Source of the DNA: Desulforamulus ruminis DSM 2154
GTDB taxonomy: Bacteria > Bacillota > Desulfotomaculia > Desulfotomaculales > Desulfotomaculaceae
Assembly: GCF_000215085.1 (NCBI RefSeq)
Contig: NC_015589.1
Span: 1,240,001 to 1,304,000 of the forward strand
DNA length: 64,000 bases
Direction: 5' to 3'
In this document: in pieces, positions 1 to 64,000 of the stretch
How the letters are laid out: every line of letters begins with the position of its first letter
How positions within the stretch are numbered: the first letter of the stretch is position 1
Notes under the pieces: model-generated
Told to the model about the DNA's origin: nothing
The model's database searches: none
Seen by the model: the letters and a program-made list of their open reading frames with translations, nothing else
Program-made: the position numbers and the translations under genes

Positions 1-174
1 CTCCGGTTCCCATCCGGCAGCATTGAACCGGCCCCGCCGGTGGTCAATGGAGTGGATTCCGCTTACTTGCGCGGTATCGCGGTGCTGGAAGAAAGATTAA
101 TTATCCTGCTGGATCAGAATAAAATACTCCAGGAGAAGGAGAAGGAAGAATTATTGCAGGCAAATATCGGTTAA
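1..174 (+). CDS. cheW: CheW chemotaxis coupling protein, C-terminal part
   Basis: The window opens inside a gene; the last 57 codons read in frame 1 to a TAA at 172-174. The segment YLRGIAVLEERLIILLDQ followed by a short charged tail is the usual end of CheW, which links chemoreceptors to CheA at the cytoplasmic membrane. It lies 22 bases before cheA, which fits a cheW-cheA-cheB operon. The tail is rich in Glu and Lys (EKEKEELLQ). The start and most of the SH3-like fold lie outside the window. CheV is the main alternative, but no receiver domain follows, so CheW is more likely. Confidence 0.85.
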   Translation, partial: LRFPSGSIEPAPPVVNGVDSAYLRGIAVLEERLIILLDQNKILQEKEKEELLQANIG

Positions 175-196
175 TTGGCAGGGAGGTGCGGTTTAA

Positions 197-2287
197 ATGT
201 TTTCAGATATAGAAATTGGCGTGTTTATTGATGAACTGGAAGAAAAAATTCAGGTGATTAACGATGGCCTGCTGGTATTGGAGAAGGATGACGGAAATCA
301 GGAGATTATCCAGGAAATCTTTCGGGCAGCCCATACCATTAAAGGATCTTCGGGGATTATGGGCTATCAAAACATGGCTTCCCTGACCCATGAAATGGAA
401 AACCTGTTTGATAAAATCCGCCATGGCGAGATTCACGTTACCTCCGCCATGGTTAACGTGTTGTTTGAGGCTTTGGATGCTTTAAAGGCCCTTAAAGATG
501 AAGTTACCGGCGATGGACCGGCCATGGACACCTCCTCTGTGGTTGCTAAAATAAGAGAGTTTGTTGAGGGTACGATCCAAGAGACGGCGGTGGCTGTTGA
601 ACAGCAGGAAGCGGAGGCTGTTCCCAGCGTGGCGATTTCCGAACGGAGCTGGATGGAGATCAGCGAAGTGGAAGAAACGGTTATCCGGGAAGCGGAACTG
701 AGGGGCTTTCAGTCCTACCGAGTAGCGGTGGACGTGGACCGGGACTGCCAGATGAAAAATGTCCGGGCTTTCCTGATTTTTGAAACCCTCCAGCAGATTG
801 GGGAAATTATTAAAAGCGACCCGGTGGCGGAAGACCTCCAGGAAGGGAAATACGGCGCCGGATTCCAGGTGATATTAATTACCAAAGAGGATGCGGACCG
901 GGTTAAAAACCTACTAATCACCATTTCCGAAGTGTCCGATGCGGAGATTCAGCCCCTAGTACTGCAGACTCAGGAGACCTTTGTGGAGGCGCCGAAATTA
1001 AAGACTGTGCAGCAGCAGAATGGGGCGTCCCAAGTCAAGGAAACCACCAATGGCAACGGAAATCACGAGTCCGATAAAAAAGCGGTAAAGACAGTCCGGG
1101 TGGATGTCAATAAGCTGGATAATTTGATGAACCTGGTGGGGGAACTGGTGATTGACCGCACCCGTCTGAACCGTTTTGCCGAGATCTTTGAATCCAAATT
1201 CGGCTCCGACGATCTGGTGGAATCCATTAGTGAAATCTCTAACCACCTGGGTCAGGTGACCGGGGATCTGCAGGAGCAAATTATGAAGGCGCGCATGCTG
1301 CCGGTAGCCCAGTTATTCAACCGCTTCCCCCGGATGGTTCGGGATACGGCCCAGAAATTAAACAAGGAAATTGATTTTGTGGTGGAAGGCAAGGAAACCG
1401 AGCTGGACCGGAACGTCATTGAAGTGATTGGCGATCCCCTGATTCACCTGATTCGCAACGCCATTGACCATGGCATTGAAATGCCTCAGGAACGTCTCGC
1501 TGCGGGGAAACCGTCCACTGGAACACTGCTGCTGAAGGCTTCCTATGCGGAAAGCCACATTGTGATTACCGTGAAGGATGACGGCAAGGGAATCGACGTT
1601 GACCATATCAGGAAAAAGGCGGTGGAAATGGATTTCATCGACCGGGAGACAGTGGAGCGGCTGAGCGACCGGGATATTCTCCAACTGATTTTTAAAGCGG
1701 GCTTTTCCACCAAAAATGATGCCGTCAGCGATCTTTCCGGCCGCGGCGTGGGCATGGACGTGGTGAGAACCGCCATTGAACAAATTAACGGTACCGTTGA
1801 ACTGGACACCAAACTGGGTGAGGGAACCCGCTTCACCATCCGCCTGCCTTTAACCCTGGCCATTATCCGGGCCTTGATGGTGACCCTGGGCAAGCAAGTG
1901 TACGCCTTCCCTCTAACCAACGTATCCGAAACCCTGCGGATTTCCCAGGAGGAAATTCGCCGTGTAGGCAATAATGAAGTCATTGTAGTGCGGGATAAAA
2001 TTCTTCCGCTGGCCCGGCTGGGCCGCCTGTTTAATTGCTCCGATTGCGCCGAGGACGCCAAAATGTTTGTGGTAATCCTAGGTTCCGGAGATAAGCAGGT
2101 GGCGGTAGTGGTGGATAAACTGCTGGGCGAGCAGGAGATTGTCATTAAATCCCTGGGTGATTACCTGGGCCAACTGGCCGGTCTGTCCGGCGCCTGCATC
2201 CTGGGCGATGGCAAAGTAGCTCTGATTGTGGATGTAAGGGGCCTGGTAAAAAACCTGGGAACTGAGGAAGCAGCTTATGCAAGTTAA
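197..2287 (+). CDS. cheA: Chemotaxis histidine kinase CheA
   Basis: CheA autophosphorylates in response to receptor signals and passes phosphate to CheY and CheB. The 696-residue protein has the full domain order: an N-terminal Hpt domain with the phosphate-accepting His46 in HTIKGSSG, a linker and CheY-binding region (about 150-280), the dimerisation helix (VRVDVNKLDNLMNLVGELV begins near 300), the HATPase with the N box HLIRNAIDHGIE and G boxes DDGKGID and GRGVGMDVV, and a C-terminal CheW-like domain. GGGAGGTG sits 8 bases before the ATG. It overlaps cheB by 11 bases, which suggests translational coupling. The long P1-P3 linker (residues about 255-300) is rich in Gln, Asn and Lys. Confidence 0.97.
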   Translation: MFSDIEIGVFIDELEEKIQVINDGLLVLEKDDGNQEIIQEIFRAAHTIKGSSGIMGYQNMASLTHEMENLFDKIRHGEIHVTSAMVNVLFEALDALKALKDEVTGDGPAMDTSSVVAKIREFVEGTIQETAVAVEQQEAEAVPSVAISERSWMEISEVEETVIREAELRGFQSYRVAVDVDRDCQMKNVRAFLIFETLQQIGEIIKSDPVAEDLQEGKYGAGFQVILITKEDADRVKNLLITISEVSDAEIQPLVLQTQETFVEAPKLKTVQQQNGASQVKETTNGNGNHESDKKAVKTVRVDVNKLDNLMNLVGELVIDRTRLNRFAEIFESKFGSDDLVESISEISNHLGQVTGDLQEQIMKARMLPVAQLFNRFPRMVRDTAQKLNKEIDFVVEGKETELDRNVIEVIGDPLIHLIRNAIDHGIEMPQERLAAGKPSTGTLLLKASYAESHIVITVKDDGKGIDVDHIRKKAVEMDFIDRETVERLSDRDILQLIFKAGFSTKNDAVSDLSGRGVGMDVVRTAIEQINGTVELDTKLGEGTRFTIRLPLTLAIIRALMVTLGKQVYAFPLTNVSETLRISQEEIRRVGNNEVIVVRDKILPLARLGRLFNCSDCAEDAKMFVVILGSGDKQVAVVVDKLLGEQEIVIKSLGDYLGQLAGLSGACILGDGKVALIVDVRGLVKNLGTEEAAYAS

Positions 2288-3362
2288 AGTCCTGGTGGTT
2301 GACGATTCTTCCCTTATGAGGCGGCTGATCAGCCGCCTTTTGGAGGAAGATAAAGAGATCAAGGTCATTGGCACCGCTGCGGACGGTCTGGAAGCCCTGC
2401 AGCAGATTAAGGCCTTGAAGCCCGACGTAGTCTCCATGGATGTAGAAATGCCTAAATTGGACGGAATTGCTACCCTGCGCCGGGTTATGCGGGAGTGTCC
2501 GGTGCCCATTGTGATGTTGAGCGCCCACACCCATGAGGGGGCCCGGGCCACCATGGAAGCCCTGTCCGCCGGAGCGGTGGACTTTGTGCCCAAACCGAGC
2601 AAATCCACTGAACTGCCGGTGATGGTAGCGGATCTGAAAACCAAACTCAAAGTGGCTGCCAGGGTATCCATGCGCCGGGTAGCCCGTCCTGTACTGCCGC
2701 CCAGGTCCACAATTTCCCGGGAAACCGCTCCGCCGGCTCCTCCCAAAGTCCCGGCGCTTCCGATCAGGAAACAACGCAACTGCGCTAAAATCGATTTGGT
2801 GGTGATCGGCTGTTCCACCGGCGGTCCGGCGGCGCTTCAGCAAATTATCCCTTTTTTGCCTGCCAATTTGCCTGCCGGTGTGGTGGTTGTTCAGCACATC
2901 CCGGTGGGTTTTTCTAAATCCATGGCGGAACATTTGGATAAAAAGAGCGGCATTACCGTGCGTCATGCCGAAGAAGGGGATGAAGTGAAACCCGGCCTGG
3001 TGCTGGTCTCTCCTGCAGGGTATGATTTAAGTTTCAAAGCAAAGGGGAGCGGTACGGCCATTACCCTCAGCAATCAAGGGGCGCCTTTGGCCCCGGGCGG
3101 TTTCCGTCCTTCGGTGGATTGGGTGATGAAGTCCGCCGCCGAGGTTTACGGCTGCCGGGCCATGGGCGTACTGCTGACAGGCATGGGACGGGACGGCGCC
3201 CAGGGCATGCTGGCCATTAAACAACAGGGCGGGCCCACCATGGCGGAACACGAAAGCACCTGCGTAGTTTATGGCATGCCTAAGGCAGCCGTGGATCTGG
3301 GGGCGGCTCAAAAAATTGTGCCCCTGACCCAGATGGCCCAGGAAATCCAGTCAATTTTCTAA
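2277..3362 (+). CDS. cheB: CheB protein-glutamate methylesterase/deamidase
   Basis: CheB removes methyl groups from chemoreceptors and deamidates receptor glutamines, so it resets adaptation. The 361-residue protein has an N-terminal receiver domain (VDDS near residue 8, phospho-acceptor Asp55 in SMDVEMP) and a C-terminal methylesterase domain with the catalytic Ser in GCSTGGPAAL, His in QHIPVGFS and Asp in GMGRDGAQG. A proline-rich linker (about 145-165) joins the two. Its ATG lies within the last codons of cheA. CheR, CheC and CheD, which act with it, are encoded 45 kb further on in this same window. Confidence 0.97.
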   Translation: MQVKVLVVDDSSLMRRLISRLLEEDKEIKVIGTAADGLEALQQIKALKPDVVSMDVEMPKLDGIATLRRVMRECPVPIVMLSAHTHEGARATMEALSAGAVDFVPKPSKSTELPVMVADLKTKLKVAARVSMRRVARPVLPPRSTISRETAPPAPPKVPALPIRKQRNCAKIDLVVIGCSTGGPAALQQIIPFLPANLPAGVVVVQHIPVGFSKSMAEHLDKKSGITVRHAEEGDEVKPGLVLVSPAGYDLSFKAKGSGTAITLSNQGAPLAPGGFRPSVDWVMKSAAEVYGCRAMGVLLTGMGRDGAQGMLAIKQQGGPTMAEHESTCVVYGMPKAAVDLGAAQKIVPLTQMAQEIQSIF

Positions 3363-3370
3363 GAAAAGAT

Positions 3371-3397
3371 TAAGTTAAACTTGATTTTGACCGATAT
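3371..3397 (+). promoter_or_regulatory. Sigma-28 promoter of flgM-flgN-flgK-flgL
   Basis: TAAG at 3371-3374 and ACCGATAT at 3390-3397 are separated by exactly 15 bases, which matches the sigma-28 (SigD/FliA) consensus TAAA-N15-GCCGATAA. It lies 35 bases upstream of the flgM start. A late-class promoter here fits the known control of flgM and hook-associated genes in Firmicutes. Sigma-28 itself is encoded at 45054. Confidence 0.8.
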
Positions 3398-3432
3398 ATG
3401 AAATAACAGCGTTGAAAATGAAGGTGGTTTCC

Positions 3433-3735
3433 ATGAAAATTCCGGGAATTAAAGCGGTTAACGAAGCATTTAAGGCCTACAGCCAGAATAAAGCGGATAA
3501 AACCGGCGCTTTGCCCAAAGGGAGTCAGGGAGTGTCCGAAGGAGATTCCCTGCAGCTTTCCCAATCGGCAAAATATATGCAGGAAATTGAATGTGCCCTG
3601 AGGGATCTGCCGGAAATCCGGGAAGAACTGGTGAACAGCATTAAAACAGGCCTGCGCACAGGTACTTATCAACCCGATGCCAAGAAAATTGCCGACGGCA
3701 TCATGCAAGAGAGGCTCCTGGATAAACAGATTTAA
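3433..3735 (+). CDS. flgM: Anti-sigma-28 factor FlgM
   Basis: FlgM binds and inhibits sigma-28 until the hook-basal body is finished, when it is exported. The 100-residue product has the FlgM layout: a disordered N-terminus (residues 1-45) and a C-terminal sigma-binding half with DSLQLSQSAKYMQ, then LRDLPEIREELVNSIKTGL and the closing YQPDAKKIADGIMQE typical of the family. I chose the ATG at 3433 because AAGGTGG (3421-3427) sits 5 bases before it; the frame is open 21 bases further to a TTG with no ribosome site. It is first in the sigma-28 operon, which makes a feedback loop with fliA. Confidence 0.92.
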   Translation: MKIPGIKAVNEAFKAYSQNKADKTGALPKGSQGVSEGDSLQLSQSAKYMQEIECALRDLPEIREELVNSIKTGLRTGTYQPDAKKIADGIMQERLLDKQI

Positions 3736-3748
3736 AAGGATGGTGCAG

Positions 3749-4243
3749 ATGGAGTCTTTAGTGATGGATTTATTAGAAACATTACGCCGGCAGGACGAAA
3801 CCTTGGCCGGCTTGATTGCAGCGGCAAGGGAACATACTGCGGCTATGGCTCAAAACGATCCGGCATTTATTCTGTCGGTGGTTAAGAAAAATGAATCCTT
3901 GATAAACCAACTTAAAAGGCAGGACGCCGAACGGGAAGAAATAGAAAAGCAGATTGCCGAAAAAATGAAGGTGGAAGAGCCAATAACTCTTAACCGGCTA
4001 CTTGAATTAATGGATGGTTCCCAGGCAAAGACTGAGCTAAGACAAGTGGCGGAAGAGTTAAAGGCAAAGCTTAACGAACTGTTCGAAATCAATAAATTAA
4101 ACAGTGTAATGGCAAAACATGGCCTTTTATATGCTGAGCAGTTAAGAAACATCATACAGCCTAAAACCGGTACCACCTACCAGGGAACCGGTTGTGTTAG
4201 AGAACAGAAGGCTACAATTTCAACCATGAACAAATCAATTTAG
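3749..4243 (+). CDS. flgN: FlgN-type chaperone for hook-associated proteins
   Basis: A 164-residue, almost wholly helical protein placed between flgM and flgK, where FlgN normally sits. FlgN binds FlgK and FlgL in the cytoplasm and brings them to the export gate. It has the long N-terminal coiled-coil (residues 1-110, many Leu and Glu) and the family's NKLNSVMAKHGLLYAEQL helix at about 115-135. The ATG at 3749 is preceded by AAGGA with 8 bases spacing; an ATG at 3740 overlaps that site. The sequence past residue 140 is Thr/Gln-rich and not conserved. Assignment rests on position plus helical pattern. Confidence 0.82.
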   Translation: MESLVMDLLETLRRQDETLAGLIAAAREHTAAMAQNDPAFILSVVKKNESLINQLKRQDAEREEIEKQIAEKMKVEEPITLNRLLELMDGSQAKTELRQVAEELKAKLNELFEINKLNSVMAKHGLLYAEQLRNIIQPKTGTTYQGTGCVREQKATISTMNKSI

Positions 4244-4259
4244 ATAAGGTGGTTATCGT

Positions 4260-5690
4260 ATGGCGGGAGGAACTTGGCTAGGGCTGGAAACAGCCCGTCG
4301 AGGCTTGAACACACACCGGTACGCGCTAGATATTACCGGACAAAACCTGGCTAACGCCAGTACAATCGGATATACCAGACAGGAAGCGATCATCCGGGCC
4401 ACCGACCCTTATACGGTTCCCAGCATGAACAGCTCATGCACTCCGGGACAGTTCGGCACCGGCTCCATGGTGGACTATATCCGCCGGGTGAAGGACGAAT
4501 ACATGGATAACAATGTCCGCCGCTCCACCAGCGACAACAGCTACTGGGCGGATCAGGTCTCCGTTATGCAGCGGGCCGAAGCCTGCTTCGCCGAACCGGC
4601 GGCAAAAGGGATCAGCCAAAAAATCGTGGATTTTTTTAAGAGCTGGATGGATCTGCAGAACAATTCCGGGGACCTGGGTGTAAAATCCACTGTGGTAGAG
4701 ATTGGCAGCAACCTGGCCACTCTGCTGGGCACCGTGTACAAACAGCTGAATTCCATAGAAAAGAGTGTCTTGGAGGTGGATTCCTCCGGGGAAGTCCAGG
4801 GCGGCATGATGCAGGACCAAGTCAATCAGGTAAATGACATTCTTACTCAGATTAATGACCTTACGAATGCCATTAAAAAGGTATATGACGTTGGACAACA
4901 GCCCAACGATCTGCTGGATCGGCGGGATCTGCTGCTGGAAGAGCTAAGCCATTACGGACCGGTTCATGTGACAGACGGAAATACGAACGGGAAACCTAAT
5001 GGTGAATTAGAGGTAACGTTTTTTGGTACGAAAGTTTTAGATTCTAATGCTGATTTGTGTTTCAACGATATGAAACTTGGTCTAGATGCTGGCAATCTTG
5101 TAATAGGCTCTGCGAAAAGTGGTGGGGAAATCGTCAATTTAAGCACGAAGTTGGCTGACCAAGAATTCAGCGGCTCGTTGGTGGGGTTAGTCAACGCCAG
5201 ACAGGAATTAATTGCTGAACAGGATAAATTGAATGAATTGGCAATAGCTTTAAAAGATGAAGTAAACACGATTTTAGATTCTTCTGGGGATGATTTTGAA
5301 AAAATCTTCTTTAGCGGAAGCTTGGCGGATGGTGATTTCGTCGTAAATCCCGATTTGCTGAATGACCCTAATAAACTGGATGGGGCTGTTGCGGACAAGG
5401 TAAGCAAGTTAAGAGATAAGGACGTTTTGGGAGAAAGTACTTTTAGCGAATATTATAGTTACATTGTTACCGATGTCGGCAATGCCGCCGCCAACGCTAA
5501 CTCCATGGCCGCCAACCAGGCTGCCATAAAGCAGCAGATTACCAGTCTGAGGGATTCCGTCTCCGGGGTTTCCATCGATGAAGAACTGACCAAGATGATG
5601 CAGTTCCAGTACGGTTGGCAGGCCTCGTCCCGTATGATCACGGTGGTTGACCAATTAATTGATATGGTTATCAATCGGATGGGAGTGTAA
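4260..5690 (+). CDS. flgK: Flagellar hook-associated protein 1 (FlgK)
   Basis: FlgK is the first junction protein between hook and filament. The 476-residue protein starts with the rod/hook-type N-terminal helix (GLETARRGLNTHRYALDITG, NLANASTIGYTRQ) and ends with the conserved C-terminal helix (MMQFQYGWQASSRMITVVDQ). SD AAGGTGG precedes the ATG. The central part (about bases 4970-5460) is clearly more AT-rich and uses different codons from both ends, which suggests replacement of the exposed domain by recombination. It is followed 3 bases later by flgL. Confidence 0.95.
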   Translation: MAGGTWLGLETARRGLNTHRYALDITGQNLANASTIGYTRQEAIIRATDPYTVPSMNSSCTPGQFGTGSMVDYIRRVKDEYMDNNVRRSTSDNSYWADQVSVMQRAEACFAEPAAKGISQKIVDFFKSWMDLQNNSGDLGVKSTVVEIGSNLATLLGTVYKQLNSIEKSVLEVDSSGEVQGGMMQDQVNQVNDILTQINDLTNAIKKVYDVGQQPNDLLDRRDLLLEELSHYGPVHVTDGNTNGKPNGELEVTFFGTKVLDSNADLCFNDMKLGLDAGNLVIGSAKSGGEIVNLSTKLADQEFSGSLVGLVNARQELIAEQDKLNELAIALKDEVNTILDSSGDDFEKIFFSGSLADGDFVVNPDLLNDPNKLDGAVADKVSKLRDKDVLGESTFSEYYSYIVTDVGNAAANANSMAANQAAIKQQITSLRDSVSGVSIDEELTKMMQFQYGWQASSRMITVVDQLIDMVINRMGV

Positions 5691-5693
5691 ATC

Positions 5694-6722
5694 ATGCGAA
5701 TTACCAGTCAGTATGTTACAAACTCAATGATAAGATACGTGCAGACTAATTTGAGCAACTTAGCCATAAGCCAGGAGCAGATTGCCACCACCAAACGAGT
5801 GAACCGCCCCAGTGATGACCCTAACATTCTGAGCCCTCTACTGGCCATTAAGGGGAATTTAGCATACAATGAACAATATAGTCGCAATCTAGATGACGGT
5901 TTGGCCTACTTGGATGTAAGCGATTCAACCATGGGCTCCATGGGCGATGTGCTAAAGAAGGCTTATGAATATGCGGAGCAGGCTGCAAACGACACCTATA
6001 GCTCGGATCAGCGAAAGGCGGTTGCTGTGCAAATTGATAAATTAATCGACCAGATGGTGGATTTTGGGAACGCGGCGGTCGGCTCAAAATACGTTTTTGC
6101 CGGCAAAGAAAACAGCAATCCTCCTTTCAAGAGAATCACTGACGCTGACGGAAAAGAATGCATCATTTTTATGGGCGATACCGAAAAGGTGGAACGTGAA
6201 GTAGCGGCCCATACTTCCTATCCTATAAACGCTACATCTGCGGGTTTTGGTGTAGATGGATTGGGTAACCCCGTGCCGGAGGGGGCCTTTGGCTGGGCCA
6301 GAGATGATGCGATGCAAACCATTTCTGGCGTAACGGGTCAGGTGCTTTATAAAGAGGGAGGGGCAGACGGCGACTTTTCCGGCCTATTTAAAGAACTATT
6401 TGAACTGAAAAATGCTTTGAATGATGACAGTGACCCGGACCAACAGCAAAAGATCGAAGTTAGTATAGGCGATTTACAAGAAGTAATGGATAGAGTTCTT
6501 CAACACCGTGTAGCTGTAGGCTCAAGGTATAATCAGTTTGAAGACATGAAAAAACAGCTGTTAAACCAAAACATCAGCCTGGAAGGCACCATGTCCACCC
6601 TTGAGGACGCAGATATGTCCAAACTTTCCATTCTGGTAGCCCAGCAGATGCTAACCTATCAAGCCTCCTTGGCGGTGGGGACAAATATGCTAAAAACGTC
6701 TCTGCTTGACTACCTGCGATAA
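5694..6722 (+). CDS. flgL: Flagellar hook-associated protein 3 (FlgL)
   Basis: FlgL is the second hook-filament junction protein and resembles flagellin. The 342-residue product has the flagellin-like N-terminus (MRITSQYVTNSMIRYVQTNL, then RVNRPSDDPNI) and a C-terminal coiled segment (SKLSILVAQQMLTYQASLAV). The middle (about residues 130-250) is family-variable and more AT-rich than the ends. The start ATG lies 3 bases after the flgK stop, with GGGAGTG of flgK as ribosome site, so the two are probably coupled. Confidence 0.94.
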   Translation: MRITSQYVTNSMIRYVQTNLSNLAISQEQIATTKRVNRPSDDPNILSPLLAIKGNLAYNEQYSRNLDDGLAYLDVSDSTMGSMGDVLKKAYEYAEQAANDTYSSDQRKAVAVQIDKLIDQMVDFGNAAVGSKYVFAGKENSNPPFKRITDADGKECIIFMGDTEKVEREVAAHTSYPINATSAGFGVDGLGNPVPEGAFGWARDDAMQTISGVTGQVLYKEGGADGDFSGLFKELFELKNALNDDSDPDQQQKIEVSIGDLQEVMDRVLQHRVAVGSRYNQFEDMKKQLLNQNISLEGTMSTLEDADMSKLSILVAQQMLTYQASLAVGTNMLKTSLLDYLR

Positions 6723-6766
6723 ATAAGTAAGCCAATCAAGTTTTTTAAAATAGGAAGTGCATGGCC

Positions 6767-7120
6767 ATGAAAATTGGTGCAGGTGGACTGCAGCCCTATG
6801 TTTTGCACGATGTCCTTAAAAACATAGATTTATCCCAAAAGCCCAAAGCCGGGGTGCAGGAAACCCTGCTGCAGGCTCAAGGCCGGGATCTCAATATGTT
6901 AAAAGAGGAATTAAACCGGGCAGTGGAACATCTGAATCAAATGGCCAATGCTTTGAACTATCCCATTCAAATTACTTTAAAAGAACCGCCGCCCCGGCTG
7001 AAAATAACCGTAAAGGATAAGGGAACCGGGGAAGAAAAGGAATTAACTTTAGAGGAACTGGCTCAATTAGCCAAACGCTTGGAAGGGAATAGAGGGACGA
7101 ACCTGGATAGCTATGCCTAG
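6767..7120 (+). CDS. FlaG-like flagellar protein
   Basis: A 117-residue protein between flgL and hag. Its second half (LNRAVEHLNQMANALNYPIQ, LKITVKDKGTGEEKELTLEE) has the shape of FlaG: a helix, then two beta strands, then a helix after an (I/L)PPE-like motif, here replaced by LTLEE. The more typical FlaG is at 23797. FlaG proteins affect filament length and are thought to act with FliD, but the mechanism is not well known. AGGAAG at 6752 favours the ATG at 6767 over the one at 6761. It could be an unrelated late flagellar protein. Confidence 0.55.
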   Translation: MKIGAGGLQPYVLHDVLKNIDLSQKPKAGVQETLLQAQGRDLNMLKEELNRAVEHLNQMANALNYPIQITLKEPPPRLKITVKDKGTGEEKELTLEELAQLAKRLEGNRGTNLDSYA

Positions 7121-7159
7121 TTTTAACTTCGGAAAATATAAAAATTAAAGTAATTTTGC

Positions 7160-7186
7160 TAAAGAATAGTATACTTTATCCGAAAA
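7160..7186 (+). promoter_or_regulatory. Sigma-28 promoter of the flagellin gene
   Basis: TAAA at 7160-7163, a 15-base spacer and TCCGAAAA at 7179-7186 match the sigma-28 consensus TAAA-N15-GCCGATAA closely. Transcription would begin near 7193, giving an untranslated leader of about 135 bases before the flagellin ATG. Confidence 0.85.
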
Positions 7187-7200
7187 TAAAAATGTAGAAT

Positions 7201-7318
7201 GATAATCGCGATTTTCATGGCGGCCGACATGAAATGTTGATTATCCATAAATATATCCAGGGTGGCTGGATAAATTAACCACCAAAGGCATGGATGCCAA
7301 TATAGAAATCAAGGAGGA
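7201..7318 (+). promoter_or_regulatory. Structured hag leader with likely CsrA binding sites
   Basis: Three hairpins can be read in the flagellin leader. The first pairs GATAATC (7201-7207) with GATTATC (7239-7245) and TTTCAT (7213-7218) with ATGAAA (7229-7234). The second pairs TATCCAG (7254-7260) with CTGGATA (7266-7272) around a GGTGG loop. The third pairs GGCA (7287-7290) with TGCC (7295-7298) and presents GGA in its TGGA loop. About 20 bases later the ribosome site AAGGAGGA supplies further GGA. A hairpin-loop GGA plus a GGA in the SD is how CsrA represses hag in B. subtilis; csrA and fliW are both in this window. Binding here is inferred. Confidence 0.6.
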
Positions 7319-7327
7319 AAATAACCC

Positions 7328-8146
7328 ATGATTATTAACCACAATATGATGGCCATGAACGCCCATCGCTCCCTGACCATTAACAGCGGTGCCACATCTA
7401 AGTCCATTGAAAAATTGTCTTCCGGTTTGCGTATTAACCGCGCCGGTGACGACGCTGCCGGTCTGTCCATCTCCGAAAAAATGCGTGGCCAAATCCGTGG
7501 CCTGCAGCAGGCTTCCAGAAACGCTCAGGATGGTATTTCTTTAATCCAGACCGCAGAAGGTGCAATGAATGAATCTCATTCTATTCTGCAACGCATGAGG
7601 GAGTTGGCTGTTCAGTCGGCTAACGATACCAACGTTGATGTAGATCGTGAAGCGCTTCAACAAGAATTCCAACAATTACAAAATGAATTAGATAGAATCG
7701 CTACTACTACGCAATTCAACGAAAAAAATCTGTTAAATGGTTCTGCTAAAAATGTTAAATTCCATGTAGGTGCTAATGAAGATCAAATTATCAGCATAAC
7801 GATTAAAAATATAGGGGCTGGGGCCAGCGGATTAAAAGTAACTGCTGCAAAAATTACTAGCCAAGGTACTGCAGAAGATGCAATTACGACAGTTAATACT
7901 GCTATTAAGGAATTGTCTAAAGAGAGATCTAACCTCGGAGCTGTTCAAAACAGATTAGAGCACACTATTAAAAATTTAGATGTTGCGGCCGAAAATCTAC
8001 AAGCTTCCGAATCCCGAATTCGTGATGTAGATATGGCTAAAGAAATGATGGAATTCACCAAGAACAATATCTTAAATCAAGCTGCTCAGGCTATGCTAGC
8101 TCAGGCTAATCAGGTGCCTCAGGGTGTACTGCAACTTCTCAGATAA
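7328..8146 (+). CDS. hag: Flagellin
   Basis: The filament subunit, exported through the flagellum and polymerised under the FliD cap. At 272 residues it is a minimal flagellin with only D0/D1 domains: N-terminal MIINHNMMAMNAHRSL, IEKLSSGLRINRAGDDAAGL and the C-terminal SRIRDVDMAKEMMEF and NILNQAAQAMLAQANQ. AAGGAGG sits 10 bases before the ATG. The first 280 bases are GC-rich like the flanking flagellar genes, while the rest (from about 7610) is AT-rich like the modification island that follows, so a recombination join may lie inside the gene. The Ser/Thr-rich segment around residues 140-200 is the likely modified surface. Confidence 0.97.
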   Translation: MIINHNMMAMNAHRSLTINSGATSKSIEKLSSGLRINRAGDDAAGLSISEKMRGQIRGLQQASRNAQDGISLIQTAEGAMNESHSILQRMRELAVQSANDTNVDVDREALQQEFQQLQNELDRIATTTQFNEKNLLNGSAKNVKFHVGANEDQIISITIKNIGAGASGLKVTAAKITSQGTAEDAITTVNTAIKELSKERSNLGAVQNRLEHTIKNLDVAAENLQASESRIRDVDMAKEMMEFTKNNILNQAAQAMLAQANQVPQGVLQLLR

Positions 8147-8163
8147 TAAAAATTATTTAAAAA

Positions 8164-8186
8164 GGCAACCTCCGGGTTGCCTTTTT
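8164..8186 (+). terminator. Rho-independent terminator of hag
   Basis: GGCAACC (8164-8170) and GGTTGCC (8175-8181) form a 7-bp stem with a TCCG loop, followed by five T. It ends the flagellin transcript 18 bases after the stop codon. The maf gene starts only 27 bases beyond, so the island is read through or has its own unseen promoter. Confidence 0.88.
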
Positions 8187-8212
8187 AAAATTAATCTTAG
8201 GGCGGTAAGAAT

Positions 8213-10048
8213 ATGAGAAAAAACTCAAGTTGGTATGAGAAATATGCAAATCTATCTTTATGCGAACCCTACGGCGAAGTTCATGCTTTAACTCCGGTTA
8301 CTGCTAGGAACAATCAGCCTTCTGTAAAAGTTGGTGATTACTTTCTTCATAGTCCTTATGATCCGGAGAAAGAGGCAGAGCGGTTGGCTAATAACCATTT
8401 TAAAAGCGGTCACTTTCATATTTTGATTGGATTTGGATTGGGATATTTAGCCAGAAAACTTTTTAATAAATTTACGGATAAAAAAGACTATTTGTTAATT
8501 ATAGAACCTAATTTGGAAGTGTTTCAATATGCATTAACTACTATAGACTTTGAACCTTTAATAAAGAGCAATCAAGTTGGGTTTGTCGTAGGAGAAAAAC
8601 TGCCTGAGTTAAATAAATATCTTGAGTTATATATTAATAATTATTTTAAAGAAATAGTTATTATTGAACTACCCAACTACTCGCAATTATATCCTGATTT
8701 AGTTTTAAAAATAAAAAATATTCTTACTGAAACGACTAGAGACTCCTTACTTAATATTAATACCGTTCATTTTTTTGCCTCTGATTGGCAACAAAATTTT
8801 ATGGAAAATTTATTTCGGGCAATAAAGTCTAAGCCATTTTTGGACTTGCTGAATAAATTATCTTGCCCAATAATTATTGTTTCTGCAGGCCCGTCTTTAA
8901 CAAAACAAATCTCTTTATTACATACTGTGCAAAACAAGGCCTTTATTTTATGCGCTGGATCAGCTATTACACCACTCTTAGCTGCGGGTGTTAGGCCACA
9001 TGCAGTGGTTTCAATCGACGGTGGTGAGACCAATTATCATATCTTTAGAGAATTAGATTTAAATACAATCCCACTCATTTATGACCTTGTAGTTCATAGA
9101 AGAATCGTTGCGGAACATAATGGTCCACAGGTTGTCTTTAGCTCTATTCCCACTGAGTCTGGATTGGCTAAATGGACAAGGCATTTTTTAAGGAAAGAAA
9201 TAGGTTATCTGCTAGGCGGAGCATCCGTAGCAAATTTTTGTATAGATATTGCTTGCAAAATAACGTCAGGAGCTATTTGCTTTATAGGGCAGGATTTTGC
9301 TTATACGGAGAATAAAAGCCATGCTGATAACCATAAAAACATTAAAAATTTAAGTGGCACTGAGATAAGAAATAATGAAAGATATTTTGAAGTTAAAGGC
9401 TATTTTGGTGATACTGTATTGACAGATACGCCTCTGCAGGCTATGAAAAGAGCTTTTGAAGAATATATCTTGGTTAGGAGGCAGACCGGTGATCAGCGTT
9501 CCATCATTAATGCCACAGAAGGAGGAGCTCTAATTGAGGGAGCGCAAAATATGGCCTTTAAAGAGTTTATTGATACCTATTGTACATTGGATTATTCTCA
9601 GGAGATCAGCAATTTGTTTTTAAATGAAGAGGAATCCGAAAACATTGATTGGTGTCATTATGATAAAATAATTAATGGAGAAAGAAAGAAACTGCTAAAA
9701 ATTATAGAACTGTGCCAAAAGGCAAATAAAAAAATTGGCGGGATAAAGCCAGGACAGGAAACCATAGATGCAGATGTTTTAATTTATTTAGATAAAATTG
9801 ATAAGAAATTACAATCCTTACTAAAAAAAGATTTAATGCATTATATTCTAGGTCCGGTTGCCTTCCGAGCCGAGCGCCGCTTTCCAGAACAAGCTAGGGA
9901 GAGCAGGTCAGAACGGTGCCAGAGAATATTGACAAAATCCAAAGCGTTATATCAGGATATTTATGAGGCCTCTTTGTTCACTGAAAAATGCATGGAGGAA
10001 TTGTTGGATAAGTTTCAAGCTTTAAAAGAAATAAACTCAATGAAATGA
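8213..10048 (+). CDS. Maf-type motility-associated glycosyltransferase (DUF115)
   Basis: Maf proteins transfer nonulosonic acids (pseudaminic or legionaminic acid) from CMP onto Ser/Thr of flagellin in the cytoplasm. The 611-residue product carries the DUF115/MAF_flag10 core: PIIIVSAGPSLTKQ near residue 222, CAGSAITPLLAAGVRPHAVV, SIDGG, and the Rossmann-like FIGQDFAY segment. The N-terminal domain (residues 1-200) is the usual Maf N-terminal fold with IGFGLGYLA. It lies directly after flagellin and directly before a pseudaminic acid pathway, which supports the role. It is AT-rich, with codon use unlike the flagellar genes. Confidence 0.9.
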   Translation: MRKNSSWYEKYANLSLCEPYGEVHALTPVTARNNQPSVKVGDYFLHSPYDPEKEAERLANNHFKSGHFHILIGFGLGYLARKLFNKFTDKKDYLLIIEPNLEVFQYALTTIDFEPLIKSNQVGFVVGEKLPELNKYLELYINNYFKEIVIIELPNYSQLYPDLVLKIKNILTETTRDSLLNINTVHFFASDWQQNFMENLFRAIKSKPFLDLLNKLSCPIIIVSAGPSLTKQISLLHTVQNKAFILCAGSAITPLLAAGVRPHAVVSIDGGETNYHIFRELDLNTIPLIYDLVVHRRIVAEHNGPQVVFSSIPTESGLAKWTRHFLRKEIGYLLGGASVANFCIDIACKITSGAICFIGQDFAYTENKSHADNHKNIKNLSGTEIRNNERYFEVKGYFGDTVLTDTPLQAMKRAFEEYILVRRQTGDQRSIINATEGGALIEGAQNMAFKEFIDTYCTLDYSQEISNLFLNEEESENIDWCHYDKIINGERKKLLKIIELCQKANKKIGGIKPGQETIDADVLIYLDKIDKKLQSLLKKDLMHYILGPVAFRAERRFPEQARESRSERCQRILTKSKALYQDIYEASLFTEKCMEELLDKFQALKEINSMK

Positions 10049-10065
10049 GAGGATAGAAATATAAA

Positions 10066-10419
10066 ATGACAGAGGAACTAATCAAAGAAACTAGATTAAC
10101 ATGCCAAGAATATCTGCCCCGGCTCATCCAAGCGACTTCAGGAATTGTCTACGACATTCAGAGTGGCAATGAAGCGGGAGCTATGAGTATATTGCCGAAT
10201 GTCATCGACGGTTTGCAGTGGCTTGTGGAGGCGGTGCAAGGTATTCAACAAAATGGTTGTAACCTTAGTATTACTATAGCTAGTCTAACAAAGCATTTTG
10301 AAGAACTGGAGCGGGCCCTGGAGGTTAGGGATTACGTTCTGACAGCCGATCTCTTTGAGTACGAAATAACACCAACTCTAGAGGAATGGCTGAAAAAAGT
10401 TAAATTAACGGAACAGTAG
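10066..10419 (+). CDS. Small helical protein of unknown function in the glycosylation island
   Basis: I do not recognise this 117-residue protein with certainty. It is acidic and almost all helix (TRLTCQEYLPRLIQAT, LPNVIDGLQWLVEAVQGI, ALEVRDYVLTADLFEYEI) and has no membrane segment or signal peptide. The repeated 'one short helix plus YEI/LEEWL' pattern is reminiscent of FliS/FlgN-like chaperones. It sits 17 bases after maf and 154 bases before pseB, so it is probably translated from the maf transcript. A role as helper of Maf or of flagellin is possible but only inferred from position. Confidence 0.7.
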   Translation: MTEELIKETRLTCQEYLPRLIQATSGIVYDIQSGNEAGAMSILPNVIDGLQWLVEAVQGIQQNGCNLSITIASLTKHFEELERALEVRDYVLTADLFEYEITPTLEEWLKKVKLTEQ

Positions 10420-10534
10420 AGATTATAACACAATGAGAGATAACAGAGGAACTGTTGCTAGAAAGCTACCGTTAAAATCTAGGAATATTTAATTATGAAC
10501 AAATAGATTCTAAGTTTTATTTAGCATTATATAA

Positions 10535-11559
<1,025 letters not shown>

Positions 11560-11560
<1 letters not shown>

Positions 11561-12720
11561 TGCTAAATATTCCATATGGGAAGCACAGCCTAAATGATGA
11601 TGATATTCAAGCAGTAATTCACGTATTAAAATCGGATTGGCTAACTCAGGGTCCTACCATAGAAGTATTTGAAAAGAGGGTCGCGGAATATTGCGGTGCA
11701 AAATATGCGGTAGCCGTAAGTAGTGCAACAGCTGCCTTACATATATCTTGTTTAGCAGCAGGTCTAGGCGAAGGAGACATACTTTGGACGTCACCAAACA
11801 CTTTTGTGGCATCTGCCAATTGTGGGTTATATTGTGGGGCAGAAGTTGATTTTGTAGATATTGATAGAAATACCTATAATCTAAGTATCAATGCATTGGA
11901 ACAAAAGCTAAAAAAAGCAGCGAAAGAAAAATTGCCTAAAGTAATTATACCAGTACATTTTGCAGGTCAGTCCTGTGAGATGGAGAAAATTAAACAACTA
12001 GTAGATTTCTATAATATTACAATTATTGAAGATGCCTCTCATGCCATCGGTGCAGAGTACAAAGGGGAAAAAATAGGTTCCTGCAGTTTTTCAGATATGA
12101 CTGTGTTTAGCTTTCATCCGGTTAAAATCATCACTTCCGGTGAAGGAGGCATGATTTTAACAAACAGGGAAGATTTATACAAGAAGCTTATACGTTTAAG
12201 GACCCATGGTATTACACGTAATCCCGATTTGATGAAGGGCAAATCCCACGGTCCCTGGTATTATCAACAAGTCGATTTAGGTTTTAACTTTCGTATGACA
12301 GATATTCAAGCTGCTCTAGGGGCTAGTCAGATGTTAAAGATTGACAAATTTATAGAAAAGCGACATCATTTAGCTGAAAGATATAATCATTTATTACAGG
12401 GGCTAGAAATCAAGTTACCTTGGCAACAACCAAATACTTATTCTGCATACCATCTATATGTCATTAGGTTATGCTTAAATAAAATAAATAAGACCCGCCG
12501 AGAGGTCTTTGAACAGATGAGGAAAGCTGGAATTAATGTCAATGTACATTATATTCCTGTACATACTCAACCCTATTATCAGCAGCGAGGCTTCAAAGTT
12601 GGTGACTACCCGGAATCTGAAAAGTATTACGAAGAAGCTATAACACTTCCAATATACTACAACCTAGCTGAATTAGAACAAGACTATATAGTTAAGGTTT
12701 TAAAAGAGGTATTACAATGA
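11560..12720 (+). CDS. pseC: PseC: UDP-4-keto sugar aminotransferase
   Basis: PseC adds the 4-amino group to the PseB product using glutamate and PLP. The 386-residue DegT-fold enzyme has PYGKHSLNDDDIQAV and SDWLTQGP at the N-terminus, EDASHAIGA for PLP ring contact, and the Schiff-base Lys189 in FSFHPVKIITSGEGG. The start is GTG 11560, overlapping the pseB stop by one base; GGGAGCTG is the ribosome site. It is a useful comparison for the DegT homologue at 25219, which lacks this lysine. Confidence 0.93.
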
Positions 12721-13454
12721 AAACAGTTATTATTGTACAAGCTAGAATGACTTCGACTAGACTACCTGGTAAGGTATTAAAGGAGGTTTTCGGGAAACCA
12801 TTATTAGAATATCAAATTGAAAGGCTCAAAAGGGTTTTGCTAGCTGATGAAATTATAATTGCAACTACTATAAACGAGACAGACCAGCCTATTGTAGATT
12901 TTTGTAATAGTGTTAGAATACCGTGTTTTCGGGGCTCAGAAGGAGATGTCTTATCTAGGTATTATAATGCAGCTAAGTCATATAAAGCAGATATCATAGT
13001 TAGAGTTACTTCAGACTGCCCTTTAATTGACCCGATGATTATTGATAAAGTGATTCAATTTTATATTCAAAATGAAGAAAAATATGACTATGTATCCAAT
13101 ACATTAGAAAGAACATACCCTAGGGGAATGGATACGGAAATTTTCTCCTACAAAGCATTAGAAGAAGCTTTTGTAAATGCAAAAGAGTTACCTGAAAGAG
13201 AACATGTTACAGCATTTATTTACCGTCGTCCAGAACAATATCGTCTGGGAAGCGTAAAACAGACTACAGATCAAAGCCAACACCGGTGGACAGTTGACAC
13301 ACCAGAAGATTTTAGGCTAATAAAAAAATTACTTTCAAGTCTTTATCCATTAAACCACGAATTTAGTATGCTTGATTGTCTTGAATTGTTAAGAAAGCAC
13401 CCCGAGTGGGAGAAAATAAATAAACACATCGAACAAAAGGCGTATGGACAATGA
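12717..13454 (+). CDS. SpsF-type cytidylyltransferase, probable CMP-pseudaminic acid synthase step
   Basis: A 245-residue nucleotidyltransferase of the CTP_transf_3 family. The nucleotide-binding start is VQARMTSTRLPGKVL, followed by FRGSEGDVLSRYY and RVTSDCPLIDP. The form is that of B. subtilis SpsF rather than Campylobacter PseF, but SpsF-like genes commonly occupy the PseF slot in Firmicute pse clusters. The expected reaction is CTP plus pseudaminic acid to CMP-pseudaminic acid. It overlaps pseC and pseG by four bases each (ATGA), so the genes are coupled. No other candidate for this step occurs in the cluster. Confidence 0.82.
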   Translation: MKTVIIVQARMTSTRLPGKVLKEVFGKPLLEYQIERLKRVLLADEIIIATTINETDQPIVDFCNSVRIPCFRGSEGDVLSRYYNAAKSYKADIIVRVTSDCPLIDPMIIDKVIQFYIQNEEKYDYVSNTLERTYPRGMDTEIFSYKALEEAFVNAKELPEREHVTAFIYRRPEQYRLGSVKQTTDQSQHRWTVDTPEDFRLIKKLLSSLYPLNHEFSMLDCLELLRKHPEWEKINKHIEQKAYGQ

Positions 13455-14548
13455 AAATCCTAATTCGAACTGATTCATCTTATCAAATAGGGTCCGGCCA
13501 TGTAATGAGGTGCCTTACCCTTGCAGAAGCATTACGTGAAGAAGGAAATGATGTTTGTTTTATTAGTCGTGACTTACCGGGAAACCTAAATGATTTTATT
13601 AAGGAGAAAGGGTTTAAAGTTTATCGTTTACCCTATGCAAAGGAACAGTCCAAGGACTTAATTAAAATTACAAGGCATTCCCATTGGCTAGGTGTACATT
13701 GGAAAGTAGATGCGCAGCAAACAATAGAGATATTATCCAAAGAAGGACTAGATATTGACTGGATCGTTATTGATCACTATTCGCTGGATAAATTGTATGA
13801 AATAAATCTACGACCATTTGTTAAAAAGATCATGATAATTGACGATCTAGCGGACCGCCCTCATGAGTGTGATATGTTATTGGATCAGAACTATTATAAG
13901 AACATGAGCAATAGATACAAAGGGCTGATTCCTGATAATTGTATAACATTACTAGGTCCAAAATATGCATTATTACGACCCGAATTCGTAAGAGCCAGAC
14001 GGAAGCTAAAAAACCGTAGTGGGGTTGTAAATAAAATTCTAGTATTTTTAGGTGGTACTGACCCAACCAACCAAACTATGAAGGTATTAAATGCTATATC
14101 CAAGCTTAATCTAAACCATATTCAGGTTGACGTTATTGTAGGGCAATCAAATCCTCATTCACAGCAGATCAGAAAATTTTGCAAACTAGCACCAAACTTT
14201 ATCTTTCATACTCAAGTAAACAATATGGCTGAATTAATGGCTAATTCGGACCTAGCAATAGGTGCTGGAGGGAGTACTACCTTGGAACGCTGTTTTTTGG
14301 GTTTACCAACAATAGCTTTAATTGTGGCAGATAATCAAGCAGCAACTACTAATGCAGTTGCGGAGGCGGGTGCTCTGATAAACCTAGGATGGAGCAAAAA
14401 TATTACAGCAGAAAAGATAGCTTTAGAAATTAAGAATATAATTGCGAAGCCCACTCTATTGAGACAAATGAGCCAAAGCAGCATTTGGCTAATGAGTTCA
14501 TCAGATTTAATGTGGAACGAAAACCTAATGCGCTATATGGGGGAATAA
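13451..14548 (+). CDS. pseG: PseG: UDP-sugar hydrolase of pseudaminic acid synthesis
   Basis: PseG removes UDP from UDP-2,4-diacetamido-2,4,6-trideoxy-beta-L-altrose. The 365-residue GT-B-fold protein begins with RTDSSYQIGSGHVMRCLTLA, which carries the PseG catalytic His in GSGHVMRC, then has VIDHYSLD, DDLADRPH, and the C-terminal UDP-binding stretch IGAGGSTTLERCFLGLP. It overlaps the preceding gene by four bases and is one base from pseH. The order G then H is common in Firmicute clusters. Confidence 0.93.
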   Translation: MKILIRTDSSYQIGSGHVMRCLTLAEALREEGNDVCFISRDLPGNLNDFIKEKGFKVYRLPYAKEQSKDLIKITRHSHWLGVHWKVDAQQTIEILSKEGLDIDWIVIDHYSLDKLYEINLRPFVKKIMIIDDLADRPHECDMLLDQNYYKNMSNRYKGLIPDNCITLLGPKYALLRPEFVRARRKLKNRSGVVNKILVFLGGTDPTNQTMKVLNAISKLNLNHIQVDVIVGQSNPHSQQIRKFCKLAPNFIFHTQVNNMAELMANSDLAIGAGGSTTLERCFLGLPTIALIVADNQAATTNAVAEAGALINLGWSKNITAEKIALEIKNIIAKPTLLRQMSQSSIWLMSSSDLMWNENLMRYMGE

Positions 14549-14549
14549 G

Positions 14550-15110
14550 ATGTCGCATTTTGGTACCTATAGGCTCAGACCGATGAAAGAAAAGGACCTA
14601 GAAAAGGTACTAGGTTGGAGAAATTCAGAACGTATTCGTTCTAATATGTTCTCAAGTCACATCATTACATTAGATGAACATAGAGCTTGGTTTAAAAGTC
14701 TTACACAAAAGAAAAAAGATATATATATGATTTTTGAAAGAGAAAATCTCCCTTTGGGGGTAGTATATTTTACTAATATAAATTTTATTAATAATACGTG
14801 TAATTGGGGTTTTTATTTAGGCGAAGAGAATTTGCCCAAGGGAACAGGGTTAATAATGGGTTATCTTGGCATAAATTATGCTTTTGAAGATCTAAAAATG
14901 AATCTGTTATCTGGAGAGGTTCTATCATTTAATATTCCAAGCATAAATTATCATAAAAAATTAGGATTTGTTAAAAAAAATTCGTCTAAAAGCAAAATAT
15001 TAAGAGAAGGCAGATATTATGAAGTCACATGTTTTGATATTTCTAAAAATCGATGGGAATTCGAAAAAAGGAAGTTGAAATATTTTCTTACAGTAGGTGA
15101 TAAATTATGA
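14550..15110 (+). CDS. pseH: PseH: N-acetyltransferase (GNAT) of pseudaminic acid synthesis
   Basis: PseH acetylates the 4-amino group of the PseC product using acetyl-CoA. The 186-residue GNAT protein has YRLRPMKEKDLEKVLGWRNS, the PseH-like SHIITLDEHRAWFKSL, the central GFYLGEENLPKGTG strand and loop for acetyl-CoA, and NIPSINYHKKLGF near the end. It contains an A8 run near 14984 that leaves the frame intact. It overlaps the next gene by four bases. Confidence 0.9.
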   Translation: MSHFGTYRLRPMKEKDLEKVLGWRNSERIRSNMFSSHIITLDEHRAWFKSLTQKKKDIYMIFERENLPLGVVYFTNINFINNTCNWGFYLGEENLPKGTGLIMGYLGINYAFEDLKMNLLSGEVLSFNIPSINYHKKLGFVKKNSSKSKILREGRYYEVTCFDISKNRWEFEKRKLKYFLTVGDKL

Positions 15111-15795
15111 ATATTGTTATTGCTTGCAATCGTAATTGGTATGACAACATAATGATGACTTTAAAAAAAAACTTTTCGGTAAATAGTATTGTGCTTATTG
15201 ATAAAAAAGAAGATCTAACGTATGAAAAATTAATAACAATAAATCCTAAATATATTTTCTTTCCATATTGGTCCTACGTAATTCCTAAAAGTATTTATGA
15301 AAAATTTGAATGTGTAATTTTTCATATGACAGATGTTCCTTTTGGTCGTGGAGGAAGCCCATTGCAAAATCTCGTAGCTAGAGGTATCTATGAAACGAAA
15401 ATTTCTGCGTTAAGGTGCGAAGAATTTCTAGATGCGGGACCAGTATATTTGAAAAAAAACTTTTTTTATACGGGGCCGCAGAAGAAATTTATTTGCGTGC
15501 TTCTAAAGTAATTGGAGAAATGATAGATGATATTATTGTAAAACAACTTCAACCAGAGGAACAGGTAGGTGAAGTTGTTTATTTTTCTAGAAAGAAACCT
15601 GAAGAAGGAAATATAGCAAATTTGAAGGAATTAGAGCAGGTTTTTGATTATATAAGGATGCTAGATGCAGAAGGATATCCAAATGCCTATATAGAGAATA
15701 ACTCTTTTAGATTTGAATTTAAAAGAGCCTCTCTTAAAAAGGATAAAATAATTGCTGATGTAATAATTACAAAAAAGAAGGAAAGTTATGAGTAA
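15107..15795 (+). pseudogene. Sugar N-formyltransferase-like gene, broken by a -1 frameshift at an A8CT7 tract
   Basis: Two reading frames together make one formyltransferase-fold protein. The first (15107-15511) has the family's HMTDVPFGRGGSP and LDAGPVYLKK with the catalytic His and Asp. The second frame continues it as AAEEIYLRASKVIGEMIDDI from about 15467 to a stop at 15795. The join falls at GAAAAAAAAC (A8) followed by T7 near 15451-15467. One added base would give an intact protein of about 229 residues. In the first frame the tract reads A AAA AAC, a classical -1 slippery heptamer. It may be a sequencing error, a contingency locus, a real mutation or programmed frameshifting. The usual Asn of the N-x-H motif is Ile here. 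Expected role: formylation of an amino sugar. Confidence 0.75.
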
Positions 15796-16510
15796 AAAAA
15801 TATTAGTTATCGCTGCGCATCCGGATGATGAGGTTTTAGGATGTGGCGCAACTATTGCTAAACATTCAATGATGGGTGATGCGGTTCATGTAGCTATACT
15901 TGCAGAAGGGGCAACTAGCCGGGGTGAACGCTATTCGAGGGACAAGTTTTCCACGGAGTTGTCAGAATTAAATCAAGCAGCACATAATGCAAGTCAAATC
16001 CTAGGAGTATCTTCCTTAGAGCTTTTTAGTTTTCCAGATAATCGTATGGATTCCTTGGACCGCCTAGATATTATTAAAAAAATCGAAAATCTAATAGATA
16101 AGTATAAACCACTTGTGGTTTATACTCACCACATTGGCGATGTTAATATTGATCATAGGCGTATCCATGAAGCTGTTGTAACAGCTTGCAGACCCACTCC
16201 TAATCACCCTGTAAAAACTCTCTTATTTTTTGAGGTGCCTTCAAGTACGGAGTGGCAGTTACCAGGAACCGCCCCGAAATTTGAACCAAACTGGTTTGAG
16301 GATGTTACAGATAGTTTACATATTAAAATAGATGCTTTAAAAGAATATCGGTGTGAAATGAGACCTTGGCCACATGCACGTTCTATGGAAGCTGTAGAAT
16401 ATCTGGCACGTTGGCGTGGTGCAAGTATTGGAGTGAAAGCTGCTGAAGCATTTATTTTAGGAAGAAATATATTGGGCGGAGGTCATCCATCCAGTTTTAT
16501 GCATAAGTAA
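15788..16510 (+). CDS. PIG-L/LmbE-family N-deacetylase
   Basis: PIG-L enzymes are zinc-dependent deacetylases of N-acetyl sugars. The 240-residue product has the metal-binding AHPDDEVLGCG (His11, Asp14), HHIGDVNIDHR with the third ligand, and the C-terminal catalytic region. It overlaps the formyltransferase gene by 8 bases and comes before pseI. A deacetylase next to a formyltransferase suggests that an N-acetyl group on the sugar is exchanged for N-formyl. Which intermediate it acts on cannot be told from the sequence. Confidence 0.88.
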   Translation: MSKKILVIAAHPDDEVLGCGATIAKHSMMGDAVHVAILAEGATSRGERYSRDKFSTELSELNQAAHNASQILGVSSLELFSFPDNRMDSLDRLDIIKKIENLIDKYKPLVVYTHHIGDVNIDHRRIHEAVVTACRPTPNHPVKTLLFFEVPSSTEWQLPGTAPKFEPNWFEDVTDSLHIKIDALKEYRCEMRPWPHARSMEAVEYLARWRGASIGVKAAEAFILGRNILGGGHPSSFMHK

Positions 16511-16596
16511 GCTTAATATCTTTGTGGAAGTTTAAAAAATGTGAATTCTAAAAAACTAAAGAAATCAAGAGAAAGATTTAAAGAGGGTATGAGTTA

Positions 16597-17649
16597 ATGG
16601 ATAACATTTCGATCGCAGGAAGATGCATAGGACCAGAAGTACCTCCTTTTATTATAGCTGAGATGTCTGGGAATCATAACAAATCTTTAGCACGTGCTTT
16701 AGAAATTGTAGATGCAGCAAAAAAGACTGGAGCTCATGCTCTTAAACTGCAAACTTATACTGCAGATACAATGACACTTGAAGTAATTAAAGAGGATTTT
16801 AGTATCAAAGGTGAAAATAGCTTATGGAAGGGCCAACATTTATATAGGCTTTATCAACAGGCTTATACTCCATGGGAGTGGCATAAACCCATTTTTGACC
16901 GTTGTAAAGAACTTGGCATTATTGGGTTTAGTACACCCTTTGATGAAACTGCGGTGGATTTTTTAGAGTCTCTAGATGTACCTTGCTATAAGATAGCATC
17001 CTTTGAGAATATTGACATTCCTCTTATTCGTAAAGTGGCGTCTACGGGTAAACCTATGATTATTTCCACAGGAATGGCTACCGTAGCCGAATTAGATGAG
17101 GCTGTTCGTACAGCTAAGGAAGCAGGATGCCAGAATATTATTCTTTTAAAGTGTACCAGCACTTACCCGGCTACACCGGAAAATACCAATATTCTCACTA
17201 TACCCCATATGAAAGAATTGTTTCAATGCCAGGTTGGCTTGTCCGATCATACTATGGGTATAGGCACGGCGGTAGCCAGTGTCGCCCTAGGAGCAACAAT
17301 AATTGAAAAACATTTTACCCTTTCCCGTGAAGACGGTGGCGTTGATGCAGCTTTTTCGATGGAACCGAATGAAATGAAGGCGCTAGTTATTGAAAGTTAT
17401 AGGGCGTGGCAATCGCTGGGTGAAATTAATTATGGGGCGACTAATAGTGAGAAATCGTCACTACAATTTCGGCGTTCTCTCTATGTATCCAATGATATGA
17501 ATAAAGGAGATATTTTCACTAAAGAGAATCTTAGAGTTATAAGACCGGGTCTAGGATTAGCCCCCAAGTATTATGATGTAGTAATCGGGAAAAAAGTGAA
17601 TCAAGATGTAAAAAAAGGAACACCAGTAAAATGGAGCTTGTTAGGGTAA
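16597..17649 (+). CDS. pseI: PseI: pseudaminic acid synthase
   Basis: PseI condenses 2,4-diacetamido-2,4,6-trideoxy-L-altrose with phosphoenolpyruvate. The 350-residue protein has the NeuB-type barrel with FIIAEMSGNHNKS, the variant that distinguishes PseI from sialic and legionaminic acid synthases (which usually have IAEIGxNHNG), then LKLQTYTADT, STPFDETAVDFL and SDHTMG. A C-terminal SAF (antifreeze-like) domain begins near residue 285. There are 86 bases between it and the PIG-L gene, and a ribosome site AAAGAGGG before the ATG. With it the pathway from UDP-GlcNAc is complete. Confidence 0.93.
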   Translation: MDNISIAGRCIGPEVPPFIIAEMSGNHNKSLARALEIVDAAKKTGAHALKLQTYTADTMTLEVIKEDFSIKGENSLWKGQHLYRLYQQAYTPWEWHKPIFDRCKELGIIGFSTPFDETAVDFLESLDVPCYKIASFENIDIPLIRKVASTGKPMIISTGMATVAELDEAVRTAKEAGCQNIILLKCTSTYPATPENTNILTIPHMKELFQCQVGLSDHTMGIGTAVASVALGATIIEKHFTLSREDGGVDAAFSMEPNEMKALVIESYRAWQSLGEINYGATNSEKSSLQFRRSLYVSNDMNKGDIFTKENLRVIRPGLGLAPKYYDVVIGKKVNQDVKKGTPVKWSLLG

Positions 17650-18097
17650 TCTATTTTGATAAATAATTTTATAGAGTAAATTAGAAGACAAGCAAGTTAA
17701 GTTTTTGAAAAATGGCAAAAGAATATGCATCTCCTTGGTTGTATGAAATATTTAAAAATATTGTACAATAGTATGTTTTCATGGAATGATCATACTTTAA
17801 TGTTTGATTATACGCTTAAACAGAGGCGCTTTGAATTCGATAATCTAAGTTATTAATTGCCATCTTATCAAAACAGAAAAATATAACTATAAAATTGATT
17901 ACCTAAAGGAGTACCATTTTAGAAGTTTAACACAAAAACTGTGGGTGAATTAGTATAGAAGTTATGCATAGCTAGGGGATAGTGGTAAGAACATTGGAAA
18001 TGTTATAAGAAACTGATTACGAAGTAAATGTGGATATAGCAATTACAAAAGGGTACCAGAGAATAAAAGGAATTCTGATCATGAAAGGTAGAAGATT
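17650..18097. other. AT-rich 448-base gap with no credible gene
   Basis: No gene longer than about 30 codons is seen. A 27-codon frame from ATG 17773 to TAA 17856 (MFSWNDHTLMFDYTLKQRR) and a 19-codon frame from 17713 (MAKEYASPWLYEIFKNIVQ) look more protein-like than chance, and may be remains of a decayed island gene. No terminator, sigma-28 promoter or repeat was found. Confidence 0.5.
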
Positions 18098-19321
18098 ATG
18101 ATTAGGAAAAAATTTTTAATTCCTGACTATGTGTTAAATTTTAAATGTACCATGTGTACTGAATGTTGTAAGCGATGGCAAATTAACTTTGATAAGGAAA
18201 CCGTAAAAAAGTACGACTATTTTAGTACTCTAGATGAAGATTTTGCGGCTATGCTATCTAGTATTAAAAAAGAAAAGGATGGAGGAGCCATTGTTAAGTT
18301 TAACAACAAGGTTGAAGGTAATCGAGAGGGCATTGATTTGACAGAGGCTGATGTTTGTCCCTTCCTGGACGAGGAAGGTTTATGTACCATTCAAAGAAAG
18401 TACGGTATAGAGGCCCTATCAGATACTTGTAAAATGTTTCCTAGGGGAATTACTCTCACTGAACGGGGATATGAAATATCTCTTACATATGCTTGTGCTG
18501 CTGCTGCTGAAACTTTAAAGAAAAAATTACCCATTGAGTTTTATCAAGATCCCAAGAATTTTAGCTTTCCTTCCTTGCATACACAGTACAATAAAATCGG
18601 TAATTTACTTGAGCGGAGTAAAGTTGGGAAAACGAATTACTATAAAATAGAAGAACTACTTATTAATATTATGCAGTTTCGAGATATAGACATTGATACT
18701 AGGCTTATATTAACTGGTATGATTATAGATAAATTAAAAGATGGTGACATGGATGGTGTCAAGAGATACTTGCGAAATATAGATCAATTTTTTATAGATC
18801 AATTCAACAGTCTTCCTGCAAAACCGGTAATTATTATGGGTTTTCTTAATAATATAATTGCTAGTAAAATATGGATTGATATGTCTGAAATTAATATGAA
18901 GGAGCTTTTCCAATTAGCCTATCAGCAATTTAATCCTCTTAATAATTCTGATAGCCAGGCAGACAGATTATTAGAAGCTTATAATAAATATTACAGAGTA
19001 GGTATTGAAGATATTAATCATATTTACGAAAACTATTTTGTAAACTTTATTTTTTCTAAAAAGTTCTATACACATAAATACATGGATGCTTACTTCTTAA
19101 TGATTTTTTTCTATACTCTAATCCGTTTCTTTACCATTTGCAGATGCCTGGCTGAAAAAAGGAAGGTGGATGAGAATTTGGTGGTAGCAGTAATCAACAC
19201 TATTGAAAGAAGTATTGGGCATAATGTAACTTTTTATGAAGATATTCTTGATCAAATTAAAAAAGGTGGCTATAATCGTTTACCGTATATGATTTCATTA
19301 GTTAACTTAAAATTAGAGTAA
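18098..19321 (+). CDS. fliB: FliB-like flagellin lysine N-methylase
   Basis: FliB methylates lysines of flagellin. The 407-residue protein carries the FliB cysteine motif FKCTMCTECCKRW (Cys17, 20, 23, 24) and a second Cys group in VCPFLDEEGLCTI and LSDTCKMFPRG; these resemble the YkgJ/FliB iron-sulfur ligand set. The following segment has YACAAAAETL. The rest is helical without a recognised domain. It is the last gene of the AT-rich island, and stands just before the sigma-28 promoter of fliD. The start ATG is preceded by AAGGTAGAAG. Methylation of the flagellin at 7328, which has many lysines in its AT-rich half, is the likely function. Confidence 0.88.
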   Translation: MIRKKFLIPDYVLNFKCTMCTECCKRWQINFDKETVKKYDYFSTLDEDFAAMLSSIKKEKDGGAIVKFNNKVEGNREGIDLTEADVCPFLDEEGLCTIQRKYGIEALSDTCKMFPRGITLTERGYEISLTYACAAAAETLKKKLPIEFYQDPKNFSFPSLHTQYNKIGNLLERSKVGKTNYYKIEELLINIMQFRDIDIDTRLILTGMIIDKLKDGDMDGVKRYLRNIDQFFIDQFNSLPAKPVIIMGFLNNIIASKIWIDMSEINMKELFQLAYQQFNPLNNSDSQADRLLEAYNKYYRVGIEDINHIYENYFVNFIFSKKFYTHKYMDAYFLMIFFYTLIRFFTICRCLAEKRKVDENLVVAVINTIERSIGHNVTFYEDILDQIKKGGYNRLPYMISLVNLKLE

Positions 19322-19526
19322 GCAGGGAAGTCTATGAGGGACTATATAATTATGTAATAATGATGACTAAACTTCTTTTATATATGCAATGATATTCTAT
19401 CTATTTGGAAAACTTATTAATTTTGATTTGCTAAGGTTTCTTAACTCTCTTCGACCAAGATAATTCCTAATATTTCTGTAAAATAAACCCTATTTAGAAT
19501 CATTTGAGGATATTTACCAGAAAGGC

Positions 19527-19553
19527 TAAATAAATCCCTTAAAAAGCCGAAAA
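19527..19553 (+). promoter_or_regulatory. Sigma-28 promoter of fliD
   Basis: TAAA at 19527-19530, a 15-base spacer and GCCGAAAA at 19546-19553 fit the sigma-28 consensus. It lies 61 bases before the fliD ATG. The rest of the 19322-19614 gap is AT-rich and shows nothing else that I can recognise. Confidence 0.85.
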
Positions 19554-19614
19554 CAATGATAAACATCTATATTATAGCTTATAGTATTGTAAAGCTTTTA
19601 AGGAGTTGGAAAAT

Positions 19615-22119
19615 ATGGTTAACCGAATTACTGGCTTTTCAGGTTTTGATGTGGATGGAACCATTCAAAAGCTGATGAAAGTAGAGCAAGCCAAAGTTGA
19701 TACCCTAAAGCAAAGCCTGCAGTTATTATCCTGGCAGAAGGATGCTTACAGGGAAATTACCAATGCCTTTCGATCTTTTAAAGATGAATATTTTAATAAC
19801 TTAAAACCAGCTACAAATTTTAGATCTGCAACAGCTTTTGCTTCTTTTACGACCACCTCTTCGGATACCAGTAAGGTGGTTATCTCTGCGGGGGCGGGGG
19901 CAGTAACGGGCAGTCACAATGTGAATGTTATCAGCCTAGCTACCAACGCGATAAAAACAGGAGGAGCTGGAGTAAGCAAGGGAACTTCCGGTGGTTTAAC
20001 CGGTACAAATTCTGTTGATGATATGATGAGCCAAATGAAAAAAGGTAAGCAGTTCACTCTTACCTTGGATGGGGTTACTAAGACGATAGTTTTAGATCAG
20101 AATTATACCGATATAGACGAACTGGCTGGCGGATTACAAAATCTAGTCAATGATGCCTTTGGGTCCGGTAAAATTACGGTATCGCGAAATAACGATAAGT
20201 TAAATTTCAAACCGGCCACCAGCAGTAGCAGTTTAAAAATTGCTGACGGGACCAATACTTATTTAAATTCCTTGGGTTTTGCCAACGGCCAGAGCAATGC
20301 AATTACCAGCGGGGAAATTACTGATTTTTCCGGAGGAACCTTTAAGCTTCAAATAGGCGACGGGACGGTTCATGAACTGAACGTGGCGGGTGCCTCGGAT
20401 CGGGATGGATTAATAACCAAGATAAACAGCGTTTTGGCTGATGAAGGGTTTGAAAATATCAAAGCAATCGCAGATTCCAATCCTGAAAATCCTACCGGGA
20501 TAAAGTTGGTTTCACTAAATTCAGCCGATAAGGTGACGGTAACCTCCGGCAGTACTGACGACCTGCTGGCTAAGCTGGGAATCAAAAGCGGCAGTAGTAT
20601 TAATTTGAATGGAACCATTAACTACAGCACAAATGATATTGGAAAGGACTTTTATATAAAGGTTGACGGCGTGCAATATCATATCGATTTGACGGAGAAT
20701 TTTGCGGATGACGCGGATTTTCAGACGGAAATAAGAAACCAATTAACTGCTCAGGGAGCGCCTGCGGATCTAGAGGTTAACATTGTTGCTGGGAAAATCA
20801 GCTTTAAAACCACGGATGCTCATGAAATCGTTATATTAAAGGGTGACGACGGTTTAAGGGATGAGTTGGGCTTTACTGATGCGGTGAACAGCAATAAAAT
20901 CAGTTTAACGGACTCCATGGAAAAGATCGCGGCCAATTTAACATTAAGTGAACCGCCCGACGAGACTAAACCCTATGATGCGGAGGGAAAGATTGAATTT
21001 ACGGTCAATGGGGTAACCATTACGGCCACTAAGGAAGACAGCCTAAAAAGCATTATGGATAAAGTGAACAACAGCAGCGCCGGCGTGACTATGCGGTATG
21101 ATTCCTTATCGGATAAATTTGTACTGGAGTCCAAGAGCGCCGGTTTGGCAGAAAAGGTGGATGTTCAGGATGTAAAAGGAAATTTCTTTGAGGCGCTGCA
21201 GTTTAATATGACCGAAGAAGTTTCACACGGGACTGATGCTAAGCTAACCATTGATGGCACGGAGGTAACTCGTTCAACCAATAAATTTGCTATTGACGGA
21301 GTTACCTATGAGTTAAAAGGGATTGGTGAATCCACGATAACGGTGGCCGGCGATCCGGATAAGCTGCTGAGTAATATTAAGGAATTTGTCAATAAATACA
21401 ATAGCTTGATCGATACGATTAGTAACAAACTCAATGAGAAATCTTATAAATATAAGACCAAAACTTCTAACGCCTATCTCCCTTTGACCGACGAGCAGAA
21501 AAAAGAGATGTCCGAAGACGACATTAAACTTTGGGAAGAGAAGGCCAAGAGCGGTCTGTTAAGGTCCGACTCGCTGCTTGAGCAGGCGCTGGATGATTTC
21601 CGGTCGACCCTATATGCAAAGGTAGAAGGCGTGGATATCAGCCTCTTTGATATCGGGATCACCACCTCCAACGCCTGGACGGATAATGGCAAGCTGGTGA
21701 TTGATGAGGAGAAACTGAAGCAAGCCATACAGGATATGCCCGACAAGGTAACCCGGTTATTTACCCAGGAATCGGAGATTCCCTATGATTCTTCCGATCG
21801 GGCTACCCGCTTTAAGCAGCAGGGCATCGCCCAGCGGATGTTTGATGTCATTGAAGATAATATCCGCACCACCCGCGACAGTATGGGGAATAAAGGGGCG
21901 TTGCTGGTTAAAGCCGGCATGGAGAATGACACCACCGATCAGGAAAACGTGATTTCCGAGCAGATGAAGGAGCAGAACAAAAGGCTGGAAGCCCTCTTGG
22001 AAAAATTGCAGGATAAAGAAGATTATTATTACCAAATGTTTTCCGCTATGGAAGTTGCCATTCAGAATCTAAACAGTCAATCTGCTTGGCTAGCCCAACA
22101 GTTTGGCGGCAGCCAATAG
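19615..22119 (+). CDS. fliD: Flagellar filament cap protein FliD (HAP2), enlarged
   Basis: FliD forms the pentameric cap that folds flagellin at the filament tip. It has the conserved N-terminus NRITGFSGFDVDGTIQKLM, and the C-terminal FliD_C domain with a coiled tail (LEKLQDKEDYYYQMFSAMEVAI, then QLN-type NLNSQSAWLAQQFG). At 834 residues it is much longer than the usual 450-600. The extra length is in the middle (residues about 100-560), which contains several related beta-rich segments of the type DxDGLITKINSVLAD and SLKSIMDKVNN. AAGGAG at 19600 sits 9 bases before ATG 19615; a TTG at 19606 is too close to it. Confidence 0.93.
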   Translation: MVNRITGFSGFDVDGTIQKLMKVEQAKVDTLKQSLQLLSWQKDAYREITNAFRSFKDEYFNNLKPATNFRSATAFASFTTTSSDTSKVVISAGAGAVTGSHNVNVISLATNAIKTGGAGVSKGTSGGLTGTNSVDDMMSQMKKGKQFTLTLDGVTKTIVLDQNYTDIDELAGGLQNLVNDAFGSGKITVSRNNDKLNFKPATSSSSLKIADGTNTYLNSLGFANGQSNAITSGEITDFSGGTFKLQIGDGTVHELNVAGASDRDGLITKINSVLADEGFENIKAIADSNPENPTGIKLVSLNSADKVTVTSGSTDDLLAKLGIKSGSSINLNGTINYSTNDIGKDFYIKVDGVQYHIDLTENFADDADFQTEIRNQLTAQGAPADLEVNIVAGKISFKTTDAHEIVILKGDDGLRDELGFTDAVNSNKISLTDSMEKIAANLTLSEPPDETKPYDAEGKIEFTVNGVTITATKEDSLKSIMDKVNNSSAGVTMRYDSLSDKFVLESKSAGLAEKVDVQDVKGNFFEALQFNMTEEVSHGTDAKLTIDGTEVTRSTNKFAIDGVTYELKGIGESTITVAGDPDKLLSNIKEFVNKYNSLIDTISNKLNEKSYKYKTKTSNAYLPLTDEQKKEMSEDDIKLWEEKAKSGLLRSDSLLEQALDDFRSTLYAKVEGVDISLFDIGITTSNAWTDNGKLVIDEEKLKQAIQDMPDKVTRLFTQESEIPYDSSDRATRFKQQGIAQRMFDVIEDNIRTTRDSMGNKGALLVKAGMENDTTDQENVISEQMKEQNKRLEALLEKLQDKEDYYYQMFSAMEVAIQNLNSQSAWLAQQFGGSQ

Positions 22120-22150
22120 TAAACGATAATCGTTGTTTATGATACAAAAA

Positions 22151-22176
22151 CCACCGATTCAGGCTCGGTGGTTTTT
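22151..22176. terminator. Bidirectional terminator between fliD and csrA
   Basis: CCACCGA (22151-22157) pairs with TCGGTGG (22165-22171), with five A before and six T after. It can end both fliD on the plus strand and csrA on the minus strand. It includes the csrA stop codon (22159-22161) in its loop. Confidence 0.8.
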
Positions 22177-22404
22177 GGTATGCTCGTTTAACAATTTAAC
22201 CAGTTCTTCCGGTTTCACGCTGTTTAGCACGGATTGCTCATTCTCCTGCCGGATGCTTTGCAGTACTTCGCTGCGGTAGATTTCGATACTGCGGGGGGCC
22301 TCAATGCCTAGTTTTATATTGTCTCCCGTGATATCCAAAATAGTAATCTTAATGCTGCCCGCAATTTGGATGGATTCATTTTTCTTTCTAGATAATACCA
22401 GCAA
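22159..22404 (-). CDS. csrA: Carbon storage regulator CsrA
   Basis: CsrA is an RNA-binding dimer that blocks translation at GGA-containing hairpins. The 81-residue protein is canonical: MLVLSRKKNESIQI, the GDNIKLGIEAP core and the EIYRSEV strand, plus a longer helical tail (about 20 residues) than in E. coli. Its start follows the fliW stop immediately (22404/22405), so the two are coupled. Its likely target is the flagellin leader at 7201-7318. It is on the strand opposite to the flagellar genes and converges on fliD. Confidence 0.95.
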   Translation of the reverse strand: MLVLSRKKNESIQIAGSIKITILDITGDNIKLGIEAPRSIEIYRSEVLQSIRQENEQSVLNSVKPEELVKLLNEHTKNHRA

Positions 22405-22827
22405 TTATTTTCCCTCCGATTGCGGCAGAAGATTTTTCAGGGGCTCCTTTACGTTATAAGGATGATTGTCCAGTACCAATTGTGTACCTTTTCGCTCCTT
22501 CACATTGATGATGATAGGAGCCTTTAGATTTACCGTGCCTTTCATTAGCCCTTCCTGGCAGTTGATAATAGTAAACACCACAATATCGGCGGGGCCGTTA
22601 ATGGACAGTGTTTCCTTAACAGAATCCGGTAGATTAAATTCATAGGTTTGAGAGAATTGGAACGGGTCTATAACCAGGAAGGAAATATCTTCTTTGTCCG
22701 TAGAATTTAAAGAATAAAAAGGAGCCTCTTCAAGGGGTTTGGAGAGTGTAAAATACTTTAGTTCTTCAAAACCGGGTAAACCTCGCTCAAACAAAATCTT
22801 TACTGAACCTGTTTCCGACTTCTGCAC
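22405..22827 (-). CDS. fliW: Flagellar assembly factor FliW
   Basis: FliW binds flagellin and CsrA in turn, so that free flagellin switches off its own translation. The 140-residue protein has the FliW pattern: FERGLPGFEELKYFTL, ISFLVIDPFQF, and VFTIINCQEGLMKGTVNLKAPIIIN. A TTG start at 22833 is possible but AGGAGG lies only two bases from it; the GTG at 22827 is 8 bases away and is preferred. It is upstream of csrA in the same transcription unit, as in Bacillus, but the pair is moved away from flgL and hag. Confidence 0.93.
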   Translation of the reverse strand: MQKSETGSVKILFERGLPGFEELKYFTLSKPLEEAPFYSLNSTDKEDISFLVIDPFQFSQTYEFNLPDSVKETLSINGPADIVVFTIINCQEGLMKGTVNLKAPIIINVKERKGTQLVLDNHPYNVKEPLKNLLPQSEGK

Positions 22828-22883
22828 TTGCAAGACCTCCTGCCGGGTGATATTGGTTTATTTCCTAATTTATCACAGACTGC

Positions 22884-22910
22884 TTAAGTTTAACAGGTAA
22901 AAGCCGAATA
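22884..22910 (+). promoter_or_regulatory. Probable sigma-28 promoter of fliS
   Basis: TTAA at 22884-22887, a 15-base spacer and GCCGAATA at 22903-22910 resemble the sigma-28 consensus; the -10 half matches better than the -35 half. It lies 76 bases before the fliS ATG in the region between divergent fliW and fliS. No clear promoter for fliW on the other strand was seen. Confidence 0.6.
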
Positions 22911-22986
22911 TCATTAAAGAAAAGATTCCTAATAAAGAGCATTCTGGAAGAATTTTAAAATGGGAAAAGAATGACGGGGGAAGCGT

Positions 22987-23376
22987 ATGGATAAAAATTT
23001 GTATCAGAACTATCAGCAAAACGCCGTTATAAGCGCCGCACCGGAAGAACTGGTAACCATGTTGTACAATCGGCTGATAAAGGATATAAAAGTAGCGATA
23101 ATGGCAGTACAGAAAAGCAATATTGAAGCAGCCAATAAAGCCATCCTGCACGCCCAGGATATTTTAATTCACCTCATGGGCACCTTAAATACCCAAATAG
23201 AGGTGGGAAATAGTATGATGCTGATGTACGATTACATGAACCGTCGGTTGGCGGAAGCCAATATAAAAAAGGATAGGGAGATCCTGCAGGAAATTCAGAG
23301 CTATGCCGAGGAGATTAAAGATACCTGGGTTACAGCCATGAAGCAGGTGAAAATGGAGAAGGCTCATGGGGCATAG
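22987..23376 (+). CDS. fliS: Flagellin chaperone FliS
   Basis: FliS binds the C-terminal helix of flagellin in the cytoplasm and prevents early polymerisation. The 129-residue product has the family start (YQNYQQNAVISAAPEELVTMLYN), LIKDIKVAI, a central helix with the LNTQIEVGN motif, and the MYDYMNRRL segment. GGGGGAAG precedes the ATG. It overlaps the next gene by 11 bases. Confidence 0.95.
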   Translation: MDKNLYQNYQQNAVISAAPEELVTMLYNRLIKDIKVAIMAVQKSNIEAANKAILHAQDILIHLMGTLNTQIEVGNSMMLMYDYMNRRLAEANIKKDREILQEIQSYAEEIKDTWVTAMKQVKMEKAHGA

Positions 23377-23773
23377 TACATTGAAAGAATACCGGCTCCA
23401 GAAAAAAGAGAAGCTGCAAAAAATATATGATCTTACGGTTCGCCAGGGGCGGTGTATTCAGGAAAAGGCCATGGAAGAACTGCACGACCTGCTGGCTGAG
23501 AGGCAGGCATTGATGGAGGAAATTGATGCCATTGATAAAGAATTTCAGGTTATTGGTTCTGCCGACAATAGGACTGCTAACGATGTCGGTGAATTCCAGG
23601 ATTTGCTGATGCACATTATTAAGCTGGATGAGCAGAACCGGAACCATCTGAATCAAGAATTTTCTTCCATAAAACGCAGGGTTGCCGATATAAGGGCGGG
23701 GAAACGGGCCAGAAACTCTTATTATCCATCCAGGTCAGCCAATGCCGGTTATTTTATTGATCGCAAAAATTAG
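23366..23773 (+). CDS. FliT-like flagellar chaperone (tentative)
   Basis: A 135-residue, helical, coiled-coil protein directly after fliS and before flaG. In many Firmicutes this place is taken by FliT, the chaperone of FliD. It begins with a charged helix (LKEYRLQKKEKLQKIYDL), a middle helix (MEELHDLLAERQALMEEIDAI) and a third (LLMHIIKLDEQNRNHL); after residue 110 it is basic and disordered. I cannot see strict FliT residues, so the call depends on position and shape. FlgN-like is the alternative. Confidence 0.65.
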   Translation: MGHSTLKEYRLQKKEKLQKIYDLTVRQGRCIQEKAMEELHDLLAERQALMEEIDAIDKEFQVIGSADNRTANDVGEFQDLLMHIIKLDEQNRNHLNQEFSSIKRRVADIRAGKRARNSYYPSRSANAGYFIDRKN

Positions 23774-23796
23774 GACTGCAGGAGGTGAGACTTAAA

Positions 23797-24171
23797 ATGG
23801 TTGATAGCATTGGAAATATTGCAAGCATACCGCAGGAATATTTTCCCACTGCCGGAGGATCCCAGGATGCAGCCCCATTACCCGGAGAAAAGGCTGCAGC
23901 GCCGGAAGAGTCCCCCCAAGGGGCAACTGGCCAGGACAGCAAAACTACTGCCGAGCAAATTAAAAATGCCGTGGAAAAAATGAACAAAACCATGGAGACT
24001 TATAACACGGAATTACGTTTTAAGCTGCACGAAAAAAGCGGCGAGTATATGATAAAAATCGTCAGTACCAAGGATAATTCGGTGATCCGGGAAATCCCAC
24101 CGGAGAAAATATTAAATATGGTTGCCTATTTTAAAGAAATGCTTGGTTTTGTGGTTGACAAATTTGCCTGA
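23797..24171 (+). CDS. flaG: FlaG-family flagellar protein
   Basis: A 124-residue FlaG. The first half is low complexity (Pro, Ala, Glu, Gln); the second half is the conserved domain, with a helix (IKNAVEKMNKTMETYN), LRFKLHEKSGEYMIKIV, and the motif VIREIPPEKILNMVAYF. FlaG affects filament length and is usually encoded near fliD and fliS. The ATG at 23797 is favoured by GGAGGTG at 23781; the GTG at 23785 lies inside that site. The gene ends the fliS operon. Confidence 0.9.
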   Translation: MVDSIGNIASIPQEYFPTAGGSQDAAPLPGEKAAAPEESPQGATGQDSKTTAEQIKNAVEKMNKTMETYNTELRFKLHEKSGEYMIKIVSTKDNSVIREIPPEKILNMVAYFKEMLGFVVDKFA

Positions 24172-24177
24172 AAGAAG

Positions 24178-24203
24178 CCGGTCCAAATCTGGACTGGTTT
24201 TTT
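24178..24203 (+). terminator. Terminator after flaG
   Basis: CCGGTCC (24178-24184) pairs with GGACTGG (24191-24197), with one G-T pair and an AAATCT loop, followed by six T (24198-24203). Confidence 0.82.
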
Positions 24204-24210
24204 GCGGTAA

Positions 24211-24629
24211 TTAAAGTTTTTGCATTTTTACAATGATTTGTGTGAAGGTTACAAAATCATCCAAATGATGCTCAATGATTTTTTTTGAAGGATGTCCAGG
24301 TTGAGGGAATGGTATTCGTGTACGGCGATATTACGGAAGCCAACCATGGCTTTTAAACGTTTTGTCAGTTCAGTATCGAGGATATTATCCTTATTCAGAA
24401 GATCAAAGGCCTGCCGGCTGGTTTGGGGCAAGCCGAGATCCTTCTCAGCTACTATGTGCATGGCCAGATCAATGGCAGCTTCACAAGCTCTTTGTAGATT
24501 TAAAATAATGGAATCCTGTTTGGTATAATTTTTTAGATTTTGCGGATTACCGTCGTATTCTTCGTGGATCCTGTTGAGGCAGCGCTTGATAATTTGACTT
24601 TTGTTTAAGGCAACATCATCAATAATCAT
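24211..24629 (-). pseudogene. hepT: HepT toxin (HEPN RNase family), frameshifted near its 3' end
   Basis: HepT is the toxin of the HEPN/MNT system; it cuts RNA, and MntA inactivates it by AMPylation. The readable frame (24249-24629) gives 126 residues with the motif RNIAVHEY (Arg99, His104, RX4HXY). After DILQKK the frame ends in SLSIIWMIL, which is not a HepT end. One extra base in the A8 run (T8 on the plus strand, 24279-24286) restores IIEHHLDDFVTFTQIIVK and a stop at 24211, giving about 139 residues, the normal length. Error or real truncation cannot be told apart. The active site lies before the break, so activity may survive. It overlaps mntA by four bases. Confidence 0.85.
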
Positions 24630-25021
24630 AGGGAACCTCTTTCTACAATTTTTTGCAAAACCGGCTTGCGTTCCTGGTTAAGCCGGGCGTATTTTTTATA
24701 AGTAAGGACTTGAAAAAGTCTTTTTTTATTTGTGTCTGAACAGTAAAGTTCCTTTCCCGTATGGAATATCTGGGCCTGAAAAACGGTGGAGGCCTTTGAC
24801 AGGTCGACTAGGTCTACTTCTTTACCGATTCTGTCTGCAAGCCCCTGGCTGATCACAAAGATTTCATAATCGCTAAAGCATTGCTCACTTAAAAAAGCGA
24901 TATCAACATCACTGTTTTTTCTCGAAGTTTCTTTTATTGTGGACCCAAATAGAATGATAAAATAGGGAGACAAGTGTTTTATTAAGTAATTTTTAATCAA
25001 ACAAAGGGTTTTCTCATCCAT
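24626..25021 (-). CDS. mntA: MntA-type antitoxin nucleotidyltransferase
   Basis: MntA transfers AMP to its HepT partner and so neutralises it. The 131-residue protein has the minimal nucleotidyltransferase motif GSX10DXD (Gly26-Ser27, Asp38, Asp40 in FGSTIKETSRKNSDVDIAF) and the third acidic residue in EVDLVDL. It comes first in the operon, followed by hepT with an ATGA overlap. A sigma-A promoter lies just upstream. The location between two flagellar operons looks accidental. Confidence 0.9.
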   Translation of the reverse strand: MDEKTLCLIKNYLIKHLSPYFIILFGSTIKETSRKNSDVDIAFLSEQCFSDYEIFVISQGLADRIGKEVDLVDLSKASTVFQAQIFHTGKELYCSDTNKKRLFQVLTYKKYARLNQERKPVLQKIVERGSL

Positions 25022-25047
25022 AATTTATCAATCCTTAAAAATCTGAT

Positions 25048-25076
25048 ATTATAATCACACCGTAAGAATTTTACAA
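25048..25076 (-). promoter_or_regulatory. Sigma-A promoter of mntA-hepT
   Basis: On the minus strand TTGTAA (25076-25071) and TATAAT (25053-25048) are 17 bases apart. The -10 box is perfect. It lies 27 bases before the mntA ATG. Confidence 0.7.
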
Positions 25077-25115
25077 TGAGATATTTAAATCTAACACCAT
25101 TATATCTTTGTCGGC

Positions 25116-25149
25116 TCCCAATGCCAAGTCAAAGGGGCATGGGGTTTTT
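25116..25149 (+). terminator. Terminator-like hairpin upstream of the DegT homologue
   Basis: CCC plus ATGCC (25117-25125, one bulged A) pairs with GGCAT plus GGG (25136-25143), followed by five T. No plus-strand gene ends just before it, so it may be an attenuator in the leader of the gene at 25219 or a barrier against read-through. Confidence 0.55.
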
Positions 25150-25218
25150 GATTATTAAAGGGCAGCATAATAGAAAACACAGGTTTATACATAAATGCTA
25201 AAAAGGGGTTAGTTACTT

Positions 25219-26307
25219 ATGAATGGAGCAGAAGTGGTAAAGAAGTTTGAAGAAGCCTTTGCCCGACACTTGGGCGTGAAGTATGCCGTGGCTGTTGCCA
25301 ACGGCACGGCGGCCCTGCACGCGGCCCTATATGCGGCGGGGATCAGCCATAAGGATGAGGTGATTTTATCGCCTTTAGCCCATCCTCAGGTGGCCCATGC
25401 CGTTCGCTACTTGGACGGAGTGCCTATTTATACCGATATCGATCCCCGTACAGGCTGTCTGGATCCGGAGCAAATCCGTTGGAGAATTTCGGACAAGACC
25501 AAGGCGATTATAGCTAGTCATTATAGCGGTCGTCCCTGTGATTTGGAGGCCATGTCCAAAGTGCTGGAAGGCAGGGAGATTGTTCTGCTGGAGGACGCCT
25601 CTCAGACCCTGGGAGGCGTTTATAAAGGCAAAAAGATTGGCTCCATAAGCCCTTTGACGGTTTTTGATTTTTCCTACCCTCAGGGAGTCTATACGGAACT
25701 GGGGGGGGTGGTAACCACCCATTCTGAAGAGTATTACCGGTGGTTAACTTTATTTAGAGACACGGGGATGATGTTTAAACTGGAGGATCTAGTAAAAAAG
25801 GAGGGACCTTGGCATTTTGAGGCCCAGGAGATCGGTTACAATTACCGGATGACCAGTATGCAGGCTGATATGGGCATTTCCCAGCTTCAAAGGGCTGACG
25901 AGATGCAGGAGCGCCGCAGGGAAATTGCCCGGATATATTATGAAGCCCTGAAAGGGACGGAAGAATTGCTGCCGCCACCCTTGCCTGAGAATCATGAACC
26001 TGCCTGGTATTCCTTTCCTGTACTTTTGCAAGGAGAGAAAGTAATTGCCGCCAGAAGAAAGATTGTTGAGAAATTATTAGCGCAGGGCATTAAGGCGGAT
26101 GTTCAATATTACCCGATTTATCTGCACCCCATTTATCTCTGGCAGGGGCATCCGGATGTATGTACCATCGAAGGGCCGCTTTGCCCTAGGGCGGAGGAGT
26201 ATTATCAAAGGGTCATCAATTTGCCCATATGTCCGGATATGGATCGAAACAGGGTTAATAGAGCTGCAAATGCATTAAAAGAATTGATCGGTCTCATCGG
26301 TGGATGA
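25219..26307 (+). CDS. DegT/DnrJ/EryC1-fold protein lacking the PLP lysine
   Basis: The 362-residue product is a clear member of the sugar aminotransferase family (KYAVAVANGTAALHAAL, EDASQTLGG, YKGKKIGS, GYNYRMTSMQADMG). In this family the Schiff-base lysine lies in a motif like FSFHPVKIITSGEGG (as in PseC at 11560). Here the aligned segment is FDFSYPQGVYTELGG, so the lysine is Gln155 (CAG at 25681) and GEGG is ELGG. It also lacks about 30 N-terminal residues. It therefore cannot form the normal internal aldimine. It may use PLP or PMP in another way, or act as a binding or regulatory protein. It is GC-rich like the flagellar genes, so not part of the AT-rich island. The codons and reading frame show no decay. 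Confidence 0.88.
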   Translation: MNGAEVVKKFEEAFARHLGVKYAVAVANGTAALHAALYAAGISHKDEVILSPLAHPQVAHAVRYLDGVPIYTDIDPRTGCLDPEQIRWRISDKTKAIIASHYSGRPCDLEAMSKVLEGREIVLLEDASQTLGGVYKGKKIGSISPLTVFDFSYPQGVYTELGGVVTTHSEEYYRWLTLFRDTGMMFKLEDLVKKEGPWHFEAQEIGYNYRMTSMQADMGISQLQRADEMQERRREIARIYYEALKGTEELLPPPLPENHEPAWYSFPVLLQGEKVIAARRKIVEKLLAQGIKADVQYYPIYLHPIYLWQGHPDVCTIEGPLCPRAEEYYQRVINLPICPDMDRNRVNRAANALKELIGLIGG

Positions 26308-26709
26308 TAGAGAATAGGACTTAAGTCCTAAGGAATTTTAGACTATCGCCTCATGGAAAATACTGGACATTCTACCGACTTATAAGTTAAAATACAACAA
26401 AACAGGATATAATTTGACAAATTAGTTAAACTGAAATTTTTATAAATGAACAAAGCTAAATATAAAAACGTCTTTACCTACGTAGGAAAATAGGAGGTTT
26501 TTATCATATTACAAATCCATTAAATAACTGTAAAAAAATGCATAATATAGCAGGTATGAGCAGGGAAATGGGGAAAAATGTTGAATTTACCTTTTTAGAC
26601 AATAAAAAACCAAGGATATGATGCAAAATATTAATTTTTAGTAATATTATCGTTTTCTTAGGCCAATAACTTTAATGGAAAAAGAAAAATATACCAAAGG
26701 AATGAGGTT
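26308..26709. other. 402-base gap before the fla/che operon, with palindromes
   Basis: No gene is visible. The gap contains a perfect 16-base palindrome TAGGACTTAAGTCCTA at 26315-26330 and a 10-base palindrome CCTACGTAGG at 26477-26486. TTGACA occurs near 26414 but the nearest TATAAA is 21 bases on, too far for a standard sigma-A promoter; TTAAAT-N17-TAATAT near 26520-26548 is another weak candidate. The promoter of the 25-kb fla/che operon should be here or nearby but I cannot place it with certainty. Confidence 0.6.
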
Positions 26710-27111
26710 ATGAATCTTTTTGACAGTCCCATTATAAATGTTTTGCAGAAAGGTCTGGATGCCAGTGCTTTGCGGCAGAGGGTGATTGCCAATAATGTGG
26801 CCAATATTAATACCCCGGGATTTAAAAAATCCTACGTGAGCTTTGAAGATCAATTGAAAGCGGCAGTTCAGAGCACTGGAGGGTCTCCTCTAAAAGGAAC
26901 CCATCCTTTGCATATTGCCACCTCGAACGTTATGGCAGATCCGCAGGTAAAACAAGTGAGGGATACCACCATGCGGTACGATGGCAATAATGTGGATATT
27001 GATGAAGAAATGGTCAATTTGTTTAGTACTGTAATTCAACAAGACATTTATGCCCAGGGATTGATGGATCGATTTAGCATTCTGGGCAATGTTATTTCAG
27101 GCAGGAGGTAA
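26710..27111 (+). CDS. flgB: Flagellar basal-body rod protein FlgB
   Basis: FlgB is a proximal rod subunit exported early in assembly. The 133-residue protein has the rod family start (LDASALRQRVIANNVANINTPGF) and the C-terminal helix (VDIDEEMVNLFSTVIQQD). AAAGGAATGAGG lies before the ATG. It opens the fla/che operon, in the order flgB-flgC-fliE-fliF usual for Firmicutes. Confidence 0.96.
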   Translation: MNLFDSPIINVLQKGLDASALRQRVIANNVANINTPGFKKSYVSFEDQLKAAVQSTGGSPLKGTHPLHIATSNVMADPQVKQVRDTTMRYDGNNVDIDEEMVNLFSTVIQQDIYAQGLMDRFSILGNVISGRR

Positions 27112-27118
27112 GTGAACG

Positions 27119-27556
27119 GTGGGATTATTTAATACCTTTGGCATTAGCGCCTCAGGCATGACTTCGGAACGGTTGCGCTTAGACCTGATTGCCAACAACA
27201 TCGCCAATATGAATACCGCCAGCCGTCCCAATGACCCGGACAATCCGGTTTATCGCCGCCGGGTTCCCTTGTTCGCCGAACAACTCCGGCAGACTCTATC
27301 TCCCGGTGGTGTGGAATCTGCTGGTGCCGGTGTAAAAGTAAAAAGCATCGTTGAAGATCCCGCTCCACCCAGAATTGCTTACGAGCCTACCAATCCTCTG
27401 GCCGACGAAAAAGGAAATGTGGCCTACCCGAACATTAATATTGTCAATGAAATGGTGGATATGATTACAGCCAGCCGATCCTATGGGGCCAATGTAACCG
27501 CCCTGGAGGCAGCCAAAACCATGGCATTAAAAGCCCTTGAAATATCAAAGGGATAG
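27119..27556 (+). CDS. flgC: Flagellar basal-body rod protein FlgC
   Basis: FlgC is the second proximal rod protein. The 145-residue product has FGISASGMTSERLRLDLIAN and NIANMNTASRPND at the N-terminus, and EMVDMITASRSYGANVTAL plus KTMALKALEISKG at the C-terminus, which are family hallmarks. The start is GTG 27119, with AGGAGG at the end of flgB as ribosome site. Confidence 0.96.
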   Translation: MGLFNTFGISASGMTSERLRLDLIANNIANMNTASRPNDPDNPVYRRRVPLFAEQLRQTLSPGGVESAGAGVKVKSIVEDPAPPRIAYEPTNPLADEKGNVAYPNINIVNEMVDMITASRSYGANVTALEAAKTMALKALEISKG

Positions 27557-27569
27557 GAGGTTTTGACAA

Positions 27570-27860
27570 ATGAATATATTGCCGGTCCCCCTGCCGTTGC
27601 AGATACCGGAAAACAGCACTAAGGACCAGACACCGGCAGGATTGGGGTTTGGAGAGGCTTTAAAATCTGCGGTGGCCAACCTGAATGAATCACAAACTCA
27701 GTCAGACGAAATAATGCAAAAATTTATGGTGGGTGAAATTCAGGATATTCACCAGGTAACCATTGCCATGCTGGAAGCAAAACATACCGTACAGTTGGCT
27801 GTGGAAGTTAGAAATAAAGTAGTTGAGGCATACCAGGAAATCTCCCGGATGCAGCTATAA
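27570..27860 (+). CDS. fliE: Hook-basal body complex protein FliE
   Basis: FliE connects the MS ring with the rod. The 96-residue protein has GFGEALKSAVANLNESQTQS and the conserved end VTIAMLEAKHTVQLAVEVRN, VEAYQEISRMQL. It is placed between flgC and fliF, as usual. TAGGAGG precedes the ATG by about 11 bases. Confidence 0.95.
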   Translation: MNILPVPLPLQIPENSTKDQTPAGLGFGEALKSAVANLNESQTQSDEIMQKFMVGEIQDIHQVTIAMLEAKHTVQLAVEVRNKVVEAYQEISRMQL

Positions 27861-27883
27861 TCCTCCTCTGAGGAGTGGTACTG

Positions 27884-29443
27884 TTGAATTATAAAGACCT
27901 GCTGGATAAACTAAAGCAGCGGTGGCAGGGAATCAGTTATAACAAAAAAGTCCTCATTATCCTGGTCAGTGCAATTATCCTGGCGGGTTTAATCTACCTG
28001 GTCCAAATCTTGACTCGTACCAACTATGCCATGTTGCTGGGAGATTTGGAAGCTAAGGATGCAGGAGAAATTGTTGCCCAGTTGGAAAGCGAAAAAATTC
28101 CATATAAGTTGACTAATCAAGGAAAGACTATTCTCGTTCCTGAAGAACAAGTAGATGACATTCGGATCAAATTGGCCAGCGACGGCCTCTTGACCGGTAT
28201 GGGGCAAGGATACGAACTGTTCGATAAAAGTAAATTTGGAGCTACCGATTTTGAACAGCAAGTGAGTTATCAAAGGGCGCTGCAGGAAGAACTCCGCCGC
28301 ACCATAACCAGTGTTGAAGGGGTTGAACAAGCCAGAGTGCATTTGGTTATTCCTCAAAAAAGTGTATTTATTGAGGACGAGGGTACGGCTTCCGCTTCAG
28401 TTGTCATTAAGCTGAAACCTAACGCTAAAATTCAACCGGAGCAAGTAAAAGGACTCAATGACTTAATTGTAGGAAGTGTTGAAGGTCTTAAGTCAGAAAA
28501 TGTACATATTATTGACACAGAAGGCAATGTCTTAAATGACTTTTTAAAGGACCCTTCCGGAACGGCTGACGCTGGAGGTGCTTTTGGCGGCAGTGCAGTG
28601 GAACGCCAGCAGCAAATTCGCCGGGCTTACGAGAAGGAGTTGGAAAGTCGGGTCCAGCAAATGCTGGCCAAGGTGCTGGGACCGAATAAGGCTGTGGCCA
28701 TGGTCTCGGCGGAACTGGATTTCAACCAGCAGCAGACCAACACTACGGAAGTGTTGCAGGGTCCCATTGTCAGTGAACGGCAAACCGAGGAAAGCGGAAG
28801 CGATTCCGGTGGCGGAGGAGTGCCGTCCGCTACCACGCAAATGCCCGGCCAGACTATTACCGGTGTGACCGGAACGGGCCAGAACGATTACCAAAAAACC
28901 GATGAAATTAGGAATTACCAACATGGCCAAAGGGTGTCGGCTGTAATACAGGCTCCGGGCCAAGTGGTGAGGCTATCTACAGCGGTGGTGCTGGATGAAT
29001 CTGTAAAGAATCTGGATAGAACCCAATTAGAAGATATTATCTCTGCGGCCATTGGTTTTAATGAGCAGAGGGGTGATCAGATCACCGTATCCGCCATGAC
29101 CTTTGACCGGAGCGATCTGGAACTGGCGCAAGAGCTGGAAAAAGAAACCCAGCAGCAAAATATAAATGATTTGTATATGATGGTTGGGGCTGCATCTGCC
29201 GGACTTCTGATTTTACTGCTGCTACTTGGATTATATCTGCGCCGCCGGAGAAGAAAAGCCCGATTGGCAGAGGTTGGGGAACCGGCTGGTATACCAATTA
29301 CAGACATGGAACCGGAGGAAGAGGCGCCTGCTCCCAAATGGGAATTGCCGCCTGCCCGGGATAAACATAAGGAATTGAAAGAAATCGCGGAAGAACGTCC
29401 CGAGGACCTTGCTCAGGTACTCAAAGTATGGCTGAGGGAATAA
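27884..29443 (+). CDS. fliF: Flagellar MS-ring protein FliF
   Basis: FliF forms the membrane MS ring on which the rotor is built. The 519-residue protein has a first membrane segment (residues about 20-42, VLIILVSAIILAGLIYLV), the ring-building motifs YELFDKSKFGATDFEQQVSY and RALQEELRRTI, a periplasmic-side Gly/Ser-rich loop (residues 300-330), a second membrane segment (near 435-455, LLILLLLLGLYL) followed by RRRRRK, and a C-terminal FliG-binding tail (EERPEDLAQVLKVWL). TTG 27884 is chosen because GAGGAG is 8 bases upstream; the GTG at 27875 overlaps that site. Confidence 0.95.
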   Translation: MNYKDLLDKLKQRWQGISYNKKVLIILVSAIILAGLIYLVQILTRTNYAMLLGDLEAKDAGEIVAQLESEKIPYKLTNQGKTILVPEEQVDDIRIKLASDGLLTGMGQGYELFDKSKFGATDFEQQVSYQRALQEELRRTITSVEGVEQARVHLVIPQKSVFIEDEGTASASVVIKLKPNAKIQPEQVKGLNDLIVGSVEGLKSENVHIIDTEGNVLNDFLKDPSGTADAGGAFGGSAVERQQQIRRAYEKELESRVQQMLAKVLGPNKAVAMVSAELDFNQQQTNTTEVLQGPIVSERQTEESGSDSGGGGVPSATTQMPGQTITGVTGTGQNDYQKTDEIRNYQHGQRVSAVIQAPGQVVRLSTAVVLDESVKNLDRTQLEDIISAAIGFNEQRGDQITVSAMTFDRSDLELAQELEKETQQQNINDLYMMVGAASAGLLILLLLLGLYLRRRRRKARLAEVGEPAGIPITDMEPEEEAPAPKWELPPARDKHKELKEIAEERPEDLAQVLKVWLRE

Positions 29444-29455
29444 GGGGAAATTACC

Positions 29456-30469
29456 ATGCAATATGAGAAATTGAACGGAGAACAAAAGGCGGCGATATTG
29501 CTTATATCATCCCTAGGTGCAGATATTTCCTCCAGGATCTTAAAACGGGAATTTGCCGAGGATGAAGTGGAGAGAATTACCGCCTCCATTGCGGAAATGG
29601 ATAAGGTTCCCAATGAAATTCAGGAACAGGTGGTAGAAGAGTTTGTCTATTTAATCCAAGCCAGAGATTATCTGGTGAATGGTGGTGTGAATTACGCCAA
29701 AGAGTTGCTGGAAAAGACTTATGGCTGGGAACGGGGGGCTGAAATTTTAGAGAGGATCAGCTCCACCATGCAGTCTGTTCCCTTCAGTTCTTTGCGTAAA
29801 ACCGATCCAAGGCACATCTTAAGCTTCCTTCGGGAGGAACATCCGCAAACCATTGCCTTTGTTTTGTCTTACCTGAAACCGGACCAGGCCGCCATGATCC
29901 TGTCGGACCTGGATCCTCAGGTGCAGAGTGAGGTGGCCAGACGGGTGGCTATATTGGATCGTATCTCCCCGGATGTAGCCAAAGAGGTTGAAAAAGTTCT
30001 GGAGAAAAAACTTTCTTCCGTGGCCCAGCACGACGAAACCGTTGTGGGCGGTGTCCAATGTCTGGTGAATATTTTGAACCGGGTAGACCGGGCCACAGAG
30101 AAATTGATTTTCGAGCAGTTGGAGCGGGCTGACCCCAATTTAAGCGAGGAAGTCCGCCGGATGATGTTTATCTTCGAAGATATTGTCAAACTTCATGATA
30201 TTTCCATTCAAAAAGTTCTGCGTGAAGTGGACAACAAAGATTTGGGTCTGGCCATGAAAGGGGCCAACCAGGAGGTTAATAACCGCATCTACAAAAACAT
30301 GTCCAAGCGTGCCGCGGATATGTTAAAGGAAGAAATTACCTATATGGGTCCGGTTCGCTTAAAAGAGGTGGAAGAGGCGCAGCAGCGGATTGTAAATGTA
30401 ATCCGCCGGCTGGAGGAAGCAGGAGAAATTGTCATTTCCCGTGGCGGGGAGGATGCAATTCTTGTATAA
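29456..30469 (+). CDS. fliG: Flagellar motor switch protein FliG
   Basis: FliG forms the torque ring that meets MotA and attaches to FliF. The 337-residue protein has the N-terminal FliF-binding domain (LNGEQKAAILLISSLGADIS), the middle domain with EHPQTIAFVLSYLKPDQAA, and the C-terminal charged torque helix (LREVDNKDLGLAMKGA). GGGGAAATTACC precedes the ATG. It overlaps fliH by a few bases. Confidence 0.97.
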   Translation: MQYEKLNGEQKAAILLISSLGADISSRILKREFAEDEVERITASIAEMDKVPNEIQEQVVEEFVYLIQARDYLVNGGVNYAKELLEKTYGWERGAEILERISSTMQSVPFSSLRKTDPRHILSFLREEHPQTIAFVLSYLKPDQAAMILSDLDPQVQSEVARRVAILDRISPDVAKEVEKVLEKKLSSVAQHDETVVGGVQCLVNILNRVDRATEKLIFEQLERADPNLSEEVRRMMFIFEDIVKLHDISIQKVLREVDNKDLGLAMKGANQEVNNRIYKNMSKRAADMLKEEITYMGPVRLKEVEEAQQRIVNVIRRLEEAGEIVISRGGEDAILV

Positions 30470-31172
30470 AATCATTAAAAGCGCTCCGGTTCAAGAGCAG
30501 GACCAAATATTATCATTAAGGGAGCTGTCCTGCTCTAAACCGGATGAAGAAGTGGAACCCGTTTCTCCGGAAGAAGTTCTCTCCCGGGCCAGTCAACAAG
30601 CCAATGAAATTATTAGTAAGGCCCAATTAGAGGCAGATGACATTCTTCGCCGCTCTTTAGCAGAAGCCGAGAAGCAGGCAGAACAAATTAAAGAGGAAGC
30701 CAGGCAGAGCGGCTGGCAGGAAGGCATTCACTCCGCCCAGACAGAAGCGGACCGTATTAGAGAAGAAGCCCGGGAGGTGCTGAATCAGGCTAAGGAAGCC
30801 TATCGCCAAATGCTGGACAAGCTGGAGATGGAAGTCGTTGATTTGGCGGTGGATATTGCCGAACGGGTGGTGATGGTCCAGCTTTCGGTGGAACCCCAGA
30901 CTATCATGCAAATTGCCAGGGAAGCCCTGGAGGTTGTGAAAAATAGACCTCTGGTGACCATTTATGTAAATGATGCGGACCAGGCCATGGTTGAAAAGGG
31001 GCGCAGTCAGTTGCTTCAAGGATTGCCGGCTAAAGTTGAATTGAATATTTTAGTGGACAACGGAGTCCAGCCCGGCGGCTGCCGGGTGGAAACCGATCAA
31101 GGACAGGTGGATGCCACGCTGGAAACCCGCTGGCAAGAGGCTTTGAAGGCCCTGTATGGCCGGGAGGAGTGA
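30462..31172 (+). CDS. fliH: Flagellar export ATPase regulator FliH
   Basis: FliH binds and restrains the ATPase FliI and anchors it at the gate. The 236-residue product is a long coiled-coil rich in Glu, Ala and Gln (about residues 40-125, ADDILRRSLAEAEKQAEQIK) followed by the conserved V-ATPase stalk-like domain (LAVDIAERVVMVQLSVEPQ). I chose TTG 30462 because GGGGAGG (30446-30452) is 9 bases away; an ATG at 30453 has no room for a ribosome site. The start overlaps fliG. Confidence 0.92.
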   Translation: MYKIIKSAPVQEQDQILSLRELSCSKPDEEVEPVSPEEVLSRASQQANEIISKAQLEADDILRRSLAEAEKQAEQIKEEARQSGWQEGIHSAQTEADRIREEAREVLNQAKEAYRQMLDKLEMEVVDLAVDIAERVVMVQLSVEPQTIMQIAREALEVVKNRPLVTIYVNDADQAMVEKGRSQLLQGLPAKVELNILVDNGVQPGGCRVETDQGQVDATLETRWQEALKALYGREE

Positions 31173-31176
31173 GTTT

Positions 31177-32508
31177 ATGGAGGTTAAGGTTGATATAAAC
31201 CTTAATCCCTATAAGGATAGGGTGAACCGGGCCAGGGTCATCAAGCCCATTGGCAAGGTAACCAGGGTCATTGGCCTGATGATAGAGGTTCAGGGAATAA
31301 ATGCCCGTATTGGGGAAGTCTGCGACATTGTTGTTCAGGGTGAAGCTGAACCGGTTCGGGCTGAGGTGGTAGGTTTCCGGGACCTTTATTCTTTGTTAAT
31401 GCCGCTGGGAGAACTACGGGGCATTTACCCGGGGTGTGCGGTGGTGCCCAGTGGACACACGCTCACCGTCAAAATAGGTCGGCATTTGCTGGGCAAGGTA
31501 TTGGACGGTTTGGGCAGGCCCATAGAAAACCATATCCTGAACGGTCAGGGGGAGGAGTATCCGGTGGACAACCGGCCGCCGAATCCCCTAGAACGAAAAA
31601 GGATTAATACCATTTTGCCTACCGGTGTAAGGGCCATTGACGGCCTGCTGACCTGCGGCAAAGGCCAGCGCATTGGGATTTTCGCCGGCAGCGGTGTGGG
31701 AAAAAGCACTCTGCTGGGCATGATTGCCCGGCACGGCAGCGCCGATGTCAACGTAATCGCCCTGGTTGGCGAGCGGGGTCGCGAAGTGCTGGAATTCTTA
31801 GAAGAAGATCTGGGACCTGAAGGAATGGCCCGATCTATTGTGGTGGCAGCCACTTCGGATCAACCGGCCCTGGTAAGGTTAAAGGGAGCCTTTGTGGCCA
31901 CGGCGATCGCCGAGTATTTTCGGGACCAGGGGCTGGATGTCATGTTAATGATGGATTCCGTAACCCGGTTTGCCATGGCTCAGCGGGAGGTAGGACTGGC
32001 TGTGGGGGAACCTCCGGCCACCAAAGGATATACCCCTTCGGTTTTTGCACTGCTGCCCAAGCTGCTGGAACGTTCGGGCATGGGACGGCGGGGTTCGGTT
32101 ACCGCCTTTTACACCGTGCTGGTGGATGGAGATGACTTGAATGAACCCATTGCAGACGCCGTGCGGGGGATTTTGGACGGACATATTGTATTGAGCCGCT
32201 CCCTGGCTTCCCGCAACCATTATCCTTCCATTGATATATTGCAAAGTGTCAGCCGGCTAATGCCGGATATTGCCTCGGAAGAGCACAAAAGCCAAGCCGG
32301 CGCTATTAAAGATTTATTGGCTACCTATTTGCAATCCGAGGATTTAATTAATATTGGGGCTTATGTCAAGGGTTCCAATGCCAAAATTGATCTGGCCATG
32401 TTGAAGTATGAAGAAATCGTGAACTTTTTAAAACAGTCTCCCACAGAGCACAGCGGTTATGAAGAAACTTTAAATGCTTTAGCCTCATTAGTGTCAGGAG
32501 GTAAGTAA
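31177..32508 (+). CDS. fliI: Flagellum-specific ATPase FliI
   Basis: FliI drives unfolding and delivery of export substrates. The 443-residue protein has the Walker A motif IGIFAGSGVGKSTLLG (near residue 165), Walker B LDVMLMMDSVTRFAMAQ, and the type III ATPase signature PPATKGYTPSVFALLPKLLE. The ATG at 31177, with GGGAGGAG about 7 bases upstream, is preferred to an in-frame start at 31156 inside fliH. It resembles the F1 beta subunit. Confidence 0.97.
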   Translation: MEVKVDINLNPYKDRVNRARVIKPIGKVTRVIGLMIEVQGINARIGEVCDIVVQGEAEPVRAEVVGFRDLYSLLMPLGELRGIYPGCAVVPSGHTLTVKIGRHLLGKVLDGLGRPIENHILNGQGEEYPVDNRPPNPLERKRINTILPTGVRAIDGLLTCGKGQRIGIFAGSGVGKSTLLGMIARHGSADVNVIALVGERGREVLEFLEEDLGPEGMARSIVVAATSDQPALVRLKGAFVATAIAEYFRDQGLDVMLMMDSVTRFAMAQREVGLAVGEPPATKGYTPSVFALLPKLLERSGMGRRGSVTAFYTVLVDGDDLNEPIADAVRGILDGHIVLSRSLASRNHYPSIDILQSVSRLMPDIASEEHKSQAGAIKDLLATYLQSEDLINIGAYVKGSNAKIDLAMLKYEEIVNFLKQSPTEHSGYEETLNALASLVSGGK

Positions 32509-32510
32509 CC

Positions 32511-32945
32511 ATGAAAAAGTTTCAGTTCCGTCTGGAACAGGTTCTTCAGCAGCGAGTGGCCAAGGAAGAACAAACTTTACTGGAACAGGTTAAGGCACAG
32601 CAGGAATGCCTGAACTGCCGGCAAAGTCTGGAGGAGACTCACTATAAGCTGGAAGAAGCCGTGCGTTTTTCCGAAAAGGTGGCTCAACCGGATGAACAGC
32701 TTCACTCGTTATTGTACCGGGAGCATTTGCAGTTGACCCTGGACCGGCAAAGCAAGATGCTGGACCGAGCCCAGGAAATACTGGAACTTCGCAGGGAGGC
32801 CACCGTAAAGGCCCGGCAGGAACGTATGGTTTTGGAGAAGTTGAAAGAAAAGCAATGGAATCAGTATAAGGAACAGGAAGCCTACCTGGAAAGCAAAGAG
32901 ATTGATGAATTGGCTACCCTGGGTTATGCCAGGGCCCATCATTAA
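32511..32945 (+). CDS. fliJ: Flagellar export protein FliJ
   Basis: FliJ is a soluble component that links the FliI ring with FlhA. The 144-residue product is a two-helix coiled coil with the usual N-terminal pattern FQFRLEQVLQQRVAKEEQ and many Gln, Glu and Leu. It follows fliI by 2 bases, as expected. AGGAGG at the end of fliI gives the ribosome site. Confidence 0.93.
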   Translation: MKKFQFRLEQVLQQRVAKEEQTLLEQVKAQQECLNCRQSLEETHYKLEEAVRFSEKVAQPDEQLHSLLYREHLQLTLDRQSKMLDRAQEILELRREATVKARQERMVLEKLKEKQWNQYKEQEAYLESKEIDELATLGYARAHH

Positions 32946-32975
32946 TAAGTTCGACCATGGAAAGGAGGTGAAAAA

Positions 32976-34205
32976 TTGCAAATAACCAAGTTAATTCAAC
33001 CTCAGGCTCAAAATTCACAGAATGCAACCTCTGGGGAAGCAACTACAGACGGATTTAGCCAATTGTTAATGCTCATGCTGGCAGATGGTCTGCCTAAAGT
33101 AGGACAGAACCAGGGAGAAGACCTGCTTTTGGGCCAGGAGAACACAGAAGGGCAGCCGGAAGAAGTTGCTCTGCCGGAAATTTCCCTAGGGGATCAGGAA
33201 CCGACCGAGGATAACGAGATGGTTTTGGCCCTGGCGGCTGAAGACGTAGGGATAGTTCTTCAACCCAAGGTGCCAGATAACATCATACCCTCTGCTGTAA
33301 ATCCGGTGCAGGTTTCAGCTACCGTGCCTTCTGCTGAAGCAGCCTCCTTAGGCGATGCAACTTCTGACTCCCGATTGGCATCCGCCCCGACATCCCTTCA
33401 GAACGATGCCGCCGGACTGAATCAAGAAGTGCAGGATAACGTTGCTTTAGCCAACACTACTGTTCAACGAAATCCAGGCAACCAAAATAATACCCTTTCC
33501 TTTGCTGACGAGATTGCCTTACAGACGGAAGAACCCTCTGTGCCTAATACCGTACTTGCTTCTGCCGGCTCTGCCCAGGGAAATTCCTTGAACCAGGAAC
33601 AAGGCCAATCCGGAGAACCCTTAACGGATAAGGAAATGACAGTTAGGCAGACAAGTGCAAAGGAAACCCCGGTTCATGCAGAGAAACCCCAAGGAGACCA
33701 TCTGCTGGTGAAACAGGAGATGCCGATCAAAGGAGCGGAGATAGGCCATAAGGCCTTGGAAACACCGGTTTCCCAAATGCCCTCCCGATTAACGGAGATG
33801 GTAAAGAACTTAATGCTTCAGCAGGATCCGGGGCAAACCGTCCTTAAAATGAAGCTCCAGCCGGAGCACCTGGGGGAAGTAACGGTTCAACTGACCTGGA
33901 GCAAAGGGGAACTATCCGCCCACTTTATTGCAGCCACCGGAGCAGCCAAAGAAGCGCTGGAATCCTCCTTTCCCCAGTTAAAGCAATTGTTGGCCCAACA
34001 GGATGTTCGCCTCAGCGAGGCGGCGGTATTCATGGAGCAGCAAACCGGGCAGTGGGATCAAAATTCCCAGGGAGACGACAACCGTTGGCAAATGAAGGGC
34101 AACTTCAAAATGAAAGGCGGATATCCCCTACCCGGAGAGCCGTCGGAACCTGCAAGTTCTTCTCAAATAATTAATACGAATCCCGGCGTTAATATTGTAG
34201 TGTAA
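32976..34205 (+). CDS. fliK: Flagellar hook-length control protein FliK
   Basis: FliK measures hook length and switches export specificity of FlhB. The 409-residue protein has a long low-complexity N-terminal part (Gln, Ala, Glu, Asn) and the conserved C-terminal Flg_hook domain (residues about 270-350) with MKLQPEHLGEVTVQLTW and LESSFPQLKQLLAQQDV. The start is TTG 32976 preceded by the perfect AAAGGAGGTGA. Position between fliJ and flgD is standard. Confidence 0.93.
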   Translation: MQITKLIQPQAQNSQNATSGEATTDGFSQLLMLMLADGLPKVGQNQGEDLLLGQENTEGQPEEVALPEISLGDQEPTEDNEMVLALAAEDVGIVLQPKVPDNIIPSAVNPVQVSATVPSAEAASLGDATSDSRLASAPTSLQNDAAGLNQEVQDNVALANTTVQRNPGNQNNTLSFADEIALQTEEPSVPNTVLASAGSAQGNSLNQEQGQSGEPLTDKEMTVRQTSAKETPVHAEKPQGDHLLVKQEMPIKGAEIGHKALETPVSQMPSRLTEMVKNLMLQQDPGQTVLKMKLQPEHLGEVTVQLTWSKGELSAHFIAATGAAKEALESSFPQLKQLLAQQDVRLSEAAVFMEQQTGQWDQNSQGDDNRWQMKGNFKMKGGYPLPGEPSEPASSSQIINTNPGVNIVV

Positions 34206-34217
34206 TGGAGGTGCAAT

Positions 34218-34715
34218 ATGGCTGTTAATGCAACGGGCAGCAGTAATTCCGATTATTATTATGAAAACAGGCCGCAACGCCAGCCGGTCCAAAATCTGGA
34301 CAAAGACGCTTTTTTGCAGTTGATGGTTCAACAGTTAAAATATCAGGATCCTACCAGCCCCATGGACACCAATCAGTTTGTGGAGCAAATGGCTACCTTT
34401 ACCACCCTGGAACAATTAACCAATCTGAATACCAACTTTGAACGAATGTATTCCCTGCAAATGCTTAGCTACGGGTCTTCTTTAATTGGCAACAAAGTGA
34501 CTTTATTGAATGGTGAGGAGACGATAGAAGGAACTGTGGAAAGGGTTACCATGGGGAGCGACGGAATAAAACTTGTCCTTGACAATGGGAAAACCTATTA
34601 TTTAGAGCAGGTCATGGCAGTGGAAAGGGGAGAAGCCGATGGAAGCAAAGAGCCTGACACATCAACCGGCGATAACCTTAACCAGCAGGACGACGGCTCA
34701 AGCGGTACCACCTAG
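34218..34715 (+). CDS. flgD: Flagellar hook-capping protein FlgD
   Basis: FlgD caps the growing hook and is later replaced by FlgK. The 165-residue protein has LDKDAFLQLMVQQLKYQDPT, the family's PMDTNQFVEQMATFTTLEQL and a C-terminal Asp/Ser-rich tail. ATGGAGGTGC precedes the ATG. The end overlaps the next gene for 77 bases. Confidence 0.95.
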   Translation: MAVNATGSSNSDYYYENRPQRQPVQNLDKDAFLQLMVQQLKYQDPTSPMDTNQFVEQMATFTTLEQLTNLNTNFERMYSLQMLSYGSSLIGNKVTLLNGEETIEGTVERVTMGSDGIKLVLDNGKTYYLEQVMAVERGEADGSKEPDTSTGDNLNQQDDGSSGTT

Positions 34716-35043
34716 AAATACAGGCCTCAAAAACAGCAGGCTTTCCTTTGAGGAAATGCTGCAGCGGGAAGTTCATCAACAACCGCAGCCGGTAAAGTTA
34801 TCTGCTCACGCGGAAAAAAGACTGGCGGAAAGAAATATCTCTTTAACGGAGGCTGACTTCAGTAAAATTAACAAAGCGGTACAGCAGGCCGCAACTAAAG
34901 GTTCCAGAGATTCGCTTTTAATCTATGGGGATCTGACGCTGGTGGCCAGTATCACCAACCGGACCGTGGTGACAGCCGTGGACCGCGGGAGCATGTCGGA
35001 ACATGTTTTTACCAACATTGACAGTGCAGTATTTATAAAATAA
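34639..35043 (+). CDS. Flagellar operon protein of the TIGR02530 type
   Basis: A 134-residue protein found between flgD and flgE in many Firmicutes and similar operons, with no established biochemical role. It has the family core LSFEEMLQREV, LSAHAEKRLAERNISLTEAD, and the C-terminal pattern LLIYGDLTLVASITNRTVVTAVD. AGGGGAGAAG precedes the ATG at 34639, which places 77 bases of overlap with flgD in another frame. A shorter start is possible but no better ribosome site was seen. Confidence 0.85.
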   Translation: MEAKSLTHQPAITLTSRTTAQAVPPRNTGLKNSRLSFEEMLQREVHQQPQPVKLSAHAEKRLAERNISLTEADFSKINKAVQQAATKGSRDSLLIYGDLTLVASITNRTVVTAVDRGSMSEHVFTNIDSAVFIK

Positions 35044-35113
35044 CCAGCCGGCCCGCAAGGAGGCTGCAGGCTGCCGAATGACGGAGGCAGCCAGTAATAA
35101 GGAGGATTTGCGA

Positions 35114-35935
35114 ATGTTAAGATCGTTGTACTCCGGGATTTCCGGGTTAAAAAACCATCAGGCTCGCATGGATGTGGTGGGTAACAACATTTCAAATGTT
35201 AATACTACAGGCTATAAATCCGGCCGGGTAAACTTCCAGGATTCCCTGAGCCAGTACTACAGCAATAACCCGGCCATTGGCCAAAACCAGATTGGTACAG
35301 GTATGAAGGTGGCCAGTATTAATAATAATTTTACGCAGGGTCCTATGCAAAACACCGGTAGAACACTGGATTTAGCCATACAAGGGGATGCCTTTTTTGG
35401 AGTAGCCAATGAAAGCGGTGCCGGAGACCCGGATTATTATACCAGGGACGGAGTCTTTTTCCTCAGCCCAAACGGTGCTAACGGATATTATATTGTCAAT
35501 TCAGACGGCAAATATCTAACCGGTGTGGATGGTGGGCCCATTACAATTACCGCATCTTCCGGATCAGTTGATATTACGACGCTGAGCATTAGTGAAACAG
35601 GAGAGATTGCGGGGAAGGATTCTGAGGGGAATGCTCTAACAGTAAGTCAACCTATTGCCTTATATAGCTTTAAGAACCCTGAAGGTTTAAAAAAAATGGG
35701 AGGCAATCTTTATCAGGCGACTGACACTTCCGGAGATAGCAATCCAGTTGATTTAACTGATGCAGACTATAAAGGAACAAACAGCATTGCCTCCGGCTAT
35801 TTGGAAATGTCTAATGTAGATTTATCTCAGGAAATGGTGGATATGATGGTGACCCAGCGTGGTTTCCAGGCCAATGCCAGAACTATCACCGTTTCGGATA
35901 CGCTGCTGGAAGAATTGGTAAACTTAAAGAGATAA
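35114..35935 (+). CDS. flgE: Flagellar hook protein FlgE
   Basis: The hook subunit. The 273-residue product is short, as in B. subtilis, with MLRSLYSGISGLKNHQ, MDVVGNNISNVNTTGYKSG at the N-terminus, TGRTLDLAIQGDAFF, and the C-terminal SNVDLSQEMVDMMVTQRGFQ. The distal rod proteins FlgF and FlgG are encoded at 45824 and 46635, so this copy is the hook gene by position after flgD. The ATG at 35114 follows AAGGAGG by 8 bases; an in-frame ATG at 35078 has a poorly spaced site. The 70 bases before it can form a GGCTGCC/GGCAGCC hairpin. Confidence 0.9.
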   Translation: MLRSLYSGISGLKNHQARMDVVGNNISNVNTTGYKSGRVNFQDSLSQYYSNNPAIGQNQIGTGMKVASINNNFTQGPMQNTGRTLDLAIQGDAFFGVANESGAGDPDYYTRDGVFFLSPNGANGYYIVNSDGKYLTGVDGGPITITASSGSVDITTLSISETGEIAGKDSEGNALTVSQPIALYSFKNPEGLKKMGGNLYQATDTSGDSNPVDLTDADYKGTNSIASGYLEMSNVDLSQEMVDMMVTQRGFQANARTITVSDTLLEELVNLKR

Positions 35936-35981
35936 CTGATAACGTAAGTATTTAAATTTTACTGTAAAGGGTGAATCGATC

Positions 35982-36473
35982 GTGCCGGTACCACCGCAGG
36001 AAACAGCTCAAAAGGTGCAGCAACCTCGAAAATTATTTACGCCCAAAATCATCATTGCCATTCTGGTTCTGCTGCTGATGATTGTCGGGGTGGGAGTAGG
36101 GGGAGTCATTTACTTCAAAAGCACCAGTTCAGATCACAGGGAAGGACCTGACCCGGAGAAACTTGTAACAGTGAATATGGGCAGCCTTTTAGTGAATCTG
36201 GCTGATCCCGGTGGTAACAGCTTTATGCGAATCACCCCGGTTCTGGAATATGAGCAAAATAAAGAGAACAAAAAACTGGGCGAAGAAATAACCAAAAATA
36301 AAGTAGTTCTTCAGGATACCATGATCCGGGTCATCCGCAAGAAGAAAATGTCGGATGTACAGCCCCCGGAAAGCATCGACAAAATAGCCCAGGAACTCAA
36401 GACGGAAATTAATAAGAATCTCCATGAAGGAACCATTTACAGAATTTACTTTGCCGAATATCTCACTCAGTAA
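35982..36473 (+). CDS. fliL: Flagellar basal-body protein FliL
   Basis: FliL is a single-pass membrane protein near the stator. The 163-residue product has a cytoplasmic N-terminus, a membrane segment (residues about 22-46, with AILVLLLMIVGVGVGGVIYF) and the conserved outer domain (LVNLADPGGNSFMRITPVLEY, TIYRIYFAEYLTQ). The start is GTG 35982 with AAAGGGTG before it. The usual FlbD between flgE and fliL is not present. Confidence 0.93.
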   Translation: MPVPPQETAQKVQQPRKLFTPKIIIAILVLLLMIVGVGVGGVIYFKSTSSDHREGPDPEKLVTVNMGSLLVNLADPGGNSFMRITPVLEYEQNKENKKLGEEITKNKVVLQDTMIRVIRKKKMSDVQPPESIDKIAQELKTEINKNLHEGTIYRIYFAEYLTQ

Positions 36474-36484
36474 AGGTGATGCAA

Positions 36485-36868
36485 ATGATGACGGAAAAAG
36501 AAATTGAAAGTTTTCTGAGTGAGCTGGAAGATGGCAGTGTTAAGAAGGAGGAGGCGGCCGTGAAAAAGGTCCGCTTCCCTCCTTTAGATTCCGCTCGTTC
36601 GGATCGGCCCATCAAAACCAGTTTGAACCACCTGGAAGATGTTCATGTGACCCTCAGCGCCGAGTTGGGAGAGAAAGAACTAAAGTTTCGTCAGGTGTTG
36701 AATCTGGATGTGGATTCGATTATCTCCCTGGATAAATCCGCCGGAGATACCATCAATATTTTTATTAATGGTAAAAAAACCGCCAAGGGAGAAATTATTG
36801 TTGTAAATGACAGTTTTGCTGTCAGGATTATTGAACTGAAACCACCAAAAAACATGGGCGTGAAATAA
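36485..36868 (+). CDS. FliN-like SpoA-domain protein
   Basis: A 127-residue protein with one C-terminal SpoA (FliN/FliM C) domain: DVHVTLSAELGEKELKFRQV, LNLDVDSIISLDKSAGD, VFVNG-type NIFINGKKTAKGEIIVVND and FAVRIIEL. The first 50 residues are charged and variable. It resembles a short FliN and lies between fliL and fliO; FliY at 50795 is the main C-ring protein. Its exact role is not known to me. AAAGGTG lies 6 bases before ATG 36485; a GTG at 36476 overlaps that site. Confidence 0.85.
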   Translation: MMTEKEIESFLSELEDGSVKKEEAAVKKVRFPPLDSARSDRPIKTSLNHLEDVHVTLSAELGEKELKFRQVLNLDVDSIISLDKSAGDTINIFINGKKTAKGEIIVVNDSFAVRIIELKPPKNMGVK

Positions 36869-37306
36869 ATGGATAAGGAAATCCTCTGGCTTTTTATCCG
36901 GGTACTGGTTCTCCTGCCTTTGATCCTGTTTCTGGCTTATATAACCATTAAATTCGGCTTGGCCCGCAACCGGGTGTTTTCCACCGGGAAAAGATATATG
37001 AGGACCGTGGAGAATTTACCCCTGGGTTCCAAAGGGGGACTGACCCTGGTGGAAATCGGGGGACGCTATTATTTATTTGCCCTGCAGGAGGGCAGGATTT
37101 CTCTGGTTAAAGAATTTGAATCGCTGCCGGAGCCGTTGTCCTTTGATACCGATGGAACTGCACCTGTTGCCGAGTTTTCAGATGTTTTGTCCCAAAAAAT
37201 GAAGCATTTCTCACAACAATTATCACAACAGTACCGATCCGGCTGGCGCCGAAAGGGAAAAAGCGGGAGTGGGTGTCCGGAAAGTGACCAGAAAAGGGAA
37301 AAATAA
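36869..37306 (+). CDS. fliO: Flagellar biosynthesis protein FliO/FliZ
   Basis: FliO helps assemble the FliP ring of the export gate. The 145-residue product has an N-terminal membrane segment (residues about 8-28, LFIRVLVLLPLILFLAYI) and a cytoplasmic domain with VENLPLGSKGGLTLVEIGGR, YYLFALQEG, then a basic tail. It is directly before fliP and overlaps it by up to 38 bases. Sequence conservation in this family is low, but place and shape agree. Confidence 0.88.
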   Translation: MDKEILWLFIRVLVLLPLILFLAYITIKFGLARNRVFSTGKRYMRTVENLPLGSKGGLTLVEIGGRYYLFALQEGRISLVKEFESLPEPLSFDTDGTAPVAEFSDVLSQKMKHFSQQLSQQYRSGWRRKGKSGSGCPESDQKREK

Positions 37307-38054
37307 TTTATTCATTGTGGTTCTAGCCATTTTTTTGGTATTCTTATCAGCGAATGCTGCACTGGCAGAGCCGTTGATTCCGATACCCAATATTAATTTA
37401 AACGTTGAGACCGCCGATCAGCCCCAGCAGGTTGTGGACAGTGTCAAGCTGCTGATCTTTTTAACTTTGCTGTCACTGCTGCCGGCTTTCCTGATGATGC
37501 TGACTTCCTTTACCCGCATTGTGGTGGTGTTGTCCTTTTTGCGCAGCGCCCTTGGCACCCAGCAAACACCGCCCAATCAGGTGCTTATCGGGCTGGCGTT
37601 GTTTTTAACCATTTTTATTATGAATCCTGTCTACCGGGACATTAACCAAAATGCGGTTCAGCCTTATTTAGCCAATCAATTGACTTATGAACAGGCCGTG
37701 GACCAGGCGGCTCAACCTCTAAGGGACTTTATGGTGAGACAAACCAGAGAGAAGGACCTGGGATTGTTCCTCAGCGTGGCCAAGATGGAAAAGCCCCAGA
37801 ATATTAATGCCGTTCCCATGTCCGTGATTGTTCCTGCCTTTATCATCAGTGAATTGAAAACGGCCTTTCAAATCGGTTTTATTTTATTTGTTCCTTTTCT
37901 GGTTATCGATATGGTGGTGGCCAGCACCCTGATGTCCATGGGGATGTTTATGCTGCCCCCGGTGATGGTTTCCCTGCCCTTTAAGCTGCTGTTGTTCGTC
38001 ATGGTGGATGGCTGGTATCTGGTAGTAAAATCCCTGGTGGAAAGTTTCCGGTAG
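37269..38054 (+). CDS. fliP: Flagellar export gate protein FliP
   Basis: FliP forms the core of the export gate. The 261-residue product has a signal peptide (residues about 8-35, ending ANAALA-EP), then membrane helices with LLSLLPAFLMMLTSFTRIVV, LRSALGTQQTPPNQV and AFIISELKTAFQIGF, all family signatures. The start may be GTG 37269 or GTG 37284; neither has an ideally spaced ribosome site. It overlaps fliO. Confidence 0.95.
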   Translation: MGVRKVTRKGKNNLFIVVLAIFLVFLSANAALAEPLIPIPNINLNVETADQPQQVVDSVKLLIFLTLLSLLPAFLMMLTSFTRIVVVLSFLRSALGTQQTPPNQVLIGLALFLTIFIMNPVYRDINQNAVQPYLANQLTYEQAVDQAAQPLRDFMVRQTREKDLGLFLSVAKMEKPQNINAVPMSVIVPAFIISELKTAFQIGFILFVPFLVIDMVVASTLMSMGMFMLPPVMVSLPFKLLLFVMVDGWYLVVKSLVESFR

Positions 38055-38067
38055 GAGGGCTTAAAGA

Positions 38068-38337
38068 GTGACGCAAACTTATGTACTTCATCTGGCCCGG
38101 GAAGCGTTAATGTTAGTGGTGATCCTTTCCCTGCCTGCCCTGGGGGTGGCCATGCTGGTGGGTCTGATTATCAGCATTCTGCAGGCAACCACCCAGATAC
38201 AGGAGCAGACCCTTACTTTTGTGCCTAAAATGGTGGCAGTATTTGTAACTCTGATTATTGCCGCTTCCTGGCTTTTAAATATCGCCGTTAATTTTACTAC
38301 CAGGCTTTATGAGCAGATCCCCAATCTGATCCGCTAG
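38068..38337 (+). CDS. fliQ: Flagellar export gate protein FliQ
   Basis: FliQ is a small gate subunit with two membrane helices. The 89-residue protein has LAREALMLVVILSLPALGV, GLIISILQATTQIQEQTL and FVPKMVAVFVTLIIAASW, as in the family. The start is GTG 38068 following AGGAGGGC. It lies between fliP and fliR in the usual order. Confidence 0.95.
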   Translation: MTQTYVLHLAREALMLVVILSLPALGVAMLVGLIISILQATTQIQEQTLTFVPKMVAVFVTLIIAASWLLNIAVNFTTRLYEQIPNLIR

Positions 38338-38346
38338 GGGTGCAGT

Positions 38347-39117
38347 TTGTTGCTGAATTTTGTACTGATCGCTACTTTTTTTCTGGTTTTTATACGGATG
38401 GTGTCCTTCATTGCCGTCTGCCCGCTCTTTTCCACAGTGGGCATTCCCCCGCTGACCAAGGCCGGGCTGGCTTTCATTCTGACGGTCCTGATTACGCCCA
38501 TGGTACAGCCGGTGGACCCGTCCTTTCCCGGAGGCTTATGGGGATTTGCCCTGGTGGTGTTCAGTGAAGTGGGAGTTGGCCTGGCCCTGGGATTGGTTTG
38601 CACCTTTGTTTTTAATGTCATTCGAATTGCCGGACAACTGTTGGATTTTCAGATTGGTTTTGCTATGTCCGCTGTTATGGATCCCATGAGCGGTTCCATG
38701 AATACCCTGGTTTCACGATTTCTCTTTTTTTTGACCCTGGTTTTATTTTTAATTGTAGACGGCCATCATGGGTTGATCCGGGCTTTGGTTAAAAGTTATG
38801 AACTGGTTCCCCTGACCACGGCGGGGATCAACGGGGAAATTTCACTACTGGTGATCCGCATTTTCGCCGACTCCTTTGCCCTGGCTCTGCAGATTGCCGC
38901 CCCGGTTATTGCAGTACTGGTCATTACCGATCTGGCCATGGGGCTGGTTGGTAAAACAGCTCCCCAAATGAATATTTTTCAATTGGGGTTTCCCTTGAAA
39001 ATCGCGGTGGGGGTTTCTTCTTTGGCCATTCTTTTACCGGCTCTGACCTCCGTCTTTAAATTGTTATTTGATACCCTGCAGCGTGACCTCCTATTACTGA
39101 TGAAAGGATTAGCCTGA
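38347..39117 (+). CDS. fliR: Flagellar export gate protein FliR
   Basis: FliR is the third gate subunit, with about six membrane helices. The 256-residue product has FFLVFIRMVSFIAVCPLFST, AGQLLDFQIGFAMSAVMDP and the C-terminal LAMGLVGKTAPQMNIFQLG. The start is TTG 38347 or TTG 38350; AGGGGTG at 38336 fits either. It shares one base (ATGA) with flhB. Confidence 0.95.
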   Translation: MLLNFVLIATFFLVFIRMVSFIAVCPLFSTVGIPPLTKAGLAFILTVLITPMVQPVDPSFPGGLWGFALVVFSEVGVGLALGLVCTFVFNVIRIAGQLLDFQIGFAMSAVMDPMSGSMNTLVSRFLFFLTLVLFLIVDGHHGLIRALVKSYELVPLTTAGINGEISLLVIRIFADSFALALQIAAPVIAVLVITDLAMGLVGKTAPQMNIFQLGFPLKIAVGVSSLAILLPALTSVFKLLFDTLQRDLLLLMKGLA

Positions 39118-40178
39118 TGCCAGAAGGTTCTCAGGAAAAAACCGAACAGGCGACGCCCAGGCGGTTGCAGGAAGCCAGGCGTAAAGGCCAGGTGCCTAAA
39201 AGCGCCGACCTGAACGGGGCGCTCCTGCTGCTGTCCGCCGCCATCCTTGCCTTACTTTCCAAAGACGCTCTAATTAACCAGACCCAGGCTTATTTTTATA
39301 CATATTTTAACGGTCTGGTGGCGATTCGGTACAACGACAATCAATTAATCAATTTGTTAATCGACTTTACCTTACATGTTTTTATGATCTTTATACCGCT
39401 CTTTATTGCTTTGATGATCATTGCCCTGGGAGCGAACCTTGCACAGGTTGGTTTTTTATTCGCACCGGAAGCCATCAAGTTTAAACCGGAGCATCTCAAT
39501 CCTATCAACGGGCTAAAAAGAATTTTTAGCGGGCGCTCCTTGTTTGAATTGGCCAAATCCATTTTTAAAATTCTAGTCATCGGGTATGTCATCTATGCAG
39601 CAGTTATGGGGGAGTTCGCCAATCTCATGGCCATCTTTCACTCTCCGCCCAAGACCCTGCTCAACCAAGTACTCGAGGTGGCCCTCAAGGTTATTTTATG
39701 GGGAGCCGCGGTTTACCTGGGCATTGCGGTTATCGACCTGTTATACCAGCGTTATGCCTTTCAAAAACAAATGCGCATGAGCAAACAGGAAGTAAAGGAA
39801 GAATACAAGCAAACCGAGGGGGATCCTCAAATTAAAGGCTGGCTGCGCAGGCGCCAGCGTCAATTGCTGATGAATCTGGTTCGTAAGGAAGTTCCCAAAG
39901 CCACCGTGGTGGTAACCAACCCCACTCACTATGCGGTGGCCCTCCTGTATGAAAAGGATATGGACGCCCCCAAGGTAGTGGCCAAGGGAACCGAGGAAGT
40001 AGCCAAACAAATTAGGAAAATAGCCCAGGAACATAACGTTCCTGTGATAGAAAAGCCTGAAGTGGCCAGGTTTTTATATGCCAACGTGGAAGTGGGACAG
40101 TCGATTCCCATGGAAATGTACCAGGCAGTGGCGGAGATTATCGCCATGGTCTACAGACTGAAGCAGCAGAAAGTTTAA
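39117..40178 (+). CDS. flhB: Export switch protein FlhB
   Basis: FlhB sets substrate class and cleaves itself at NPTH. The 353-residue protein has the EKTEQATPRRLQEARRKGQ N-terminus, four membrane helices (about residues 30-210), a charged linker with KQEVKEEYKQTEGDP and the autocleavage site VVVTNPTHYAVALLY. The remaining C-terminal domain ends in a basic tail. The ATG overlaps the end of fliR. Confidence 0.97.
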   Translation: MPEGSQEKTEQATPRRLQEARRKGQVPKSADLNGALLLLSAAILALLSKDALINQTQAYFYTYFNGLVAIRYNDNQLINLLIDFTLHVFMIFIPLFIALMIIALGANLAQVGFLFAPEAIKFKPEHLNPINGLKRIFSGRSLFELAKSIFKILVIGYVIYAAVMGEFANLMAIFHSPPKTLLNQVLEVALKVILWGAAVYLGIAVIDLLYQRYAFQKQMRMSKQEVKEEYKQTEGDPQIKGWLRRRQRQLLMNLVRKEVPKATVVVTNPTHYAVALLYEKDMDAPKVVAKGTEEVAKQIRKIAQEHNVPVIEKPEVARFLYANVEVGQSIPMEMYQAVAEIIAMVYRLKQQKV

Positions 40179-40208
40179 TTAAAGATAAATCCGGAGGTTA
40201 ATACGTAC

Positions 40209-42281
40209 GTGGCAGCACAGACGACAGTGGCAGGAAACCTAAAAAAATATAGTGATTTGCTGGTGGCAGGCCTTGTCATCGGGATTGTCCTGCTGATTAT
40301 CATTCCTCTGCCCCCGGGGGCGCTGGATTTTTTCTTAACTCTCAGTATGGGCCTGGGCTTGGTTATCCTGCTGATCACCATGTTTACCACCGAACCCCTG
40401 CAGTTTTCCATTTTCCCATCGCTCTTACTTGTAACCACGCTGTTCAGACTTGCCCTCAACATTTCCTCCACTCGCTTAATTCTCGGGGAGGGAGCTGCCG
40501 GTAAGGTCATTGAAGCCTTCGGTCAGTTTGTTGTAGGCGGCAGCTATGTGGTAGGGGCGGTGGTTTTCATTATTATCACCGTCGTTCAGTTTGTGGTCAT
40601 TACCAACGGCTCCGGCCGTGTGGCCGAAGTGGCGGCCCGCTTTACCCTGGACGCCATGCCCGGTAAGCAGATGAGTATTGACGCGGACTTAAATTCCGGC
40701 TTGATTACCGAAGACGAAGCCAGATATAAGCGGCAGCGGCTGCAAAAGGAAGCGGATTTTTTTGGCGCCATGGACGGTGCCAGCAAGTTTGTGCGCGGAG
40801 ATGCCATTGCCGGTATTGTTATTATTTTAATTAATATTCTAGGGGGTTTTGTGATCGGCGTCCTCCAGATGGACATGACTATGGCCGAAGCCCTGCAGCG
40901 GTTTACCATTTTAACCATTGGGGACGGGCTGGTGGCCCAGATCCCCGCCCTGCTGATTTCCACCGCCACCGGTATTCTGGTAACCAGGGCCACCTCCGAT
41001 GGGACCTTTGGCAGTGATGTATCCAAACAATTCTTAAATTTTCCCAAAGTGCTGCTGCTGGCGGGGATTATCTTGTTTGTTATTGGTTTAATTCCGGCCA
41101 TGCCCAACCTGTTATTCCTCTCTATGGCCGCGGCTCTGTTATATTCCGCCTGGCTGCTCGAAAGAGAAAAGAAAAGGAAGGATTATCTGGAGCAGCAGGC
41201 TGCGGTCCTGCAATCCCAGCAGCATCAAAAACGGGAACCGGAAAACGTATTTAACTATTTCCAGGTGGATCCTTTGGAAATTGAGATTGGCTATAATTTA
41301 ATTTCCCTTACCGATGAATCCCAGGGTGGCGACCTGCTTCAGCGGCTGGCTGCCGTCCGCCGCCAGTGCGCTTCGGAAATGGGTATTCTGGTACGGCCCA
41401 TCCGGATCCGGGACAATATGCAACTGCAATATAACAGTTATGTGATTAAAATTAGAGGGGTTCAGGTGGCCGGCGGCGAATTGATGCCGGGGCATCATTT
41501 GGCCATGGATCCCATGGAACAAGACTTAAAGTTTAACGGCATTCCCACCACCGAACCTACCTTTAATTTGCCGGCCTGGTGGGTGGCCGGCGAAGACCGG
41601 GAGTTTGTTGAATTAAACGGCTTTACGGTGGTGGATTGCTCTACGGTTTTGGTAACCCACTTAACGGAAATCCTTAAACAGCACGCTCACGAATTAATGG
41701 GACGCCAGGAAGTCAAAGAACTGATTGACGTAGTTAAAGAGAAGAACTCCGCCGTGGTGGAGGAACTAATACCGGACATTCTCTCCCTGGGTGAGATTCA
41801 AAAAGTACTGCAAACCTTGCTGAAGGAAAAGGTTCCCATCCGCGATATGGTGACGATCCTGGAGGCTCTGGCGGATGGAGCAAGAATCAACAAGGACCTG
41901 GACTATTTAACGGAATGTGCCCGTCAAAACCTCTCCAGGACCATTTGCATGAGATATTCCGACGAAAACGGCAAGCTGTCCGTAATTACTTTGCACCCAA
42001 AACTGGAGCAGACCCTGCAGGATGCCATCCAGCAGACTCAGTTCGGAGCTTATCCCGTGCTGGAGCCTCAAACGGTGCGCAAGCTGTTGGATAGGTTAAA
42101 CGCGGTGGTGGAGGATGTGACCATGCGGGGAGCCAATCCGGTCATCCTTTGTTCACCCCGGGTACGATTGCCTTTAAGAAGATTAATTGAAAGGTATCTG
42201 CCTAATTTAGCGGTACTATCCTTAAATGAAGTACCGGCTAATCTTGAAGTAGAAGCTGTTGGGACGGTGAGCCTGGATTGA
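40209..42281 (+). CDS. flhA: Flagellar export gate protein FlhA
   Basis: FlhA is the large export-gate protein that receives chaperone-substrate complexes. The 690-residue product has eight membrane helices in its first 330 residues, with the FHIPEP family motifs RLALNISSTRLIL, RFTLDAMPGKQMSIDADLN and EADFFGAMDGASKFVRGDA, and a cytoplasmic domain to the end. GTG 40209 follows GGAGG (40193) with a spacing of about 11 bases. It overlaps flhF by four bases. Confidence 0.97.
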   Translation: MAAQTTVAGNLKKYSDLLVAGLVIGIVLLIIIPLPPGALDFFLTLSMGLGLVILLITMFTTEPLQFSIFPSLLLVTTLFRLALNISSTRLILGEGAAGKVIEAFGQFVVGGSYVVGAVVFIIITVVQFVVITNGSGRVAEVAARFTLDAMPGKQMSIDADLNSGLITEDEARYKRQRLQKEADFFGAMDGASKFVRGDAIAGIVIILINILGGFVIGVLQMDMTMAEALQRFTILTIGDGLVAQIPALLISTATGILVTRATSDGTFGSDVSKQFLNFPKVLLLAGIILFVIGLIPAMPNLLFLSMAAALLYSAWLLEREKKRKDYLEQQAAVLQSQQHQKREPENVFNYFQVDPLEIEIGYNLISLTDESQGGDLLQRLAAVRRQCASEMGILVRPIRIRDNMQLQYNSYVIKIRGVQVAGGELMPGHHLAMDPMEQDLKFNGIPTTEPTFNLPAWWVAGEDREFVELNGFTVVDCSTVLVTHLTEILKQHAHELMGRQEVKELIDVVKEKNSAVVEELIPDILSLGEIQKVLQTLLKEKVPIRDMVTILEALADGARINKDLDYLTECARQNLSRTICMRYSDENGKLSVITLHPKLEQTLQDAIQQTQFGAYPVLEPQTVRKLLDRLNAVVEDVTMRGANPVILCSPRVRLPLRRLIERYLPNLAVLSLNEVPANLEVEAVGTVSLD

Positions 42282-43519
42282 AAATAAAAAAATACACCGT
42301 TGAGGATATGCAGCAAGCCATTTACCTGATTAAACAGGAGCTTGGGCCGGAGGCTGTAATTGTCAGCAGCCACAGGGTAAAGGGGCCGGGCTGGATGGGT
42401 TGGTTTAAAAAAATGGTGGAGGTTACGGCTGTTTTAGACGATGTGCCGCTACCAACGTCCAGAACCCTGCCTCAGCCCAGAATTCCGGAGCCGGTGCAGA
42501 TTGAGGCTCCTAAAAGTGCCCCCGTGGCCTACCCGGAGAAATACGCCCTGGTTCGCAGCCAGCCGGCCAATGGCAATCATCCCGCAGGAGGTTTTACCAA
42601 AACCCTGCGGCAGGAGACCCGTTTTCAGCCGCTGCTGGATGAATCTTTGCTAAAGATTACCGAGGAAGATTTAAAATCTCAGCAGGTCCTCCTTAGGGAG
42701 AAAGAAACCTCCCTTGCGGCAGTGGACAAAGATAATGGCTGGATGGAAAAGCTGCTGGAAATGGATATTCAGGAGGGCTTAGCGGGGGAAATGCTGCAGA
42801 CTGCCCTGCAGCGGGTTCCGGGAGATGCGCCCGATGATTACGTCCGGCTGGCTCTGGCCAACAGGACTGCGGAAATGCTGGATGCAGCCTACAGCCAAAC
42901 AGAGGACGCCCGGGTTATGGTTTTTATCGGCCAGCCGGGTGTAGGCAAAACCACCACCATAACCAAGCTGGCCACCCGCTTACAGTTGTTGCAGAACAAG
43001 AAAATTGCCTTAATTACCATTTACAATTATCGCTACGGCGCCGCCGACTCGCTGAAGGTATTTGCCGAAACCAGCGAGCTGCCGGTGGAAGTGGTCATGA
43101 CTCCGGCGGAACTGCGGCAGGCCCTGGAAAAGCACGGCGATAAAGATTATATATTGATTGACACGGTGGGACGAATATCCAAAAACACCGGACAAATATT
43201 GGAATTAAAGGGATTCCTGGAAATGGTTCCTGGAGACCCGGATGTATTTCTAGTGCTGTCGGCCAGTACCAAGGACAGGGATTTGTTCCGGACAATTAAT
43301 GAATTTAAAATTACCAATTTCAATAAATTTATTTTTACCAAATTGGATGAGACAGAAACACTGGGTTCCCTGCTGAATGTTGTCAGCCGCACCGGATTGC
43401 CCATCATGTATTACGCCAATGGTCAAAACATACCGGATGATCTTTTCCGGGTTTACCCGAAGAAGTTAGCAAACTTGCTGTTCTGGAGTGCACAGGATGA
43501 TGAGGGGTCAAGAACTTAA
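42278..43519 (+). CDS. flhF: SRP-type GTPase FlhF
   Basis: FlhF is an SRP-like GTPase that sets flagellar number and place. The 413-residue protein has the N-terminal B domain (KKYTVEDMQQAIYLIKQELG, AVIVSSHRVKG), a middle NG region, and the GTPase motifs GQPGVGKTTTITKLATRLQ, IDTVGRISKNTGQ and KFIFTKLDET. The TTG start overlaps the flhA stop by four bases. It partners with FlhG, encoded next. Confidence 0.96.
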   Translation: MKIKKYTVEDMQQAIYLIKQELGPEAVIVSSHRVKGPGWMGWFKKMVEVTAVLDDVPLPTSRTLPQPRIPEPVQIEAPKSAPVAYPEKYALVRSQPANGNHPAGGFTKTLRQETRFQPLLDESLLKITEEDLKSQQVLLREKETSLAAVDKDNGWMEKLLEMDIQEGLAGEMLQTALQRVPGDAPDDYVRLALANRTAEMLDAAYSQTEDARVMVFIGQPGVGKTTTITKLATRLQLLQNKKIALITIYNYRYGAADSLKVFAETSELPVEVVMTPAELRQALEKHGDKDYILIDTVGRISKNTGQILELKGFLEMVPGDPDVFLVLSASTKDRDLFRTINEFKITNFNKFIFTKLDETETLGSLLNVVSRTGLPIMYYANGQNIPDDLFRVYPKKLANLLFWSAQDDEGSRT

Positions 43520-44363
43520 CTTAAACGAAGCAGCTTGGAGAGACCGAAACTCCGGAGCCAGAGTCATTGCTGTGGCCAGCGGCAAGGGCGGTGTAGGGAA
43601 AACCAATCTGACCGTTAATCTGGCGGTGGAGTTAAGCCGTCGCGGCTACCGGGTGGCTGTATTTGACGCCGATCTGGGAATGGCCAATGTGGAAGTGCTG
43701 CTGGGCATTGTGCCTCAATATACCTTGTATGATTACCTTTACCAGGGCAAAAGAATGGATGAAATTCTAGCCTTTTCTCCCTTGAGCGTTCAGGTGATCT
43801 CGGGAGGGTCCGGCTTTGTGGAACTGGCCAATTTGGAACCGGAATTATCCGGCAGGTTGGGTCAGGGGCTGCAGGAACTGGACCGGATGTTTGATTTTAT
43901 CCTGGTAGACAATGGGGCCGGCATATCCAAGACGGTTCTTGGTTTTTTGGCCGCTGCGGATGAAGTCATCATGGTGATTACGCCGGAACCAACCTCCTTG
44001 ACCGATGGTTATGGGCTGATTAAAGTTCTTTCTAAATATCATGTGCATAACCGGATTATGGTTGTTATTAACCGAGCTTTGGATCAAAGGGAAGCCCAGA
44101 GCACCTTTCAGAGGCTGGAATATACGGCGGATAAGTTTTTGCAGGTTCAGTTGGTTAACCTGGGAACCATTCTGGAAGACAAATCCGTTGTGCAGGCTGT
44201 TAAAAGCCAAAAACCCTTTATTGTTGGCGCCTCCTCTTCAAGCGCAGCGCAAAGCTTAGCCGGAATTGCCGATTGTCTGGTTTCCGGTAAAAAAGGAGAG
44301 GAACCCCAGGGAGCCCAGGGCTTTTTTGGAAAATTAATCCGTTTATTTGGCAGGAGGAGCTGA
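43497..44363 (+). CDS. flhG: MinD-like ATPase FlhG (YlxH)
   Basis: FlhG regulates flagellar number by acting on FlhF. The 288-residue product has the deviant Walker A VASGKGGVGKTNLTVNLA, the conserved FDADLGMANVEVLLG, and the switch segment FILVDNGAGISKTVLGFL, where DNGAG replaces the DTGAG common in the family. The N-terminal peptide MMRGQELNLNEAA is of the kind that activates FlhF. ATG 43497 with GGAGTG 8 bases upstream is chosen; a GTG at 43488 overlaps that site. It overlaps flhF by 23 bases. Confidence 0.94.
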   Translation: MMRGQELNLNEAAWRDRNSGARVIAVASGKGGVGKTNLTVNLAVELSRRGYRVAVFDADLGMANVEVLLGIVPQYTLYDYLYQGKRMDEILAFSPLSVQVISGGSGFVELANLEPELSGRLGQGLQELDRMFDFILVDNGAGISKTVLGFLAAADEVIMVITPEPTSLTDGYGLIKVLSKYHVHNRIMVVINRALDQREAQSTFQRLEYTADKFLQVQLVNLGTILEDKSVVQAVKSQKPFIVGASSSSAAQSLAGIADCLVSGKKGEEPQGAQGFFGKLIRLFGRRS

Positions 44364-44367
44364 GGTC

Positions 44368-45039
44368 GTGAGCGTTGAGCGATTAAAAATTGGACAAAAG
44401 GTTCTCATTACTCCTACACACGAGGACGAACAATATGTGAGTTCTGTTTATGATATGGATGACAGGACCATTTACATACCTATCCCTTTTAATGGCAATC
44501 GCCCCTTGGTTTTAAACCGGGGAGAGCAGATTACCGTAAAATATATGGGCGCTGAAACGGCCTACACCTTTGTTACCACTGCTGTGGGCCGGTTAGCCAG
44601 AGAAGACCTGTTGCCCATGTATATTTTTTCCGCACCCAAAGAAGCGGATATCACCCGCATTCAGCTCCGGGAGTTTGTTCGTGTTCCGGTTTTATTAGAG
44701 GTTTTCTATGCCGAACCGTCCTCCCCCAACGAAGAACCTGCTTATAAAAAGGCGACCACCGTGGATATTAGCGGAGGTGGAATGAAACTGGCTTTGAAGG
44801 AGCGACTCCTGAAAGGAGCCACCCTGCAAATATCTTTTAAGATCGCGGCTAAAAACAAAAATAAAGGCAAGGAACAGGAATTAAAATTATTAGTGAAAGT
44901 ACTGCGGTGCGATCTGGTGGACCCGGATATGGGCACTTATCACGTGGGTCTAAAATTTTTAGATATCCGACCTCCGCAACAGGATCTAATCATGGCTTAT
45001 ATTTTTGAACGGATGGTTGAGAGAAAAAGGCGACAGTAA
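44368..45039 (+). CDS. ycgR: PilZ-domain flagellar brake protein (YcgR type)
   Basis: YcgR-type proteins bind cyclic di-GMP and slow the motor. The 223-residue product has an N-terminal YcgR domain (RLKIGQKVLITPTHEDEQYV) and a C-terminal PilZ domain with RXXXR (QLREFVRVPV) and the second motif DISGGG. GTG 44368 is favoured by AGGAGG at 44352; a TTG at 44347 lies in flhG. Location between flhG and fliA fits the B. subtilis pattern of a flagellar c-di-GMP receptor. Confidence 0.92.
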   Translation: MSVERLKIGQKVLITPTHEDEQYVSSVYDMDDRTIYIPIPFNGNRPLVLNRGEQITVKYMGAETAYTFVTTAVGRLAREDLLPMYIFSAPKEADITRIQLREFVRVPVLLEVFYAEPSSPNEEPAYKKATTVDISGGGMKLALKERLLKGATLQISFKIAAKNKNKGKEQELKLLVKVLRCDLVDPDMGTYHVGLKFLDIRPPQQDLIMAYIFERMVERKRRQ

Positions 45040-45053
45040 CGGGAAGTGGGAAA

Positions 45054-45809
45054 ATGTTAATGGAACAGGCTTGGGAAAAGTTTATAGCGACCCGTGATCC
45101 GTCCGCCAGGCACCAGTTGATTCTTCACCACCTGCCTCTGGTCAAGCACCTGGCTGGCCGGGTGGCGGTGAAACTCCCCGCCTTCATTCAAAAGGAGGAT
45201 CTGGAGGGGTATGGGGTTATCGGTTTGATGGAGGCTTTAGACAAGTTTGATCATTCCATGGGCAATAATTTTGATTCTTACGCTTATCATCGTATCCGCG
45301 GCGCCATGCTGGATGAGGTCCGACGGCAGAACTGGCTGCCCCGGACGGCCTGGCAGAAACTACAACTGTATAAAAACACCCGGGAACGGCTGGAGGGAGA
45401 GTTGGGACAGGCTGTATCCGATGAACGGCTGGCCAAAGAGATGGGCATTAAGTTGGATGAACTGCATCAACTGGTCTTTGATGCCAATAAGATGTACCTT
45501 ACCTCTCTGGATGAGGAGGTTTCCGGCAACGATGGCGGACTGACCCGTAAGCTGGACCTGGTGGAGGATATTAACAGCCCGGATCCCCTAAGCATTGTAG
45601 AGGAAAAGGAAAACCGCAGACTGCTGGTGGAAGCGGTGAGTATGCTGGGAGAAAGAGACCAATTGATTTTATCCCTATACTATAGCGATGGATTGACCCT
45701 GAAAGAAATCGGCCAGATACTGGAAGTTTCGGAATCCAGAGTCTGCCAGCTTCACAGTCAGGCCATGAAAAAATTAAGAAGGACCGTTACGGAAATGTTG
45801 ATGAGTTAG
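45054..45809 (+). CDS. fliA: Sigma-28 factor of late flagellar genes (FliA/SigD)
   Basis: This sigma factor reads late flagellar genes and is inhibited by FlgM (3433). The 251-residue product has regions 1.2/2 (YASVGL-type LEGYGVIGLMEALDKFDHSM, FDSYAYHRIRGAMLDEVR), region 3 (VSDERLAKEMGIK) and region 4 (YYSDGLTLKEIGQILEVSE and SRVCQLHSQAMKKLR). GGGAAGTGGG lies before the ATG. The promoters at 3371, 7160 and 19527 are its expected targets. Confidence 0.96.
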   Translation: MLMEQAWEKFIATRDPSARHQLILHHLPLVKHLAGRVAVKLPAFIQKEDLEGYGVIGLMEALDKFDHSMGNNFDSYAYHRIRGAMLDEVRRQNWLPRTAWQKLQLYKNTRERLEGELGQAVSDERLAKEMGIKLDELHQLVFDANKMYLTSLDEEVSGNDGGLTRKLDLVEDINSPDPLSIVEEKENRRLLVEAVSMLGERDQLILSLYYSDGLTLKEIGQILEVSESRVCQLHSQAMKKLRRTVTEMLMS

Positions 45810-45823
45810 TTGGAGGGATTAAA

Positions 45824-46600
45824 ATGCTGAGAAGTTTGTATATTGCCACCAATAGTATGGATGTACAACAGGCCAAACTAAATACGGTCTCCAACAATTT
45901 GGCCAATATCGACACAACGGGATATAAAAAAAATGATGTCGAAATTGGTAATTTTCCAGAGGCATTGAAGCTGGCTTTGGAGGCCAAGGGACCTGCCGGA
46001 AAAAGGGAAATCATCGGGGAGGCTAACCTTGGAACCATGATTACCAAGGAAGTGGTTATCACTTCTCAGGGGCCACTGATGGAAACAGGGAGCAATACAG
46101 ACTTTGGATTGCAGGGTAGAGGATTTTTCGCTGTTGAAGATCCGGATGGAGAGGTGCTGTATACCCGGGATGGTTCCTTTTACATTGATGCTGAGGGCAA
46201 CTTACTGAATGGCGACGGTTATCCCGTACTGGGCGAAGGGGGTGCCATAACCATTGAGGATCCTCAACATTTCTTAATTAAGGAGGATGGGACCATTGTG
46301 GTCGGTGAGGGTGAAGATGCGGATGAAGTAGACAAGCTCCAGATAACGGAGTTTGAAGATACCTCTTTGTTAAAGAAGGTTGATGGCAATAATTACTTTA
46401 TGGATCCTTTGGGAATAGGGGAACCAGCAACGGAAACCAGGGTCTCTCAAGGGAGTCTGGAAAAATCCAATGTTGATCTTGTTAAGGAAGTGGCAGATAT
46501 GATCGCAACAGCGCGTATTTATGAATCCAGCCACAAACTGATTCAGGTCACGGATGAACTACTGGATAAATCTATCAATCAGGTTGGGAGGGTAAAATAG
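45824..46600 (+). CDS. flgF: Flagellar basal-body rod protein FlgF (FlhO type)
   Basis: A distal rod protein. The 258-residue product begins with MLRSLYIATNSMDVQQAKLN, NNLANIDTTGYKKNDVEI, has the DFGLQGRGFFAVEDPDG core, and ends with SNVDLVKEVADMIATARIYE. It is followed 34 bases later by FlgG. The assignment as FlgF and not FlgG comes from order and shorter identity with rod consensus. TGGAGGG precedes the ATG. Confidence 0.88.
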   Translation: MLRSLYIATNSMDVQQAKLNTVSNNLANIDTTGYKKNDVEIGNFPEALKLALEAKGPAGKREIIGEANLGTMITKEVVITSQGPLMETGSNTDFGLQGRGFFAVEDPDGEVLYTRDGSFYIDAEGNLLNGDGYPVLGEGGAITIEDPQHFLIKEDGTIVVGEGEDADEVDKLQITEFEDTSLLKKVDGNNYFMDPLGIGEPATETRVSQGSLEKSNVDLVKEVADMIATARIYESSHKLIQVTDELLDKSINQVGRVK

Positions 46601-46634
46601 TTCATATCAGGATTTTTGAAAAGTGGGTGAAAAT

Positions 46635-47411
46635 ATGATTAAATCCCTATCAAACGGTGTTTCGGGCATGAGAGCCAGTCAACTTAAAATGGATGTAGTG
46701 GGCAACAATGTGGCAAATGTTCAAACCACTGCTTATAAAAGAAGCAAGCCCAATTTTGCGGAGGTTGTTCGTCAAGCACTGGGGGATCAGGGTATTCCTT
46801 CAACGGAAGACCCCCGGCCTCAGGAGGGTAGCGGTGTAAAATTAGTTTCTATTCAACGAGTGGATACACAGGGTATCCTTAATCCCACAGGTCGTTCATT
46901 GGACATTGCCATTGATGGGACAGGGTACTTTAAGGTTATTTCACCAGATGACGACAGAGAATACTACACCAGAGACGGTAACTTTTATATTAATAATGAA
47001 GGAATCATTATTAATTCCCTTGGATATGCCTTAGAACCGGAAATGACTTTGCCAGAGGATTATACTTCTTTCTCTATTGATGAAAAGGGATTAATTACGG
47101 CACAATTAAACGACGGAACAGAAGAGGAAATTGGTACCATTGAATTGTATAGTTTTCCAGCTCCCAACGCCCTTTTGGCAGAAGGAAACAACCTGTTTAG
47201 CGAGACAGAGGCTAGTGGGGAAGCGGTTTCCGGTGAGGCCGGGGAAGAAGGTTTTGGATTGATCAAACAGGGTTATTTGGAAAGCTCCAACGTAGATATA
47301 ACACAAGAAATGGTTAGCATGATTGAGGCTCAAAGGGCGTATTCATTAAACGCAAGAACAGTGCAGACAGCCGACAGAATGTGGGAGCAAGCCAATAATC
47401 TGCGCAAATAA
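46635..47411 (+). CDS. flgG: Flagellar distal rod protein FlgG (FlhP type)
   Basis: FlgG builds the distal rod. The 258-residue product has MIKSLSNGVSGMRASQLKMD, NNVANVQTTAYKRSKPNF, SLDIAIDGTGYFKV, and the C-terminal SNVDITQEMVSMIEAQRAYS. The ATG at 46635 is chosen; the frame extends to a GTG at 46623 whose own GGTG is the likely ribosome site. With flgF it forms the pair that B. subtilis calls flhO-flhP. Confidence 0.92.
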   Translation: MIKSLSNGVSGMRASQLKMDVVGNNVANVQTTAYKRSKPNFAEVVRQALGDQGIPSTEDPRPQEGSGVKLVSIQRVDTQGILNPTGRSLDIAIDGTGYFKVISPDDDREYYTRDGNFYINNEGIIINSLGYALEPEMTLPEDYTSFSIDEKGLITAQLNDGTEEEIGTIELYSFPAPNALLAEGNNLFSETEASGEAVSGEAGEEGFGLIKQGYLESSNVDITQEMVSMIEAQRAYSLNARTVQTADRMWEQANNLRK

Positions 47412-47456
47412 TGTTTGTGTTCTAATATTTTATACAAGCCTATAAAGGGGGCAGAA

Positions 47457-47957
47457 ATGGAACCGGCAAAGGGAAATGCGGAAATTCAGGTGGGAATTGC
47501 AGACTATAAAGTAACTATTGCTCCCCAAAAGCTGATAACCCTGGGATTGGGTTCTTGTGTAGGGGTGGTGCTTTATGATTCCGTGACCAAAGTGGGGGGC
47601 TTACTGCACATCATGCTTCCCGACAGTACTCAGTTTAACAATGTTACCAAGCCCGCCAAGTTTGCGGACACCGGTATACCACTGATGATTGATGAGATCA
47701 GGCGCATGGGGGGCAATCCTGCCCGCCTTACGGCCAAATTAGCCGGTGGGGCCCAAATGTTTTCAGGCCTGGATGAAAAATTTATCTTAAATATCGGCCA
47801 ACGGAATTCCGCCATGGTACATAATGTCTTGAAAAAAATCGGTATTCGTGTCTTAGCCGAAGAGTTGGGTGGTAATCGGGGCAGAACCATGATTTTTGAT
47901 ACTTCCAACGGCCAGGTTACCATTCGAACCATCGGTTCTCCGCTGAAGGTGATATAA
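47457..47957 (+). CDS. cheD: Chemoreceptor glutamine deamidase CheD
   Basis: CheD deamidates receptor glutamines and forms a feedback complex with CheC and CheY-P. The 166-residue protein has the thiol-catalysis motif LGLGSCVGVVLYD with the active Cys, and His in GGLLHIMLPDS. The ATG at 47457 is preceded by AAGGGGG; the frame extends upstream to 47415 without a ribosome site. It is the first chemotaxis gene of the operon and shares one base with cheR. Confidence 0.95.
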   Translation: MEPAKGNAEIQVGIADYKVTIAPQKLITLGLGSCVGVVLYDSVTKVGGLLHIMLPDSTQFNNVTKPAKFADTGIPLMIDEIRRMGGNPARLTAKLAGGAQMFSGLDEKFILNIGQRNSAMVHNVLKKIGIRVLAEELGGNRGRTMIFDTSNGQVTIRTIGSPLKVI

Positions 47958-48727
47958 TGACAGATTTTGACTTATTTAGAGAACGAATTTACCAAACCTT
48001 TGGTTTGGATTTAAGAAGCTATAAAGAAAATCAACTAAAAAGGCGTTTGGATAATTTATTAACCAGAAAAAGCTATCCCGATTACAAGGCATTTTTTAAT
48101 TTTTTAAATACCAACCGAGATGCCTGGTTTGAATTCTTAGATTATCTTACCATTAATGTTTCCGAGTTTTTCCGAGATCCTAAAATGTTTCATGCTCTGG
48201 AGAAAAATATATTACCCGAGTTAATTCAGAAAAAAAGCAGCCTTAAAATCTGGAGTGCGGCTTGTTCCAATGGCTGTGAGCCTTATACGATTGCTATCAT
48301 TTTAGAAGAGCTATGGCCGGGCAAAAAGCACCAGATCGATGCCACCGATCTTGACAAAACCATCTTACAGGCGGCTTCCCAGGGAAGTTACGGACCGGAT
48401 GCCGTACGAAATGTTCCTAAAGATCGTTTAAACAAATATTTTTCCTTAGATAAAAATAAATATTATGTCTCTAAGCAAATCAAAGGAAAGGTTAGCTTTA
48501 AGCAACACAACCTTTTGTCCGATAACTATACCAGGGGCTATGATTTAATTGCTTGTAGGAATGTAACCATCTATTTTACCCGGGAAGCGCAGGATAAGGT
48601 CAACGCAAAGTTTGCCCAATCCCTCAATCCGGGAGGCTACCTGTTTATCGGAGGCAGTGAAACGATTTTTAATTATGCGGAACTGGGCTTCGACAAGGTA
48701 TCCCCCTGTTTTTACCGAAAAAGGTAA
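47957..48727 (+). CDS. cheR: Chemoreceptor methyltransferase CheR
   Basis: CheR methylates receptor glutamates with S-adenosylmethionine. The 256-residue protein has an N-terminal helical domain with YKENQLKRRLDNLL, the NVSEFFRDP motif and a C-terminal methyltransferase domain. The AdoMet loop reads WSAACSNGCEPYTIAI; the usual GCSxGEEPY has Ala for the first Gly and Cys for the first Glu here. The DLIACRNVTIYFTREAQ motif is present. The ATG overlaps the cheD stop. Confidence 0.95.
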   Translation: MTDFDLFRERIYQTFGLDLRSYKENQLKRRLDNLLTRKSYPDYKAFFNFLNTNRDAWFEFLDYLTINVSEFFRDPKMFHALEKNILPELIQKKSSLKIWSAACSNGCEPYTIAIILEELWPGKKHQIDATDLDKTILQAASQGSYGPDAVRNVPKDRLNKYFSLDKNKYYVSKQIKGKVSFKQHNLLSDNYTRGYDLIACRNVTIYFTREAQDKVNAKFAQSLNPGGYLFIGGSETIFNYAELGFDKVSPCFYRKR

Positions 48728-48760
48728 CTGGTTGACGAGTTGCTGAAAGGATGGGATGTA

Positions 48761-49378
48761 ATGACAGATAACCAGGAATTGACTGCTGCCCATTTGGATG
48801 TGCTCAAAGAAATTGGCAACATTGGAATTGGCAATGCAGCCACTGCTCTGGCTGCCATGGTCAATAAAAGAATCGATATGGCAGTTCCCCAGAGCCGATT
48901 CCTTTCCCTGGAAAATATTATGGAGCTGGTGGGTGGCCTGGAAGAAGTGGTCTGCTGCGTAAATTTACGTTTAGAAGGGGATGTTCCGGGTCAGATTTTA
49001 TTCCTTTTTAACCTGGAAAGCACCTTTACTTTGATAGATATGTTAATGGGCATGGAAAAGGGGACCACCCGGGAATTAGATGAGATGGGTGAGTCCGTGG
49101 TGAAAGAAATCGGCAATGTCCTGACGGGCTCCTTTCTCAGCGCCATCGGCTCCATGACCAATTTGAACATGATTCCGACAGTTCCTATGTTTGCCACGGA
49201 TATGCTGGGTGCCGTGTTGAGTGCCTCACTGGTGGCCGGCGGCTATGTCCAGGAGCACATATTAATGATAGAGACTTTGCTGTTTGAGGATCATGAACAG
49301 ATTAAAGGTCATTTTTTCCTGATTACTGAACATGGCTCATTAAATACCTTATTTAATTCTTTAGGTATTACAATTTAA
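48761..49378 (+). CDS. cheC: CheY-P phosphatase CheC
   Basis: CheC dephosphorylates CheY-P and is stimulated by CheD. The 205-residue protein has both catalytic centres of the family: DVLKEIGNIGIGNAATAL near residue 15 and ESVVKEIGNVLTGSFLSAIG near residue 112, each with Glu and Asn. The ATG at 48761 follows GGATGGG; the frame is open upstream to 48740. FliY at 50795 has related centres. Confidence 0.95.
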   Translation: MTDNQELTAAHLDVLKEIGNIGIGNAATALAAMVNKRIDMAVPQSRFLSLENIMELVGGLEEVVCCVNLRLEGDVPGQILFLFNLESTFTLIDMLMGMEKGTTRELDEMGESVVKEIGNVLTGSFLSAIGSMTNLNMIPTVPMFATDMLGAVLSASLVAGGYVQEHILMIETLLFEDHEQIKGHFFLITEHGSLNTLFNSLGITI

Positions 49379-49399
49379 TTTTAGGGGGAAACAGAGGAA

Positions 49400-49768
49400 A
49401 TGAGTAAACGAATTCTTATTACGGATGATGCCGCCTTTATGCGTATGATGATCAAAAATATACTGACCAAGAATGGTTATGAGGTGGTTGGAGAAGCAGA
49501 AAACGGGGCCGTGGCTGTACAAATGTATAAAGAATTTAAACCCGATTTGGTGACTATGGATATCACCATGCCTGAGATGGATGGCATCCAGGGAGTAAAG
49601 GCGATACGATCGGTGGATCCCAATGCCAATATTATTATGTGCAGCGCCATGGGTCAGCAGACCATGGTTATGGAAGCAATCCAGGCCGGGGCCAAGGATT
49701 TTATCGTGAAACCCTTTCAGCAGGATCGCATCCTGCAGGCCATAGAACGGGTACTTGCCAGGGGTTAA
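49400..49768 (+). CDS. cheY: Chemotaxis response regulator CheY
   Basis: CheY-P binds FliM and changes motor rotation. The 122-residue single receiver domain has the acidic pair in ITDDAAF, the phospho-acceptor Asp in VTMDITMPEMDG, the switch Thr/Ser in MCSAMG and the Lys in FIVKPF. AGGGGGAAAC precedes the ATG. It is between cheC and fliM, the usual place in Firmicutes. Confidence 0.96.
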   Translation: MSKRILITDDAAFMRMMIKNILTKNGYEVVGEAENGAVAVQMYKEFKPDLVTMDITMPEMDGIQGVKAIRSVDPNANIIMCSAMGQQTMVMEAIQAGAKDFIVKPFQQDRILQAIERVLARG

Positions 49769-49806
49769 TTTAGTTGCATAAACCCTGCATAAAGGAGGTG
49801 TAGGAG

Positions 49807-50802
49807 TTGTCCAAGGAAGTATTAAGTCAGGGAGAGATTGATTCACTGTTAGAAGCGTTATTATCCGGCTCAGTACCTGCCGATGAGTCAACCGGGTCAA
49901 GAGAAAATTTAAAATTTAAAAGATATGATTTTCGCCGGCCTAACAAATTCACCAAGGAACAGCTACGAACCCTCCAGGTGTTGCATGAGGGCTATGCCCG
50001 GCTGCTTTCAAACTTTTTGGCAGGTTATTTACGAGCTCCCATCAGCATTGAGGTAGCCTCCATTGGCCAGTTTACATATGAAGAATTTGTTAACTCGGTT
50101 CCCAGTCCAACGGTGATGACCATCTTCAGCCTGGCTCCTCTCAAGGGAATTGCCTTAATGGAAACCAACCTGCAATTTTTATTTCCCCTCATTGATCTGC
50201 AGTTTGGCGGGCCTGGGGAAATGCCTTTAAAAATCCGGGAATTAACGGATATAGAACTATCCGTGGCCAACCGTATTATTCGTAGACTTTTAGATCATTT
50301 ATCTATTAGCTGGAAGGATATCGCGGCGGTAACTCCTAAAATTGAGTCCATCGATGCCAATCCCCATTTGCACCAGTTGATGTCTCCCAACGATATCGTG
50401 GCCGTAATCACCCTGTCTACAGAAGTGGGCAATGAAGTCAAAGGGTTAATTAATATATGCCTGCCTTATAATTTTCTTGATTCCATTCTCTCAAAGTTTT
50501 CTGCGGCGAACCAGTTCACCACTGATAACGAGCAAGAAGAACAGGATCTTAAGGCACTGGAATACTGGTTGGGTGAATCCGATGTGGAGATCAGTATCTT
50601 GATAGGACAAGCAACCATCACTGTAAAGGATTTCCTGCAGCTTCAAATAGGAGATGTACTTTCAACGAACAGGAGCTTTACCCAGGATATGGATATGCAT
50701 ATTGACGATGAATTAAAATACAAAGTGCAAGCAGGAACAGTCGGACAAGGTTTGGCTGTTCAGGTGACCTCACTGGCCGAGGAGGCGTGGGAAATTGTCT
50801 AA
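49807..50802 (+). CDS. fliM: Flagellar motor switch protein FliM
   Basis: FliM binds CheY-P and holds the C ring. The 331-residue protein has the N-terminal CheY-binding peptide LSQGEIDSLLEALL, the middle CheC-like domain (without catalysis) and the C-terminal SpoA domain (DVEISILIGQATITVKDFLQL). TTG 49807 follows AAAGGAGGTG. It overlaps fliY by 8 bases. Confidence 0.97.
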   Translation: MSKEVLSQGEIDSLLEALLSGSVPADESTGSRENLKFKRYDFRRPNKFTKEQLRTLQVLHEGYARLLSNFLAGYLRAPISIEVASIGQFTYEEFVNSVPSPTVMTIFSLAPLKGIALMETNLQFLFPLIDLQFGGPGEMPLKIRELTDIELSVANRIIRRLLDHLSISWKDIAAVTPKIESIDANPHLHQLMSPNDIVAVITLSTEVGNEVKGLINICLPYNFLDSILSKFSAANQFTTDNEQEEQDLKALEYWLGESDVEISILIGQATITVKDFLQLQIGDVLSTNRSFTQDMDMHIDDELKYKVQAGTVGQGLAVQVTSLAEEAWEIV

Positions 50803-52009
50803 GCTATTAAATCAAGAAGAAATTGATGCTTTAATGAATTCGCAATCGGTAGGCAACACACCGGATCCGGAAGAAATAGAAACACCCCAAGGGGCTAGTA
50901 TATCTGAGTCTCAGGATCGGACCGGTAATAGGCAAATTTTAACCAACGAGGAAATGGATGCTCTGGGTGAAATTGGTAATATTTCCATGGGATCTGCTTC
51001 TACCACCCTATCGGAGTTACTAAGCCAAAAGGTAAGCATCACCAGCCCTAAGGTTAAAATTTTAAGCAAACAGGAACTGTTTGATTCCTTTAAGGTTCCT
51101 TACATGGTTATTCAAGTAGACTTTGCTCAAGGTTTAAATGGCTATAACCTGTTAGTTATTCAACTAAAGGATGCTGCTGTTATGGCCAGCTTAATGATGG
51201 GCGGAGATGGTACCCCCATGTCCGAGGAAATTAGCGATATGGAAGTCAGTGCGGCCTCCGAGGCCATGAATATGATGATTGGCACAGCCTCTACCTCCCT
51301 GTCGCAAATTTTTAACCGTCCTATTAACATTTCGCCACCGGTGACCAACCTCTTAAAAAACCAGGGAGACCCTCTGGCTAACCCCCCTGAAAAAATTGAG
51401 GACATTATTGTGGTGGTATCCTTTAATTTAAAAATTGGCGACATGGTGGATACCGATATTATGCAAATTATGGGTGTTGAAACTGCTAAGGAAGAGGCGG
51501 ATTTGCTTCTGGGCGATTTAATGGGTGCTCCTCAGGCGGAGCCTTCGGCGGAAGCTCCCTCTACAAATGCCGAGGATCTACCCAGTGCTGAAGAATTGGA
51601 GGACTTGGCCAATATGTTAGCTGCAAGTCAGGGTACTTCTGAGCCTGCGGCAGTTCCCTCTCCGGCTCAACCGGCAGAACCTGTGGCTGCTGCACCTGCT
51701 TTCCAGCAGAGCATACTAAGTGTGCCTTCCTTGGGGTCTCTTGAACAGAGGAACCTGGAACTGATTTTAGACATTCCGCTTAAAGTGAGCATCATTTTAG
51801 GCAGAACCCGGCGTCCCATTAAAGATGTACTCAAAATTGCTCCCGGTTCGGTGGTTGAATTAGACTCCCTGGCCGATGAACCGGTAGAAGTGCTGGTCAA
51901 CGGAACACTGGTGGCCACCGGTGAAGTGGTGGTTGTTAACGAGAATTTTGGCGTGCGCATTACCAATATTATCAGTCCCATTGAAAGAATAAAACGCCTG
52001 GGCCATTAA
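50795..52009 (+). CDS. fliY: Motor switch phosphatase FliY
   Basis: FliY combines a CheY-P phosphatase with a C-ring FliN domain. The 404-residue protein starts with a second CheY-binding peptide (LLNQEEIDALMNS), has two CheC-type centres (MDALGEIGNISMGSASTTL and ASEAMNMMIGTASTSLSQ), an Ala/Pro/Glu-rich linker (residues 235-300), and a C-terminal SpoA domain (LDIPLKVSIILGRTRRPIKD). The TTG start has GAGGAGG of fliM upstream. It is the last gene of the operon. Confidence 0.96.
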   Translation: MSKLLNQEEIDALMNSQSVGNTPDPEEIETPQGASISESQDRTGNRQILTNEEMDALGEIGNISMGSASTTLSELLSQKVSITSPKVKILSKQELFDSFKVPYMVIQVDFAQGLNGYNLLVIQLKDAAVMASLMMGGDGTPMSEEISDMEVSAASEAMNMMIGTASTSLSQIFNRPINISPPVTNLLKNQGDPLANPPEKIEDIIVVVSFNLKIGDMVDTDIMQIMGVETAKEEADLLLGDLMGAPQAEPSAEAPSTNAEDLPSAEELEDLANMLAASQGTSEPAAVPSPAQPAEPVAAAPAFQQSILSVPSLGSLEQRNLELILDIPLKVSIILGRTRRPIKDVLKIAPGSVVELDSLADEPVEVLVNGTLVATGEVVVVNENFGVRITNIISPIERIKRLGH

Positions 52010-52024
52010 CCCGGGCGTTTTACT
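51991..52024 (+). terminator. Terminator of the fla/che operon
   Basis: AAAACGCCTGGG (51991-52002) pairs with CCCGGGCGTTTT (52010-52021) with one G-T pair, and a CCATTAA loop; the stem covers the last codons of fliY. The T run is part of the stem. It could also end the minus-strand gene at 52042. Confidence 0.85.
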
Positions 52025-52041
52025 GTTGGCCGTGGATAAGA

Positions 52042-52479
52042 TTAAAAATTAAATAAAAATAAATAGGGATATTCCCCTGCATCAACCGCCTCGATAGCCG
52101 CCGACAGATCCTTGGTATAAATGAGTCTATGGGGTTGTTTCTCTGTATCCAGTTCCAGCAATGGCTGGAGGATGAACTTGACCAGTATTTTTTGATCTCT
52201 TTCTTCAGGCGGGGAATCAGCAAATTCTGTCATCAAAGGACTGGTTTCTTTTAGAGAAATAATAAAGGAGCAATCCCCTCCGGAGTAAAGGGTGTAAACA
52301 GGCTTTCTCCGCCCGGTTTTACTTTGGCTAAGACGGTCCATGCGGGAACATAGCACATGCAAATTTTTTTCATGGTTGGTTAAAATATAATCTTCCTGGA
52401 TAAAATCCTTTGCCAGTTTATCCAGCAAAGAAAGGGGATGTAGAGTTCCCTCACACTGTACCATGACGGCCTGATTCAT
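52042..52479 (-). CDS. DUF1015-like C-terminal fragment
   Basis: A 145-residue protein that I do not recognise fully. The last part (HRLIYTKDLSAAIEAVDAGE, then YPYLFLFNF) resembles the C-terminal half of DUF1015 proteins, in which a (Y)-D-x-x-x-A-x-x-x-V-x-x-G motif is followed by FLLNP and further residues. Here the protein stops at FNF, before the usual ending with the KSTYF motif. ATG 52479 with GGAGG 10 bases away is chosen. It is 13 bases after the MazG-like gene and probably in one unit with it. It may be a decayed or specialised gene. Confidence 0.6.
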   Translation of the reverse strand: MNQAVMVQCEGTLHPLSLLDKLAKDFIQEDYILTNHEKNLHVLCSRMDRLSQSKTGRRKPVYTLYSGGDCSFIISLKETSPLMTEFADSPPEERDQKILVKFILQPLLELDTEKQPHRLIYTKDLSAAIEAVDAGEYPYLFLFNF

Positions 52480-52498
52480 CCGCAATCTGCCTCCAATC

Positions 52499-52822
52499 TT
52501 ACTCGGGCTGTATTTTAGTCCAGCGGTTGCTGTCCCGCTGGCGATATTTTTCCATCATGTCCTGAAAGGCCTTGTCCAAATCGATATTCAGGGAGTTGGC
52601 AAAGCAACCGATGATAAACAAAATATCCGCCAGTTCCAGTGCCAGGTCGCCCTCCGGTTCCTCTTCTTTCTTTGGTTTCTGCCCGTACTGATGGTTTACC
52701 TCCCGGGCCAGCTCGCCCACCTCCTCGGTTAACCGGGCCAACATGGACAGGGGATGCCAGTAACCTTCCTCAAACTGGCTGATCCAACCGTGTACATCCC
52801 TTTGCATCTCTTTGAGGCTCAC
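52499..52822 (-). CDS. MazG-like nucleotide pyrophosphohydrolase (YpjD type)
   Basis: MazG-family enzymes break nucleoside triphosphates to monophosphates and pyrophosphate. The 107-residue protein has the metal-binding EEVGELAREV and ELADILFIIGCFAN helices (E-x-x-E and E-x-x-D pattern) and a C-terminal MEKYRQRDSNRW, as in B. subtilis YpjD. The GTG start follows GGGAGGG. The enzyme may be part of nucleotide clean-up; the exact substrate is unknown. Confidence 0.9.
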   Translation of the reverse strand: MSLKEMQRDVHGWISQFEEGYWHPLSMLARLTEEVGELAREVNHQYGQKPKKEEEPEGDLALELADILFIIGCFANSLNIDLDKAFQDMMEKYRQRDSNRWTKIQPE

Positions 52823-52852
52823 AAAATCCCTCCCGATTTAAAAATACAAGTC

Positions 52853-52858
52853 TATTAT
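52853..52858 (-). promoter_or_regulatory. Possible -10 box of the MazG-like gene
   Basis: A perfect TATAAT on the minus strand lies 31 bases before the GTG start. The -35 candidate, TAACAA, is weak, so only the -10 box is called. Confidence 0.4.
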
Positions 52859-52972
52859 ACATGGAAATCCCTATTATTGTTACCCCTGGTGGCTTTTTCA
52901 TGTGCAACTGGAATAAAGTAGAACCCTGCACCGTATGATTTAAAAAGGAATTTAAGCCTGGGGGGATTTCTT

Positions 52973-53686
52973 GTGCTCACACCTAGATGGATCTTTTTAA
53001 ATCGGCGTAAATGGGTGCCGGCCATTGGCATCACCGGGGGACTGATTATTTTATTTGTTTTGTTTAAAATATTTTTCTCCGGAGTGAGTCAGGCAGACAG
53101 TGAGAAAAACCTGGAAGCAGCTCTTAATAATACTTTTGCCAGTAAAAGTTTTCGGTTTATGGTAGAATCCAAACTGGTAGGTGAAAATGAATTTTACAGC
53201 AAGGTTGAAGGTGAACGGGTGATGCCGGATAAAGTCCATATTAAGGGAACGGTACTGAAAACTCCCGTTGAGTTTACCCAGACCGACGATAATACCTATA
53301 TGAAGGACCCCTTTTCCGGGAAATGGCTTTCTTTAAAAGGAAACCAGTTGTCTAAGTCGGAACTGTTTATTACCGAGCTCAATCCCCTGGCTAATTTTAA
53401 TTTTAAGGATATACCGGAGATCCAACTGATGGGAGAGGAGCGACTGGATGGAGAGGAATGCCTGGTCTACGAACTTAAACCCAATATTGTAAACATTTTT
53501 TTGGAGGAACAATTTGACCAATTTTTCTATACCCTATGGATAGACAAAGAGGAGCCTGTTATCCGGCAGGCCCGGATTAGGGCCGATCGGGCGGAAGGAA
53601 ATGGCGGTGGCTTAGAAATATTAATTAAGTTTTGGGATTTTAATAAAAATCTTGATATTGCCGTTCCCGGAGACACTCTAAATTAA
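52973..53686 (+). CDS. Membrane-anchored LolA-like protein of unknown function
   Basis: A 237-residue protein with a short positive N-terminus, a membrane segment (residues about 14-36, IGITGGLIILFVLFKIFF) and an outside domain of beta strands: FRFMVESKLVGENEFYSKVE, EFTQTDDNTYMKDP, ECLVYELKP. The fold looks like the LolA/LppX family that carries lipids or lipoproteins. There is no lipobox cysteine. GTG 52973 follows a GGGGGGA site. It is alone and has its own terminator. Its job is unknown. Confidence 0.75.
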   Translation: MLTPRWIFLNRRKWVPAIGITGGLIILFVLFKIFFSGVSQADSEKNLEAALNNTFASKSFRFMVESKLVGENEFYSKVEGERVMPDKVHIKGTVLKTPVEFTQTDDNTYMKDPFSGKWLSLKGNQLSKSELFITELNPLANFNFKDIPEIQLMGEERLDGEECLVYELKPNIVNIFLEEQFDQFFYTLWIDKEEPVIRQARIRADRAEGNGGGLEILIKFWDFNKNLDIAVPGDTLN

Positions 53687-53705
53687 TCAAAGAATTCAGC
53701 CCTCA

Positions 53706-53734
53706 GCCGTCTTTTGGAAGGCGGCATTTTTTTT
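53706..53734 (+). terminator. Terminator after the LolA-like gene
   Basis: GCCGTCTT (53706-53713) pairs with AAGGCGGC (53718-53725), with one G-T pair and a short TTGG loop, followed by eight T. Confidence 0.85.
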
Positions 53735-53775
53735 GTTTTTCCAGGAAATCCTAAGGCAGGGAGTTATGGACACTA

Positions 53776-53805
53776 TTGACGAAAAAACAATATTTTTGTT
53801 ATGCT
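53776..53805 (+). promoter_or_regulatory. Sigma-A promoter of hpt
   Basis: TTGACG (53776-53781) and TATGCT (53800-53805) are 18 bases apart. It lies 36 bases before the chosen ATG of hpt, which supports that shorter start. Confidence 0.6.
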
Positions 53806-53841
53806 CAATGGGTGGGCAAATTCTGGCAAGGAGTGAAAACA

Positions 53842-54381
53842 ATGCATCCCCATATGAAAGAAATCTTACTGGACGAGCAACAAATTAAAGAGCGGGTCCT
53901 TCAATTAGGGCAGCAGATTACCCGGGATTACCAGGGACAGAATATTTTAATGGTAGGGATTCTGAAGGGCGCAATGATCTTTTTAGCCGATCTGGTTCGC
54001 AACATTGATGTTCCGACCTCCTTTGATTTTATGGCAGTTTCCAGCTACGGAGCCGGGGCGGTGTCATCAGGAGCCGTTCGTATTTTAAAGGACCTTGACA
54101 AAAGCATCGACGGCAGGCACGTGATTATTGTTGAAGACATCGTGGATACCGGTTTGACGCTGCAATACCTGGTGGAGAACATGAAGGCCCGGGGCCCGGC
54201 CAGCCTAAAAATATGTACACTCCTTGATAAGCCAAGCCGCCGCAAGGTGGACGTTCCCGTTGATTACAACGGTTTTAGCATTCCCGATGAATTTGTGGTG
54301 GGTTACGGACTGGATTACAATGAGCGTTACCGTAATCTTCCCTATATTGCCGTGTTGAAACCAGAGATATACCGGAGTTAA
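53842..54381 (+). CDS. hpt: Hypoxanthine phosphoribosyltransferase
   Basis: Hpt makes IMP and GMP from hypoxanthine or guanine and PRPP. The 179-residue product has the PRPP-binding motif VIIVEDIVDTGLTL, an earlier loop (VGILKGAMIFLADLV) and the C-terminal base-contact region (FVVGYGLDYNERYRNLPYIA). The ATG at 53842 follows AAGGAGTG; a longer frame from 53776 begins inside the promoter. It is followed by guaA, so salvage and guanine synthesis lie together. Confidence 0.95.
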   Translation: MHPHMKEILLDEQQIKERVLQLGQQITRDYQGQNILMVGILKGAMIFLADLVRNIDVPTSFDFMAVSSYGAGAVSSGAVRILKDLDKSIDGRHVIIVEDIVDTGLTLQYLVENMKARGPASLKICTLLDKPSRRKVDVPVDYNGFSIPDEFVVGYGLDYNERYRNLPYIAVLKPEIYRS

Positions 54382-54471
54382 GACTTTTCTTTGGTTATGT
54401 GAGGTTCAATTAGGCTTTTATGATCCTTTCATTGTTCCAACTTCGAGTATTAAATAAAGGAGGACAAGCCG

Positions 54472-56013
54472 ATGTCTTTGGCTGAACAGGAACTGATCCT
54501 GGTCTTGGATTTTGGGGGCCAGTATACCCAACTAATTGCCCGGCGTATCCGGGATTTAAATGTTTATTGCGAAATCGAGCCTCATAATAGTTCCATCGAA
54601 AAGATAAAATCCAAAAATCCCAAAGGGATTGTTTTTTCCGGGGGGCCCTCCAGTGTTTACGGAGAAAATGCTCCCACCGTGGATCCCGCTGTTTATGATT
54701 TGGGAATCCCGGTACTGGGAATTTGTTATGGAATGCAGTTGATGACCCAACAGTTGCAGGGTAAAGTGGTTTCCGCCGAACAGCGGGAATATGGCCGGAC
54801 CCGTCTCCGGGTTACGGATTGTGAGAACCTGCTAAAGGGGCTGGGTCCGGATGAAGAATGCTGGATGAGTCACGGGGACCGGGTAGAGGCGGTGCCTCCG
54901 GGCTTTAAGGTCATCGCCAGCACCGAACTGGCTCCGGTGGCAGCCATGGCCAATGAAGAACGGAAGCTCTTTGCCGTCCAGTTCCATCCGGAAGTGGTTC
55001 ATACACCCAAGGGAACCGAGGTCCTCAAAAGCTTCCTGACGGATATCTGCGGCTGTTCCGGAAGCTGGAATATGGGTTCTTTCCTGGAAGAGTCCGTTAA
55101 GGACATCCGGCAGCGGGTAGGCAACCGTCAGGTTCTTTGCGCCTTAAGCGGCGGGGTTGATTCTTCCGTAGCTGCAGTGTTGGTCCACCGGGCGGTGGCG
55201 GACAATTTGACCTGCGTTTTCGTGGATCATGGTTTATTACGTAAAGACGAAGCCCGGCAGGTGGTGGATACTTTTCAGAACCAGTTTAACATCAAGCTGA
55301 TTCATGTGGATGCATCGGAACGCTTTCTTGGTAAACTAAAAGGTGTAACGGACCCGGAGGAAAAAAGAAAAATCATCGGTAACGAATTTATTCGTGTTTT
55401 TGAAGAGGAAGCCGGAAAGCTGGGAGAAATTGATTTCCTGGTTCAGGGCACCCTTTACCCGGATGTTGTGGAAAGCGGCACGGCTACGGCCGCTGTGATT
55501 AAGTCCCATCATAATGTGGGGGGGCTGCCCGAGGACATGCATTTTGAACTGGTGGAACCCCTGCGCTGGTTGTTTAAAGACGAAGTCCGCCGGTTGGGTG
55601 AGGAATTGGGCCTGCCTTCGGATATTGTTTGGCGGCAGCCTTTCCCCGGGCCCGGTCTGGCTGTAAGAATTTTAGGGGAAATTACCCGGGAGAAGCTGGA
55701 CATATTAAGGGAAGCGGATTTTGTTGTAACCGATGAAATCAAAAAAGCCGGACTAGACAGGGAAATCTGGCAGTATTTTGCGGTTTTGCCCAGCATGCGC
55801 AGTGTGGGAGTCATGGGCGACGGCCGTACCTACGCCTATGCGGTGGTGGTGCGGGCGGTGCACAGCCACGACGGCATGACGGCGGACTGGTATCGCATTC
55901 CCTATGAGGTGCTGGCCAAGATTTCCTCCCGTATGGTGAACGAAGTGAACGAGGTAAATCGTGTGGTCTACGACATCACCTCCAAGCCTCCTGGGACCAT
56001 TGAGTGGGAATAA
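54472..56013 (+). CDS. guaA: GMP synthase (glutamine-hydrolysing) GuaA
   Basis: GuaA converts XMP to GMP with glutamine and ATP. The 513-residue protein has an N-terminal class I glutamine amidotransferase (GICYGMQLM with the active Cys, [13 protein letters not shown] with His-Glu), an ATP pyrophosphatase domain ([17 protein letters not shown]) and a C-terminal dimerisation domain ending in the conserved [15 protein letters not shown] precedes the ATG. There is no guaB here. Confidence 0.98.
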
Positions 56014-56023
56014 GCAGATCAAG

Positions 56024-56067
56024 GCCGGGAAACCAGATTTAATGCGGGTTCCCGGCTTTAATTTTGT
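56024..56067 (+). terminator. Terminator of guaA
   Basis: GCCGGGAAACC (56024-56034) pairs with GGGTTCCCGGC (56046-56056) apart from one A-G mismatch, followed by a TTTAATTTTG tail. Confidence 0.75.
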
Positions 56068-56242
56068 TGAAATCGTTGAGCAGTGACAGGTAGGATGTTC
56101 CCCTTAAAAGGATCAATTTACAGAATGGGATCTTAGTCCTATCACTGTCATGACCAAAGTCTCTTTAATTTAATGACGTTTTTAGATATAAATTGTGAAA
56201 GATGTAATTTACTGGCATAGTATTCTGCAAGGGGGGAGGGCT

Positions 56243-56365
56243 ATGCTGAATTTCAATGGAGCTTCCGATGTTTCTTTGGGTGCACAGATATTTGGTTATT
56301 CCATTTTAGTCATCATTCTTATACTGATCGTGCTATTTATTATTCAATTTGTGAGAAGTAAATAG
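56243..56365 (+). CDS. Small single-pass membrane protein, 40 residues
   Basis: The frame from ATG 56243 to TAG 56363-56365 encodes 40 residues: a polar start (MLNFNGASDVSLGAQ), a long hydrophobic helix (residues about 17-36, with LVIILILIVLFIIQF) and a basic end (VRSK). GGGGGGAGGG lies two bases before the ATG, with the core six or more bases back, so the ribosome site is strong. I do not recognise the family. A sporulation or stress microprotein is possible. Confidence 0.65.
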   Translation: MLNFNGASDVSLGAQIFGYSILVIILILIVLFIIQFVRSK

Positions 56366-56399
56366 ATTTTGTTATATATATGAAGTTCATCCTGCTCTT

Positions 56400-56428
56400 A
56401 AATTGGTAGTGCCTCAGGCTACCAATTT
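56400..56428. terminator. Hairpin after the small membrane protein
   Basis: AAATTGGTAG (56400-56409) pairs perfectly with CTACCAATTT (56419-56428) around a TGCCTCAGG loop. The tail is AT-rich but not a clean T run; the symmetric ends could serve both strands. Confidence 0.55.
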
Positions 56429-56533
56429 ATTATTTCTACTGACTGTTTAAAGGGTTACGAGGGATTCAGGGAGAATTTTTATTTCAGTCAGAAACAATTC
56501 ATAAACCTACATTAAAATCAGAAGGGACATTTT

Positions 56534-57031
56534 ATGCGCAAAATTAGTGTGGAAGGTAAAACCGTTAAAGAACTGGAAAAATATTTGATTGCCGGCAAAA
56601 TCAATGGCAATAAAGATTTTAAGGACTTGTTTTCTCAGTGGAGGTTTTGGTTATTAGTCCTTTTGCTGGGGGTAATTATATATCTGGTCTATGCCCACTG
56701 GAATGTCCGGCAGGAATCAAAAATTCTGTACTCTGAACTCAGTCAACTTAAAGTAGAAAATACCACTCTTAAAGAAAGAATTGCCGCTGCAGAAATGGCT
56801 AGGGCCGGGGAACAAGCATCGCCACAGGCTCCGCAGACAGATCCCAGCCCATACATTTACCATACTATTCAAAAGGGGGACTCCTTTGCCGTAATATCCA
56901 ACCGTTATTATCGAACCGAGGTTTTTGCTTCGGATTTAGCCAAATTTAACGGGATTCCCAAACAAACTCGGCTTCAGGTGGGTCAAATTATTCGAGTGCC
57001 TAAGGAGCCCGATCCGGCTTGGAAAAAATAA
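56534..57031 (+). CDS. Membrane-anchored LysM protein
   Basis: A 165-residue protein with a cytoplasmic N-terminus (residues 1-35), a membrane segment (about 36-54, WLLVLLLGVIIYLVYA), a coiled-coil (LYSELSQLKVENTTLKERI) and a C-terminal LysM domain (YHTIQKGDSFAVISNRYY, LAKFNGIPKQTRLQVGQII). LysM binds peptidoglycan. This could anchor an envelope or division complex; the partner is unknown. Confidence 0.85.
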   Translation: MRKISVEGKTVKELEKYLIAGKINGNKDFKDLFSQWRFWLLVLLLGVIIYLVYAHWNVRQESKILYSELSQLKVENTTLKERIAAAEMARAGEQASPQAPQTDPSPYIYHTIQKGDSFAVISNRYYRTEVFASDLAKFNGIPKQTRLQVGQIIRVPKEPDPAWKK

Positions 57032-57151
57032 TGCTGTATTATTTAAAAAAATCCATACAAAGAATCAATAATCCTGCTTCGTCGACCGAAATAGATAAAA
57101 GATGGTTGGTAGTGAGTTGAGGAACATCAAGATTGCGAGGTTGGATGTAAA

Positions 57152-57451
57152 ATGCGTGTGGATGTCGTTCGTGTCTTCATCACACAGAAAAATCAGGAAC
57201 CGGCCAGCCCCATCTATGTTAATGCTTCTCTGGATAAGCAAAGCGCCAAAATCAATTTGTGGAGAAGCCTGAACGATGCGCCGAAGGATGCAAACCCTCA
57301 TATTGATTTTGAACTGGCCATGGGAGAGGCAAGCGCAAGGGGGGCCAGCCAGTTTGACCAGGCCGAATGGAGCCATTTTGTATGGGTGGTGGACTCTGTT
57401 TCGGAATTGGGCACAACCATGATTGGCAACATGTTGGACCGGTATGCCTAA
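57152..57451 (+). CDS. Uncharacterised 99-residue protein
   Basis: I do not recognise this gene. The 99-residue product has a strand-rich start (MRVDVVRVFITQKNQEPAS), a helix (ELAMGEASARGASQ) and a Trp-rich end (AEWSHFVWVVDSV), with no membrane segment. The ribosome site is weak (GAGGTTGGA). The residue mix and codon use look genuine, while the 177-residue frame on the opposite strand does not. Moderate confidence only. Confidence 0.5.
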   Translation: MRVDVVRVFITQKNQEPASPIYVNASLDKQSAKINLWRSLNDAPKDANPHIDFELAMGEASARGASQFDQAEWSHFVWVVDSVSELGTTMIGNMLDRYA

Positions 57452-57657
57452 GCAAAAAATAAAGCAGGGCGATTTAAGATTTGGCTCTCTCAAGTCAATC
57501 AATCGTCCTTTTTTGTTTACTTCATTTCTTCCAGACAGCGGGTCCGGTTCATCAGGAATTATCCGGTCTTTTCCCCTTTCTCCTTTATTTACTCTCAAGA
57601 ACGTCGACGGGAAAAGTTAAAATTATGTAATTTTTGCATTAACCCGAGTATTTCTCG

Positions 57658-57686
57658 TTGACAACCAGGAAAGCCTTTGCTAGTAT
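57658..57686 (+). promoter_or_regulatory. Strong sigma-A promoter of the purine operon
   Basis: TTGACA (57658-57663) and TAGTAT (57681-57686) are 17 bases apart, with TGC directly before the -10 (extended -10). Transcription would start near 57693, just before the guanine aptamer. Confidence 0.85.
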
Positions 57687-57707
57687 GTGAGTGTACAATT
57701 TAAATGG

Positions 57708-57774
57708 TTCCGTATATGCCTGGGAATTGGCCCGGGCGTTTCTACCGGGCGACCGTAATTGCCCGACTACGGGA
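57708..57774 (+). promoter_or_regulatory. Purine riboswitch aptamer, guanine type
   Basis: The sequence has the purine aptamer architecture: P1 pairs CCGTA (57710-57714) with TACGG (57768-57772), P2 pairs GCCTGGG (57718-57724) with CCCGGGC (57731-57737), the J2/3 signature GTTTCTACC follows, and P3 pairs CGGGC (57746-57750) with GCCCG (57761-57765) around a loop containing CCGTAA. The specificity base in J3/1 is C at 57767 (ACTA), which in this family means guanine and not adenine. Confidence 0.92.
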
Positions 57775-57784
57775 GGGAAAGTGT

Positions 57785-57880
57785 ACCTAGGGTTCCACAG
57801 CCCCCAGGGGTTGGTTCGGTCCAAGCGGTACAGGCGTTTTTACGCTACACCGACAGGGATAAAAGCCCAGGCGGTAGGTT
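57785..57880 (+). promoter_or_regulatory. ykkC-class riboswitch, probably the PRPP subtype
   Basis: Directly after the guanine aptamer are the conserved ykkC elements in order: CCTAGGGTTCC (57786-57796), GGTCC (57818-57822), and ACACCGACAGGGATAAAAGC (57847 on). In the known tandem arrangement with a guanine aptamer before purine genes, the ykkC partner senses PRPP. Guanidine and ppGpp subtypes share these elements, so PRPP is inferred from context. The GGGATAAAAGCCC end overlaps the terminator below. Confidence 0.82.
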
Positions 57881-57921
57881 TCACTCGCTACAGGATGAAA
57901 CCTATCGTTCTGGGCTTTTTT
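57861..57921 (+). terminator. Terminator shared by the two riboswitches
   Basis: AAAAGCCCAG (57861-57870) pairs with CTGGGCTTTT (57910-57919), and inside it CGGTAGGTTTCA (57872-57883) pairs with TGAAACCTATCG (57896-57907); the T run ends at 57921. The 5' arm is also part of the ykkC aptamer (AAAAGCCC), so ligand binding there should prevent the terminator and turn the operon on. No other terminator lies between the aptamers. Confidence 0.88.
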
Positions 57922-58042
57922 GCGTTGTGTGGTTGTAAAACCCTGCCAATGCATGACACATTTTCAAGTGGCAATAATAACTAGGAATTGTGTTATGTGC
58001 TGCACTGGCCCAAAACTTCTAATCTTAAGGAGGCATCTACAG

Positions 58043-59419
58043 GTGCTGGAACAGTTTTTTAAGCTGAGGGAGAACAACACTACCGTAAGGACAGAGATCA
58101 TTGCCGGTCTTACAACTTTTATGACCATGGCCTACATACTCTTCCTTAACCCCAACATTTTATCGGCGACCGGCATGGACAAGAACGCGGTTTTCTTTGC
58201 CACAGCGGCAGCCGCCGGGCTGGTGACCATTGCTATGGGTTTGTTTGTGAACTTTCCCATTGCCCTTGCTCCCGGTATGGGACTGAACGCTTTTTTTGCC
58301 GCCATTGCCGTGCAGGGCGTGGGAATGCCCTGGGAAGTGGCTTTGGGCGCAGTATTTATTTCCGGTATTATTTTTCTTATTCTGACTGTAACTCAGGTTC
58401 GTCAACTGCTGGTTGTGGCCGTGCCCAATTCTCTGAAGCGGGCCATTACCGTGGGGATTGGCCTGTTTATCACCATTATCGGGCTGAAGCTTTCTGAAAT
58501 TACTATTATAAAGGTGGGACCGGTGCTTCCTCCTACACTGGAGGCATTGCAAGAATCTGGCGGCATCGCCACCCTGAAGAGCTTTGAATGGAACTCCTTT
58601 TTGGGTTCCTTCCAGAATCCCGGAGCTTTATTAGCCCTCATTGGCCTGGCCATTACGGCCATTTTGATGGCCAACCGGGTTAAAGGCTCTCTGTTGATTG
58701 GTATCCTGGCCTCTACCCTAATTGGCATTCCCATGGGGGTTACTGTGATACCCGAAAACTTTACCCCCTTTGCCCTGCCGGATTTCAGCAATTTATATGT
58801 AGGCAAGCTGGATATTGCCGGTGCTCTGGAAATGGGGATCTGGACCGTAGTCTTTACCTTTACTTTTGTGGAATTATTTGATACCTTTGGCACCTTGATG
58901 GGAACAGCCGACAAAGCCGGCCTGCTGGATAAAGAAGGCCGGTCGCCCAAGATCGGCAAGGCCATGCTGGTGGACGCCCTGGGGGTTTCCTTTGGGGCCT
59001 TTATGGGCACCAGCACGGTAACGGCCTATGTGGAAAGTACCGCCGGTATCGGCGAAGGGGGACGTACCGGTTTAACCGCCGTAACCACCGGGGTGTTATT
59101 TTTACTGGCTCTGGTTCTGGCGCCCCTGGCAACGCTGATTCCCAGCCCGGCTACCGCTCCGGCTTTAATCATTGTCGGCGTATTGATGGTTTCTGCGGTC
59201 CGGGAAATCGATTTTAACGACTTTACCGAAGGCTTTCCCGCCTTTATCACCTTTGCTTTAATGCCCTTTACCTACAGCATTGCCAACGGTATTGCCGCCG
59301 GTATTGTATTTTATACCGCATTAAAGGTTTTATCCGGCCGGGCCAAAGAGGTTCACTGGATGATGTACATCCTGTTCCTGCTGGTGGTTATTCGCTTTAT
59401 TTTCCTGGCTGGTGAATAG
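58043..59419 (+). CDS. NCS2-type purine permease (AzgA/PbuG type, hypoxanthine/guanine)
   Basis: A membrane transporter that imports purine bases with protons. The 458-residue product has about 12-14 membrane helices, starts with FKLRENNTTVRTEIIAGLTTF, and has the family motifs NPNIL, ALAPGMGLNAFF, and the later EGGRTGLTAVTTGVLF and ESTAGIGEGG. This is the AzgA/PbuG branch of NCS2. I chose GTG 58043, preceded by AAGGAGG (58027-58033); the frame extends upstream into the riboswitch terminator and is not used. It is the first gene after the tandem riboswitch. Confidence 0.93.
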   Translation: MLEQFFKLRENNTTVRTEIIAGLTTFMTMAYILFLNPNILSATGMDKNAVFFATAAAAGLVTIAMGLFVNFPIALAPGMGLNAFFAAIAVQGVGMPWEVALGAVFISGIIFLILTVTQVRQLLVVAVPNSLKRAITVGIGLFITIIGLKLSEITIIKVGPVLPPTLEALQESGGIATLKSFEWNSFLGSFQNPGALLALIGLAITAILMANRVKGSLLIGILASTLIGIPMGVTVIPENFTPFALPDFSNLYVGKLDIAGALEMGIWTVVFTFTFVELFDTFGTLMGTADKAGLLDKEGRSPKIGKAMLVDALGVSFGAFMGTSTVTAYVESTAGIGEGGRTGLTAVTTGVLFLLALVLAPLATLIPSPATAPALIIVGVLMVSAVREIDFNDFTEGFPAFITFALMPFTYSIANGIAAGIVFYTALKVLSGRAKEVHWMMYILFLLVVIRFIFLAGE

Positions 59420-59437
59420 TTGGAGGGAGGAAAGATC

Positions 59438-59953
59438 ATGAAGCCTTTGGTTGGTATTGTATTGGGCAGCGATTCGGATCTGCCCTTGATGAAAGATGCG
59501 GTTAAAATGCTGGAAAAGCTCAATATTCCCTATGAGATCAGCATTTCTTCAGCCCACCGGGCCCCGGATAAAACGGCCGAGTATGCTAAAACGGCCGAAG
59601 GCCGGGGGCTTAAAGTGATTATTGCCGCTGCCGGACTGGCGGCTCACCTGCCGGGTGTTATTGCAGCTCATACCATTCTGCCTGTCATCGGGGTGCCGGT
59701 AAAATCCGGCGCCTTGGAAGGGGTGGACGCCCTTTACGCCATCGTACAAATGCCGCCGGGCATTCCGGTAGCTTCCGTGGCCATTAACGGGGCCAAAAAT
59801 GCAGCCATCCTGGCCGCCCAGATCATTGCCACCGGCAGTCCGGAGGTAGTGGAAAAATTACACGGCTTAAAAGCACAACTGGCCGGAGAAGTTGAAGCCA
59901 AGGACAGCCGAATAAAAGAACTGGGCGTGGAGAACTACCTGGCCGGTAAATAA
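59438..59953 (+). CDS. purE: N5-CAIR mutase or AIR carboxylase PurE
   Basis: PurE acts at the carboxylation step of purine synthesis. The 171-residue product has IVLGSDSDLPLMKDAV, ISSAHRAPDKTAEY, AAAGLAAHLPGVIA and GVDALYAIVQMPPGIP, which are all family motifs. PurK, needed with class I PurE, is not next to it; purB follows directly, so a PurK-independent step or a purK elsewhere must be considered. ATG 59438 has GGAGGGAGG before it. Confidence 0.96.
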   Translation: MKPLVGIVLGSDSDLPLMKDAVKMLEKLNIPYEISISSAHRAPDKTAEYAKTAEGRGLKVIIAAAGLAAHLPGVIAAHTILPVIGVPVKSGALEGVDALYAIVQMPPGIPVASVAINGAKNAAILAAQIIATGSPEVVEKLHGLKAQLAGEVEAKDSRIKELGVENYLAGK

Positions 59954-59983
59954 ATCCTTTTTTATGAAACGGAGGATGATCCA

Positions 59984-61276
59984 ATGATCGAACGTTATAC
60001 CCTGCCGGAGATGAAGCAAATTTGGTCCGATGAGAACAAGTTTCAAAAATGGCTGGACGTAGAGATTGCTGCCTGCGAAGCCATGGCCGAGCTGGGGCAG
60101 ATTCCCCGGCAGGCCCTGGAAAACATTAAGGCCGGGGCGGCCTTTACGGTGGAACGAATTTTAGAAATTGAAGAAGTGACCCGTCACGATGTCATCGCCT
60201 TTTTAACCTGTGTGGCCGAGCACGTTGGAGAAGATTCCAAGTATATTCATATGGGACTTACCTCCTCGGATGTGGTGGATACCGCCCAGTGTGTCCGCCT
60301 GAAAGAAGCCGGGGAACTGCTGTTGAGAAGGCTGGAGAAGCTGCGTCAGGTGCTGCTGGATAAAGCGGTGGAGCACCGGGAAACCCTGATGATCGGGCGT
60401 ACCCACGGCATTCATGCGGAACCCATGACCTTTGGCCTGAAGATGCTCCTGTGGGTGGCGGAAACAGAACGGAACATGGAGCGCCTGCAAAGCGCCGTTA
60501 AAACCGTCAGCGTGGGCGCCATCTCCGGAGCGGTGGGAACCTACGCCAATATTGATCCTAAAATTGAAGCTTATGTCTGCCGCAAACTGGGCCTGAAACC
60601 GGCCCGGGTATCTACTCAAATCCTCCAGCGGGACCGCCATGCGGAATACCTGTGTACCCTGGCTGTCGTCGCTTCCTCTCTGGATAAATTCGCCACAGAA
60701 ATTCGCAATTTGCAGCGTACAGATATTCTTGAAGCCGAGGAATATTTTAATAAAGGCCAAAAGGGTTCCTCCGCCATGCCCCATAAACGGAATCCCATCA
60801 CAGCGGAAAATGTAAGCGGGCTGGCCCGGGTGGTTCGTGCCAATGCCATGGTGGCTCTGGAAAATGTGCCTCTCTGGCATGAACGGGATATATCCCACTC
60901 CTCCGCGGAACGGGTGGTCTTCCCCGACAGCACCACCGCCCTGGATTTTATGATCTACCGCTTTACCGGCATCATGGAAAAATTGCTGGTTTACCCGGAG
61001 AATATGAAACGGAACCTGGAAAAAACCCTGGGACTGGTCTTTTCCCAGCGTGTATTGCTGGCTCTGGTGGATAAAGGATTGACCCGTGAGCGTGCCTATG
61101 AGCTGGTTCAGCGAAACGCCATGGAAGCCTGGGCTTCAGGGAAAAAGTTCAAGGATTTGCTGGATGCCGATCAGGACATCCGGTCCCACTTAAGTTCCGA
61201 GGAACTGGAAGGTTTGTTTGATTACGGCTACCATTTAAAATACATGGATGATATTTACGCGCGCTTTGGTCTGTAA
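59984..61276 (+). CDS. purB: Adenylosuccinate lyase PurB
   Basis: PurB acts twice, on SAICAR and on adenylosuccinate. The 430-residue product has the fumarase/aspartase fold with the signature [24 protein letters not shown] and [19 protein letters not shown] precedes the ATG. It lies between purE and purC in the same unit. Confidence 0.97.
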
Positions 61277-61293
61277 AGAGGAGGAGGATCAAA

Positions 61294-62001
61294 ATGAAAA
61301 AACTGGAAATGATTTATGAAGGAAAAGCGAAAAAAGTATACCGTACCGACAGCCCGGATTATTTCTGGGTGGAGTACAAAGACGACGCCACCGCCTTTAA
61401 CGGGCAGAAGAAAGGAACCATTGACAATAAGGGCGTCATTAACAACAAGGTTTCGGCGGTTTTCTTTAAATTACTGGAAAGCAAGGGCATTACCACCCAT
61501 TTCGTAGAATTAATTAACGAACGGGAAATGGTGGTAAAGGCCCTGGAAATTATCAAGGTTGAAGTGGTGGTGCGCAATATCGCCGCCGGTTCCCTGTCCA
61601 AACGGGTGGGGCTCCCTGAAGGAACCGTGCTGCCGAAAACCGTGCTGGAGTATTACTATAAGGACGATGAACTGGGCGATCCCCTGATTAACGATTTCCA
61701 CATTGCCGCCCTGGATCTGGCCACTCCGGAGCAAATGGAGTTTATTAAAAAGACCGCCTTTAAAGTAAACGATATTATGCGGGAATATCTGGCGCCGGTG
61801 AACATTGATCTGATCGACTTTAAACTGGAGTTCGGCCTGCACCAAGGCCAGGTGCTGCTGGGGGATGAAATTTCCCCGGATACCTGCCGTTTCTGGGACA
61901 AGACCACTGGAGAAAGACTGGATAAGGATCGTTTCCGCCGCGACCTTGGCGGAGTGGAGGGAGCCTACCAGGAAGTACTGCGCCGGCTGACCGGAGAATA
62001 G
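61294..62001 (+). CDS. purC: SAICAR synthetase PurC
   Basis: PurC joins CAIR with aspartate using ATP. The 235-residue product has the family start [40 protein letters not shown] and [22 protein letters not shown] precedes the ATG. After it comes a 266-base gap with an unusual repeat element before purS. Confidence 0.97.
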
Positions 62002-62008
62002 GTTCTAG

Positions 62009-62218
62009 CCTTTGGGGTAATTCTCAAGGGTTCTGTTGTTGGCCTCATAGGCACTGCTTTGGGGTCTAGTTGCTAGACTGATAAGTAGTGCTTTAGGGTC
62101 CAGTTGTTAGCTTCATAAGCACCGGGGTAGAGGTGTCTTCTACAGGACCCATAAGCAGTACCCCCTGAGTCTAACAACTGGACACATAAGGATGTCCCCC
62201 TAGTCAGGACCCCAAAGG
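62009..62218. repeat. Near-palindromic element with 35-bp periodicity between purC and purS
   Basis: A motif CATAAGCA or a variant recurs at 62046, 62080, 62114, 62150 and 62185, a spacing of 34-36 bases. Units 1 and 2 are direct repeats (GTCTAGTTGCTAG at 62064; GTCCAGTTGTTAG at 62098). Unit 4 carries the exact inverse CTAACAACTGGAC (62171-62183), so it can pair with either unit 1 or unit 2. The outer arms CCTTTGGGGT (62009-62018) and ACCCCAAAGG (62209-62218) are perfect inverse copies. No gene or known RNA class was recognised. Confidence 0.8.
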
Positions 62219-62267
62219 AATACCCTTAAGTCTAAGAAACACTAAATATAAAAAAGGAGGGTTTCGG

Positions 62268-62516
62268 ATGTATCAAGCCAAGATTTACGTAACCCTTAGG
62301 AAAAGTGTGCTGGATCCCCAGGGAAGCGTGGTACGCAAGTCACTGTACGCTCTGGGCTGGAAAAACGTTCCTGAAGTTCGTATTGGCCGTTACATGGTTG
62401 TGGATCTGGAAGTAGCCGATCGCAGCGAGGCTGAAAATCAGGTAAAGGACATGTGCGATAAATTGCTGGTGAACCCGGTGATTGAGGATTATACTTTTGA
62501 ACTGGTGGAGGTGTAA
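62268..62516 (+). CDS. purS: FGAM synthase subunit PurS
   Basis: PurS is the small subunit that links PurQ and PurL. The 82-residue product has the family pattern YQAKIYVTLRKSVLDPQGSV, LYALGWKNVPEVRIGRYM and DMCDKLLVNPVIEDY. AAAAGGAGGG precedes the ATG. It is three bases before purQ. Confidence 0.95.
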   Translation: MYQAKIYVTLRKSVLDPQGSVVRKSLYALGWKNVPEVRIGRYMVVDLEVADRSEAENQVKDMCDKLLVNPVIEDYTFELVEV

Positions 62517-62519
62517 AGG

Positions 62520-63221
62520 GTGAAATTTGGGGTGGTGGTTTTCCCCGGCTCCAATTGTGACGCCGATTGCCTTCACGCTGTCAAAACCGTAACCGGACAG
62601 CCGGCGGAATATATTTGGCATAAGTCCGGCAGTGTGGAAGGTTTTGATTGCATTATCCTGCCCGGGGGTTTTTCCTACGGGGACTACTTAAGGTGCGGGG
62701 CGGTGGCCCGGTTTTCTCCGGTGATGACTCCGGTGATCGAGTTCGCGAAAAAAGGCGGCCTGGTGATCGGTATTTGTAATGGTTTCCAGGTGCTAACCGA
62801 GGCAGGACTGCTGCCCGGAGCTCTGCACAGAAATAAAGAGCTGCAGTTTTTGTGTCATGATGTTTTTCTGCGGGTGGAGAATGCCTCCCTTCCCTTTACC
62901 TGTACGGCCAGGGAAGGAGAGGTAATCAAAGTTCCCATCGCTCACGGTGAGGGAAATTATTTTGCTGATGCCGAGACCTTGCAGCAGTTGGAAGAAAATA
63001 AACAGGTGGTTTTCCGCTACTGCGATGCCCAGGGAGAGGTAACACCGGAGGTCAATCCCAACGGTTCCGCCAATCACATTGCCGGCATCTGCAATCAACA
63101 GGGCAATGTTCTGGGCATGATGCCTCACCCGGAACGCTGTGCCGAAAAGGATTTGGGGAATACCGACGGCCAGTTGATTTTTAAATCCCTGCTGGATTTC
63201 TGGCAAAGGAGGTGCGGCTAG
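62520..63221 (+). CDS. purQ: FGAM synthase glutaminase PurQ
   Basis: PurQ provides ammonia for FGAM synthesis. The 233-residue product is a class I glutamine amidotransferase: [26 protein letters not shown], the nucleophile Cys in [14 protein letters not shown] and His/Glu in [10 protein letters not shown]. The start is GTG 62520, with GGAGGTG upstream in purS. It is followed by purL without a gap. Confidence 0.97.
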
Positions 63222-64000
63222 ATGGACCCTAAAGTTTGGCGCGAAATGGGCCTCACCGAGGATGAATATGAAAAAATTAAACAAATACTGGGCCGGGAGC
63301 CCAACTATGTGGAAGTGGGTATTTTTGCGGTCATGTGGTCGGAGCACTGCAGTTATAAAACGTCCCGTCCGGCTTTAAAAACCCTGCCTACGGAAGGTAC
63401 GGCCATTTTACAGGGACCCGGCGAAAATGCCGGTGTTGTGGATATTGGCGATGGACAGGCGGTGGTTTTTAAAATTGAGAGCCATAACCACCCTTCGGCC
63501 ATTGAACCCTATCAAGGTGCCGCCACCGGCGTGGGAGGCATTTTGCGGGATATTTTCACCATGGGCGCCCGGCCGGTTGCCGTATTGGACAGTTTGCGCT
63601 TCGGCGAGCTGAACCATCCCCGGGTACGTTACCTGTTTGACGGCGTGGTATCCGGCATCAGCGGCTACGGCAACTGCATCGGCGTGCCCACGGTGGGCGG
63701 CGAGGTTTATTTTTCCGACAGTTATAAGGACAACTGCCTGGTCAATGTTATGTGTGTGGGTTTAATTGACCAGAAGGATATTAAAAGGGGCGTGGCTTCC
63801 GGTATCGGCAATCCGGTGATGGTAGTGGGCGCTAAAACCGGCCGGGACGGCATCCACGGGGCCACCTTTGCTTCCGAGGAATTATCCGCAGAAGCGGCGG
63901 AAAGACGCCCGGCGGTGCAGGTGGGAGATCCCTTTATGGAAAAGCTCTTGCTGGAGGCCTGCCTGGAGGTAATTAAAACCGGTTATGTGGTAGGCATCCA
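63222..64000 (+). CDS. purL: FGAM synthase large subunit PurL, N-terminal part
   Basis: The gene starts at ATG 63222, directly after the purQ stop, with AAAGGAGG 7-8 bases upstream, and runs past the window end. The visible 259 codons are the small-type PurL without fused Pur[33 protein letters not shown] (substrate loop), [20 protein letters not shown] and [17 protein letters not shown] and FGAR are the substrates. The rest is not in the window. Confidence 0.96.

Follow-up and report, generated by a model that had tools for sequence, protein, structure and literature searches.

The purine operon at the end of the window, as we call the whole 64,000-nucleotide stretch of Desulforamulus ruminis DSM 2154 analysed here, is very probably controlled by a tandem guanine/PRPP riboswitch that acts on purine import and purine synthesis through one terminator, in the manner of the published IMPLY gate. 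We observed both aptamers, in sequence and structure, the subtype markers of the second, the strands shared between helices, covariation in relatives, and the content of the operon. The features, all on the forward strand, are these, with their basis in brackets.

57658 to 57686, forward strand: putative sigma-A-type promoter, TTGACA-17-TAGTAT with TG before the -10 (consensus match only)
57690 to 57789, forward strand: guanine-type purine aptamer, span of Rfam Purine RF00167 (full-length covariance match)
57708 to 57774, forward strand: guanine P1, UUCCG 57708-57712 with CGGGA 57770-57774 (minimum-energy pairs and comparative pairing)
57773 to 57886, forward strand: P0 of the PRPP aptamer, GAG-G-GAAA 57773-57780 with UUUC-A-CUC 57879-57886 (pairing across 18 aligned loci)
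57776 to 57886, forward strand: ykkC-class aptamer, very probably of PRPP type, subtype 2b (markers C57826 and G57870; Guanidine-I covariance match)
57861 to 57921, forward strand: intrinsic terminator, hairpin 57861-57919 and U-tract 57916-57921 (-36.2 kcal/mol)
58027 to 58033, forward strand: Shine-Dalgarno AAGGAGG (sequence)
58043 to 59419, forward strand: AzgA-type NCS2 purine permease gene, GTG start at 58043 (PF00860; AZG1/AZG2 chains)
59438 to 59953, forward strand: purE (TIGR01162)
59984 to 61276, forward strand: purB (TIGR00928)
61294 to 62001, forward strand: purC (TIGR00081)
62268 to 62516, forward strand: purS (NF004630)
62520 to 63221, forward strand: purQ (NF002957)
63222 to 64000, forward strand: purL, running past the window end (named from sequence and gene order)

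The Rfam Purine covariance model matches 57690-57789 with 75.2 bits (gathering score 37), as a three-way purine aptamer should, and this match is both the window's only Rfam match at gathering level and the sole Purine match found in the genome (3.97 Mb, single contig). Purine aptamers of the adenine type carry U at the specificity position; here it is C57767, the C of GACUA, as in the guanine type. The first-pass annotation had read a sigma-A promoter followed by a guanine-class aptamer with C at 57767, and this reading stands, the promoter being the one site found in a 701-base stretch where shuffled sequences gave 0.5 (sd 0.7). The guanine aptamer lies immediately 5' of the second aptamer: its P1 ends at 57774 and the PRPP P1 starts at 57782 (six pairs) or 57783 (five pairs), leaving 7 or 8 bases between stems that PMC5912903 describes as typically 5 to 7 bases apart in tandems. 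The scan for terminators found no site between the guanine and ykkC aptamers; the single terminator lies at the end, as annotated, and the 3' strands of ykkC P3 (57866-57868) and P0 (57879-57882) fall within its 5' arm. One site was found where 1.1 were expected, a count not by itself above chance.

That a ykkC-class aptamer follows was also borne out. Rfam Guanidine-I matches 57776-57875 with E-values of 7.3e-11 (461-base stretch) and 1.5e-10 (genome), and the element aligns over its full length with 17 relatives. Because its 62.5 bits fall 0.5 below the cut-off of 63, the default Rfam scan is silent on it; no other ykkC-type Rfam family matched at E up to 10. R1, the covariance model built here, gave the window copy 131.4 bits, a score that favours this copy since it is among the 18 training sequences. 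The aptamer has a pyrimidine, C57826, where guanidine-I has A, and G57870 is paired with C57848, a pair that is C-G in 18 of 18 aligned loci. G57870 is the equivalent of Thermoanaerobacter mathranii position 96, as mapped through the Rfam consensus pairing and not through the crystal structure. The 5' and 3' tails form a P0 helix, derived from the aligned sequences themselves. According to PMC6031431, residue 49 is A in guanidine-I aptamers and a pyrimidine in the PRPP and ppGpp types, and G at position 96 marks PRPP aptamers, ppGpp aptamers having another base there. Among 140 pooled R1 matches (133 distinct sequences, selected by a model trained on the same group), the position 96 equivalent was G in 138 and unreadable in two degraded copies, L024 and L026; the residue 49 equivalent was C or T in 127, G in one (L187) and unread in 12. 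An apparent A at residue 49 in L176-L178 was rejected, the residue being U. By the published marker residues the second aptamer is thus very probably of PRPP type and would bind PRPP. The annotation had proposed this, adding that a guanidine-I or ppGpp score would speak against it: the nearest Rfam score is indeed Guanidine-I, under its cut-off, while C57826, G57870 and P0 fit the PRPP type.

We propose a relay of mutually exclusive helices as the likely mechanism. Under IMPLY logic the switch would be OFF only if guanine is bound and PRPP is absent. Bound guanine would lock P1, taking linker bases needed for P0; lacking P0, the PRPP aptamer would be weakened and the strand 57861-57886 released to build the terminator. 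PRPP, conversely, would stabilise P0 and P3, opening guanine P1 and holding the terminator 5' arm, so that transcription reads on. Here we infer ligand binding, the logic and the co-transcriptional order. Folding energies are -99.8 kcal/mol for the terminator state (free) and -81.3 kcal/mol for the forced PRPP state. At equilibrium the terminator state is thus preferred, and a switch working as published would have to be a kinetic one.

The pairing of P0 holds throughout the alignment. All 126 of 126 cells of its seven pairs are paired in the 18 aligned loci (window included), as against 92.8% in shuffles, and the covariation score is 0.215 versus 0.084, with 0 of 500 shuffles matching either the pairing or the score. 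Two pairs (7 cells) show changes on both sides, a number of pairs that 18 of 500 shuffles reach; the count of pair types is reached by 431 of 500. In a control slid by +2, both-side changes affect 2 pairs and 8 cells, and 61.1% of the cells pair. In the window guanine P1 and P0 have only bases 57773-57774 in common, the 7-base linker sharing just these two. For a wider comparison we parsed 90 tandem matches, which gave 39 distinct P1/linker/P0 combinations; the set leaves out nine unparsed tandem matches as well as L207, L217 and L224, which the script did not recognise. The P0-extension pairs are formed in 103 of 117 cells (5000 shuffles: mean 85.5, maximum 95) and the guanine P1 pairs in 150 of 156 (mean 125.0, maximum 140), while 41-67% of cells pair in slid controls; the shuffles preserve column make-up and not kinship. 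Every one of the 39 combinations has at least one linker base that could pair in either helix, and 26 have three or more. Where the linker has five bases, 23 of 27 combinations (57 of 62 matches when duplicates are counted) let bases 2-4 pair in each of the two helices, and 16 of 27 have a P1 5' strand identical to the P0 3' strand over three bases, against a shuffle mean of 9.7 (0 of 10000 reach this). Linker base 3 then takes part in U-A-U, A-U-A and C-G-C triples, among others.

The comparison indicates that the 5' strand of P0 can be supplied by the 3' strand of guanine P1. Because the P0 3' strand lies within the terminator, a chain would run from guanine P1 through P0 to the terminator. 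The annotation had argued that guanine must act by way of the folding of the second aptamer, which agrees with both the published model and the shared P1/P0 strand. In a fixed register, all three extension pairs occur in 26 of 48 tandem phylum loci. Of the readable singlet PRPP-like loci, 24 of 31 have them as well; the extension was therefore not made for the tandem, which is special only in sharing it with guanine P1. In some singlet PRPP-like loci (L148, L151-L153, L190 and L205, family f29, and L182) a plain hairpin replaces the guanine aptamer, for example CUCGU..CGGG..CCCG..ACGAG in L148, which occupies the same P0 strand. Upstream hairpins on the P0 strand reach p<=0.05 in 7 of 32 singlet loci, and the hairpin of f29 and L182 is perhaps a built-in competitor.

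The main link could instead be a leader helix, 57693-57701 with 57778-57786, that extends guanine P1 in the genus and hides the 5' tail and P1 strand of the PRPP aptamer, with P0 exchange playing no leading part. This helix belongs to the minimum-energy fold, and a five-base pairing of the kind is possible in several Desulforamulus permease loci. It is nevertheless unlikely to be the link, for it does no better than shuffled leaders: p is 0.19 in the window, 0 of 16 Desulforamulus loci reach p<=0.05 (mean z -0.60; 16 of 17 named loci scored, L033 having dropped out), and the counts are 0 of 9 in family f3 and 3 of 64 elsewhere. We keep it as a weak rival to the P1/P0 exchange.

Degraded tandems occur among the relatives. 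At L024 1578-1675 (genome G027) and at L026 1416-1525 on the minus strand (G045), a guanine aptamer is followed by a shrunken ykkC-like element that has lost the docking part of P1a and the usual P3 loop; the downstream genes encode the FAD subunit of a molybdopterin dehydrogenase and a PnrA-like transporter protein. Both loci retain complementarity for P1, P0 and the terminator (by eye; L026 was parsed likewise by script), consistent with their having reverted to a guanine OFF switch. In Desulforamulus aeronauticus a second tandem (L040 7380-7600) lies upstream of the permease tandem, before an adenine deaminase-like gene, with GATTA (U at the specificity position), a damaged P1 and a damaged PRPP core; at the homologous place in L039 (7480-7600) the guanine aptamer is lost, as is much of the remainder. 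This second tandem looks like a tandem riboswitch in decay.

Such degraded second aptamers (L024, L026, L040 7432-7556 and L039) are what would lead one to regard the PRPP half of the window copy, too, as a relic, with guanine alone regulating. We consider this very improbable, as neither marker residue is lost in the window copy and its R1 score is 131.4 bits, while L024 and L026 reach 30.4 and 41.5, a comparison in which only the window copy, being in the training set, was favoured.

The ligand of the second aptamer might be ppGpp (subtype 2a), in which case the gate would couple guanine to the stringent signal, and the consensus sequences of subtypes 2a and 2b are closely alike (PMC6031431). 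This has little chance of being correct: G57870 is the G of PRPP aptamers, G96A alone changed specificity about 40,000-fold in the same source, and the purine operon context and the guanine tandem suit 2b. Least probable of all is that the Rfam label be taken at its word and the aptamer sense guanidine, for although Guanidine-I (RF00442) has the same ykkC scaffold and is the sole ykkC-type family to match, and some PRPP-type RNAs before pur genes (among them L149, L170 and L193) pass its cut-off, the window element has C57826 and not A, has tails conserved as P0 and heads a purine operon, and the same genome contains another copy, L002, which scores 87.6 bits and does have A at the marker. L002 precedes a small multidrug-type exporter and is one of two further clear ykkC RNAs in this genome; the other, L004, precedes a NUDIX-type gene (both genes read by eye), and NUDIX genes are given as a context of ykkC subtype 2c in PMC7266159. 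For annotation there is a pitfall here, in that the name Guanidine-I falls on PRPP-type switches or, as in the window, the model narrowly misses them.

Behind the PRPP-type switch, the permease-led order with purE-B-C-S-Q-L that had been annotated holds, on the PF00860 match of the permease, the TIGR and NF family matches, and sequence and order for purL. The operon extends further than annotated, since frames beyond purL in the genome read as purF-M-N-H-D (from sequence and order, without family search). Searched against NCBIfam at E up to 0.001, the permease matched nothing; we name it an AzgA-type purine permease because of the PF00860 match and because AZG1 and AZG2, both adenine/guanine permeases, were the only solved structures to match it. 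The nearest named permease that the search found belongs to Desulforamulus putei (89%, in a search that may leave out the own species). In another locus, L228 (8464-14980), frames after purD resemble by eye a histidine operon, another PRPP user; no Rfam match was found at L228 at E up to 0.1.

Relatives were searched in 60 genomes (the own genome and 59 others) with the Purine model and then with R1. Purine matched 34 times in 15 genomes, and 30 matches were taken as loci, of which 26 have a full PRPP-like aptamer adjoining and two (L024 and L026) a degraded one, while L009 and L035 gave no R1 match by the guanine aptamer. The first gene of the 26 tandems is an AzgA-type permease in 12, a PnrA-like ABC transporter gene in 9, adenine deaminase in three and purE in one; one reaches a contig end. 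The PnrA-like calls rest on Pfam for L010 and on 71-89% identity to L010 for the other 8, and in five of these 9 loci the frame begins about 440-540 bases downstream. Among the adenine deaminase calls L019, cut short by the locus edge, is under the NCBIfam cut-off, and the others have 81% and 98% identity to it. L009, from a sister species (G006), has a guanine aptamer with an NCS2-like permease gene (by eye), and no PRPP-like aptamer was found beside it. At L182 2889-2989 a Purine aptamer lies inside the operon, by position between purE and purB.

The permease has close relatives, of roughly 75-80% identity, in Bacteroidetes loci among L041-L094, mostly MAGs. With no R1 match upstream of these loci, the Bacteroidetes permease was likely acquired by horizontal transfer without its switch. 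Over the whole permease-query set an R1 match lies just upstream in 29 of 80 loci, with a guanine aptamer by pattern in 26 of the 29, a set in which the permease query biases the frequency of permease-first loci.

In the phylum, R1 matched 230 of 398 genomes, a count that can include other ykkC types, as do two of the three matches in the own genome. From the matches listed, ranked by score, we hand-picked 80 loci, a sample that is not unbiased, R1 having been trained on the genus and its relatives. By Rfam, a Purine aptamer lies directly upstream in 48 of the 80 (this supersedes a pattern count of 93 of 140). A purine permease is first in 20 of these 48 (L223 assigned by hand from its pbuX match), with pur genes within 4.4 kb behind in 16 of the 20; among the 32 singlet loci it is first in five, one of which, L151, has only a 45-residue permease remnant. 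The difference (20 of 48 versus 5 of 32) gives a Fisher p of 0.015 that ignores kinship, and since the counts over 38 families are 11 for tandem with permease, 3 for singlet with permease, 17 for tandem with another gene and 14 for singlet with another gene, we dropped a link between permease-first order and tandem status. The permease-first arrangement is common in the picked sample, where 11 of 38 families have it with a tandem.

Guanine/PRPP tandems acting as a logic gate are known already, in agreement with the annotation. Their IMPLY logic and the mutual exclusion of P1 and P0 have been published too, and what is added here is comparative support for the mechanism and a wider gene set. 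PMC5912903 (Sherlock 2018) describes IMPLY-like behaviour for the Bacillus megaterium codA tandem, in which, as here, a guanine aptamer lies directly 5' of a PRPP-type aptamer with a shared terminator before purine genes; unlike that tandem, the window's has a purine permease as its first gene. The same paper gives the gene set of tandems as 'de novo genes up to IMP', also naming codA, and its main text contains no word beginning 'permease'. Our literature search, with most subscription papers outside its coverage, found none joining a PRPP riboswitch with a permease or ykkC/PRPP with Desulfotomaculum. With 127 tandem examples on record in 2018 and 192 in 2022, the window locus may already be among them. 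PMC5912903 leaves the structural link between the aptamers open, and in a 2022 review (PMC9481103) the structural changes that link them are not yet established. PMC6031431 (Knappenberger 2018) proposed that P0 and guanine P1 are mutually exclusive, from a folding prediction for T. mathranii, whose PRPP aptamer (PDB 6CK5) has the same P0 helix, G96 and pyrimidine 49 in a different organism. To a link thus described as not established, or predicted from one sequence, the present analysis adds the multi-locus comparison of strand sharing.

A broader proposal, tentative and in our judgement slightly short of an even case, is that Desulfotomaculum-like Firmicutes use the tandem generally as a switch for purine acquisition, covering import, nucleoside uptake, adenine deamination and synthesis, in which one linker strand is common to P1 and P0 and, through the P0 3' strand, reaches the terminator, and in which loci with a decayed PRPP half keep the relay and revert to guanine OFF. 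That salvage of imported bases and de novo synthesis both consume PRPP would plausibly explain why import and synthesis stand under one switch. A single strand able to serve both helices would permit direct, testable base swaps. With genes for importers, nucleoside transport and adenine deaminase behind it, the gate would cover purine acquisition and not purine synthesis alone.
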